Part shown: piece after piece, positions 1-38,490 of the stretch
How positions within the stretch are numbered: position 1 is the first letter of the stretch
Layout of the letters: each line of letters begins with the position of its first letter
Source: Oscillospiraceae bacterium
Lineage (GTDB): Bacteria > Bacillota > Clostridia > Oscillospirales > Acutalibacteraceae
DNA length: 38,490 bases
Assembly: GCA_902791235.1 (NCBI GenBank)
Contig: CADAUV010000007.1
Span: 1-38,490 of the forward strand
Reading direction: 5' to 3'
Translations under genes and position numbers: made by a program
Notes under the pieces: model-generated
The model's database searches: none
What the model saw: only the letters and a program-made list of their open reading frames with translations
Told to the model about the DNA's origin: nothing

Positions 1-5
1 ATAAT

Positions 6-35
6 AGAAACGGACACAGTAATGTGTCCGTTTCT
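6..35 (+). terminator. Terminator of an upstream gene
   Basis: A perfect 13-bp inverted repeat (arms 6-18 and 23-35, GTAA loop) starts the window. Its 3' arm ends in a short T-rich stretch. It probably ends a gene lying left of the window and separates it from the promoter at 46-74. Confidence 0.7.
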
Positions 36-45
36 TATGCTGTAA

Positions 46-74
46 TTGACTAAAACATCTTACGGTGCTAAAAT
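46..74 (+). promoter_or_regulatory. Sigma-A-type promoter for the acyltransferase gene
   Basis: TTGACT (46-51), a 17-bp spacer and TAAAAT (69-74) fit a housekeeping promoter. Transcription would begin near 81, about 25 nt before the GTG start at 106. This argues against the in-frame TTG at 46 being a start codon, since that TTG is the -35 box itself. Confidence 0.6.
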
Positions 75-105
75 ACACTTAATCGGTTTTAAAAGAGGTG
101 AGTTT

Positions 106-1167
106 GTGAAAAACGGTAAAATCGAGCTTGCCCGCTTTGCTATGTGTATGGCGGTGCTTTTATATAATCTTAATCTTGAATACTTCGACGGCGGTTTTTA
201 CTTCGGCGACAGCTTTACTTTCTTCAGCCACGGCAGAAGCGGCGTAGAATTTTTCTATATCATCTCGGGATTTCTTATGGCTAAGTCCGTAAGTAAGCGC
301 AGAAACGACGGCGTACCCGTGGGTAAATCTTCGGTGCAGTTTCTCTGGGGCAAGTTTAAAAGGCTCTTTCCGCCGCATATTATTGCCGTTATAATCACCG
401 CTGTTTATATAATCTTTAAATATACAAATGTTTATGAGGCTCTTCTCGCAAGATTTTCAAGTATATTCTTTTTACAGAAAACGGGAGTAAGCACGCTTGC
501 CTTTGTCGGCGTTGAGTGGTATGTTTCCTCAATGCTTATTGCTATGGCAATAATATATCCTCTTCTCAAGGCGAACTATGATGTAACCGCAAGAGCGATA
601 GCTCCGATTGGCTCGCTGCTTATTATGGGATATCTTATTCAGCATTACGAGGCGCTCCCGAATTCAAGCCTTATGGACGGCTTTACCTTCAACGGAAACC
701 TTCGGGCAGTGGGCGTAATGCTCCTCGGAGTTTGTACATATGAGGCTTCACAGCTTATCAGAAAGCATAATCTTATGAAACGGCTCAAGCCCGAAATGCT
801 TTTAGTAGAGCTTATCGGATACCTCGGCTTCGGCTATTATATAATGTCCTCGCTTGACAGCTTTTATGACGCGATAGCCGCGCTTTTCTGTGCAGCGGCA
901 GTCGCAGTAACTTTCGCAAGGGATGACCTCAGATTCTATAATAACAAGCTCTTTTATTTCCTCGGAGAGATAAGCTTCCCGATTTATCTTGTCCAGAATA
1001 TCGTCCGTAAGTTTGTAAAAGAGGATATCGGCGATATGAGAGCGTATAAGAAAATACTTATCTGCATGGCGCTCTGTATCGCAGTCGGTATCATTGCATA
1101 TTATCTCGGTAAACTTTTTGAAAAGTTAAGTAAAGCCTATTTCAAAAAGCGCCTTGAAAGCAAATAA
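106..1167 (+). CDS. Acyltransferase-3 family membrane protein
   Basis: A protein of about 353 residues with roughly ten hydrophobic segments, matching the AT3 (OafA/YrhL-like) integral membrane acyltransferases that O-acylate cell-surface glycans or lipids. The N-terminal pattern (IELARF, then GVEFFYIISGFLMAKS) is typical of the family. I chose the GTG at 106 because AGAGGTG lies 5 nt before it. The usual R-x10-H motif of TM1 reads R-x10-N here (Arg codon 133-135, AAT codon 166-168), so the catalytic histidine seems to be missing. It could be an inactive or divergent paralogue. The acyl donor and acceptor cannot be read from sequence. The gene looks monocistronic, with a promoter at 46-74 and a terminator at 1173. 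Confidence 0.85.
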   Translation: MKNGKIELARFAMCMAVLLYNLNLEYFDGGFYFGDSFTFFSHGRSGVEFFYIISGFLMAKSVSKRRNDGVPVGKSSVQFLWGKFKRLFPPHIIAVIITAVYIIFKYTNVYEALLARFSSIFFLQKTGVSTLAFVGVEWYVSSMLIAMAIIYPLLKANYDVTARAIAPIGSLLIMGYLIQHYEALPNSSLMDGFTFNGNLRAVGVMLLGVCTYEASQLIRKHNLMKRLKPEMLLVELIGYLGFGYYIMSSLDSFYDAIAALFCAAAVAVTFARDDLRFYNNKLFYFLGEISFPIYLVQNIVRKFVKEDIGDMRAYKKILICMALCIAVGIIAYYLGKLFEKLSKAYFKKRLESK

Positions 1168-1172
1168 AATAA

Positions 1173-1214
1173 AAAAGAATGGGAATTTATAAAAAAATAT
1201 TGTCCCATTCTTTT
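1173..1214 (+). terminator. Rho-independent terminator after acyltransferase gene
   Basis: The 12-bp arms AAAAGAATGGGA (1173-1184) and TCCCATTCTTTT (1203-1214) enclose an A-rich loop of 18 nt and are followed by a T-rich tail. It separates the acyltransferase from the sigma factor gene. Confidence 0.75.
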
Positions 1215-1267
1215 ATTTTTGTTATCTTAGTATTGAGAGAATATGTTTTATTAAACAGGAGAGTATG

Positions 1268-1849
1268 ATGTCGGAAAAAATAAACGATGCGGACAGGATA
1301 ATCAAAGCCTGCAGAAAATACAGAAAACCGCTGATTGATTACTGTACTAAATATGTAAATAATTTCGAGGACGCTGAGGACTGCGTCAGCTTTGCATTTG
1401 AAAAGCTGACGGAGTATCTTAAAGAGGGCAGGAGCGTTGAATACCCCAAGGCGTGGCTTTATAAGGTCGCTATCAATGAGGCTATCAGGGTAAAGCGCGA
1501 AAGGCAAATGTATCAGTTTAACGAGTACGCTGACAGCGCTTCAAAGGACAGCGCTATTGAAAACGCCTGTTCATACACGCCCGATTATCTCGATGAGCTT
1601 GTAAAAGAGGACACGATTGCACGCTGTGCGCTTGGTATTATATCAAGTCTGAGCGAGGAGGAAAGGGAGTTTTATATGCTCTATTACCGCTCGGGTAAGA
1701 CTTTAAAGGAGATTGCAGATATCCTCGGTATAAATCATTATGCAGCAAGAAAGCGCCATCAGCGCCTTAAGGCAAAGCTTAATAATCTGATAAAGGATGC
1801 CGAAAAGAATTACTATCAGGAAGGAGGCGCCGACAATGAAAAAAGATAA
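1268..1849 (+). CDS. Sigma-70 family RNA polymerase sigma factor (ECF-like)
   Basis: About 193 residues with an N-terminal region 2 (residues about 10-75, including NNFEDAEDCVSFAFEKL and the -10-binding helix ending KAWLYKVAINEA) and a C-terminal region 4 helix-turn-helix (about 125-185, TLKEIADILGINHYAARKRHQRLK). It lacks regions 1 and 3, as in ECF and related short sigma factors. Tandem ATGs occur at 1265 and 1268; AGGAG at 1257-1261 fits the second better. Its last 14 bases overlap the next gene, which encodes a membrane protein with the layout of an anti-sigma or sensor partner. The pair probably forms an envelope-stress switch. Its target promoters are unknown. Confidence 0.9.
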   Translation: MSEKINDADRIIKACRKYRKPLIDYCTKYVNNFEDAEDCVSFAFEKLTEYLKEGRSVEYPKAWLYKVAINEAIRVKRERQMYQFNEYADSASKDSAIENACSYTPDYLDELVKEDTIARCALGIISSLSEEEREFYMLYYRSGKTLKEIADILGINHYAARKRHQRLKAKLNNLIKDAEKNYYQEGGADNEKR

Positions 1850-2717
1850 AAACAATCTTGAAAATATGCTTAAAAGCGGAATGAAGGATTTGAGCGACGA
1901 GCGCCTTCAGGAGATTATTGAGGCGGAGCTTAGTAAGCCTGAGAATGAGATTGATACCGATTTGATTGACGCCGCATTCTCCGTTATGAATACGCCTCCA
2001 AGTAAGCGTATAGTTTTCTCCAAACCTGTCAAAACGCTTCTTGCCGTTGCAGTTATATCTGTGCTTGCGCTCTCCGCGCTCTCAGTGGTTGCAAGAAACA
2101 GCGACAGAAGAAACCCCGTCGGCGTGATTCCCGTTACCGAGGCGGACACAACTGAGGAGCAGACGCAAGCACAGGAGGAGCAGACCACATCCGCAAAGAA
2201 AAGCAGCCCGGGCAAAAGCGCCAATAATGACAGCGGCAGCAGTGATTCTGAGGAGGACGAGCCCGAGGTTAACGACGGTATGGTAACAGTGCCTGACTTT
2301 GCTCACTCATATACGGAAAACAAAATTAAAAACAGTAAATGGGCGGAGCTTCTTGATATTTCCTTTATTTATAGAGAATATGACGAGGAGTCTATGGCAG
2401 GCGCAGTGGAGCGCCAGAGCATCGAGCCGGGTACTCAGGTTGAGGTCGGTACTCATATTGATATAACCGTGCTTTGTTATACCCGTGAGAATTATTATAT
2501 AGGAAACTATATCGGCAAGACCTGGGGCGAGTTTAAAAATGCACCCGATACAGGCGGTAATGTTGAGGTCATTGTCAGAAACGACCCGACTGCTTATCCC
2601 ACGGACGATATGATAATTGTCCGTCAGGACGGCGCAGGAATGCTCAAAACCGATTATGACCGTACCTTGATAGTAGAGGTGGTAACACCCGAGGAATACG
2701 CCAAAATGCAACAATAA
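1836..2717 (+). CDS. Membrane-anchored PASTA-domain protein, putative anti-sigma partner
   Basis: About 293 residues. An acidic and basic cytoplasmic N-terminus (about 1-55) is followed by one transmembrane helix (about 56-78, rich in A, V and L), a Glu/Thr/Ser-rich linker, and extracellular PASTA-like repeats. The first repeat has the hallmarks VTVPDF and, about 40 residues later, IEPGTQVEVGTHIDITV. The second half is a weaker repeat. PASTA domains in Ser/Thr kinases and PBPs bind muropeptides or beta-lactams. AAGGAGG stands 8 nt before ATG 1836, and the gene overlaps the sigma gene, implying translational coupling. Inference: an anti-sigma or co-sensor for the preceding sigma factor. I do not recognise a standard zinc anti-sigma motif (HxxxCxxC). 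Confidence 0.75.
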   Translation: MKKDKNNLENMLKSGMKDLSDERLQEIIEAELSKPENEIDTDLIDAAFSVMNTPPSKRIVFSKPVKTLLAVAVISVLALSALSVVARNSDRRNPVGVIPVTEADTTEEQTQAQEEQTTSAKKSSPGKSANNDSGSSDSEEDEPEVNDGMVTVPDFAHSYTENKIKNSKWAELLDISFIYREYDEESMAGAVERQSIEPGTQVEVGTHIDITVLCYTRENYYIGNYIGKTWGEFKNAPDTGGNVEVIVRNDPTAYPTDDMIIVRQDGAGMLKTDYDRTLIVEVVTPEEYAKMQQ

Positions 2718-2771
2718 TTTTTCCGATGTTTTAAAAATATTTCCTATTTTGCAGATTTCTTGTTAAAATAC

Positions 2772-2800
2772 TTGACTTTTAGTTCCTTTTTGTATATAAT
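2772..2800 (+). promoter_or_regulatory. Promoter of rpsU
   Basis: TTGACT (2772-2777), a 17-bp spacer and a perfect TATAAT (2795-2800). The leader to rpsU is about 55 nt and includes CGGAGGGAGGG, a strong ribosome site. Confidence 0.8.
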
Positions 2801-2861
2801 CACTGCAGATATTTAAAAGAAGTATCAAATAACCCCCGAGTGGTCGGAGGGAGGGAAATAA

Positions 2862-3038
2862 ATGAGTCAGGTAAAAGTTAAGGAGAATGAATCTCTTGAC
2901 AGCGCTCTTAAGAGATTTAAGAGACAGACCTCACGCGATGGTATCATTCAGGAGGTCAGAAAGAGAGAGCATTACGAAAAGCCTTCAGTCGCTCGTAAAA
3001 AGAAGAGCGAAGCTGCTCGCAAAAGAAAGTACAAATAA
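2862..3038 (+). CDS. rpsU: 30S ribosomal protein bS21
   Basis: 58 residues, the usual length for bS21, beginning [20 protein letters not shown] and ending in a Lys/Arg-rich tail ([15 protein letters not shown]). bS21 is a late-assembling small-subunit protein near the anti-Shine-Dalgarno end of 16S rRNA and takes part in initiation. The gene stands alone here, with its own promoter at 2772-2800, a GGAGGGAGGG ribosome site before ATG 2862, and a terminator starting right after the stop codon. Confidence 0.96.
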
Positions 3039-3040
3039 AA

Positions 3041-3068
3041 AGCACACCGCTTAGGCGGTGTGTTTTTA
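3041..3068 (+). terminator. Terminator of rpsU
   Basis: The stem CACACCGC (3043-3050) pairs with GCGGTGTG (3055-3062) around a TTAG loop and is followed by TTTTTATTT. Confidence 0.9.
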
Positions 3069-3144
3069 TTTGTGCCGCGAGCAGCAAGCTCTTCGCAGGG
3101 CTCCCGAAAATCGAAACTGCTTATATCGGTACTGATTGTTTTTA

Positions 3145-3173
3145 TTGACTAAACCTGATTTTTTTATTATTAT
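3145..3173 (+). promoter_or_regulatory. Promoter of aroQ
   Basis: TTGACT (3145-3150), a 17-bp spacer and TATTAT (3168-3173). Transcription would start close to 3180, giving a very short leader before ATG 3190. Confidence 0.6.
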
Positions 3174-3189
3174 TAAATGGGTGATAAAT

Positions 3190-3624
3190 ATGAAAAGAAT
3201 ACTTGTGTTAAACGGTCCTAATCTCAATATGACGGGTATAAGGAAAAAAGATATTTACGGCGCTAAAACTCTTGAGAATATCAACGCCGAGCTTAAGGCA
3301 TACGGTGAGAGCCTTGGCTGCGAGATGTATTTTTATCAGAGCAATCATGAGGGCGCGCTTATTGATGTTATTCACGAGAGCAGGGATAAGTATGACGGCG
3401 TTGTGCTTAACGCAGGCGCTTATACTCACTATTCTTATGCAATCCGTGATGCAATTGAGGCTGTTGCCGATTTCACGCCCTTTGTTGAGGTGCATATGTC
3501 CGACATCCACAGCCGTGAGGAGTTTCGTCATATCTCGGTGATTACCGATGTATGCGTAAAGCAAATCAGCGGTTACGGCGTAGACAGTTATAAGATGGGC
3601 ATAGACTTACTTCTGCAAATCTGA
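3190..3624 (+). CDS. aroQ: Type II 3-dehydroquinate dehydratase
   Basis: 144 residues, the normal size of the dodecameric type II enzyme, which converts 3-dehydroquinate to 3-dehydroshikimate in the shikimate pathway. Family signatures are visible: ILVLNGPNLN at the start, the flexible-loop segment with DIYG carrying the catalytic Tyr (about residue 23), QSNHEGALID, NAGAYTHYSYAIRDA, and EVHMSDIHSREEFRHIS with the catalytic His. ATG 3190 gives the typical MKRILVLNGPN start, preceded by a weak GGGTG. In many Firmicutes aroQ lies just upstream of efp, and here an AT-rich islet separates them. Confidence 0.95.
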   Translation: MKRILVLNGPNLNMTGIRKKDIYGAKTLENINAELKAYGESLGCEMYFYQSNHEGALIDVIHESRDKYDGVVLNAGAYTHYSYAIRDAIEAVADFTPFVEVHMSDIHSREEFRHISVITDVCVKQISGYGVDSYKMGIDLLLQI

Positions 3625-3639
3625 ATATAAAATTTTTAT

Positions 3640-3668
3640 AAAGACGGCTTATACCGTCTTTATTTTTT
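3640..3668 (+). terminator. Terminator of aroQ
   Basis: AAAGACGG (3640-3647) pairs with CCGTCTTT (3654-3661) and is followed by ATTTTTT. Confidence 0.8.
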
Positions 3669-3761
3669 ACCCGTTTTATGTTATTGTGAAATCAGAAAGT
3701 GCGCGCCGCACAGCTAAAATTATTGTTTTATGCGCATTTTTTGTGCAAATATGCAGAAGCC

Positions 3762-3790
3762 TTGACAATTCTTACGGTTTATGCTATTTG
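3762..3790 (+). promoter_or_regulatory. Possible promoter for the 3820 gene
   Basis: A perfect TTGACA (3762-3767) lies 17 bp before TATTTG (3785-3790). The -10 is poor, so support is moderate. The rest of the 3669-3819 gap holds no other recognisable element. Confidence 0.4.
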
Positions 3791-3819
3791 AAAACTGATT
3801 AAAATTGAAAGGAAAAGCT

Positions 3820-4542
3820 ATGACTAAAAGAAAAAAGAAAAAAATAATTTACAGCGCAATTTTACTTGCGCTTGGAATTATCATTGTATTTATTTCTCTG
3901 TTTTTTGTTAAGTATAAAACGGTTGATAATTATATGACAGCGCGCGTATATCATTATCTTTCAGCTAAATATGATGCTGATGAAAGCGAGTTAATTTTGA
4001 TTGATTATGATAAAGCCCATTGGTTTTTGAATGATGACGATTTTCCTGAGCTTGAAAGGGCACCATACAAGTGGGAGTTTGAGTATAACGGAAGAAAATT
4101 CTTTGTTAACAGGCTTGACGGAAAGTTTTATGATGATTATCAACTTGAGGAAATAGAACAATGGTGTGTAGAATGGTTGCAGGAAAATGTTTTCTCTGAC
4201 ATACTGCATATCGAGTTAAATTCGTTTGATTTGTGGAATTATCAAATGAAATTTGGTAACACCGTCATTAGAAGGGAAAACATAGAAGTATTTTTGACAA
4301 ATAAACCAAAAAGCCGTTACAAAACATTCGTGTACTTTGAATCAGACAACGAAGGCGCTTCACAGCAAATTCAAAGCAAAGTTGACTCTGTTTTATCTAA
4401 AGATGTTTATTACGCCTGTAATCTTTTATATTTTGATAATGGTGCCCTCTATGAACAATATAATCATTTAGAATACATCAAGCAATGTTATCGTGCGGAA
4501 AGTGATTGGATGAAAGCATTAAATTACAACGCTTTTCTATAA
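3820..4542 (+). CDS. Hypothetical protein with N-terminal membrane anchor
   Basis: 240 residues, family not recognised. A highly basic start (TKRKKKKI) is followed by one strong hydrophobic helix (about residues 9-30), with the remaining roughly 210 residues outside by the positive-inside rule. The soluble part is mixed alpha/beta, rich in Asp, Glu, Tyr and Trp, without cysteine pairs or a motif I can name. AAAGGAAA precedes ATG 3820 at good spacing. Base composition is clearly more AT-rich than the flanking aroQ and efp, suggesting recent acquisition or weak selection. A secreted-peptide gene starts 15 bp downstream and may be co-transcribed. Confidence 0.7.
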   Translation: MTKRKKKKIIYSAILLALGIIIVFISLFFVKYKTVDNYMTARVYHYLSAKYDADESELILIDYDKAHWFLNDDDFPELERAPYKWEFEYNGRKFFVNRLDGKFYDDYQLEEIEQWCVEWLQENVFSDILHIELNSFDLWNYQMKFGNTVIRRENIEVFLTNKPKSRYKTFVYFESDNEGASQQIQSKVDSVLSKDVYYACNLLYFDNGALYEQYNHLEYIKQCYRAESDWMKALNYNAFL

Positions 4543-4557
4543 ATCAGGAGGTTGTTT

Positions 4558-4701
4558 ATGAAATTATTAAAGAGGGCATTATCCACAATATTAGCAATCA
4601 TAGTATTCATACCTATAATGACAATTACTTCAAAGCCCGTATATGCTATGACTTATGAAAGAAGATATATTGGATTAATACCGACAGCTGAAATAGCATA
4701 A
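4558..4701 (+). CDS. Small exported peptide or truncated secreted protein (47 aa)
   Basis: An AGGAGG ribosome site sits 7 nt before ATG 4558. The product has a textbook signal peptide: Lys/Arg-containing start (MKLLKRALS), a hydrophobic core to about residue 23, and a likely cleavage site after KPVYA (residue 30). Only about 17 residues (starting MTYERRYIG) follow before TAA. No reading frame continues the protein downstream, and 4702-4794 is very AT-rich with only a poor promoter-like pair (TTGATT 4725, TATAAA 4746, 15-bp spacing). It may be a genuine secreted micro-peptide or the remnant of a larger exported protein. Confidence 0.5.
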   Translation: MKLLKRALSTILAIIVFIPIMTITSKPVYAMTYERRYIGLIPTAEIA

Positions 4702-4794
4702 AATAATAAATCTGCTATTTTCTATTGATTTATTAATTAAAATAATATAAAATAGAAAAGAATTAAATGAATTATATTCATGGAGGTATAAATT

Positions 4795-5352
4795 ATGATT
4801 TCAGCAGGTGATTTCAGAAACGGCGTAACATTCGAGGAGGACGGCAATGTACTTCAGGTTATCGAGTTCCAGCATGTAAAGCCGGGTAAGGGCGCAGCAT
4901 TCGTAAGAACAAAGACTAAGAATGTCATCACAGGCGCTGTAACAGAGAAGAGCTATAATCCGTCGGCTAAGTTCCCGACAGCTTATATCGAGAGAAGAAA
5001 TATGGAGTACTCCTACAACGACGACGGTATCTATTATTTTATGGACAGCGAGACTTACGAGATGACTCCCGTATCTGAGGCTGACCTTCCTGATAGCTTC
5101 CGCTTTGTTAAGGAGAACGAGGAGTGCAAAATCCTCTCCTATAAGGGCAAGGTATTCGGCGTTGAGCCTCCTACCTTCGTAACTCTTGAGGTAACAAATA
5201 CAGAGCCGGGTCTTAAGGGCAACACCGCTACAAACACACTTAAGCCTGCAACTGTTGAAACAGGAGCTGAAATTCGTGTTCCGCTTTTCATCAACGAGGG
5301 CGATATGATTCGTATTGACACAAGAACCTGTGAATATATGGAGCGTGCATAA
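4795..5352 (+). CDS. efp: Translation elongation factor P
   Basis: 185 residues, the standard EF-P length, covering the KOW-like N-terminal domain and two OB-fold domains. EF-P binds ribosomes stalled at polyproline stretches and promotes peptide bond formation. The tip loop reads KPGKGAAF with Lys32 at the position that is modified in several lineages (5-aminopentanol in Bacillus). No modification gene is nearby. The C-terminal signature appears as [29 protein letters not shown] stands before ATG 4795. The next gene starts 1 bp after the stop codon, so the two are translationally coupled. Confidence 0.97.
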
Positions 5353-5353
5353 T

Positions 5354-5785
5354 ATGACAACAAGAGAGAAATTAGGTTATCTTAAAGGCGTAATCGAAGC
5401 AAGCGATTTTGACAGCAGCACCAAGGAGGGCAAGGCGCTTTCCGCTATTGTTGATGTGCTTGACAGCATTGTTGAGGATATCGAGGACGCTTTCGAGGAG
5501 ATTGATGTTGTAGCTGAGCAGGTTGACGATATTGACGCTGACCTTACCGATGTTGAGGATTACCTCACGGATTGCTGCGACGGTTGCGGCGACTGGTATG
5601 AGGATGAGGATTTCGACGATGAGTATGAGGACGAGGCTTATGAGGTTGAGTGTCCGTACTGTAAGGAAAGCTTCACCGTTGACTATGAAACAGTGCTTGA
5701 CGGCTCTGCACCGTGCCCTAACTGCGGCGAGCTTCTTGACTTCGAGGTTGAGGAGTATGATGAGGAGCCCGAAAAAGAGGATTAA
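5354..5785 (+). CDS. CD1247-type acidic zinc-ribbon protein
   Basis: 143 residues. The N-terminal part (REKLGYLKGVIEAS and EGKALSAIVDVLDSI, about 1-35) resembles the CD1247 N-terminal domain known from Clostridia. It is followed by a helical, very acidic middle section and a C-terminal zinc ribbon with CPYC (about 107-110) and CPNC (about 126-129). A further CCDGC cluster lies near residue 73. The function of the family is unknown to me. Its tight coupling to efp (1-bp gap) hints at a translation-linked role. The start is ATG 5354; an upstream in-frame extension inside efp has no ribosome site. Confidence 0.8.
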   Translation: MTTREKLGYLKGVIEASDFDSSTKEGKALSAIVDVLDSIVEDIEDAFEEIDVVAEQVDDIDADLTDVEDYLTDCCDGCGDWYEDEDFDDEYEDEAYEVECPYCKESFTVDYETVLDGSAPCPNCGELLDFEVEEYDEEPEKED

Positions 5786-5786
5786 T

Positions 5787-6272
5787 ATGAAAAGATTATT
5801 AGTAGCTTTTGCAGCTGCGCTTATGCTTGTTTGTATGCTCGCAGGTTGCACTAAGTCTGCAGAAATACTTGATGTTACCGATATGCCGACAAGGCTTGAG
5901 GAAAAGGTTGCCGATGAAACCGATGCTGTGCTTGACGGTCCGGCGGCAAGGGAATTCATCAAGACTCAGTATACTGCTGAGGAGCTTGGGATTACCGATT
6001 ACGAGGACAGCGTTGACTTTGCATACCGTGAATCGACTTATGAGTTCGACGGCGAAAAGTATATTGTTGTTGAGGCTATCAGCGTTACATTGAATACCGA
6101 TGTTACAACAGAGGACGGCAAGGAAACCTATTCCTCCACCACAGTCGGTCAGTATCTTGTATCCCTTGACGGTAAGACTGTAATTAAAAAGGATATGGCA
6201 ACGGGTGAGTATTTAAAGCTCAAGAGCCGTATTACCGATTACAGCGCTAAGGGCGACACAACAACAGAGTAA
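5787..6272 (+). CDS. Predicted lipoprotein
   Basis: 161 residues with a lipoprotein signal peptide: MKRLLVAF, a hydrophobic stretch and the lipobox LAGC (Cys about residue 21), so it should be lipidated and held on the outer face of the membrane. The mature part begins with a Glu/Asp-rich segment and looks like a small alpha/beta domain with Thr-rich strands and a Thr/Glu tail. I do not recognise the family. ATG 5787 follows the stop of the zinc-ribbon gene by 1 bp, making it the third gene of the efp operon, which ends at the terminator at 6280. Confidence 0.75.
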   Translation: MKRLLVAFAAALMLVCMLAGCTKSAEILDVTDMPTRLEEKVADETDAVLDGPAAREFIKTQYTAEELGITDYEDSVDFAYRESTYEFDGEKYIVVEAISVTLNTDVTTEDGKETYSSTTVGQYLVSLDGKTVIKKDMATGEYLKLKSRITDYSAKGDTTTE

Positions 6273-6279
6273 AAGAATA

Positions 6280-6320
6280 AAGGACTGCCTGAGGTCGCTT
6301 GACCACGGACAGTCCTTATT
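6280..6320 (+). terminator. Terminator of the efp operon
   Basis: The outer stem AAGGACTG/CAGTCCTT (6280-6287, 6310-6317) holds an inner hairpin GGTC-GCTT-GACC (6293-6304). The tail is T-rich. Confidence 0.8.
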
Positions 6321-6336
6321 TACTATCGGAGAAGTT

Positions 6337-6615
6337 ATGATTGATAAAAATGAGCTTGAAAAAACGGCGAGGCTTGCGCATCTTGAATTTACTGCCGCTG
6401 AGCTTGAAGCCCTTTGTGAGGATATGCAGGGCATAATCGAATTTGCAAATGAGATTGACAAAGCTTCGGGAAAGCTCGGCAGTAATGCCGATGCTCAAAG
6501 AGTTTTGCTGACTGCTCTCAGGAGCGATATCCCGGCGAAGTCCGCCGGGCAGAGCGCAATCCTCGGAAATTCAGAAAGCGAAAGCGGTATGTTCCGTGTT
6601 AAAGGAGGCATATGA
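6337..6615 (+). CDS. gatC: Asp/Glu-tRNA(Asn/Gln) amidotransferase subunit C
   Basis: 92 residues, typical for GatC, the small helical clamp that wraps GatA and steadies the GatAB interface. It has the family pattern LEKTARLAHLEFTAAELE and a second helix (EDMQGIIEFANEID). CGGAGAAG precedes ATG 6337. Its TGA overlaps the next start (TGATG at 6613-6617). It is the first gene of the gatCAB operon, which makes Gln-tRNA(Gln) and/or Asn-tRNA(Asn) by transamidation. Confidence 0.95.
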   Translation: MIDKNELEKTARLAHLEFTAAELEALCEDMQGIIEFANEIDKASGKLGSNADAQRVLLTALRSDIPAKSAGQSAILGNSESESGMFRVKGGI

Positions 6616-8069
6616 TGAAGTCAGTTATCATGCCTCTGTCAAAAGCACTGCGCGAGGGCAAGCTGTCCTCACAGGAGCTTACAAAGGAATATCTGAAAGA
6701 AATTGAAATGCGAAACGGTGAACTAAACGCCTTTATATCATTAACGCCTGAAAAGGCGCTTTTGCAGGCGGAAGGAGCGGACAGGCTTATTGCCGAAGGA
6801 AATGGCAGTATCTTAACAGGTATCCCGATGAGTCTGAAGGACAATATCTGCTCAAAGGGCGACCTTACTACCTGCGCTTCAAAAATTCTCGAGGGTTACC
6901 GCCCGATGTATAATGCGACGGCTTGGGATAAGCTTGAAAAACAGGGCGCGGTCCTTCTCGGCAAAACGAATATGGACGAGTTTGCAATGGGTTCCTCCTG
7001 CGAAACGGGCTGTTACGGCGCCGCCCGTAATCCGTGGAATATAAAAAAGACCGCAGGCGGCTCCTCGGGCGGAGGTGCGGCTGCAGTCAGCGCAGGGCTT
7101 TGCGCTTATTCCGTCGGCTCGGATACAGGCGGCTCGGTTCGTATGCCTGCGTCTTACTGCGGTATTGTAGGGCTTAAGCCGACCTACGGCACGGTTTCAC
7201 GCTACGGACTTGTTGCTTATGCTTCATCCCTTGACCAGATAGGAATTATGGCTGACTCGGTGAGCGATGCCGCCGCCGTTTTTGAAGCGATATGCGGCAG
7301 GGATAAGAATGATATGACAAGCGCAGATTATGCCTTCACCGCCGACAGTATATATACGACGGAGCTTAAAAGCCTTCGTATCGGCGTTATAAGTGAGGAG
7401 CTGCTTGCGGCTGACGCCGACGCTCAAAATGCCGTGAGGAGCGCTGCAAAAGCATTTGCCGATTACGGCTGTGCGGTTGATGAGGTGAGTATACCCGAGC
7501 TTTCGCAGATGCTTTCCGTTTATTATATAATAGCCTGCGCTGAAGCTTCATCAAATCTCGGGCGATATGACGGTATTCGTTACGGCAGAAGAGCAAAGAA
7601 CTGCGGCACTGCGGATGAGCTTATCATAAAATCACGCAGCGAGGGCTTCGGCGACGAGGTTAAGCGCAGAATTATGCTCGGCACCTATGTTTTGTCGCAG
7701 GGCTATTACGACAGATATTATAAAAAGGCTTGTGCGCTCAGAGCGTCGCTTATCGGCGCCTTTGATAAGGTGTTTGAAAAATATGATGTGCTTCTTGCGC
7801 CAAGTACGGTAAGCACAGCCTTTGACCTCGGAGGTAATCTGGCTCCTGCCGAGCGCTACCGCAGTGATATTACAAGCGTTCCCGTCAATATAACGGGCGT
7901 GCCTGCGCTTAGCGTACCCGTCTGCCTTAACGGCGAAGCTCTGCCCTTGGGAGTTCAGCTTATCGGAAGGCGTTTTGATGAAAAAACCATACTTTCCGCA
8001 GGCCTTTTTGCAGAGGAGAATATAAGCGAAATACCCGAGAGAAAAGGGGGTGTAAGCCTTGAGCTATGA
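6615..8069 (+). CDS. gatA: Asp/Glu-tRNA(Asn/Gln) amidotransferase subunit A
   Basis: About 484 residues, full length for GatA, the amidase that releases ammonia from glutamine for the GatB kinase site. The amidase-signature Ser/cis-Ser/Lys triad is visible: Lys in MSLKDNIC (near residue 75), cis-Ser in the GGSSGGGAAAV segment (near 150) and the nucleophile in GSDTGGSVRMPAS (near 174). Two ATGs occur (6612 and 6615). With AAAGGAGG at 6601-6608 the second gives better spacing and a TGATG overlap with gatC. The end overlaps gatB by 11 nt. Confidence 0.97.
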   Translation: MKSVIMPLSKALREGKLSSQELTKEYLKEIEMRNGELNAFISLTPEKALLQAEGADRLIAEGNGSILTGIPMSLKDNICSKGDLTTCASKILEGYRPMYNATAWDKLEKQGAVLLGKTNMDEFAMGSSCETGCYGAARNPWNIKKTAGGSSGGGAAAVSAGLCAYSVGSDTGGSVRMPASYCGIVGLKPTYGTVSRYGLVAYASSLDQIGIMADSVSDAAAVFEAICGRDKNDMTSADYAFTADSIYTTELKSLRIGVISEELLAADADAQNAVRSAAKAFADYGCAVDEVSIPELSQMLSVYYIIACAEASSNLGRYDGIRYGRRAKNCGTADELIIKSRSEGFGDEVKRRIMLGTYVLSQGYYDRYYKKACALRASLIGAFDKVFEKYDVLLAPSTVSTAFDLGGNLAPAERYRSDITSVPVNITGVPALSVPVCLNGEALPLGVQLIGRRFDEKTILSAGLFAEENISEIPERKGGVSLEL

Positions 8070-9483
8070 GCTTGTGTGCGGCATTGAATGTCATGTGGAG
8101 CTTCTTACCGGGAGTAAGATTTTTTGCTCCTGCAAAACCTCCTTCAATTCAGAGCCGAATACTCAGTGCTGTCCCGTCTGTACAGGTCAGCCGGGTGCGC
8201 TTCCCGTCTTAAACCGTGAAGCGGTGCGCCTCGCAATTCGCGCGGGGCTTGCGCTTAACTGTAAGATAAATACCTCCTCCCATATGGACAGGAAGAATTA
8301 TTTTTACCCCGATTTACCAAAGGCGTATCAGATTTCTCAGCTTGACGAGCCTCTCTGCACGGACGGCTATATCAAGCTTGATTCGGGTAAAAATATCCGC
8401 ATTGAGCGAATTCATATCGAGGAGGACGCAGGTAAGCTTGTCCACGAAAACGGCTATACCTATATTGATTATAACAGGGCAGGGGTGCCGCTTATCGAGA
8501 TTGTGTCAAAGCCCGATATAACCACGCCCGAGGAGGCTAAGGAGTACGGCGAAAAACTGAGGCTTATTATGAAGAGCGCAGGAATTTCCGACTGTAAGAT
8601 GCAGGAGGGCTCGGTGCGCTTTGATGTGAATTTGTCCCTTCATAAAGCTGAAGAGCCCTTGGGAACAAGGACCGAGATAAAGAATATCGGCTCGCTTTCA
8701 AATATTGTTAAGGCTATGAGAGCCGAAGCGAAAAGGCAGGAGAAAATTCTTGAAAGCGGCGGCAGCGTAAAGCAGTGTACAATGAGATATGACGAGGCAA
8801 ACGACTGCGTTTATATCCTGAGAGTCAAGGAAAACTCGGACGACTACCGCTTTTTCCCCGAGCCCGACATTCCCTTCTTTGAGATAAGTGAGGCTGAGCT
8901 TGAGGAAATAAAGAAGGAGATGCCCGAGCTTCCCGATAAAAGACTTGAGCGCTACATAAAGAAGCTCCTTCTCCCAAAGAATAAAGCGGAGCTTCTTATA
9001 AAATACAGCGGCGCCTGTGCGTATTTTGACAGCGCAGTAGCGCAGCAGGGTGCTGACGCAAATAATGCTTTGAATCTGATTTTGAGCGTTGTTTTTGCAC
9101 AGCTCAGGACCGATTCTGATAAGGAGAGCTTTAACATACCCCTTAAAGCTGAGGAGTTTGCAAAGCTCGTGAGGCTTAATGACGAGCGCAAGCTTACCGC
9201 AAGTAAGACAAAGGATACGCTTATTAAGCTGATAACGGATGGCGGTGCGCTTTCGGATTATATAACCGATAAGGACCTTGCCGCTATGAGCGACGGCGAG
9301 CTTTTGGCTCTGTGTGAGAAGGCAGTCGGGGAAAATCCTCGTGCGGTAAGCGATATTCTCAGCGGCAAGGATAAGGCTAAAAATGTTTTAATAGGCTCTG
9401 TTATGAGGCTTTCAAAGGGCAGAGCGGATGTGAAAGCAGCCAAAAAAATCCTTGCTGAAATTCTTGCGAAAAAAGCCGAATAA
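8059..9483 (+). CDS. gatB: Asp/Glu-tRNA(Asn/Gln) amidotransferase subunit B
   Basis: 474 residues, the usual length. GatB phosphorylates the Glu or Asp on misacylated tRNA and transfers ammonia from GatA. Signatures include GIECHVEL at the start, the Cys pairs of the zinc site (CSCK and CCPVCTGQPG), HMDRKNYFYPDLPKAYQISQ, and the C-terminal helical YqeY-like domain that contacts tRNA. It starts with TTG at 8059, preceded by GGGGGTG, inside the last codons of gatA. A later ATG would lose the conserved YELVCGIECH start. Confidence 0.97.
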   Translation: MSYELVCGIECHVELLTGSKIFCSCKTSFNSEPNTQCCPVCTGQPGALPVLNREAVRLAIRAGLALNCKINTSSHMDRKNYFYPDLPKAYQISQLDEPLCTDGYIKLDSGKNIRIERIHIEEDAGKLVHENGYTYIDYNRAGVPLIEIVSKPDITTPEEAKEYGEKLRLIMKSAGISDCKMQEGSVRFDVNLSLHKAEEPLGTRTEIKNIGSLSNIVKAMRAEAKRQEKILESGGSVKQCTMRYDEANDCVYILRVKENSDDYRFFPEPDIPFFEISEAELEEIKKEMPELPDKRLERYIKKLLLPKNKAELLIKYSGACAYFDSAVAQQGADANNALNLILSVVFAQLRTDSDKESFNIPLKAEEFAKLVRLNDERKLTASKTKDTLIKLITDGGALSDYITDKDLAAMSDGELLALCEKAVGENPRAVSDILSGKDKAKNVLIGSVMRLSKGRADVKAAKKILAEILAKKAE

Positions 9484-9509
9484 TAATTTTATAAATATAT
9501 GAAAAGTTG

Positions 9510-9538
9510 TTGAAAAACGCTATTACTTGTGCTATTAT
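9510..9538 (+). promoter_or_regulatory. Promoter for the 9569 glycosidase
   Basis: TTGAAA (9510-9515), a 17-bp spacer and TATTAT (9533-9538). The leader to ATG 9569 is about 24 nt and carries GTGGGGTG as ribosome site. Confidence 0.6.
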
Positions 9539-9568
9539 TATCACGAATTTTTTGCCGTGGGGTGCGCT

Positions 9569-11212
9569 ATGGATTACAGATTTAACATTCAGTATGAAAC
9601 CGAAAAGCAGTCTAAGTATACAACGGATACGGACAACGAGGATTTCACTCTTGAACTCAGGGAGGAGGACGGCGTCCTTCATCTTATGCTCAACCCTAAA
9701 AGGGCAGTGAGCTTTACAACCTTTCAGATGTATTTCCCTCAGCAGTATGACAGCACGGATAAGCTTTTTACAAACGGTTATCAGAGCTGGACTGTTACCA
9801 AGGAGTACTCACCCGATGATAAGATGGATGAGTTTAATCCGCGTATCCTCGGTATGCAGAAAAAGAATTTTAATGTCATAGGTATTTTCGGTTCGGGCGA
9901 CCTTCTTTTCCACAGGTATCCCGAGGAGAACGGCGTGTTTTACGGCTACTCCTATGCCTATATCCGTAAGGGCGGAAGGATAACTCTTTTCGCTTCTCTT
10001 ACCGAGCGCGTCGGCTACACCATTATTACCTTTGACACGAATGAAAAAATCGTATCCTTTGAAAAGGATTTGGAGGGCGTAACCTTTACTGAGCCTGTCG
10101 AGCTTCTCACGCTTGCCGTTATTAACGACGAGTATGAGAGTGCCTTTGATAAGTATTTTGAGCTTATGAACATTCCTGAGCCGAGAGTTAAAAGGGCAAG
10201 CGGCTACACCACATGGTATAACTATTATACAAAGGTTACCGAGGATATCGTTTACAGGGATTTGGAGGCTATCTCCAAGCTTGAGCATAAGATTGATTTC
10301 TTTCAGGTGGACGACGGTTACGAGAGGGCTGTCGGCGACTGGCTTCTTTATGATAAAAAGAAATTCCCTAACGGTATGAAGCGCCCCGTTGATATGATTC
10401 ATAAAAACGGTATGCAGGCAGGTATCTGGCTTGCGCCTTTTGCCGTAACTCCCAAGTCGTATATATACAAGGAGCATAAGGACTGGATTGTGTGTAACGA
10501 CAGGGGACGCCGCCGTATAACCTCGCATAACTGGGGCGGCTTTTACACGCTCGATATTTATAACGAAGAGGTGCGCGAGTATCTCCGTAAGGTCTTTGAC
10601 ACCGTTTTCAACGAGTGGGGATATGATATGGTTAAACTCGATTTCCTTTATTCCTGCTGTCTGATTCCTATTCACGGCAAGAGCAGGGGCGAGATTATGT
10701 GCGACGCTATGGACTTTCTCCGCGAGTGCTGCGGCGACAAGCTCATTCTCGGCTGCGGCGTACCGCTTGCGCCTGCCTTCGGTAAGGTTGATTATTGCAG
10801 AATAGGCGCGGATATGGGGCTTTGCTGGGAGAACAAGGCATATGCAAGAGAGGATATCTCAACTCAGCATACCCTCACAAATACAATGTTCAGGCGCCAC
10901 CTTGACGGCAGGGCATGGCTTAATGACCCCGATGTGTTCCTTCTTCGCGACGGCAATATTCAGATGCCGCTTGAAAAAAGAGAAATTATAGCGAAAATCA
11001 ACAGCCTTTTCGGTAATCTCCTCTTTGTTTCCGACGATGTTTCAACATATACGGAAAGACAGATGCAGATTTTCCTTGAAACCGTCGAGAGAAGCAAGGC
11101 GGTAATCAAGAGCGTTGATATGGATAAGAGCAAGAATGTTCTTATAAAATACACTCTTGACGGCAGGGACGAGGAGTACGGCTTCAACATTAAATCGGGC
11201 AATTTGGTTTAA
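9569..11212 (+). CDS. GH36-type alpha-galactosidase-like glycoside hydrolase
   Basis: 547 residues without a signal peptide, so cytoplasmic. An N-terminal beta-sandwich (about 1-200) precedes a TIM barrel with clan GH-D hallmarks: FFQVDDGYE, GIWLAPF, MVKLDF (Asp358, predicted nucleophile) and CRIGADM (Asp415, predicted acid/base). Retaining alpha-galactosidases of GH36 use these two aspartates. It is shorter than the usual GH36 enzymes of about 720 residues, so its substrate could be another alpha-galactoside or alpha-GalNAc residue. ATG 9569 is preferred over an in-frame start upstream, which would fall in the promoter. It appears to be a single-gene unit between gatB and thrH. Confidence 0.8.
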   Translation: MDYRFNIQYETEKQSKYTTDTDNEDFTLELREEDGVLHLMLNPKRAVSFTTFQMYFPQQYDSTDKLFTNGYQSWTVTKEYSPDDKMDEFNPRILGMQKKNFNVIGIFGSGDLLFHRYPEENGVFYGYSYAYIRKGGRITLFASLTERVGYTIITFDTNEKIVSFEKDLEGVTFTEPVELLTLAVINDEYESAFDKYFELMNIPEPRVKRASGYTTWYNYYTKVTEDIVYRDLEAISKLEHKIDFFQVDDGYERAVGDWLLYDKKKFPNGMKRPVDMIHKNGMQAGIWLAPFAVTPKSYIYKEHKDWIVCNDRGRRRITSHNWGGFYTLDIYNEEVREYLRKVFDTVFNEWGYDMVKLDFLYSCCLIPIHGKSRGEIMCDAMDFLRECCGDKLILGCGVPLAPAFGKVDYCRIGADMGLCWENKAYAREDISTQHTLTNTMFRRHLDGRAWLNDPDVFLLRDGNIQMPLEKREIIAKINSLFGNLLFVSDDVSTYTERQMQIFLETVERSKAVIKSVDMDKSKNVLIKYTLDGRDEEYGFNIKSGNLV

Positions 11213-11228
11213 CGCCGTATGTACTGCC

Positions 11229-11257
11229 TTGAAATTAAAAAAACGCTGTGTTATAAT
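11229..11257 (+). promoter_or_regulatory. Promoter of thrH
   Basis: TTGAAA (11229-11234), a 17-bp spacer and a perfect TATAAT (11252-11257). GGAGGAG follows before ATG 11289. Confidence 0.75.
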
Positions 11258-11288
11258 TGTTCAGTAATATAATTATGGAGGAGAAATT

Positions 11289-11888
11289 ATGCATATTGTA
11301 TGTCTTGACTTAGAGGGTGTGCTTGTACCTGAGATATGGATTGCTTTCGCTGAGGAAAGCGGCATCCCCGAGCTTAAACTCACAACAAGGGATGAGCCCG
11401 ATTACGATAAGCTTATGAATTACAGGCTCAGGATACTTAAAGAGCATGGACTCGGTCTGAAGGAAATTCAGGATACTATTAAGAAAATTGAGCCTATGGA
11501 GGGCGCAAGGGAATTCCTCGATGAGCTTCGCAAGCTCGGTCAGGTAATCATAATCAGCGATACCTTCACTCAGTTCGCGGCGCCTCTTATGGCTAAGCTC
11601 GGTTATCCTACAATCTTTTGTAACGAGCTTGTTGTTGCCGATAACGGCGAGGTTACAGGCTTCAAAATGAGATGTGAAAAGAGCAAGCTTACAACTGTAA
11701 GAGCGCTTCAGTCAATCGGTTTTGAAACCATTGCAAGCGGCGACAGCTTTAACGACCTTGCAATGATTCAGGCGAGTAAGGCGGGCTTCCTCTTCCGTTC
11801 AACAGAGCAGATTAAAAAGGATTATCCCGAGCTTCCCGCTTATGAAACATACAGCGATTTGCTTGAGGCAATTAAAAAAGCAATCTGA
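11289..11888 (+). CDS. thrH: ThrH-type phosphoserine phosphatase / homoserine phosphotransferase
   Basis: 199 residues, close to the roughly 205 of Pseudomonas ThrH. This HAD-superfamily enzyme dephosphorylates phosphoserine and can pass the phosphate to homoserine. Motif I reads CLDLEGVLVPEIWIAF with Asp7 as nucleophile; the second acid is Glu9 rather than Asp, as in known ThrH proteins. Motif II is IISDTFTQF, and motif IV is GDSFNDLAM. GGAGGAG before ATG 11289 supports the start. It has its own promoter and a strong terminator, so it is a single-gene unit, possibly supplying serine in the absence of an ordinary SerB. The in vivo substrate is an inference from the family. Confidence 0.88.
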   Translation: MHIVCLDLEGVLVPEIWIAFAEESGIPELKLTTRDEPDYDKLMNYRLRILKEHGLGLKEIQDTIKKIEPMEGAREFLDELRKLGQVIIISDTFTQFAAPLMAKLGYPTIFCNELVVADNGEVTGFKMRCEKSKLTTVRALQSIGFETIASGDSFNDLAMIQASKAGFLFRSTEQIKKDYPELPAYETYSDLLEAIKKAI

Positions 11889-11889
11889 T

Positions 11890-11930
11890 AAAAGCGTTCA
11901 CTAAGAAACACTTTAGTGAACGCTTTTTTA
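11890..11930 (+). terminator. Terminator of thrH
   Basis: The perfect 14-bp arms AAAAGCGTTCACTA (11890-11903) and TAGTGAACGCTTTT (11914-11927) are followed by a T tract. Confidence 0.92.
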
Positions 11931-11960
11931 TTTTCCGCTATTCATTTAATCCCTCGGTTA

Positions 11961-11988
11961 TTGACATTTATTATAATATGATTATAAT
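11961..11988 (+). promoter_or_regulatory. Promoter of tagD
   Basis: A consensus TTGACA (11961-11966) and TATAAT (11983-11988) with a 16-bp spacer. A second TATAAT-like block at 11972-11977 is too close to the -35 to be used. Confidence 0.75.
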
Positions 11989-12008
11989 AAGAAGCAGAGG
12001 TGAGAATT

Positions 12009-12443
12009 ATGAAAAGAATTTTGACTTACGGAACATTTGACCTTCTTCATTACGGCCATATCAGACTTCTTCAAAGAGCGAAGGCTATGGGCGATTATCT
12101 TGTTGTTGCGCTTTCAACCGATGAGTTTAACGCAGGCAAGGGCAAGAAGGCTTACCATACCTATGAAACAAGAAAAAAGATGCTTGAGGCTATCAGGTAT
12201 GTTGACCTTGTAATTCCCGAGAACTGCTGGGAACAGAAAATTGACGATGTTAAGGAATACCACATTGATACCGTTGTAATGGGCGGCGACTGGGCAGGCA
12301 GCGATAAGTTTGACTATCTTAAAGATTACTGCGAGCTTGTTTTCCTTGACAGGACGCCCGGCGTTTCAACCTCAATGATAAAAAAGGACTTAGGTCTTAA
12401 AGAAGCAGTGGGTGGCGTTGACCAGCTCCCTGACGAGAAATAA
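12009..12443 (+). CDS. tagD: Glycerol-3-phosphate cytidylyltransferase (TagD-like)
   Basis: 144 residues. The enzyme makes CDP-glycerol from CTP and glycerol-3-phosphate for teichoic-acid-type polymers. Nucleotidyltransferase motifs are clear: LTYGTFDLLHYGH with the HxGH site (HYGH), and RTPGVSTSMI, matching the RTxGISTT signature. TagD of Bacillus is about 130 residues; here about 14 extra residues (ending DQLPDEK) follow. AGAGGTGAG precedes ATG 12009, which gives the usual MKRILTYGTFD start. No other teichoic-acid genes are adjacent, so related nucleotidyltransferases for other CDP-alditols remain possible. Confidence 0.9.
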   Translation: MKRILTYGTFDLLHYGHIRLLQRAKAMGDYLVVALSTDEFNAGKGKKAYHTYETRKKMLEAIRYVDLVIPENCWEQKIDDVKEYHIDTVVMGGDWAGSDKFDYLKDYCELVFLDRTPGVSTSMIKKDLGLKEAVGGVDQLPDEK

Positions 12444-12458
12444 TACAGCTTTACTTCG

Positions 12459-12490
12459 GATACCGCACAGGCGATGTGCGGTATCTTTTT
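12459..12490 (+). terminator. Terminator of tagD
   Basis: GATACCGCACA (12459-12469) pairs with TGTGCGGTATC (12475-12485) around GGCGA and is followed by TTTTTT. Confidence 0.92.
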
Positions 12491-12593
12491 TGTTACATTT
12501 TTGCTTAATTTGTTTCACGGTTTTTGTAATTATTTTTTGTCGTTTTTAAGCGCAAAACAGCATAAAAAGGGCGTGAAACATCCTTTTGTGAAA

Positions 12594-12609
12594 AATCTAT
12601 ATATTCAAG
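12594..12609 (+). promoter_or_regulatory. NrdR-like box 1 (degenerate)
   Basis: The core CTATATATTC (12597-12606) matches the NrdR consensus core CWATATATWG at nine of ten positions. It lies 41 bp, about four helical turns, upstream of box 2 in the 12444-12776 gap before nrdD. Confidence 0.5.
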
Positions 12610-12634
12610 TATTTTTACCCATTTTATAAAAAAA

Positions 12635-12650
12635 CTACAATATATTGTGC
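12635..12650 (+). promoter_or_regulatory. NrdR-like box 2
   Basis: CTACAATATATTGTGC contains a perfect CAATATATTG core (12638-12647), matching the box bound by NrdR, the ATP-cone repressor of ribonucleotide reductase genes. It ends 18 bp before the nrdD -35 hexamer. No nrdR gene is in the window. Confidence 0.75.
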
Positions 12651-12668
12651 TTTTTTGAAAATTTAGTA

Positions 12669-12697
12669 TTGACATTCCCTTTCTTATTTGCTATTAT
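12669..12697 (+). promoter_or_regulatory. Promoter of the nrdDG operon
   Basis: TTGACA (12669-12674), a 17-bp spacer and TATTAT (12692-12697). The leader is about 70 nt and ends in GAAAGGGAAA before ATG 12777. Confidence 0.8.
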
Positions 12698-12776
12698 CTA
12701 TATAGTGCCTCAAAGCGCTGTAATAATTTTGTAATATTTAATGATATATAGTAACAAATGAAGAAAGGGAAAAATC

Positions 12777-14975
12777 ATGAAGATTATTAAGAGAAACGGT
12801 TCGGAAGTCGATTTTGACATAAATAAAATTTATGTCGCAGTATCGAAGGCTAATGCTGCCTGCAAGAAGGAGGAGCTTACGCCGAGTCAGATTCAGGAAA
12901 TTGCGGAGTATGTTGAGTTCAAGCTCTCAAAGGCGAGCAGAGCTTTAAGCGTAGAGGAAATTCAGGATATTGTAGAGAATCAGATTATGGCGCAGGGCGC
13001 ATTTGATGTTGCAAGGCTCTATGTAAAGTACCGCTATAACCGTTCTCTTATCCGTAAGGCTAATACAACCGATAACCAGATTTTATCTCTTATCGAGTGT
13101 AATAATGAAGAGGTTAAGCAGGAGAATTCAAATAAGAATCCTACCGTAAATTCAGTACAGCGCGATTATATGGCAGGCGAGGTGTCAAAGGATATCACCA
13201 AGAGAATTCTTCTTCCTCAGGATATTGTTGACGCGCACGAGCAGGGCATTATCCATTTCCACGACGCGGACTATTTTGCACAGCATATGCACAACTGCGA
13301 CCTCGTAAATCTTGAGGATATGCTTCAAAACGGTACTGTTATTTCGGAAACTATGATTGAAAAGCCGCACAGCTTCTCAACCGCCTGCAATATCGCTACA
13401 CAGATTATTGCACAGGTTGCTTCAAATCAGTACGGCGGACAGTCAATCTCGCTTGCTCATCTTGCGCCCTTCGTGCAGATTAGCCGTGAGAAAATCAGGA
13501 AGGAAGTTATCGCTGAGTCCGACGAGCTTGGTCTTGCAATGACCGAGGAGCAGGTTTCGGCGCTCACTGAAAAGAGGCTTCGCGACGAGGTTTCAAGGGG
13601 CGTACAGACAATTCAGTATCAGGTTGTAACTCTCCTTACAACGAACGGACAGGCTCCTTTCGTAACAGTATATATGTATCTTAACGAGGCTAAGAACGAG
13701 CAGGAGAAGGCTGACCTTGCGCTCATTATTGAGGAGACCCTCAAGCAGAGAATCAAGGGTGTTAAGAATGAGAACGGCGTGTGGATTACGCCTGCTTTCC
13801 CGAAGCTCATTTATGTTCTCGAGGAGGACAATATAACAGAGGGCTCGCAGTATATGTACCTTACAGAGCTTGCGGCAAAATGTACTGCAAAGCGTATGGT
13901 ACCCGACTATATCAGCGAGAAGATTATGCTTGAGCTCAAGGGCGATGTATACACCTGTATGGGCTGCCGCTCCTTCCTCACACCCGACCGCTTCACGGAT
14001 AACGGTGTCGGCAATATTGCAAATGCAAAGAATTACGAGCCCGGTAAGCATAAGTATTACGGCAGATTCAATCAGGGCGTTGTTACCCTTAACCTTGTTG
14101 ATATAGCTTGCTCATCAGGCGGAGATATGAATAAGTTCTGGAAGATTTTTGACGAGCGTCTTGACCTTTGCCACAGGGCTCTTCAGTGCCGTCATGAAAG
14201 ACTCAAGGGTACGCTTTCGGACGCGGCTCCTATTCTCTGGCAGCACGGCGCGCTCGCAAGACTCAAGAAGGGCGAGCCGATTGACAGACTCCTCTTTGAC
14301 GGCTATTCAACCATCAGCTTAGGCTATGCAGGTCTTTATGAGTGTACCAAGTATATGACGGGTAAATCACATACCGACGAGGAGGGCAAGCCCTTTGCGC
14401 TTTCGGTAATGAGATATATGAACGACGCATGCGCAAGATGGAAGAAGGACGAGAATATCGACTATTCTATCTACGGTACTCCGCTTGAGTCAACGACCTA
14501 TAAGTTTGCCAAGTGCCTTCAGAAGCGCTTTGGCAAGATTGAGGGCGTAACCGATAAGAACTATATCACAAATTCTTATCATGTTCATGTTACGGAGGAG
14601 ATTGACGCATTCACAAAGCTCAAGTTTGAATCGGAATTTCAGGCTCTTTCACCGGGCGGCGCTATCTCTTATGTAGAGGTGCCGAATATGCAGAACAATA
14701 TTCCTGCAGTCCTTCAGGTAATGAGATTTATCTATGATAACATTATGTATGCAGAGCTCAATACCAAGAGCGACTACTGTCAGGTATGCGGTTTTGACGG
14801 TGAGATTCAGGTAGTTGAAAACGAGCACGGCAAGCTTATCTGGCGCTGCCCCAAGTGCGGTAACGAGGACCAGGATAAGATGAATGTCGCACGCCGTACC
14901 TGCGGCTATATCGGCACTCAGTTCTGGAATCAGGGCAGAACTCAGGAAATTAAAGAAAGAGTATTACACTTATAA
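12777..14975 (+). CDS. nrdD: Anaerobic ribonucleoside-triphosphate reductase (class III)
   Basis: 732 residues. This glycyl-radical enzyme makes deoxyribonucleotides in the absence of oxygen. An N-terminal ATP-cone (about 1-95, starting KIIKRNGSEVDFDINKIY) allows allosteric control by ATP/dATP. The catalytic barrel follows. The C-terminus has a zinc site CQVCG...CPKCG (about 672-698) and the radical motif RRTCGYIG with Gly710 as the predicted radical site. It is controlled by two NrdR-like boxes and a strong promoter. nrdG follows 49 bp downstream across a short GC-rich hairpin. The protein appears intact. Confidence 0.97.
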   Translation: MKIIKRNGSEVDFDINKIYVAVSKANAACKKEELTPSQIQEIAEYVEFKLSKASRALSVEEIQDIVENQIMAQGAFDVARLYVKYRYNRSLIRKANTTDNQILSLIECNNEEVKQENSNKNPTVNSVQRDYMAGEVSKDITKRILLPQDIVDAHEQGIIHFHDADYFAQHMHNCDLVNLEDMLQNGTVISETMIEKPHSFSTACNIATQIIAQVASNQYGGQSISLAHLAPFVQISREKIRKEVIAESDELGLAMTEEQVSALTEKRLRDEVSRGVQTIQYQVVTLLTTNGQAPFVTVYMYLNEAKNEQEKADLALIIEETLKQRIKGVKNENGVWITPAFPKLIYVLEEDNITEGSQYMYLTELAAKCTAKRMVPDYISEKIMLELKGDVYTCMGCRSFLTPDRFTDNGVGNIANAKNYEPGKHKYYGRFNQGVVTLNLVDIACSSGGDMNKFWKIFDERLDLCHRALQCRHERLKGTLSDAAPILWQHGALARLKKGEPIDRLLFDGYSTISLGYAGLYECTKYMTGKSHTDEEGKPFALSVMRYMNDACARWKKDENIDYSIYGTPLESTTYKFAKCLQKRFGKIEGVTDKNYITNSYHVHVTEEIDAFTKLKFESEFQALSPGGAISYVEVPNMQNNIPAVLQVMRFIYDNIMYAELNTKSDYCQVCGFDGEIQVVENEHGKLIWRCPKCGNEDQDKMNVARRTCGYIGTQFWNQGRTQEIKERVLHL

Positions 14976-14981
14976 TATCAA

Positions 14982-15004
14982 AGGGAGGGCGTTTTGTCCT
15001 CCCT
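14982..15004 (+). other. Intercistronic hairpin between nrdD and nrdG
   Basis: AGGGAGG (14982-14988) pairs with CCTCCCT (14998-15004). There is no T tract after it, so it is more likely an RNA stability or processing element, or a weak attenuator that lowers nrdG relative to nrdD. Confidence 0.45.
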
Positions 15005-15024
15005 GTGTTACATATGGAGTTATT

Positions 15025-15549
15025 ATGAATTACGGAGAAATAAAAACAAATGATATTGCAAACGGTGAGGGCGTGCGCACATCGCTTTTCGTGTCGGGCT
15101 GCCGTCATCATTGTAAAAACTGTTTTAACGAGGCGACATGGGATTTCGGCTTCGGCGAGCCGTTTACCGAAGAAACCATGCAGAAAATCTTTAAAAGTGT
15201 TGAGCCTCACTGGATTAACGGACTGTCGCTTCTCGGCGGCGAGCCGTTTGAGCCCGAGAATCAGAAGGTGCTTCTGCCGTTTCTGATTATGTTTAAGGAG
15301 CGCTTCCCCGATAAAGACATCTGGTGCTACACAGGCTTTACCATCGAGGAAATTCTCGGTAAGTGGAAATCGAGGGCTGACACACCGATTGCAAAGGAAA
15401 TGCTTTCACTTATTGATGTGCTTGTCGACGGAAAATTCATTGAGGAGCAAAAGGACATCACGCTTGTTTTCAGAGGCTCTGCAAATCAGCGTATAATTGA
15501 TGTCAGGAAAACACTTGAGCAGGATGACCTCGTGCTTTATCAGGTATAA
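15025..15549 (+). CDS. nrdG: Anaerobic ribonucleotide reductase activating protein
   Basis: 174 residues. This radical-SAM activase uses a 4Fe-4S cluster and S-adenosylmethionine to put the glycyl radical on NrdD. The cluster motif is visible as CRHHCKNC (CxxxCxxC) near residues 26-33, with GEGVRTSLFVSGC before it and the SAM-binding LLGGEPFEPEN near residue 70. ATG 15025 gives the usual MNYGEIKTND start and has GGAG 8 nt before it. Longer upstream extensions would overlap the hairpin and the nrdD end. The next gene begins 2 bp after its stop codon. Confidence 0.95.
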   Translation: MNYGEIKTNDIANGEGVRTSLFVSGCRHHCKNCFNEATWDFGFGEPFTEETMQKIFKSVEPHWINGLSLLGGEPFEPENQKVLLPFLIMFKERFPDKDIWCYTGFTIEEILGKWKSRADTPIAKEMLSLIDVLVDGKFIEEQKDITLVFRGSANQRIIDVRKTLEQDDLVLYQV

Positions 15550-15551
15550 CT

Positions 15552-16199
15552 ATGAAAAGAATTTGTAAGGATTGCGGCAGAGAATTTGAAATAAGCGCAG
15601 GCGAGGAAAAGTTCTTCAGGGATAAAGGGCTGAGCCTGCCTAAGCGTTGTAAGGACTGCAGGGCAAAGAAATCGGGCTCAAGCAGGAATACGCCGGAAAC
15701 GCCTGCTCAAAGCATACCCGAGCCTTCAGGCAAGCGCGGCAAAACGCCGATAATATTTGCACTTGTGCTTGCGCTCATTGTGGCGGTGTTTGCGGCTGTA
15801 ACAATAAGCAGCCATTATAAAAGTGCCGAGAGGCAGTTGACCTCAAGTACCTTTATCTCGACGACGCAGGCTGAAGCTGAGCAGACGAGCGAAGCGACCA
15901 CAGCAGAAACGACTTCTGAAAAAAGCGGACCCGTATATGAGTACACCTTCAGGAATAATGCAAAGTGGGTTGAGCATTTTGAAAAGCACGGCGCAGAAAC
16001 AGGATGCGCCACTAAGGAGGAATATCTCGAAAAGGCGAACTCTCTTATCAAAAATCCCGACGCTCTGACAAAAACGGAGGCGGAGGACGGCGATATAGTT
16101 TACTACCTCCCCTCAACGGGTGAAATTTGCTTCACAACGCCGGGAGGAACAATCCGTACCTATTACATAGCTGACTATGATTATTTTAACAGGCAGTAG
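15552..16199 (+). CDS. Zinc-ribbon, single-pass membrane protein with toxin-like C-terminal domain
   Basis: 215 residues in three parts. Residues 1-40 form a short zinc ribbon of the zf-trcl type (CKDCGREF, then GLSLPKRCKDCRAKK). A basic linker leads into one transmembrane helix (about 68-90) and a Thr/Ser/Glu-rich linker. The last 85 residues carry WVEHFEKHG, ATKEEYLEKAN and a terminal GGTIRTYY, which resemble BECR-fold RNase toxin domains found at the ends of polymorphic or phage-encoded toxins. That resemblance is from memory and is an inference. It starts 2 bp after nrdG, so it shares the anaerobic, NrdR-controlled operon. No immunity-like gene follows before the terminator. Confidence 0.65.
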   Translation: MKRICKDCGREFEISAGEEKFFRDKGLSLPKRCKDCRAKKSGSSRNTPETPAQSIPEPSGKRGKTPIIFALVLALIVAVFAAVTISSHYKSAERQLTSSTFISTTQAEAEQTSEATTAETTSEKSGPVYEYTFRNNAKWVEHFEKHGAETGCATKEEYLEKANSLIKNPDALTKTEAEDGDIVYYLPSTGEICFTTPGGTIRTYYIADYDYFNRQ

Positions 16200-16218
16200 A
16201 GCAGAATAATAAATCATA

Positions 16219-16255
16219 AAGGGACACCCTGAATTTCAGGGTGTCCCTTGCGCTT
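16219..16255. terminator. Strong, probably bidirectional terminator
   Basis: A 15-bp perfect inverted repeat (AAGGGACACCCTGAA at 16219-16233 and its complement at 16235-16249) lies between the convergent nrd operon and the purF-like gene. It is flanked by T-rich sequence on the plus side and A-rich sequence on the other. Confidence 0.85.
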
Positions 16256-16269
16256 TTTCTTGATATTAT

Positions 16270-17676
16270 TTATTCTCTTCCGTCCCAGCAGTATGTGCAA
16301 AGCTTGTCCTCGTCAATGCCGACGGAAGCAAGCATATCGTCAAGTCTGTGATAGCGAAGCGAGGTGAATTTAAGCTCCTTGCATATTTCGTCAATCATAT
16401 TCTGGTACTTATCACTGTCGGGGTCGGCGTAAGCCCTGAGCATTTCGTCATCGGGCTCTTTACCCTCGAGTTTGGTAATCACACGCCTTGTGATAAGCTC
16501 CATCTCCGAGGTCGAACGCGAGAAATTAAGGTACTTACAGCCGTAGAGCAGCGGCGGACAGGCAGGTCTGATGTGAACCTCCTTTGCACCGCTTGCGAAA
16601 AGGTATTCCGCGGTTTCACGAAGCTGTGTGCCGCGAACGATGGAGTCGTCAATCATAAGAAGGCTCTTGCCCTCGATTAAATCTCTGATGGGTATTAACT
16701 TCATCTTTGCGATGAGGTTGCGCTTGCTCTGATGCGTCGGCATAAAGGAGCGCGGCCAAGTCGGAGTGTATTTGACAAACGGCCTTGCGTAAGGCACGCC
16801 CGATTCGTTTGAATAGCCGATTGCGTGTGCAACGCCCGAGTCGGGTACGCCTGCCACAATATCCACCTTAACGCTGTCGCGCTTTGCGAGCGCCTGACCG
16901 CATTTATATCTCATTTTTTCAACGGAAATTCCCTCGTAGGACGATGACGGATATCCGTAGTAAATCCAGAGGAAGGTGCAGATTTTCATTCTGTCGCCCG
17001 ATGGTACAAGCGTCTTTACACCGTCGGGAGTCATTACAACAATCTCGCCGGGGCCGAGCGCCTTGTAATCCTTGTAGCCTAAATTTATGTAGGCGAAGCT
17101 CTCAAAGCTTGCGCAGTATCCGTTTTCTTTTTCGCCGAGAACGACGGGAGTTCTGCCGTACTTATCCCTCGCGGCGTATACTCCCTTTGGCGTGAGCACA
17201 AGTATGCTTATTGACCCGTCAACAATTTCCTGAGCATATTTAATGCCTTCAATAAAGTTTTCCTTCTGATTTATAATTGCCGCTATAAGCTCGGTTTGGT
17301 TGATGTCGCCGCCGTACATTTCAAAGAAATGCGTGTTGCCCTTGATTATATCGTCAACAATTTCGTCGCTGTTGTTAACCTTGCCCACAGTCGCAATAGC
17401 AAAGGTGCCGTGATGTGAGCGAACAAGTATCGGCTGAGCCTCGTAGTCGCTGATACAGCCAATGCCCATATTGCCGTGCATCTCGTTTGATTCCTTGGTG
17501 AACTTTGTTCTGAACGGGGCATTTTCAATATTATGAATTGCCTTGTCAAAGCCGTTCTCCTCGTCGTAAACCGCAAGACCTGCTCTGCGTGTACCGAGAT
17601 GTGAGTGGTAGTCCACACCGAAAAACAGGTCAAATACACAATCTTCCTTTGATACCGCACCGAAAAATCCGCCCAT
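16270..17676 (-). CDS. PurF-like amidophosphoribosyltransferase lacking the glutaminase cysteine
   Basis: 468 residues with a glutaminase-like Ntn domain (about 1-230) and a phosphoribosyltransferase domain (about 250-420) with the PRPP loop MIDDSIVRGTQLRE. PurF catalyses the first step of purine synthesis, using Cys2 (Cys1 after processing) to take ammonia from glutamine. Here the protein begins MGGFFGAVSKEDC: the cysteine is replaced by Gly2 and the next Cys is at residue 13. It is thus probably ammonia-dependent, or has a different role. Similar MGGFFG paralogues occur in other Clostridia, to my recollection. AAAAGGAG precedes ATG 17676. No pur genes are adjacent. A C-terminal CTYCWDGRE tail is conserved-looking. 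Confidence 0.85.
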   Translation of the reverse strand: MGGFFGAVSKEDCVFDLFFGVDYHSHLGTRRAGLAVYDEENGFDKAIHNIENAPFRTKFTKESNEMHGNMGIGCISDYEAQPILVRSHHGTFAIATVGKVNNSDEIVDDIIKGNTHFFEMYGGDINQTELIAAIINQKENFIEGIKYAQEIVDGSISILVLTPKGVYAARDKYGRTPVVLGEKENGYCASFESFAYINLGYKDYKALGPGEIVVMTPDGVKTLVPSGDRMKICTFLWIYYGYPSSSYEGISVEKMRYKCGQALAKRDSVKVDIVAGVPDSGVAHAIGYSNESGVPYARPFVKYTPTWPRSFMPTHQSKRNLIAKMKLIPIRDLIEGKSLLMIDDSIVRGTQLRETAEYLFASGAKEVHIRPACPPLLYGCKYLNFSRSTSEMELITRRVITKLEGKEPDDEMLRAYADPDSDKYQNMIDEICKELKFTSLRYHRLDDMLASVGIDEDKLCTYCWDGRE

Positions 17677-17850
17677 AGTCGACTCCTTTTGATTTAATTT
17701 ATTAAAGCATTAAATTATCGCTTTGTTGTATTATAACAATATATATTGAAAAATAAAATACTATTTTAAAAATTATTTTATTTTTATAAAATTTGATATA
17801 TAATGTATTTATTCAGTTAATATTTTTGTACAGAATTTTTCAGATTTCTG

Positions 17851-17879
17851 TTGATTTTATCGTTTACTGAATGTACAAT
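17851..17879 (+). promoter_or_regulatory. Promoter of ung
   Basis: TTGATT (17851-17856), a 17-bp spacer and TACAAT (17874-17879). A 6-bp inverted repeat ACAGAA...TTCTGT (17830-17851) touches the -35 and could be an operator, but it is short. Confidence 0.6.
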
Positions 17880-17913
17880 TATTTGATAACAAGTTGTAAA
17901 ACACGGTGAATTT

Positions 17914-18579
17914 ATGGAGAATTTAATTAATAACGGCTGGGATGAGATTATTACAGCCGACGGCTTTTGCGCAACTCCGCTTTCGGATATTATGAAAGCT
18001 GTTGATGAAAGCGCAAAGCACAGTAATGTGTATCCTGAGCGTAACAGGATTTTTTACGCATTTCGGGAAACTCCGCCCGAAAGGGTCAGGGTAGTCCTGC
18101 TCGGTCAGGACCCGTACCATGAGCCGATGCAGGCAAACGGGCTTGCTTTCTCGGTTTTTAACGGCGTTAAAATGCCGCCGTCGCTCAGAAATATTTTTAA
18201 AGAACTGAGCCTTGACCTCGGAGGTGAGCCGAGGACTGATACCGACCTTACCGACTGGGCGCAGCAGGGCGTGCTTCTTTTAAACAGCGCGCTTACTGTT
18301 GTAGAGCATAACGCAAACAGCATGGCTTCGCTCTGGACGGATTTTACCGACAGCGTAATCAAAGCCGTGAATGACTTTGAAAATCCCGTTGTATTTGTTC
18401 TGTGGGGGAATAATGCGAGGTCGAAAAAGAGATATATAACAAATCCCCGCCATCATATAATAGAATCGGCTCATCCGAGCCCGCTGTCTGCGAGCAGGGG
18501 CTTTTTCGGAAGTAAGCCCTTCAGCAAGATTAATTCATACCTTGAGTCCGACGGACTGACGAAAATTAAATGGAAGTGA
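17914..18579 (+). CDS. ung: Uracil-DNA glycosylase (family 1)
   Basis: 221 residues, standard length. It excises uracil from DNA as the first step of base-excision repair. The family-1 motifs are intact: the water-activating loop GQDPYHEPMQANGLAFSV with the catalytic Asp (near residue 69) and the DNA-intercalation loop HPSPLSASRGFFG with the catalytic His (near residue 191). ATG 17914 follows a weak ribosome site (ACGGTGA) and its own promoter. The next gene starts 4 bp after the stop, so the two genes behind it may be co-transcribed. Confidence 0.96.
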   Translation: MENLINNGWDEIITADGFCATPLSDIMKAVDESAKHSNVYPERNRIFYAFRETPPERVRVVLLGQDPYHEPMQANGLAFSVFNGVKMPPSLRNIFKELSLDLGGEPRTDTDLTDWAQQGVLLLNSALTVVEHNANSMASLWTDFTDSVIKAVNDFENPVVFVLWGNNARSKKRYITNPRHHIIESAHPSPLSASRGFFGSKPFSKINSYLESDGLTKIKWK

Positions 18580-18583
18580 TTTT

Positions 18584-18952
18584 ATGGATGAGAATGAAAA
18601 GATTGTAAAAAAGTATAAGCTTTTGCGCCATAAGATAATTATTCATTATCACAGGGGCTGTAAATATCTTAACATCGCAAAGGTCATAACAGCGATTGCC
18701 TTTCTGATTTTCACGGCTGTCGGCATCAGCGTCAGCCACAGAACGGGTAATCTTATGACATGGCTTTTGTGGTGGGTTATCGTCATAATACTTGACTGCG
18801 TTGTTTTCATAATAACTGACTATTGTAAATATCTTATGAAAACAAAGGTTATCCCTTATCTTGAAAATGACGACCTTCTCGATTTTGGCGAATATGACCT
18901 TTTTATCGAGAATGACGAGGACGAGGATGAAGAAGAGGAGGAAGAGCAGTGA
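18584..18952 (+). CDS. Small two-helix membrane protein with acidic tail
   Basis: 122 residues, family not recognised. A basic cytoplasmic start (about 1-28) leads into two transmembrane helices (about 31-50 and 58-80) joined by a short loop, then a soluble tail that ends in an extreme Asp/Glu run (residues about 105-121). It overlaps the following yhgE-like gene by 4 nt (GTGA), so the two are translationally coupled and probably work together at the membrane. TGGAAGTGA before ATG 18584 is a modest ribosome site. Confidence 0.75.
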   Translation: MDENEKIVKKYKLLRHKIIIHYHRGCKYLNIAKVITAIAFLIFTAVGISVSHRTGNLMTWLLWWVIVIILDCVVFIITDYCKYLMKTKVIPYLENDDLLDFGEYDLFIENDEDEDEEEEEEQ

Positions 18953-21084
18953 AAAACATACTTGCAATTTTCAGGCGTGATTTAAAGAAAATATGTACAA
19001 ATTCAATGGCGATAGTGCTTGCGATAGGTATTGCGGTGCTGCCTTCGCTTTATGCGTGGTTCAATATTTACGCTAACTGGGACCCGTACGGAAGCACGGG
19101 TAATATGAAGGTTGCCGTGATTATCGAGGACGAGGGCTTCAGATATAAGGATATAGATATAAATGTCGGACAGCAGATTGAAACAAATCTTAAAGCAAAT
19201 GATGTTATCGACTGGCAGTTTGTTGACAGGGATACTGCTGTAAGCGGTATTGAGGCTGGTGAGTATTACGCAGGTATCGAGATTCCCTCGGGCTTTTCAC
19301 AGTCGCTTACAAGTATTGTAACAAGCGATTTTAAACAGCCTCAGATTACTTATTATGCTAATGAAAAGAAAAATGCGATTGCAACGAAAATCACGGATAA
19401 GGTTGTACAGACAGTACAGCAGGAGGTCAATGAATCCTTTGTTGAAACCGTTGTAAACCTTGTAAATAACCTTCTCGGGACCGTTGTAACCGAGGCGAAT
19501 AAAGAGGGCAGCGGTATGTTTGCCACTCTTAAAACCCAGATTCTCTCCGCAAAGGACAGTATTGCGGCGGTTGAAGCCACTGTTGACAGCTTCGCTAAGG
19601 TAATGGAAATTACACAGGGTCTTAATAAAGCCGTCAGCAGCGAGGATGTAAAAAACTTTCTTGAAAATACGGATAAGACCATACAAAGCACTGAGGATGT
19701 CATAACCGTTACAAAGGCTTCTGTCGCGTCCGTAACAGGCACGATTGATACCGCGACCTCCGATACTGCCAAGAAGCTTGACGAGGCTGCAGACAGGCTT
19801 GAAAAGCTCGGTAACGCGTCAACGGAAGTAGTGGTAGCCGAGCTTACGAAGGTCGCTGAAACCGCGTCCGCCGCTGAGAATGCGCTCAGCCTTGCGTCGC
19901 AGGCTTTAAGGACTGTCAATGATTCTTTGCCCGAGCCGCTTGATGTTATTAACGATGTCGCTTCAACCCTTGAAACTCAGGCGGAAAACCTCGGTAAGCT
20001 TTCCGACGATATTACCTCCGCTATTGCCGAGGGTAATGCCTCAAAGGCGGTTGCCTCCACCGTTTCAACCCTTCATAAGATTTCCTCGGACATTACAGGT
20101 GCAACAGAAACATATAAGAGCGATATTAAGCCTGTTATTGAGAATAATATCAATTCTCTTGTTGAGGTGCTTGCCGATGTTTCAAACCTCATTAATGCGC
20201 TTGAGGGCGATATGCCTCAGGTCAATGAGCTTGTAAAAACTCTTAACGCTTCAATGGAGTCGGGCGACGATATGATTACCGCGCTTTCAACTCTCCTCTC
20301 AAGCTCCAAGCAGCAGCTTGACAATCTCTATAAAAAGCTTGACGGGCTTGGCGACAGCGAGATTGTAAACACGATTCTTAATCTCACCGAGGGTAATTCA
20401 GACGAGCTTGGAGAATTCCTTGCCTGCCCCGTAAAAATAGATACACAGAAGATTTACGGAATTGAAACCTACGGCTCGGCTATGGCGCCGTTTTACAGCA
20501 CTCTTGCAATCTGGGTAGGTGCGATTATCCTTGTTGCGATACTCAAGCCGAATGTTAAGAATAAAAAGGAAATAGGCAGGGTAACGCCTTTTCAGGAGTA
20601 TATGGGAAGAGGATTTACCTTTATGTTTATTGCTATGATACAGGGCTTTATTATCTGTATCGGCGATTTGCTTTTCCTTAAAATACAGTGTTATCATCCC
20701 GTTAAATTTGTGTTTGCAGGCGTTTTCGCTTCGTTTGTATTCAGCTTCTTTATCTACTCTCTTGTAGCAGCCTTCGGCGATGTGGGTAAAGCGATTGCCG
20801 TAATCTTCCTTGTGCTTCAGATTGGCGGCTCAGGCGGTACCTTCCCGATTGATGTAACGCCGAAGCTCTTTATCAACATCAATCCATTCCTGCCCTTTAC
20901 CTTTGTAATTGAGGCTATGCGTGAGTGTGTATGCGGACTTTATCAGAATAATTACTGGCTATTCCTGCTGAAGCTCTCTTCCTACATTGTAATCGGCTTT
21001 GTTCTCGGAACGCTTTTCCGCTTCCTTTTCAAAAATCTTATTAAGTTTTTCGGCAAAAGAATAGAAGAAACAGGGCTGATGTAA
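18949..21084 (+). CDS. YhgE/Pip-family membrane protein (ABC-2-like, exporter-associated)
   Basis: 711 residues with the YhgE/Pip plan: one N-terminal transmembrane helix (about 20-38, ending LPSLYAWFNIYANWDPYG), a large extracellular domain with long Ala/Ser/Thr/Glu-rich helical coil (about 180-500), and five or six membrane helices at the C-terminus (about 515-700) as in ABC-2 permeases. Relatives include phage infection protein Pip of Lactococcus and secretion accessory proteins. The start is GTG at 18949, overlapping the stop of the preceding gene, with GAGGAGGAAG before it. No ATPase gene is adjacent. The substrate is unknown. Confidence 0.85.
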   Translation: MKNILAIFRRDLKKICTNSMAIVLAIGIAVLPSLYAWFNIYANWDPYGSTGNMKVAVIIEDEGFRYKDIDINVGQQIETNLKANDVIDWQFVDRDTAVSGIEAGEYYAGIEIPSGFSQSLTSIVTSDFKQPQITYYANEKKNAIATKITDKVVQTVQQEVNESFVETVVNLVNNLLGTVVTEANKEGSGMFATLKTQILSAKDSIAAVEATVDSFAKVMEITQGLNKAVSSEDVKNFLENTDKTIQSTEDVITVTKASVASVTGTIDTATSDTAKKLDEAADRLEKLGNASTEVVVAELTKVAETASAAENALSLASQALRTVNDSLPEPLDVINDVASTLETQAENLGKLSDDITSAIAEGNASKAVASTVSTLHKISSDITGATETYKSDIKPVIENNINSLVEVLADVSNLINALEGDMPQVNELVKTLNASMESGDDMITALSTLLSSSKQQLDNLYKKLDGLGDSEIVNTILNLTEGNSDELGEFLACPVKIDTQKIYGIETYGSAMAPFYSTLAIWVGAIILVAILKPNVKNKKEIGRVTPFQEYMGRGFTFMFIAMIQGFIICIGDLLFLKIQCYHPVKFVFAGVFASFVFSFFIYSLVAAFGDVGKAIAVIFLVLQIGGSGGTFPIDVTPKLFININPFLPFTFVIEAMRECVCGLYQNNYWLFLLKLSSYIVIGFVLGTLFRFLFKNLIKFFGKRIEETGLM

Positions 21085-21102
21085 TTTTAATAAATATTTC
21101 TT

Positions 21103-21130
21103 CGGGAGGGCTAAGCCCTCCCGTTTTTTT
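21103..21130 (+). terminator. Terminator of the ung-yhgE unit
   Basis: CGGGAGGGC (21103-21111) pairs with GCCCTCCCG (21115-21123) with a TAA loop and is followed by seven Ts. Confidence 0.92.
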
Positions 21131-21142
21131 TACTATTCATTA

Positions 21143-21171
21143 AAAAAACCGCGGTTATTCCGCGGTTTTTT
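21143..21171 (-). terminator. Terminator overlapping the end of the yjdF-like gene
   Basis: The 12-bp arms AAAAAACCGCGG (21143-21154) and CCGCGGTTTTTT (21160-21171) flank TTATT. On the minus strand the loop holds the stop codon of the YjdF-like gene, so its last codons and stop form the terminator. It also works as a second stop for plus-strand transcription. Confidence 0.8.
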
Positions 21172-21880
21172 CTATGATTTTATTTACATCATTTTTGCCC
21201 GTATGGTGAAACGGTTTTATCCTTAATCCTATGTACGCAATAACCGCGCCTGCAACATTGCAAACCATATCCGTCATTGTATCCATAAGCGCAAAGCGCA
21301 TCGGAGTGTGCGGGTCAAATATACCTTTTTCTACGCCGCTTCCTGCTTCTATTGCAAGCTCGAGCGACCAGTGCTGTGAGTCGCCGCCGAAAAACTGGTC
21401 AAAGGTGAACTCGAAAAGCTCCCATCCGTTTGAAAAAAGCATTGAAAGCCCGAGCGAGCATAGAAGCACGATTGCAACACTGCAGGTTTTCTTATCCCTT
21501 AACTGCATAGCGGTGCAGATTTCATATCCTATCCAAACGAATGCGCCGCCGCCGATTATATGCAGGAAGGAGTCATATCCGGGTATCGAGTAATAAAAAT
21601 TGAGCGCAACGCCGCCGAAGGATGCCGCAAAAAATCCGAGTATCAGCGGTGTGTTTACATAGGACTTTATATAACGGAAAAAGGTCCTTTCGGGAAAGAG
21701 CATCATAATTTCCCACGCAAACATACCGACTAAATTTCCAAATGCCTGAAGCGCATACTGAAAATTGCCGATGACAAGGAAATATACTATCGACCCTGCC
21801 TGAATAAGCCTTATTATCCACCATAGTATTTTCTCCCAAAGCTTACTGCCGTCGCTAAGGCGCTTGATATAACTTTTCAT
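21155..21880 (-). CDS. YjdF-like (DUF2238-type) integral membrane protein
   Basis: 241 residues with about six transmembrane helices. Polar residues recur within helices: GYDSFLHIIGGGAFVWIGYE, NGWELFEF and ALMDTMTDMVCNVAG. This Asp/His/Glu/Asn pattern is typical of YjdF/DUF2238 proteins and suggests a ligand or metal site inside the membrane. Function unknown. GGAGG lies before ATG 21880 on the minus strand. The gene is a single unit between yhgE and the glycosidase locus and ends inside its own terminator. Confidence 0.7.
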   Translation of the reverse strand: MKSYIKRLSDGSKLWEKILWWIIRLIQAGSIVYFLVIGNFQYALQAFGNLVGMFAWEIMMLFPERTFFRYIKSYVNTPLILGFFAASFGGVALNFYYSIPGYDSFLHIIGGGAFVWIGYEICTAMQLRDKKTCSVAIVLLCSLGLSMLFSNGWELFEFTFDQFFGGDSQHWSLELAIEAGSGVEKGIFDPHTPMRFALMDTMTDMVCNVAGAVIAYIGLRIKPFHHTGKNDVNKIIEKTAE

Positions 21881-21923
21881 ACTCCACCTCTTTTATACTT
21901 TTATCCATTATACCATATGCGGC

Positions 21924-23756
21924 TTATATTAGCAAATCGGCGAAATACTCGGCGATTATCACTATCGGCGCGACGGACCAGGGGTGAAACAGGCTTGTGT
22001 TCCATTTTTCATCCTTTCCCCATACCTCATAGCAGGTGGTTGCGCCTTCCTTAATCATATTAAGCCAGCCGTGCTTTCCCTCGTCTTTTATGAACCCGAG
22101 TGCTTCATTGTACCTGCTTGCTTTGCAAAGTGCGCTCAGATAAAAATAAGCCATAAACGGCGAGCACTCCATACCTCTTTTAATGAGATAATCGGCAACT
22201 GCACCCTTGTTTTTATCCTCGCATATATCAAAGGCAAGCGCAAGTGCGTTTGCGTGTACAGAGGCGTGCCTGCTTTCCTTATTGTCGGTATAAACTCCGT
22301 TTTTAAAATAATTTTTGTTGAATTCACTACGGAGAGCCTCGCTCTTTTTCCTGCAGCTTTTGCCAAGACTTTCACAGATTTTCTCATATGCCGACGCGGC
22401 GCATACGCAGTAAGCGTCGAATACGGCGTGCGGCTTTTTCTCATCAAATTCATAACCGTCTCTGAGGTTTTCGGGCCAGTCGATAAGCTGCCAGTATTCC
22501 GCCTTGATTTTATCAAAGGAGCTTACAATAAATTCGCAGGAGGAAAAGGTGCTTTCAAGCAGCGCTCTGTCGTGCGTAAGCCTGTAAAGCCTGAGCACCG
22601 CAAGCGGATAAAGCAGTGTGTAATCCGCAATTTTTTGCCTGTATGAGCAGGGCGCAACCGAGAGCATATCGCCGTAAAGCTCCGCCGTGCGCGCGAAATT
22701 CACAAGCGCCCGTCTCAGCACAGTGCTGTCTTTTGTAAGGTAGTAATGCGCAAAACCCGTGATAAAGGCGTCGCCGAGGTACTGCCCCTTTTCTCTTGTC
22801 GGACAGTCGATATAATTTTCCTGCACGCCGTATTTAACCGTCCTTTCACAGAGGGAAAGCACGGCGGCAAGCTTTTTATCCTCACTCTTCAGCGCCCCTC
22901 CGCTGTAAGGATAATGCCTTACCAGTATTTCACATTCCGTCTTAACGCCCTCAGGCACGCATATTTCAAGATAACGAAGCGCCTTGTACTCAAACTGAGT
23001 AAAGCTGTTTTCGCCCTTTTTAAGAATAACTGTTTCCTCATAGCTGCAGCCGCAGCGCAGATTATATCTGACTCTGCCGTTTTCCTCCTCTTCACCTGCA
23101 CGAAGAGTAAGCACCGCACCGTCAGCCTCACTCACGGCGCGCACGCTTATGTTGCAGACATATTCCTGTTTAAAGTCGTAGCATAAAACGCCGTCCTTAA
23201 TCTCAGGCTTTATGCTTACGGGGTACGACTGAACACTCGGATATGCCTTGTCAGAAAAAGCAAGCGGACACTTACAGGGCTCGGCGTTCTTGAAGCTTTC
23301 AGCTTTTTTGGTAAAATCCCTGTTCTCGGAAAAGCTCGTGTCATAACCGGAAATTTCACCGCCCGTAAAGCTTTTGTCAACACGGTAAAGCCAGCTTTCA
23401 TCAGTCCCTGCAATGAGCTTTCCGTCTGCATAAATATCCGCAATAATACCGCATATGCCGTCGCCGCTTGTCCACACTCTGTTGATAAGCCCCTGATAGT
23501 AAACCTCGGCTTTTATGCTGTTTTTGCCGATTTTAACATATTTTGTAATATCGTATTCGTTAAACGCATAGTCCTCTTTAAAGGACGGCGCAGGTCCCTG
23601 ACCGATAAACTCGCCGTTTATGTAAAGCTTATAATAATCCTTAGCGGAAATCCTTATCGTAACGCGATTAAAGTCGTCAGCTTCAAACGAGGATACATAT
23701 TCAAAATGCGTATTATTATCCGGCTTACTTATGCCGAGCCACTGCGATTTAAACAA
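21924..23756 (-). CDS. GH78-type alpha-L-rhamnosidase-like glycosidase
   Basis: About 610 residues without signal peptide. N-terminal beta domains (about 1-270, with the carbohydrate-binding-like YKLYINGEFIGQGPAP) precede an (alpha/alpha)6 barrel with GH78 hallmarks: NYIDCPTREKGQYLGDAF (acid region) and, near the C-terminus, GATTCYEVWG with the second catalytic Glu, then FHPWSVAPI. Inverting GH78 enzymes remove terminal alpha-L-rhamnose. It is shorter than the usual enzymes of 900 or more residues. I prefer the TTG at 23756 because GAGGAG (23764-23769) lies 7 nt before it. A longer TTG start at 23804 would overlap the promoter. It is divergent from the GUS operon. Confidence 0.82.
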   Translation of the reverse strand: MFKSQWLGISKPDNNTHFEYVSSFEADDFNRVTIRISAKDYYKLYINGEFIGQGPAPSFKEDYAFNEYDITKYVKIGKNSIKAEVYYQGLINRVWTSGDGICGIIADIYADGKLIAGTDESWLYRVDKSFTGGEISGYDTSFSENRDFTKKAESFKNAEPCKCPLAFSDKAYPSVQSYPVSIKPEIKDGVLCYDFKQEYVCNISVRAVSEADGAVLTLRAGEEEENGRVRYNLRCGCSYEETVILKKGENSFTQFEYKALRYLEICVPEGVKTECEILVRHYPYSGGALKSEDKKLAAVLSLCERTVKYGVQENYIDCPTREKGQYLGDAFITGFAHYYLTKDSTVLRRALVNFARTAELYGDMLSVAPCSYRQKIADYTLLYPLAVLRLYRLTHDRALLESTFSSCEFIVSSFDKIKAEYWQLIDWPENLRDGYEFDEKKPHAVFDAYCVCAASAYEKICESLGKSCRKKSEALRSEFNKNYFKNGVYTDNKESRHASVHANALALAFDICEDKNKGAVADYLIKRGMECSPFMAYFYLSALCKASRYNEALGFIKDEGKHGWLNMIKEGATTCYEVWGKDEKWNTSLFHPWSVAPIVIIAEYFADLLI

Positions 23757-23775
23757 ATTATCACTCCTCGGTTTA

Positions 23776-23804
23776 ATAATATACTTATTTATTGAACTAT
23801 GCAA
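23776..23804 (-). promoter_or_regulatory. Minus-strand promoter for the GH78 gene
   Basis: Read on the minus strand: TTGCAT (23804-23799), a 17-bp spacer and TATTAT (23781-23776). The predicted start near 23769 leaves a very short leader before the TTG start. Confidence 0.55.
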
Positions 23805-23820
23805 TACTAAATGTTATAAT
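23792..23820 (+). promoter_or_regulatory. Plus-strand promoter for the beta-glucuronidase operon
   Basis: TTGAAC (23792-23797), a 17-bp spacer and a perfect TATAAT (23815-23820). The leader is only about 11 nt. Its -35 lies inside the spacer of the minus-strand promoter, so the two polymerases would exclude each other. Confidence 0.7.
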
Positions 23821-23837
23821 GTGCTTGGGTGATGAAA

Positions 23838-25562
23838 ATGTTATATCCTCAGCTTAATGAAAGCAGGCTTCGTATCAGCCTTGACGGCATATGGGATTTT
23901 AAAAGGGGTGGAGAAAGCCTTGATGTTTCGCTGCTTGAAAAAGGTTTTGGCGGCACTGAAACTATGGCTGTTCCTGCCTCCTATAACGAGCAGAAAAGCG
24001 ATAAAACGCTATTTGAACACTACGGCTATGTCTATTATCAGAGAAAGCTTAAGCTTCCCCTGAAGGCTTTAGAAGGTCAGCGGACGGTGCTTTATTTCTC
24101 AGCGGTAACTCACAGTGCAGTTGTTTATTTTAACGGCAAAAAGCTTTGCGAGCATAAGGGCGGATTTCTCCCCTTCGAGGCTGAACTTGACCCCTCGCAG
24201 CTTGAAGTGGAAAATCTCCTTACGGTTGCTGTTGACAACAGGGTTAACACTTCAACTCTTCCCGTGGGTAATGACAGCCACGCTATGTTTTCAGACGGGC
24301 TTCCCGATTTTGAAAGTGTGAAAAATACAAGCGTTAAACCTAAGAATTACCCGAACTTCGATTTCTTTAACTATTGCGGAATTAACCGCAGTGTTTATAT
24401 TTATACAACGCCGAAGGAGTATATAAGCGATATAACGGTTTTCGGCGATATGTACGGAAATATTACGGCTGAGGCTGAGTGTTTTGGCGGTATGGCGCAG
24501 GTCGAGATTTACGACGGCGACAGGATGGTTTTAAAAGGCGGAGCAGGGGAAAGTCTGAAGCTTGAAAATCCTGTTTTGTGGGAGCCTTTAAAGCCGTATC
24601 TTTATACAGCTCGCTTCGTTTGCGGCGATGACAGCTATGAGGTACCCTTCGGCTTCCGCTCGGTGGAGGTACGCGGCACCCGTTTTTTGATTAACGGCAA
24701 GCCGTTTTACTTCAAGGGCTTTGGTAAGCATGAGGACAGCGATACCCACGGCAGAGGTATCGACGAAGCGCTGAATGTCAAGGATGTTTCACTAATCAAA
24801 TGGATTAACGCCAATTCCTTTCGCACCTCGCATTATCCTTACAGCGAGGAGATGCTAAGCCTCTGCGACCGCGAGGGTATTGTTGTAATCGCGGAAACTT
24901 CCGCAGTCGGACTGAACGGCAGGAGCTATGCTTCCTGCAGGGAGCATCACCGCGATGTCATAAAGGATATGATAGCCCGTGATAAAAACCATCCCTGTAT
25001 AGTGATGTGGTCGCTTGCAAACGAGCCCGATACAGAGTGTGAGGAGGCGTATGATTACTTTATGCCTCTTTATGAGCTTGCTCATAGCTGCGACCCTCAG
25101 AACAGACCTGTAACAACAGTTGTCTGTAATAATAATTACCTTAAAGACAGGGTGGTTTCCGCTATGGATGTTATGTGCGTTAACCGTTATTACGGCTGGT
25201 ATATCTTCGGCGGAGATACTGATGCGGCAGCGCAGGCGCTTGACAATGAGCTTAAGTATTTTGAAAGCTTCGGCAAGCCGATTATTATAACCGAGTACGG
25301 CGCCGATGCCGTATCAGGTGTACACAGTGTTTATGCAAATATGTTTACCGAGGAATATCAGGTTGAGTTTTACAAGGCGTTTAATTCGGTGCTTGATAAT
25401 TATTCGTTTGTTGCAGGCGAGCAGGTTTGGAACTTTGCCGATTTTGCTACGGTGCAGGGCTTAATGCGCGTTGACGGTAATAAGAAGGGCATTTTTACGC
25501 GCGAGCGCAGACCTAAGCTTGCGGCACATTATCTGAAAAAAAGATGGTCGGAGGTTAAATGA
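23838..25562 (+). CDS. uidA: Beta-glucuronidase (GH2)
   Basis: 574 residues, cytoplasmic, with the GH2 order: sugar-binding domain, Ig-like domain, TIM barrel. It hydrolyses beta-D-glucuronides. GUS markers are GFGKHEDSDTHGRG, NSFRTSHYPYSEEM, acid/base Glu396 in SLANEPD, nucleophile Glu486 in ITEYGAD, and the NxK carboxylate motif (Asn548, Lys550 in DGNKKGIF), which separates glucuronidases from galactosidases. The active-site loop between AETSAVGLNG and the next helix is short, matching the 'no loop 1' class of gut enzymes. Possible starts are GTG 23829 and ATGs 23832 and 23838; GGGTGA favours 23838. It is the first gene of a four-gene operon. Confidence 0.92.
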   Translation: MLYPQLNESRLRISLDGIWDFKRGGESLDVSLLEKGFGGTETMAVPASYNEQKSDKTLFEHYGYVYYQRKLKLPLKALEGQRTVLYFSAVTHSAVVYFNGKKLCEHKGGFLPFEAELDPSQLEVENLLTVAVDNRVNTSTLPVGNDSHAMFSDGLPDFESVKNTSVKPKNYPNFDFFNYCGINRSVYIYTTPKEYISDITVFGDMYGNITAEAECFGGMAQVEIYDGDRMVLKGGAGESLKLENPVLWEPLKPYLYTARFVCGDDSYEVPFGFRSVEVRGTRFLINGKPFYFKGFGKHEDSDTHGRGIDEALNVKDVSLIKWINANSFRTSHYPYSEEMLSLCDREGIVVIAETSAVGLNGRSYASCREHHRDVIKDMIARDKNHPCIVMWSLANEPDTECEEAYDYFMPLYELAHSCDPQNRPVTTVVCNNNYLKDRVVSAMDVMCVNRYYGWYIFGGDTDAAAQALDNELKYFESFGKPIIITEYGADAVSGVHSVYANMFTEEYQVEFYKAFNSVLDNYSFVAGEQVWNFADFATVQGLMRVDGNKKGIFTRERRPKLAAHYLKKRWSEVK

Positions 25563-25563
25563 T

Positions 25564-27405
25564 ATGGATTTTACCGTTCAGTGGCGCCTTGCAGGGGACG
25601 AATACGGAGGCGGCTTCACAAACGGCTTTTCGCTGACAAACGGAGAGTCGGTCAGGGATATGACGCCTGTCGAAAAAAACGCTGACAAAACGGTGTTTGA
25701 AGGTAAACACGGCCACAGACTCACCTGTTTTCACAAGACGGAAAAGGGCGTTACCTTCTGTAAAACGCTTTTTGAAAACCTCAGTGGCGAAACTTCGCGC
25801 CTTGAGCTTCTTTCAAGCTTCGCAATAAACGGTATAAGCGCTGACAGGATGTACCGCGCTCAGTCCTTCTGGAGTGCGGAGGGAAAGCTTTTGCGTCAGG
25901 ATTTAACTGAGCTTGATATGGAGCCTTCGTGGGCAAAGCACGGTGTGAGGATTGAAAAATTCGGTCAGACAGGCTCAATGCCCGTGCGCAAATGGTTTCC
26001 GTTTTTAGTGCTTGAAAACAGCGCTGATAACAGCTTTCTGGGAGTTCAGCTTTACTGTCCGTCGAGCTGGCAGATTGAGGTTTTGCGCCGTGATGAAAGC
26101 GTTTATATCACAGGCGGACTTGCGGACAGGGATTTCGGTCAGTGGTATAAGGATATAAAAAACGGCGAGTGCTTTGAGTCGCCGCGTGCGGTTGTCGCTT
26201 GCGGCAAATCGCTTTATGAGGTGTGCGATAAGCTCGTCAAGGCGCAGTCGCCGAAAATATCTCCGACGGACGCGGATATGCCCGTTATATTTAACGAGTA
26301 CTGTACGAGCTGGGGCAATCCCACTCTTGAGAATATAAAAAAGACCGCTGAAAAGCTTGAAGGCACGGGAGTAAAGTATCTTGTGATGGACAGCGGCTGG
26401 TATCGCGGTCATGATGAGGGCGACTGGTTTTCAATGACAGGCGACTGGATACCGAGCAGCGAGCTTTTCCCAAACGGTATAAAGGAGGCAGCCGATACCG
26501 TAAGACAGCGCGGAATGATTCCGGGTATATGGTATGAATTTGAATGTGCCGGCGGTATGGCTGACATTTACGGCAGAGAGGATATGCTGTTAAAAAGGGA
26601 CGGCGTGCCTGTAACTGTCGGCGGCAGGCGTTTTCTTGATATGAGGAAAGGCGCCGTGCGTGAGTTTCTTGACAGCCGCGTTACTTCGCTTTTGAAGGAG
26701 GCTGGCTTTGGTTATATAAAGGTCGATTATAATGAGAACACAGGCGTCGGCGTCGACGGTGCTGAAAGCTATGGCGAAGGCTTAAGGCAGAGCGTTCTTG
26801 CGACTCAGGATTTCTTTTCGCATCTGACGGAGGAAATACCCGACCTTGTTATTGAAAACTGTTCAAGCGGCGGACACAGGCTTGAGCCGTCGTTTATGGA
26901 GCTTTGCTCCCAGGCGAGCTTTTCCGACGCTCACGAATGTAAGTCGATACCTCTTATCGGCGCAAACCTGCAGAGGCTTATAAGACCCGAGCAGTGTCAG
27001 ATTTGGGCGGTGCTGAGAGCGGAGGCTGACCTTCACAGGATTAATTTTGTACTGACTTCTGCATTTTTCGGAAGGCTCTGCCTTTCGGGCGAGGTCTTTG
27101 ACCTTGATGAAAAGCAGTGGAGAGCTGTCAAAGAGGCAATTGCTTTTTACGAAAAAATAAAGCATATAATCAAGGACGGCTTCACCTCATACATATATAC
27201 AAATGTTAGCGATTACTCAGCGCCTGAGGGCTATCAGGCGGCTTTAAGGGAGCTTGATAATGAAGCTCTCCTTCTTGTTCATACCTTTGAAAACGGAGCA
27301 AATCCGCCTGTTGAGAATTTGCTTAACGGTTATGAAATTGCGGAAGAATTCGGCTCTGATACCGACGGTGATTTTCGCGGTAAGGCATATCTGCTCAGGA
27401 GGTAA
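25564..27405 (+). CDS. GH36 alpha-galactosidase-like glycosidase
   Basis: 613 residues without signal peptide. After an N-terminal beta-sandwich (about 1-240) the barrel has clan GH-D motifs: LVMDSGWYRG, GIWYEFE, YIKVDYNENTG (Asp388, predicted nucleophile), ENCSSGGHR and SFSDAHE (Asp455, predicted acid/base). This fits retaining GH36 enzymes acting on alpha-galactose or alpha-N-acetylgalactosamine. It differs strongly from the GH36-like protein at 9569, so the two are not recent duplicates. ATG 25564 starts 1 bp after the stop of the glucuronidase, implying coupled translation. The next gene follows after 2 bp. Confidence 0.85.
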   Translation: MDFTVQWRLAGDEYGGGFTNGFSLTNGESVRDMTPVEKNADKTVFEGKHGHRLTCFHKTEKGVTFCKTLFENLSGETSRLELLSSFAINGISADRMYRAQSFWSAEGKLLRQDLTELDMEPSWAKHGVRIEKFGQTGSMPVRKWFPFLVLENSADNSFLGVQLYCPSSWQIEVLRRDESVYITGGLADRDFGQWYKDIKNGECFESPRAVVACGKSLYEVCDKLVKAQSPKISPTDADMPVIFNEYCTSWGNPTLENIKKTAEKLEGTGVKYLVMDSGWYRGHDEGDWFSMTGDWIPSSELFPNGIKEAADTVRQRGMIPGIWYEFECAGGMADIYGREDMLLKRDGVPVTVGGRRFLDMRKGAVREFLDSRVTSLLKEAGFGYIKVDYNENTGVGVDGAESYGEGLRQSVLATQDFFSHLTEEIPDLVIENCSSGGHRLEPSFMELCSQASFSDAHECKSIPLIGANLQRLIRPEQCQIWAVLRAEADLHRINFVLTSAFFGRLCLSGEVFDLDEKQWRAVKEAIAFYEKIKHIIKDGFTSYIYTNVSDYSAPEGYQAALRELDNEALLLVHTFENGANPPVENLLNGYEIAEEFGSDTDGDFRGKAYLLRR

Positions 27406-27407
27406 TT

Positions 27408-28880
27408 ATGACTAAACAGGATTATTTAAAACAGATTGACAATGTGATTGAAAACGGAAAGTATAAGGATAACTGGGCGAGCCTTTCTCACCATAAAACT
27501 CCCTCGTGGTACTACCGTGATAAGCTCGGTATCTTTATTCACTGGGGAATTTACAGCGTGCCTGCCTTCGGTAACGAGTGGTATTCGCGCGGAATGTACG
27601 ACAAGAATCATCCCGAGTATGAGCATCATATAAAGACCTATGGAACGCAGGATAAATTCGGCTATAAGGATTTTATCCCTATGTTTAAAGGCGAGCGCTT
27701 TGACGCGCAGGAGTGGGTAAAGCTCTTTAAAAAAGCAGGCGCGAGATATGTTATGCCCGTGTGTGAGCATCACGACGGCTTTGCGATGTATAAAACAGGG
27801 TTTAACCGCTGGAACAGCGCCGAGATGGGCCCCTGCCGCGATATAGCAGGAGAGCTTAAAAAAGCCTGCGAGAAGGAGAGCCTTACCTTCTGCGCTTCAA
27901 CTCACAGGGCTGAGCATTATTTTTTTATGAATACGGGCAGGACAATTGAAAGTGATGTAAATGATGATAATTACAGGGATTTTTACGGACCCGCGTATCT
28001 TTGCCCTGAGCTTAACAGCGATGAAATTCATAAGACCACAGCGGATACTTATTCAATCGGAGCAAGCAGGGAATGGCTCGAGGACTGGCTTGTACGCACC
28101 TGTGAGCTTATCGACAATTATCAGCCGGGTATTCTCTATTTTGACTGGTGGATTCATAATCATTCCTTTAAGCCGTATCTTAAAAAGCTCTGTGCATATT
28201 ATTACAACAGAGCTGAGCAGTGGGGCAGGGAGGTAACTATAAATTACAAGCACGAGGCTTTCGCGCCGACAGTCGCAACCTTTGATGTTGAGCGGGGAGC
28301 GCTTACGGATATTTCTCCTGTGCCGTGGCAGACCGATACCGCAATCGGCAAGTGCTCATGGGGATACCGCCGGGATAATGAATATAAGAGCCCGCGTCAG
28401 ATTATTTGTGATTTTGTCGATATAGTAAGTAAGAACGGAATGCTTCTTCTGAATATAGGACCCAAAGCGGACGGCACAATTACCGAGGAGGAAACGAAGG
28501 TCCTTCTCGAGCTTGGTAAGTGGATGGATAAAAACAGCGAGGGTATTTACGGCACCACCTTCTGGAAGCAGTTTGGCGAGGGCGAAATAAATAACGAGGC
28601 AGGCTTTTTCAAGGACGGAGATGAGAAAAATTATACAAGCTCGGACTTCCGCTTCACCTATAAGGACGGCTGCGTTTATGCTTTTCAGATGCGTCCCGAC
28701 GGCAAAGATGTAAGGATAAAGACTTTCAAAAAGCACGAGCGCCACGACTTTCTTGTAAGCAGCGTAACGCTTCTTGAAACAGGCGAAAAGGTTTCCTTTG
28801 AGCGAAACGCCGACTGTATGGTCGTAAAAAATGATGTAAAGTCTGATAATCCGCTGTGCTTTAAAATTGAGGTTGAATAA
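27408..28880 (+). CDS. Alpha-L-fucosidase (GH29)
   Basis: 490 residues, cytoplasmic. GH29 signatures: KLGIFIHWGIYSVPAFGNEWYS near residue 40, YVMPVCEHHDGFAMY near 120, and the nucleophile segment ILYFDWW with Asp246. The C-terminal 120 residues form a beta-sandwich. It removes terminal alpha-L-fucose with retention. The acid/base residue is variable in this family and I do not assign it. CAGGAGG precedes ATG 27408. It sits in one operon with GUS and GH36, suggesting that a fucose- and glucuronate-containing glycoside is dismantled inside the cell. Confidence 0.92.
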   Translation: MTKQDYLKQIDNVIENGKYKDNWASLSHHKTPSWYYRDKLGIFIHWGIYSVPAFGNEWYSRGMYDKNHPEYEHHIKTYGTQDKFGYKDFIPMFKGERFDAQEWVKLFKKAGARYVMPVCEHHDGFAMYKTGFNRWNSAEMGPCRDIAGELKKACEKESLTFCASTHRAEHYFFMNTGRTIESDVNDDNYRDFYGPAYLCPELNSDEIHKTTADTYSIGASREWLEDWLVRTCELIDNYQPGILYFDWWIHNHSFKPYLKKLCAYYYNRAEQWGREVTINYKHEAFAPTVATFDVERGALTDISPVPWQTDTAIGKCSWGYRRDNEYKSPRQIICDFVDIVSKNGMLLLNIGPKADGTITEEETKVLLELGKWMDKNSEGIYGTTFWKQFGEGEINNEAGFFKDGDEKNYTSSDFRFTYKDGCVYAFQMRPDGKDVRIKTFKKHERHDFLVSSVTLLETGEKVSFERNADCMVVKNDVKSDNPLCFKIEVE

Positions 28881-28881
28881 T

Positions 28882-29358
28882 ATGTTTCGTGAAATGAGAA
28901 GATTTAAACAGCAGATAAGCGCTGATGAGTGCGAAACAGTGCTTAAAAATGAAACAAGGGGAGTGCTTTCGCTTTTGGGCGACAACGGCTATCCCTACGG
29001 TATTCCAATGAATCATTATTACTGCGAGGAGGACGGAAAGCTCTATTTCCACGGCGCGAAGGAAGGCCATAAAATTGACTCTCTGAAAAGGTGCGACAAG
29101 GTCTGTTATACAGTTTATGACAAGGGTTACCGTCGTGAAGGCGAGTGGTCGCTCAATGTTAAAAGCGTTGTGGTTTTCGGCAGAATATCTCTTGTGGAAA
29201 ATGAAGAAAAAGCAATTGACATCTGCACAAAGCTTTGCAGAAAATTCACCGACGATGAAGACTATCTGCGCCGCGAGCTTGAGAATGCCCTGCCGCGTGT
29301 TCAGTGCCTTGAGCTAACGCCTGAGCATATAACAGGCAAGCTTGTAAATGAATCATAA
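28882..29358 (+). CDS. PNPOx-fold flavin-binding protein (NimA-like)
   Basis: 158 residues. The split-barrel pattern of pyridoxamine-phosphate-oxidase-like proteins is visible: MRRFKQQISADECETVL, GVLSLLGDNGYPYGIPMNHYY, KLYFHGAKEGHKIDSL, and the strand VKSVVVFGRISLV. Such proteins bind FMN or F420. NimA-type members reduce 5-nitroimidazoles. ATG 28882 follows the fucosidase stop by 1 bp and ends the glycosidase operon. A role tied to glycoside use, such as reducing a released aglycone, is only a guess from position. Confidence 0.82.
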   Translation: MFREMRRFKQQISADECETVLKNETRGVLSLLGDNGYPYGIPMNHYYCEEDGKLYFHGAKEGHKIDSLKRCDKVCYTVYDKGYRREGEWSLNVKSVVVFGRISLVENEEKAIDICTKLCRKFTDDEDYLRRELENALPRVQCLELTPEHITGKLVNES

Positions 29359-29368
29359 TTAATAAAAC

Positions 29369-29404
29369 AAAACACCTCGGTTAGAATATAACTGAGGTGT
29401 TTTT
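29369..29404 (+). terminator. Terminator hairpin that also holds the spoVAD ribosome site
   Basis: AAAACACCTCGGTT (29369-29382) pairs with AACTGAGGTGTTTT (29390-29403) with one G-T pair. The 3' arm contains GAGGTG (29394-29399), the only ribosome site for spoVAD, whose ATG is the base after the T tract. Confidence 0.8.
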
Positions 29405-30055
29405 ATGTTTAAAAAAGGTAAAACGATTCTTTTTGATAATCCTCCCGTAATAACGGGTCACGCAGGCGTGGCAGGCAAAAAAGAGGGCGAGGGTCCTCTT
29501 GCCGAATACTTCGATATGATTTTTGAGGATTCAAGCCTCGGGAGAAAATCCTTTGAGCTTGCCGAGTCAGCAATGCTCAATAAGGCGATTTCATTATCCC
29601 TTGATAATGCCGGCAGGAGTCCGTCCGAGCTTGATTTTATATTGAGCGGCGACCTGCTTAATCAGTGCGTCGGCTCAAGCTTTGCCGTCAAGGAAATGGG
29701 CGTGCCTAGCATCGGTATGTACGGGGCATGCTCAACTATGGCGCTTACGCTGGCAACCTCTGCAATGCTGATTGACGCAGGCGCAACCTGCTGCGCCGCA
29801 GCCGCGTCAAGCCATTTCTGCTCAAGTGAAAGGCAGTTTCGCTACCCTCTTGAATACGGCGGACAGCGCACGCCGACGGCGCAGTGGACGGTAACAGGTG
29901 CAGGCAGCGCAGTGGTGGAAAAACAACCGCCCGATAATGCAAAATATGCAAAAATCACCGCCGCCCATATCGGTACAATCACCGACCTCTCAATCTCCGA
30001 CCCCGCAAATATGGGCGCCGCCATGGCACCTGTAAGTGGTAGAATTAGACCATAA
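29405..30055 (+). pseudogene. spoVAD: Truncated spoVAD (stage V sporulation protein AD)
   Basis: The first 209 codons match SpoVAD closely: TILFDNPPVITGHAGVAGKKEGEGP, LSGDLLNQCVG, MYGACSTMALT, SSHFCSSERQFRYPLEYGGQ, TVTGAGSAVV and DPANMGAAMAP. SpoVAD has a thiolase fold and carries dipicolinic acid into the forespore; the full protein is about 340 residues. After MGAAMAP, where AAADT is expected, the frame continues with seven unrelated residues (VSGRIRP) and stops at 30055. The break at about 30031 is where the TnpV-bearing DNA begins. The missing 3' part and spoVAE may lie beyond the window. The usual partner spoVAC is not upstream, where the glycosidase operon stands instead. Confidence 0.85.
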
Positions 30056-30133
30056 GGTGGTGCAAAACTTATCTACGAAATACTGCAAGAAAGGAGGAAA
30101 ACCGACAATATAAATCTACATATTGTACCACCT
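30055..30133 (+). repeat. Inverted repeat flanking the tnpV leader
   Basis: AGGTGGTGCAA (30055-30065) and TTGTACCACCT (30123-30133) are complementary at ten of eleven positions; the exception is a G-T pair, so the RNA stem would be unbroken. It ends 2 bp before the AAAGGAGG of tnpV. It could be an element end, a recombinase site or a leader fold. Confidence 0.5.
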
Positions 30134-30146
30134 GAAAGGAGGTAAA

Positions 30147-30674
30147 ATGTTAGTCAGAAATAATCTTACATACACAGAAATTGACGGGATTAACTACCCC
30201 GATTTTAAGGAAGGCAAGACTCCTCCCAAGCCAATAGGTCAATGGGGACGCAGGCACGCTTTCTATCTCAAAGAGTTCAACTATCCGAAGTATTTTCGTC
30301 TGCTCTGCACAGCGGATATGTATGATTACCTTGAACTTGTAAACGAAGAAGCTACCGAGCTGTACGATAAGCTGATTGAGCAGTACAAGAAAAAGCAAGG
30401 CGTAACCGAAAAACTCAAAGCAAAAGATATGATGGACTGGGTTGGCAGGATGAACAATATCCACAATCAAGTTACCGAAGTTGTATACAGTCAAGTGATT
30501 TTTGTTGATGAGGCGGTCAAGCAAGAACGCGTGGAACGCTATAAGCGATATAAGGGTGCGCTAAAGCCGGACGAAGAACCAGACTTCAAATCATTCGCTG
30601 AATTTGAAAAGAAAGAGGAGAGAAATCGGAAAGCAAGAGAAAAACGAAAGGCTAAAAAGAATGGATGTTCTTGA
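30147..30674 (+). CDS. tnpV: TnpV-like transposon-encoded protein
   Basis: 175 residues. Residues about 25-120 match TnpV, a protein of unknown function first named in Tn4451-type elements: PIGQWGRRHAFYLKE, a helix with LLCTADMYDYL, the VTEKLKAKDMMDWVGRMNNI block, and VYSQVIFV. Beyond the usual end the protein has about 50 extra residues, highly charged and finishing in a Lys/Arg-rich run. AAAGGAGG (30135-30142) precedes ATG 30147. It overlaps the next small gene by 14 nt. It marks the left part of the element that broke spoVAD. Confidence 0.75.
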   Translation: MLVRNNLTYTEIDGINYPDFKEGKTPPKPIGQWGRRHAFYLKEFNYPKYFRLLCTADMYDYLELVNEEATELYDKLIEQYKKKQGVTEKLKAKDMMDWVGRMNNIHNQVTEVVYSQVIFVDEAVKQERVERYKRYKGALKPDEEPDFKSFAEFEKKEERNRKAREKRKAKKNGCS

Positions 30675-30924
30675 AGAATTGTGGCACGGAAATATCGCCC
30701 CGCAAGAGTTTAACCATATCGAAGACAGTCCGGATTATCAAAACTCACTCCGCTTGGTGAACAACAACCGTGAGCGTTTAGAAAAGGGCTTATCGGAATA
30801 CCAAAACGACCTTTTTGAACGCTATAATACCAGCGTTGACGAACTAAACTCCCAGTCCGAACTCGATGCCTTCAAATCCGGCTTCAAACTAGCCACCCGC
30901 CTCATAATTTCCGCAATTACATAA
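30661..30924 (+). CDS. DUF6809-like small protein of mobile elements
   Basis: 87 residues. The opening VLEELWHGNIAPQE, the middle NRERLEKGLSEYQNDLFERY and the end FKSGFKLATRLIISAI follow the pattern of DUF6809 proteins, small helical proteins of unknown function common on clostridial conjugative elements. ATG 30661 lies inside the end of tnpV, so translation is coupled. A strong terminator follows 12 bp later, making tnpV plus this gene a closed two-gene unit. Confidence 0.7.
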   Translation: MDVLEELWHGNIAPQEFNHIEDSPDYQNSLRLVNNNRERLEKGLSEYQNDLFERYNTSVDELNSQSELDAFKSGFKLATRLIISAIT

Positions 30925-30935
30925 CAAAAACCAAG

Positions 30936-30967
30936 CAGTTGATGACACCCGTCACCAACTGTTTTTT
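30936..30967 (+). terminator. Terminator after the tnpV unit
   Basis: CAGTTGATGAC (30936-30946) pairs with GTCACCAACTG (30951-30961), with one G-T pair and an ACCC loop, followed by TTTTTT. The composition drops to very AT-rich right after it. Confidence 0.9.
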
Positions 30968-31054
30968 CTCATTTTTATGCTTTTTTTGTCAAATTTTTGT
31001 CTTTTTTTGAAAATTGTATTGACTTTTATAATAGTTTGTGCTTGTTTGAAATAG

Positions 31055-31188
31055 ACTTTTATATACAGTACATAATATTGTACACAAACCTAAAAGTATT
31101 GTAAAAAAAACAGATATATGTTATATTAATTTAATATACAATGTTTTTTACGACGTTTTTTGACGGTTAACTGTCAGTATATAAAAGT
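31055..31188 (+). promoter_or_regulatory. Repeat-rich control region before the helicase-nuclease gene
   Basis: A perfect 12-bp inverted repeat spans the region: ACTTTTATATAC (31055-31066) and GTATATAAAAGT (31177-31188). Between and beside them are GTACA...TGTAC (31068-31083), GTAAAAAA.../...TTTTTTAC near 31100-31150, and a near-palindrome TGACGGTTAACTGTCA (31161-31176). Promoter-like hexamers exist (TTGAAA 31046, TTGACG 31160) but none has ideal spacing. This looks like an operator region for an autoregulated operon. No regulator gene is visible. Confidence 0.45.
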
Positions 31189-31212
31189 ACTAAAATTCAA
31201 GGAGTACTATTT

Positions 31213-34089
31213 ATGGATGTTGAGAAAATTTTAAATGAAAACCTAACGCCCGATCAGCACGATGCAGTTATTGACGACAGTAAGAATATTTTGTGTTTAG
31301 CTTGTGCTGGTTCTGGAAAGTCGAGAACACTTGCATACAAAATTGCGTATTTGGTTTCTCAGGGGGCAGATCCTGAAAGCATAGTTGCCTTCACTTTTAC
31401 GGAAAAGGCTGCTGAATCTATAAAACGAAGAGTGGCAGAAGCACTTCATAAGTTTGGATATCCTGAAAACTATATTGGTGCTATGTTTATAGGTACCTTA
31501 GATTCGTTTTGTCAAAAACTATTGGGGAATATAGATGCATCGTATAGGCAATTTGATATTCTTGATGAGAACGGTTTATTCTTATTCGTTATGTCTCGTA
31601 TGTTTGATATTGGCATTCGTAACGGGGCAGGTGTTTTTAATCGTATTAATAGTTTAACGAAGGCATGGCAAACCGCAAATAATGAAAACATTGAAATTAG
31701 CGATATTCAACCGTATGACAATGTTTTATTTACCCAGTTACAGAATCTACAAACAGCATTAAACCAATATGGTTATATGGATTTTTCATATGCGATTAGA
31801 TTGGCTACAGATGAACTTAAGAAAATTGCTGATAAAACGGGTACCGACATTGAAAAATATCAGTATTTATTCGTAGACGAATATCAGGATATCAATCCTA
31901 TTCAAGAGGAATTTATTAAAACATTCTCTTCATTTACAGATATGCTATTTGTTGTAGGTGATGATGATCAATCAATCTACGGATGGCGCGGTGCAAATGT
32001 AAACAATATTTTGAACTTTCAGGAAAGATATGAAGATGTTTCAACGCATAAACTGCTTGTTAATTTTAGAAGCACTAAAGCAATTGTTGAAACGGCAAAC
32101 AGTTTTGTTCAATCAACTTTGAACTATGAGCGCCTTCCGAAAGATATCTCATCGCATTCAGATGGAAATATACAAGATTTAAGAAAACTGTGGTTTGACG
32201 ATCGTGAAGAAGAAGCAAAATGGATTGCCCAAAGAATAAAATCTTTAGTAGGAACAACCTATATTGAATACAATCCTGACGGTTCTGAAAAATCTCGCAG
32301 AGGTCTTACGTACAGCGATTTTGCAATATTACTTAGAAGTGTACGCAACTCAAACGGTGAAAACAGGGATGTACAGTTTGTTAATGCTTTAAAAGAATTA
32401 GATATTCCTGTAAAAACAACTGGTGAAGGCGGCATATTTGATAGGCCCTATGCTCAATGTATGCTCGACACAATGGAGTTGTTGAGAAATCAAGGTAACA
32501 ACAGAACGAACGCAGAACAACTATTTAATGATGAAATTATCAATGCATTTCCAAGAGCAAACAAAGAAAGATATTTAGCAGTTTTACAGCATTGGAATCA
32601 TGAAATTCATGCGCCTACTGACGGTGGTACAAGAAGAAAGGTATATCCTCAAAAACTCTTGCATGATTTACTTGATGCTTTCATGATAAAAGAACTGGAT
32701 GATGAAATAGCGTTAAGAGATTTAGGATTGTTTAGTCACATTATTCTAGATGTGGAACAAACCTATATAAGCATTGATTCTAAATGGCGATATGGGGAAA
32801 TGTTGAATTTCTTTCAGAATATTGCAAAGAATTCATACGAGTTAGAACCTATTGACTATATTGCAAAAGATAACGCTGTAAATATTTCAACTATTCACAG
32901 AGTTAAAGGATTAGAATTTCCTGTCGTTTTTGTAGCGGATTTAGTCAATCAAAGATTTCCAGGTAGAACGGAATCATATAAGGGAGTATTACCCGAAGAA
33001 TTAATGCATTCTGCTATTGAACGTGGTGCTTACGGTAATAGGATAGAGGACGAATCCAGACTGTTCTATACAGCGATAACTCGTGCAGAAAGAGTTTTAT
33101 ATTTAAGTGGAAGTTCTAATCACCCAGGATTAAGAAGAGCCAAAAAGCGTTCACAGTTTATCATTAATTTATCTCATCCAGATATGAGAGAAGATAAAGA
33201 GTTTGATGACTTAGATGTGAAAATGACCCCGTCACCAAAGTTTGATGATTCGGATTTTCCAACAGATTATTCTTCTGTAAAGAACTATTTAAGTTGTCCT
33301 TATTCATATAAACTGTCAACGATTTACGGTTATAATGCTGCCGTTCCTGAATTGTTCGGCTTTGGAAAAACGAGCCATACAACTTTAGAAAGGCTCCATC
33401 AACTGTTCAAAGATCATGCCCCAACTGAAGATGAGGTAAAAGAAATCGTTGATAAAACATTTATGCTCAAGCATGTATTCCCGAGTGCTGACCCAGTAAA
33501 TAGACCTGGTTCTTATGAAAGAGCTAAAGCTCTTTTGGAACGAATTCTCAAAGAGTATTCAGTAGAATATGCGGATGATTTTGGTAGAGTTCGTCAAGAC
33601 GAAGCGAGATTTGAAATATCCGTAAAAGACGCTTTAGTAACTGGAGCAATTGATTTACTGCTTAAAGAAGACCAAGAACGTCATATTACAACAGCCGATG
33701 TAATTGATTTTAAGACAATGGAACTACCAGATGATACGGGAGATTATGATTGGCGAGATATGTCACTTCAAGTTCAATTGTATTCTAAGGCTGCAAAAGA
33801 GATTATGGGTGAGAATGTTGAAACGGGATACATTCACACTCTTAAAGATAATGTTAGGACTTCAATACCTGTTGACAACGATTCGGTTGACAATGCAATA
33901 AAGGTGATTGAATGGGCTGTTGGAGGAATCCTTGAAAATGATTTTCCAAGACGTCCTTGCCGCGATAAATGCGATAAATGCGATTTTAAAGCGATGTGCT
34001 CTAAAAAAGCAGATAACTTTAAAAGAACCGACACTCCTCCAACTATTAACACTCCGAATGGCGAAAAGGAAATAGCGGCATTTGATTAA
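31213..34089 (+). CDS. UvrD-like SF1 helicase fused to a RecB/Cas4-type Fe-S nuclease
   Basis: 958 residues. The helicase part (about 1-660) has Walker A CAGSGKSRT (Lys36), Walker B FVDEYQD (Asp222-Glu223), GDDDQSIYGWRGA, IHRVKGLEFPVVFV, and motif VI YTAITRA (Arg624). The C-terminal part is a PD-(D/E)XK nuclease with GAID (Asp814), DVIDFK (Asp832, Lys834) and QVQLY (Gln853, Tyr857). Cys695 and the CxxCx5C at 920/923/929 fit the 4Fe-4S clamp of AddB and Cas4. Thus one chain has motor and nuclease as in AddA/AddB. It resembles neither housekeeping PcrA nor AddA in context: it starts the defence island and a cytosine methyltransferase follows 10 bp later. AAGGAG precedes ATG 31213. Confidence 0.88.
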   Translation: MDVEKILNENLTPDQHDAVIDDSKNILCLACAGSGKSRTLAYKIAYLVSQGADPESIVAFTFTEKAAESIKRRVAEALHKFGYPENYIGAMFIGTLDSFCQKLLGNIDASYRQFDILDENGLFLFVMSRMFDIGIRNGAGVFNRINSLTKAWQTANNENIEISDIQPYDNVLFTQLQNLQTALNQYGYMDFSYAIRLATDELKKIADKTGTDIEKYQYLFVDEYQDINPIQEEFIKTFSSFTDMLFVVGDDDQSIYGWRGANVNNILNFQERYEDVSTHKLLVNFRSTKAIVETANSFVQSTLNYERLPKDISSHSDGNIQDLRKLWFDDREEEAKWIAQRIKSLVGTTYIEYNPDGSEKSRRGLTYSDFAILLRSVRNSNGENRDVQFVNALKELDIPVKTTGEGGIFDRPYAQCMLDTMELLRNQGNNRTNAEQLFNDEIINAFPRANKERYLAVLQHWNHEIHAPTDGGTRRKVYPQKLLHDLLDAFMIKELDDEIALRDLGLFSHIILDVEQTYISIDSKWRYGEMLNFFQNIAKNSYELEPIDYIAKDNAVNISTIHRVKGLEFPVVFVADLVNQRFPGRTESYKGVLPEELMHSAIERGAYGNRIEDESRLFYTAITRAERVLYLSGSSNHPGLRRAKKRSQFIINLSHPDMREDKEFDDLDVKMTPSPKFDDSDFPTDYSSVKNYLSCPYSYKLSTIYGYNAAVPELFGFGKTSHTTLERLHQLFKDHAPTEDEVKEIVDKTFMLKHVFPSADPVNRPGSYERAKALLERILKEYSVEYADDFGRVRQDEARFEISVKDALVTGAIDLLLKEDQERHITTADVIDFKTMELPDDTGDYDWRDMSLQVQLYSKAAKEIMGENVETGYIHTLKDNVRTSIPVDNDSVDNAIKVIEWAVGGILENDFPRRPCRDKCDKCDFKAMCSKKADNFKRTDTPPTINTPNGEKEIAAFD

Positions 34090-34099
34090 AGGAGAAAAA

Positions 34100-35278
34100 A
34101 TGGCAAAAGCGATAGATATTTTTTCGGGGTGCGGTGGCGTCTCTTGCGGATTGTCACGTGCAGGATTTGATGTAAAAGTGGCTGTTGAACTAGATAAATC
34201 AGCTGCGGAAACCTATTCAAATTATGAGCCTTTGAAAAATGTTGATGTTATCATCAAAGATGTCTGTGAAGTTACAGGTGAAGAGATACTTAAAAAAGCT
34301 GGCATACAGGAAGGGGAACTCTATCTGTTTGCCGGCTGTCCGCCGTGCCAAAATTTCTCTATGCAAAATCCTAAAAATCGGCAAAAAAGCGAAAAAGAAA
34401 GAAAAAAGCTTCTATTTGAGTTTTTGAGGTTGATTGAAGAAATACATCCGCCATTTATCTTAATGGAAAATGTTCCGGGTATTACCACAAAATTCAATTC
34501 GAGGATTCTGAATTCGTTCATAAGAAGGCTTGAAAACAAAAAAGGCAGAAAAGATGAAAAATATCTCGTCCTTAAAGATGTTTTGAATGCGGCTGATTAT
34601 GGTGTTCCTCAAACGAGAAAAAGATTCGTATTGCATGCAGTAAGAATGGATGTTTATGAAGAACTTAAAGCGTGTGGATTGGAGTTTTCTCTTCCAAAAC
34701 CGACACATAGCAATAAAAAAGATAGCGAGTTACCTAAATGGGTTACGGCAAAAGAGGCTATAGATGATCTTCCGAGACTAGGCGTTGGAAAAGAGTACAA
34801 AGGTACAGGGAAAAAGAAAGTATACAACCATAAATGTGCCAACTTAAGTGAAGATAATCTGAAAAAGATGAAATACATTCGTGCGCACGGGGGATCACGT
34901 TCTTGTTTACCCGATTCAATGGTGTTGGATTGCCATAAAAAGAAAAAAGAGGATGGAAGTACTTTTACTGGTCACAATGATGTTTACGGAATAATGGACC
35001 CGAATAAGCCTGCACCCACTATGACTGGCGGGTGCTTGTGTTACAGCAAAGGTAGATACGGACACTATTCCCAAAACCGTGCAATTTCAATAAGAGAAGC
35101 TGCGCGCTTTCAAACTTTTCCAGATGATTTTGTCTTTAGTAATTCTTTGACAAAAGCGGCATTACAGATTGGAAATGCAGTCCCTGTAAAGCTTGTAGAA
35201 GCAAGCGCAGAAGAGTTTTTGAAAGATATTAACATAATACAAGAAAAAAGAAAAATAGACAAACAAAGCCGAACGTAA
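34100..35278 (+). CDS. C5-cytosine DNA methyltransferase M1
   Basis: 392 residues. It transfers a methyl group from SAM to C5 of cytosine. The motifs are in canonical order: I (IDIFSGCGGVSCGL), IV (GCPPCQNFS, catalytic Cys83), VI (LMENVPG), VIII (QTRKRFVLHA), IX (ISIREAARFQTFPDD) and X (IGNAVPVKL). The target-recognition region between VIII and IX, with GGCLCYSKGRYGHY, differs from the two methyltransferases downstream, so a different target is likely. AAAGGAG precedes ATG 34100. Only 10 bp separate it from the helicase-nuclease, and a terminator overlaps its stop, so the two genes form one operon. Confidence 0.93.
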   Translation: MAKAIDIFSGCGGVSCGLSRAGFDVKVAVELDKSAAETYSNYEPLKNVDVIIKDVCEVTGEEILKKAGIQEGELYLFAGCPPCQNFSMQNPKNRQKSEKERKKLLFEFLRLIEEIHPPFILMENVPGITTKFNSRILNSFIRRLENKKGRKDEKYLVLKDVLNAADYGVPQTRKRFVLHAVRMDVYEELKACGLEFSLPKPTHSNKKDSELPKWVTAKEAIDDLPRLGVGKEYKGTGKKKVYNHKCANLSEDNLKKMKYIRAHGGSRSCLPDSMVLDCHKKKKEDGSTFTGHNDVYGIMDPNKPAPTMTGGCLCYSKGRYGHYSQNRAISIREAARFQTFPDDFVFSNSLTKAALQIGNAVPVKLVEASAEEFLKDINIIQEKRKIDKQSRT

Positions 35279-35293
35279 TGTTCGGCTTTGTTT
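35261..35293 (+). terminator. Terminator closing the helicase-M1 operon
   Basis: AAACAAAGCCGAAC (35261-35274) pairs perfectly with GTTCGGCTTTGTTT (35280-35293). The M1 stop codon (35276-35278) lies in the five-base loop, so the last M1 codons form the 5' arm. Confidence 0.88.
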
Positions 35294-35357
35294 GTGGTGA
35301 GCTTTTTGGTTTTCTTACTATATTTATACTATTTTTCTTTATTTTTTCTATATTTTG

Positions 35358-35366
35358 TGTTATAAT
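35358..35366 (+). promoter_or_regulatory. Extended -10 promoter for the M2-M3-R operon
   Basis: TGTTATAAT (35358-35366) is a TGn-TATAAT extended -10. The matching -35 (TTTATT at 35338) is weak. Transcription would begin near 35373, 40 nt before M2. The sequence 35294-35357 is T-rich and holds nothing else I recognise. Confidence 0.55.
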
Positions 35367-35412
35367 AAATTCTATTAAATTGAATTAATAGTTTTATTAT
35401 TGGAGATACATT

Positions 35413-36456
35413 ATGAAAAAGCCCAAAAAATATAAAATCGTGGATTTGTTTAGCGGAGCAGGTGGATTAGAACTTGGATTTGAACAAGCTGGATATGAAA
35501 TCGTTTTTTCCACGGACTTTGACGAGTATTGTGAAAAGGTTCATATTAATAATAGACCTCAAATTCCATTTCTTAGAATGGATATACATGATTTGGATGA
35601 AAATATTCTTGACAAGTATATTAAGGAAGAAATAGATGTTCTTGTTGGTGGACCACCATGCCAGGGATTTTCAACTATCGGAAAAAGAATATCATCAGAT
35701 CCTAACAAGAGAAATGAAAAAGATCCAAGGAATACATTGTTTAAGGAATACATTCGTATATTGAATTATATTAAGCCAAAATTCTTCCTTATGGAGAATG
35801 TGGAGGGGTTATTAACCAGAGAAAAAGGTGCCATATTTGAAGAGATAAAAAAGACATTTGCGGAAACGGGTTACGAATTTAACTGTATTGTATTAAATGC
35901 AGCTGATTATGGCGTTCCTCAGATCCGAAATAGAATTTTTTTCTATGGTAATCGAGTTGGTATAAAAATGACTCCGCCAATACCTACGCATTCTGAAAAT
36001 GGTAGTACGCCGTGGAATACGGTCAATTCAGCCATTGGGGATTTAGCTAAAGTAGAGGAAAACAAGAAAATCAATCATGTTCCGTTAAAACACGGAGAAA
36101 TAAATATTAAGAGATACCAATTAATACCTGAAGGTGGAAGATTACCTGAAAAGGATTTACCACCTGAATTATATAGAAAGAATTTTGGGAATACATTTAA
36201 AAGGCTTCATAGAGATAAGCCGTCATTAACAATGGTTCCGGGTCATAATGCATTTCCAATACATCCTTGGCTTGATAGAAGCCTTACCGTGAGAGAAGCT
36301 GCAAGGATTCAGACATTTCCAGATGATTATATTTTTGTTGGTCCACGACACAAGCAATGCATGCAAGTTGGGAATGCGGTTCCGCCTATGTTGGCTAAAG
36401 CTTGGGGAGAGCAGATCAAAAAGGAGTTGGATGAGTATTATGAAAAAACAAAATAG
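35413..36456 (+). CDS. C5-cytosine DNA methyltransferase M2
   Basis: 347 residues with motif I (VDLFSGAGGLELGFEQAGY), motif IV (GGPPCQGFSTIGKR, Cys83), VI (LMENVEGLL), VIII (QIRNRIFFYG), IX (LTVREAARIQTFPDD) and X (VGNAVPPMLA). The recognition region contains TMVPGHNAFPIHP, shared almost exactly with M3. TTGGAG precedes ATG 35413. It overlaps M3 by 26 nt. M2 and M3 together could each modify one strand of an asymmetric site, the arrangement known from several type IIS systems. The actual target cannot be read. Confidence 0.93.
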   Translation: MKKPKKYKIVDLFSGAGGLELGFEQAGYEIVFSTDFDEYCEKVHINNRPQIPFLRMDIHDLDENILDKYIKEEIDVLVGGPPCQGFSTIGKRISSDPNKRNEKDPRNTLFKEYIRILNYIKPKFFLMENVEGLLTREKGAIFEEIKKTFAETGYEFNCIVLNAADYGVPQIRNRIFFYGNRVGIKMTPPIPTHSENGSTPWNTVNSAIGDLAKVEENKKINHVPLKHGEINIKRYQLIPEGGRLPEKDLPPELYRKNFGNTFKRLHRDKPSLTMVPGHNAFPIHPWLDRSLTVREAARIQTFPDDYIFVGPRHKQCMQVGNAVPPMLAKAWGEQIKKELDEYYEKTK

Positions 36457-37471
36457 TTTAACTTTTATTGATTTGTTTAGCGGTGCAGGAGGCTTATTAA
36501 GAGGATTTATGGATGCTGGATATAATCCTGTTTTTTCTGTTGAGATGTGGGAACCAGCTATTGATACGCATAAGATGAATTATCCTTCGGTTAAGATTAT
36601 AGAATCAGATATTCGAAATATTAGTAACGGTTTTCTTAACAAGTATTGTAATAAAGTGGATGTAATTGTGGGAGGACCACCTTGCCAAGGATTTTCAACT
36701 ATTGGAAAAAGAATAGTTAAAGATCCAAGGAACGAATTGGTTTTTGAGTTTATAAGGTTTGTAGACACCATTAAACCTAAAGCGTTTCTTATGGAAAATG
36801 TAAGGGGATTATTGTCATCAAACGGAGGAAAAACTAAGACTGCAATCGAAGAAGAGTTTAAGAGTATTGGGTATAATGTAGTATCTAAAGTTTTGTGTGC
36901 AGCAGATTATGGTGTCCCACAAATGCGTAATAGAGTCTTTTTTATGGGTATTAGGAAAGACTTGAATATTTCTCCTACTTTTCCTGAAAAGACACATAAA
37001 CCTGAAGAGTATGTAACCGTAGGTGCCGCAATTGGTGATTTAGTAGGAAAGGAAAATGAAATACCAAACCATATTCCAATGAAACATAATGCGGTCGTAA
37101 CAGAAAGAATAAAGTATATCAAAGAAGGTGAGGGTATTCCAAAGAACGGTTTGCCTGCGGATATTGCATATGGTTCGCGAAGTGACTATTCTAATAATGA
37201 ACTGAAAAATTTCAGTCATGTGTATAGACGTTTAAGCCGTTTTAAGCCTGCAACAACCATGGTGCCAGGACACAATGCTTTTCCGCTTCATCCGACGGAA
37301 AACAGAAGTTTGACAGTTCGGGAAGCTGCAAGGATTCAAACCTTTCCCGATGATGTTGTTTTTTGTGGCACAAGACAAAATCAATGTATACAAGTAGGAA
37401 ATGCTGTGCCAGTCGAATTAGCATATCAATTAGCAAAGCATATTGAAAAAACACTTTCAAAGGAGAATTAA
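36431..37471 (+). CDS. C5-cytosine DNA methyltransferase M3
   Basis: About 346 residues. Motifs: I (IDLFSGAGGLLRGF), IV (GGPPCQGFSTIGKR, Cys85 from this start), VI (LMENVRGLL), VIII (QMRNRVFFMG), IX (LTVREAARIQTFPDD), X (VGNAVPVELA). It is clearly homologous to M2 along its length, but with about a dozen extra residues in the recognition region before YRRLSRFKPATTMVPG. AAGGAG at 36421 favours ATG 36431 (4-nt gap) over ATG 36440 (13-nt gap). The gene begins inside M2 and is followed after 2 bp by an endonuclease-like gene. Confidence 0.93.
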   Translation: MSIMKKQNSLTFIDLFSGAGGLLRGFMDAGYNPVFSVEMWEPAIDTHKMNYPSVKIIESDIRNISNGFLNKYCNKVDVIVGGPPCQGFSTIGKRIVKDPRNELVFEFIRFVDTIKPKAFLMENVRGLLSSNGGKTKTAIEEEFKSIGYNVVSKVLCAADYGVPQMRNRVFFMGIRKDLNISPTFPEKTHKPEEYVTVGAAIGDLVGKENEIPNHIPMKHNAVVTERIKYIKEGEGIPKNGLPADIAYGSRSDYSNNELKNFSHVYRRLSRFKPATTMVPGHNAFPLHPTENRSLTVREAARIQTFPDDVVFCGTRQNQCIQVGNAVPVELAYQLAKHIEKTLSKEN

Positions 37472-37473
37472 AC

Positions 37474-38490
37474 ATGGGTGAATTTCATGATGCAGCCGCA
37501 ACATTTTATGGAGATACAATCCTAAATAAAATTCGCGTATCAGATGCAGATTTCAAACAAGTTTTTTCTGATTCTATTATACGTACTGGCGATTGGGATT
37601 GGCCAAGACCTGATTATGTGTGTTTTGATGAAGTACTTAATGCAACCTATGCGCTAGAGTTTAAACCACCTTTCCAAAATAAAAGAGAGTATTTAACTGG
37701 TCTTGGACAGTCATTGGCATATTTACAAAAGCATATGTATTCGGGATTAATTGTGCCATATGTTGCTGATGATGGATTTTATATTGCCGATTTTATAGCT
37801 GATACCTTAAAATCGCCAGAGTTTGAAACAGTTGCAACTTCGCTTTATGCATACGATTATAATAAAGAAACAATTGATCTGTTAAGACCAATTACTGTTT
37901 TAAGAGACGAAGCAAAACTAAAAATTGAAACACCAAGTAACCAAACATTTTGGTGCTGGTGGAGAGATATTAGCCATTACGAGTTATACGATTTATTAAA
38001 TTTGAGCTTTATGTATAATGATTATAGCGGTGATATCTATTCTCAACACATATATCCAACGTTTTACAAAATGATGATTAATAAGCAGACGAAACAATGG
38101 AATGGTAATCCACGCTCAAAAACTGGTTCTGAAGCGTCTATGAAATCTGAAAAGCAGAATTACAAAATTCCTTTGGTGCAATTGGAACTATGGTCTCGTA
38201 GTGAAGGAAGACTAACTGATACAGGATTTGAACTGTTAGAAATCGGGAAAAAGTTTGGACCGGATAGTAAAAGATTCAGAGACAAGCTTGCATATTTGTT
38301 ACTTGTAAATGGCCGTCATTTAGATTTAATTAATATTGTTGATAAGTTTCAAAAAGCGTATAAAGTTTCAGAAAAGAGCGATGAACATGCCCTTGCTTTA
38401 GAAAAGTTTTTAACCGATAATGGTTGCATTGGAAAAAGAAAACCAACCGCAAAAACAACTGGCGCAAAGAATAGTTATCTGCGAGACGAA
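37474..38490 (+). CDS. Putative PD-(D/E)XK restriction endonuclease (3' end outside window)
   Basis: The frame is open from ATG 37474 to the window edge (339 codons and more). AGGAGAA stands 7 nt before the start. The N-terminal part carries a PD-(D/E)XK-like core: PRPDYV (Asp47), ALEFKPP (Glu62, Lys64) and GLGQSLAYLQ (Gln79, Tyr83, a QxxxY). The following 250 residues are mixed, with aromatic-rich segments (FWCWWRDISHYELYD), and I do not recognise the family. A helical part around residues 235-310 may bind DNA. Its position as third gene behind two methyltransferases suggests the restriction subunit of that system. Specificity is unknown. Confidence 0.75.
   Translation, partial: MGEFHDAAATFYGDTILNKIRVSDADFKQVFSDSIIRTGDWDWPRPDYVCFDEVLNATYALEFKPPFQNKREYLTGLGQSLAYLQKHMYSGLIVPYVADDGFYIADFIADTLKSPEFETVATSLYAYDYNKETIDLLRPITVLRDEAKLKIETPSNQTFWCWWRDISHYELYDLLNLSFMYNDYSGDIYSQHIYPTFYKMMINKQTKQWNGNPRSKTGSEASMKSEKQNYKIPLVQLELWSRSEGRLTDTGFELLEIGKKFGPDSKRFRDKLAYLLLVNGRHLDLINIVDKFQKAYKVSEKSDEHALALEKFLTDNGCIGKRKPTAKTTGAKNSYLRDE

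Follow-up and report, generated by a model that had tools for sequence, protein, structure and literature searches.

The locus described here raises the question of whether a RecBCD-like motor-nuclease assists restriction or itself serves as the restriction subunit. Within the window, a stretch of 38,490 nucleotides from a spore-forming Oscillospiraceae bacterium, a single gene encodes a helicase-nuclease (HN) and is followed by a gene for a C5-cytosine (m5C) DNA methyltransferase (M1). We lean towards reading HN-M1 as a restriction-type defence cassette carried on a mobile island, with HN as an effector that plugs into different restriction-modification modules.

A helicase-nuclease in one chain

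HN (31213-34089, forward strand, ATG start, 958 residues) combines an N-terminal UvrD-type SF1 helicase with a C-terminal, Cas4/AddB-like PD-(D/E)XK nuclease. Coordinates, Pfam domains and structural model all agree with the fusion that the earlier note had described. The Pfam matches were to UvrD-helicase (3.7e-53), UvrD_C (1.7e-35) and PDDEXK_1 (2e-20); Cas_Cas4 scored 22.5 bits, just under its cut-off of 22.7. The AlphaFold model (mean pLDDT 88.4, pTM 0.90), which replaces an earlier one with a pLDDT of 59.2, has the same domain order and gave Foldseek matches to UvrD/PcrA/Rep, AddAB, RecB and AdnAB chains. Four cysteines (C695, C920, C923 and C929) in an AddB-like pattern span the nuclease domain in the manner of AddB and DNA2, as in the 'iron-staple' described in PMC7430649. 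This pattern suggests that HN binds a 4Fe-4S cluster.

The motor and nuclease residues previously picked out by inspection, together with the four cysteines, proved to be kept in 39 to 42 of 42 aligned family members, the HN of the window being counted in. For the helicase these are K36 (39/42), D222 and E223 (41/42 each) and R624 (42/42); for the nuclease, D814, D832, K834, Q853 and Y857 are each kept in 41 members, as is E797. Amongst the cysteines, C695 is invariant, C920, C923 and C929 are found in 40, 41 and 39 members, respectively, and H722 is present in all 42. The exceptions are cut or split copies (L013, L148 and L159), a histidine in place of K36 in L136, and differences at the cysteines in L031 and L139. 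Several members of the set are near duplicates, in pairs from Nitrosomonas, Enterococcus and Priestia. L025, which is split, was excluded, as were matches that are weaker or lack the nuclease, such as L014, L032, L150 and L151.

The paired methylase and its mobile setting

M1 (34100-35278, forward strand, ATG, 392 residues, PF00145) begins 10 bp after the HN stop codon, as had been noted from the sequence, and an AGGAG ribosome site lies inside this interval; a TTG at 34082 is a possible alternative start. Two further C5-cytosine methyltransferases on the same strand, M2 (35413-36456) and M3 (36437-37471), belong to a neighbouring type II-like unit. The view that M1 differs from both is borne out, since it is only 32% identical to M2 and 30% to M3 and falls into a different m5C clade in the methylase tree. 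M2 and M3 group with an Acinetobacter double methylase at 80/81, at an open fork. The adjoining gene R (37474-38490, forward strand), a putative type IIS-like endonuclease by similarity, is 27% identical to an ORF of Acinetobacter plasmids that adjoins a double m5C methylase, and its residues 211-293 are weakly similar to PaqCI (6.7e-5). The neighbouring endonuclease invoked by the earlier note is less secure than it was made out to be, its gene running off the contig end at 38490. Together, M2, M3 and R resemble a conventional type II unit, and HN-M1 stands as a unit apart from it in a restriction-type setting, in keeping with the earlier interpretation. The terminator said to close HN-M1 fared less well: a 16-pair hairpin does overlap the end of M1 (35259-35295, no strand assigned), but its terminator score was confined to the minus strand, which makes it at best a two-way terminator for the unit.

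HN, M1, M2, M3 and R all lie on one low-GC mobile island that interrupts the spore gene spoVAD. The hexamer CACCTG marks the left junction within spoVAD (30027-30032, forward strand) and is found again on contig C58, where the island has its right junction. The host has its own AddA, at 842 bits with its neighbours and over the cut-off, and an AddB fragment at a contig end (330 bits, under the cut-off). HN is thus extra to the host machinery.

Relatives of HN and their methyltransferases

The HN tree places HN among methylase-linked fusions, in a clade of six (SH-aLRT 95) in which every member has an m5C gene nearby. This tree was quickly built and its branches are long; the branching within the clade is open, and odd letter make-up was flagged in no fewer than four of its rows (L137, L155, L220 and L228). 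The closest relatives, L155 and L220, are 44% identical to HN and sit on IMG/VR viral contigs. Their m5C genes lie 23 bp and 1 bp upstream of the helicase-nuclease gene, respectively; in L155 the gene following the helicase-nuclease is an integrase on the opposite strand, and in L220 genes for an AAA ATPase and an HNH protein adjoin the pair. An AAA ATPase, which we read as OLD-like, also accompanies these genes in L228. Each of the five other clade loci has one m5C gene and nothing related to R, although the L155 contig breaks off at its methylase, so that repeated m5C linkage apart from M2-M3-R, the pattern that had been predicted for a separate system, is what we observed. M1 shares its methylase clade with the enzymes of L155, L220, L137 and L228 (support 100/99). 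The methylase of L156 falls outside this clade, and the nearest tree neighbour of M1 is a Polaromonas methylase with no HN in the stretch examined; both points argue against the HN-M1 reading.

The reading of HN as an ordinary phage helicase was rejected, as eight phage records matched at 1e-30, none of them over more than 80% of HN. Even so, its closest relatives are those on viral contigs. Searches with the Athalassotoga relative against phage records and with the L155 helicase-nuclease against plasmids, both at 1e-50, gave no matches, and HN alone and the Enterococcus relative gave no usable matches to viral contigs.

Across the family, a methyltransferase lies near 31 of the 42 members, the window included; homologues scattered without methyltransferases, which the earlier note had named as evidence against its proposal, are therefore not the pattern seen. 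A type III-like methylase with Res adjoins at least 18 members and an m5C gene eight (again counting the window), whilst at least 20 have a Res-like gene in addition to a methylase, and a type II R gene occurs in L010 and L019. Where a methylase lies within 4 kb it is on the same strand in 21 of 22 loci, and many are directly adjacent. By profile count, 22 of 33 family loci carry a methylase compared with none of 73 controls (the non-members among the best 80 of 581 matches in a scan of genome contigs), with profiles built partly from the same neighbours. A fairer comparison is the Pfam count of nearest neighbours, which found 19 PF01555 and three PF00145 in the 81 ORFs counted at the 42 loci. 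Neither appears in the control list, which covers 86 ORFs from 43 plain UvrD loci; as this list ends after 25 families, the last of them with two members, up to two control matches to each methylase family may lie below its end. These 43 are drawn from 68 two-sided UvrD loci and are not matched for mobile or defence-island setting. No methylase was seen at 11 of the 42 members, three of these being cut by contig ends and HsdM-type enzymes being of a kind that the profiles would miss. L142 adjoins SbcCD-like genes, and L031, L047, L136 and L139 adjoin housekeeping-type genes, on a reading made partly by eye. Part of the wider family probably functions in repair, and the members lacking a methylase, some of them beside such genes, count against the cassette reading.

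Under the cassette reading that we favor, M1 would place a 5-methylcytosine mark on self DNA, and HN would bind invading DNA that is broken or otherwise opened. The SF1 motor would unwind it, 3'-5' by homology, and the nuclease, braced by its predicted Fe-S cluster, would cut the strands, such that a single cut leads to destruction of the molecule, much as RecBCD acts on cut phage DNA. A sequence-specific partner would be the likeliest source of these ends or openings, perhaps R at this locus and Res or a type II R enzyme in the relatives. Such a helper role, which the earlier note had given as its second possibility, is favored by the many members adjoining both a methylase and a Res-like gene. 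Conversely, a purely helping role would predict a dedicated endonuclease directly beside the pair, and there is none in the window or in L155, the latter being cut at its methylase.

It is tempting to speculate that HN and M1 together make up a self-sufficient restriction enzyme, in which M1 reads a site and loads HN if that site is unmethylated, and HN, as the restriction subunit, unwinds and degrades the DNA with no other endonuclease. The tight spacing of the pair in the window, L155 and L220 is consistent with this, as is the opposite-strand integrase of L155, which leaves no R gene directly following, and the authors of PMC7430649 raised the same idea for Bad. Nevertheless, a Pfam scan found no target-recognition domain in HN, other members have separate Res-like or type II R genes, the L220 pair is itself adjoined by ATPase and HNH genes, and an M1-type methylase occurs in Pantoea (L304) with no HN within 3 kb. 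We consider this scheme conceivable, if rather unlikely. The bolder proposition of a new type of restriction system made up of these two proteins, with HN as restriction subunit and M1 providing both site recognition and the self mark, also strikes us as unlikely; were it true, unmethylated DNA would not just be cut but immediately unwound and shredded, and L220 and L228 with their AAA ATPase would represent a Gabija-like extension.

HN could instead be a general repair or replication-accessory helicase-nuclease of the mobile element, linked to methylases through shared defence islands. Its fold is common to AddAB, RecB and AdnAB, stand-alone copies have been reported (PMC5704561), and L142, L047 and L031 have the neighbors such a role would predict. 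Yet the same-strand and often adjacent position of the methylases, the correspondence of HN type with methylase type between the two trees, and a host already possessing AddA and at least part of AddB make this distinctly improbable. The shared low-GC island would fit HN being an unlinked passenger, with M2-M3-R the only restriction system and M1 an orphan methylase. This we hold to be very improbable, being disfavored by the five other clade loci, where a helicase-nuclease recurs with one m5C gene and nothing related to R; in L155 and L220 the two genes are immediate neighbors.

Comparison with known systems

Membership of AddAB/RecBCD was rejected on the scores of HN, which are 178.5 bits against a cut-off of 707.65 for AddA and 109 against 696.05 for RecB. 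HN has in common with AddAB, RecBCD and AdnAB an SF1 motor, a RecB-family nuclease, the AddB-like cysteines and the fold, but those enzymes have a partner subunit and HN has none next door. In PADLOC, the helicase part of HN matched RTasHel of DRT best and then GajB models. GajB is not known to have a nuclease domain, and no OLD-family GajA-like gene occurs among the seven ORFs scanned (30123-38490), so the locus was not assigned to Gabija. Nor is it a type III system, which pairs an N6/N4 Mod with an SF2 Res, as the window unit has only m5C methylases and HN; type III Mod/Res genes are present at many other family members.

A closer parallel is Bad, a bacterial DNA2-like helicase-nuclease beside a type III-like methylase, for which a new class of restriction enzymes has been proposed as a possibility (PMC7430649). 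Like HN, it joins an Fe-S nuclease to an SF1 helicase and has a methylase adjacent. In Bad the nuclease comes first, the motor is of the SF1B kind and the methylase is a type III-like N6-adenine enzyme, whereas HN opens with its UvrD-type motor and is paired with an m5C methylase.

The module had been put forward as undescribed, a claim that does not survive comparison with Hudaiberdiev et al. 2017 (PMC5704561), who reported UvrD-Cas4-like (pfam12705) fusions with type III Mod/Res as neighbors, or else Dcm, the latter with or without Vsr, and predicted that they play an ancillary part in several defence systems. That prediction, made for the same family, supports the defence reading. HN has the one-chain UvrD SF1 and PDDEXK_1 make-up and, with an m5C gene 10 bp downstream, the Dcm-type context; other members show both published contexts. 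Domain order, nuclease family and gene contexts are thus common to the two sets. The fusion section of that paper gives no activity, and we found no experimental test of the family in the open-licence literature searched. Set against the same section, the details seen here are the m5C sub-clade, the immediate pairing of HN with M1, the AAA ATPase next to it in L220 and L228, and the spoVAD island. HN-M1 is, therefore, a clear example of the kind predicted in 2017, with fusion and contexts already known; as a small two-gene case whose arrangement is repeated in relatives on viral contigs, it would make the choice between restriction helper and restriction subunit directly testable.

The HN protein and its adjoining methyltransferase

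HN, a protein of 958 residues encoded on the forward strand at 31213-34089, comprises the N- and C-domains of a UvrD helicase and, C-terminal to them, a PDDEXK_1 nuclease domain. As the earlier note had observed, the m5C methyltransferase M1 (34100-35278) begins 10 bp past its stop codon, and the HN residues listed there proved to be conserved in 39-42 of 42 family members, the window included; motor and nuclease both look intact. The structural model is confident (pLDDT 88.4, pTM 0.90), with plain UvrD proteins making up half of its 34 sequences. Its best Foldseek matches are UvrD/PcrA chains, and AddAB, RecB and AdnAB chains match it over more columns than these do. The source genome, which is incomplete and of which the window is all of contig C7, also encodes AddA and at least an AddB fragment, so HN is not the housekeeping end-processor.

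M1 is followed by a second unit consisting of the m5C methyltransferases M2 (35413-36456) and M3 (36437-37471) and the putative endonuclease R (37474-38490, cut by the contig end). In a careful-method tree of 16 m5C methyltransferase rows, M1 falls within a clade (100/99) containing the HN-linked methylases of loci L155, L220, L137 and L228 and three plasmid enzymes from Pantoea, Rhizobium and Polaromonas, the last being its neighbour inside that clade (87/86). The companions of M2 and M3 in this tree are the two halves of a double methylase from Acinetobacter (80/81, an open fork). On pBspH11 and pAV1, the gene that follows this double methylase encodes a relative of R (27% over 77%), and residues 211-293 of R are similar to the type IIS enzyme PaqCI (6.7e-5). 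On the strength of these tree positions, the relatives of R and its likeness to PaqCI, M2-M3-R resembles a conventional type II unit, and we assign M1 to HN.

Linkage of HN relatives to methyltransferases

A quick-method HN tree of 41 rows unites the window with L155, L220, L137, L228 and L156 (SH-aLRT 95), and an m5C gene lies within about 2.5 kb of HN in all six. The other five loci have one m5C gene each and no relative of R, so that the pairing recurs without M2-M3-R, the pattern named beforehand as support for a separate system. The L156 methylase lies outside the M1 clade on a very long branch and the nearest enzyme to M1 is that of Polaromonas; hence, the methylase tree matches the HN tree only partly. 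Nearest to the window HN are those of L155 and L220 (44% to it, 60% mutually), both on viral contigs of IMG/VR. The L155 methylase lies 23 bp upstream of HN, which is followed by an integrase on the opposite strand, while L220 (6607-14118) is ordered AAA ATPase, methylase, HN and HNH gene, with a methylase-HN gap of 1 bp assuming that HN starts at the first ATG. L228 (6333-9246) carries an ATPase 67% identical to that of L220, beside its methylase and divergent from HN. From AAA_15/AAA_21 matches and motifs judged by eye, we read both ATPases as OLD-like; the OLD TOPRIM family was not reported for either, and PADLOC returned a partial match to HEC-04 for both and AriA too for L220. In L156, Vsr lies 3' of HN.

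Close HN relatives are rare nearby, occurring in 4/295 same-order genomes at 1e-40 and 2/398 same-phylum genomes at 1e-50 (own genome counted, two candidates scored per genome). Wider searches gave 42 distinct loci, including the window, whose best ORF matches both full-length and nuclease profiles. At least 18 have a type III-like methylase and Res adjoining HN, and two further loci (L148, L030) a methylase and Res-like gene by annotation or Pfam. An m5C gene is near HN in eight, namely the clade of six plus L010 (MspI) and L019 (MvaI/BcnI), which occupy a separate HN branch amid type III cases; three have another N6/N4 methylase (L020, L013, L227). Homologues scattered without methyltransferases, the pattern named beforehand as contrary to the proposal, are not what we find: a methylase is present in 31 of 42 loci, by a count that would miss HsdM-type enzymes. 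None was seen in 11 (L012, L029, L031, L047, L136, L138, L139, L142, L146, L158, L159). Contig ends truncate L012, L138 and L159 among these, and a type I R-like gene is present in L029.

When Pfam families of the nearest ORF on each side were compared, HN loci gave 19 PF01555 and 3 PF00145 matches in 81 ORFs of 42 loci, whereas neither family was among the 25 listed (the last with 2 members) for 86 ORFs from 43 loci of plain UvrD genes; Fisher p is 3e-6 assuming 2 unlisted control matches and 7e-5 assuming 4. Profiles trained partly on these loci placed a methylase within 4 kb in 22/33 HN loci versus 0/73 controls. The controls are housekeeping loci by their neighbours, unmatched for defence islands, so an island effect may explain part of the contrast.

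HN, an N6/N4 methylase and a Res-like protein form a recurring plasmid set in Pseudomonadota, Bacillota and Bacteroidota (L016, L017, L018, L021, L022, L143, L144, L145, L147, L149), the Res-like protein of L016 and L022 bearing a C-terminal TnsA-like nuclease. The same-order relative in L013 (1-6862), with its N6/N4-type methylase, adjoins an apparent type II CRISPR-Cas locus and repeat array. Sacsin-like/NO VEIN C-terminal proteins lie directly 3' of HN on viral-collection contigs (L158, 10692-13865; L229, 12745-17292). In Fusobacterium (L142, 8989-15672), HN is directly followed by a metallophosphoesterase and large ATPase resembling SbcCD, which suggests a repair branch of the family, and an archaeal relative whose gene is split (L025, 7220-17851) adjoins 7-deazaguanine genes (queC, folE, queE, TGT-like), which hints at a link to some other DNA modification.

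A low-GC island within spoVAD

In the window, within the region 29405-30055, spoVAD is broken at 30027-30032 (CACCTG). Its second half is on contig C58 of the same genome, with CACCTG at that junction too, and the joined flanks form a single open frame of 337 residues. GC content is 0.36 for HN, 0.38 for M1 and 0.36 for M2-R versus 0.45 for window 1-30000; the TnpV and DUF6809 genes at the island's left end, before HN (30123-30924), have 0.42. The split gene and low GC together indicate that an island lying within a sporulation gene, possibly a skin-like element, carries the HN-M1 cassette. Skin elements leave their host gene during sporulation.

Proposed mode of action and relation to known systems

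Since the HN family shifts among m5C, type II and type III contexts, it is most economically explained as an effector. HN would unwind and shred DNA that a partner opened or flagged, and for HN-M1 that partner may be the neighbouring R or M1 itself. We lean slightly towards such an auxiliary role beside restriction-modification modules. That HN and M1 together constitute a restriction enzyme acting alone we consider rather improbable.

PMC5704561 describes the UvrD-Cas4-like fusion as the largest pfam12705 branch, gives type III and Dcm/Vsr contexts together with stand-alone copies, reports RecB in most bacterial carriers as well, and proposes an ancillary part in several defence systems. For Nocardia, PMC7641849 mentions such fusions in putative defence contexts, and PMC12839542, PMC2292703 and PMC10952713 provide further background. 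PMC10653904 reports that plasmid transfer or maintenance in Synechococcus is reduced by a Cas4-like nuclease and by UvrD, which it names as two distinct proteins; among open-licence papers, we found no experimental test of the fusion itself. Of the earlier interpretation, the separation of HN-M1 from M2-M3-R and the repeated m5C linkage are supported, but the description of the module as undescribed is not, the same fusion and contexts already appearing in PMC5704561. HN-M1 is a clear and experimentally tractable representative of a family that was predicted earlier but is still uncharacterised.
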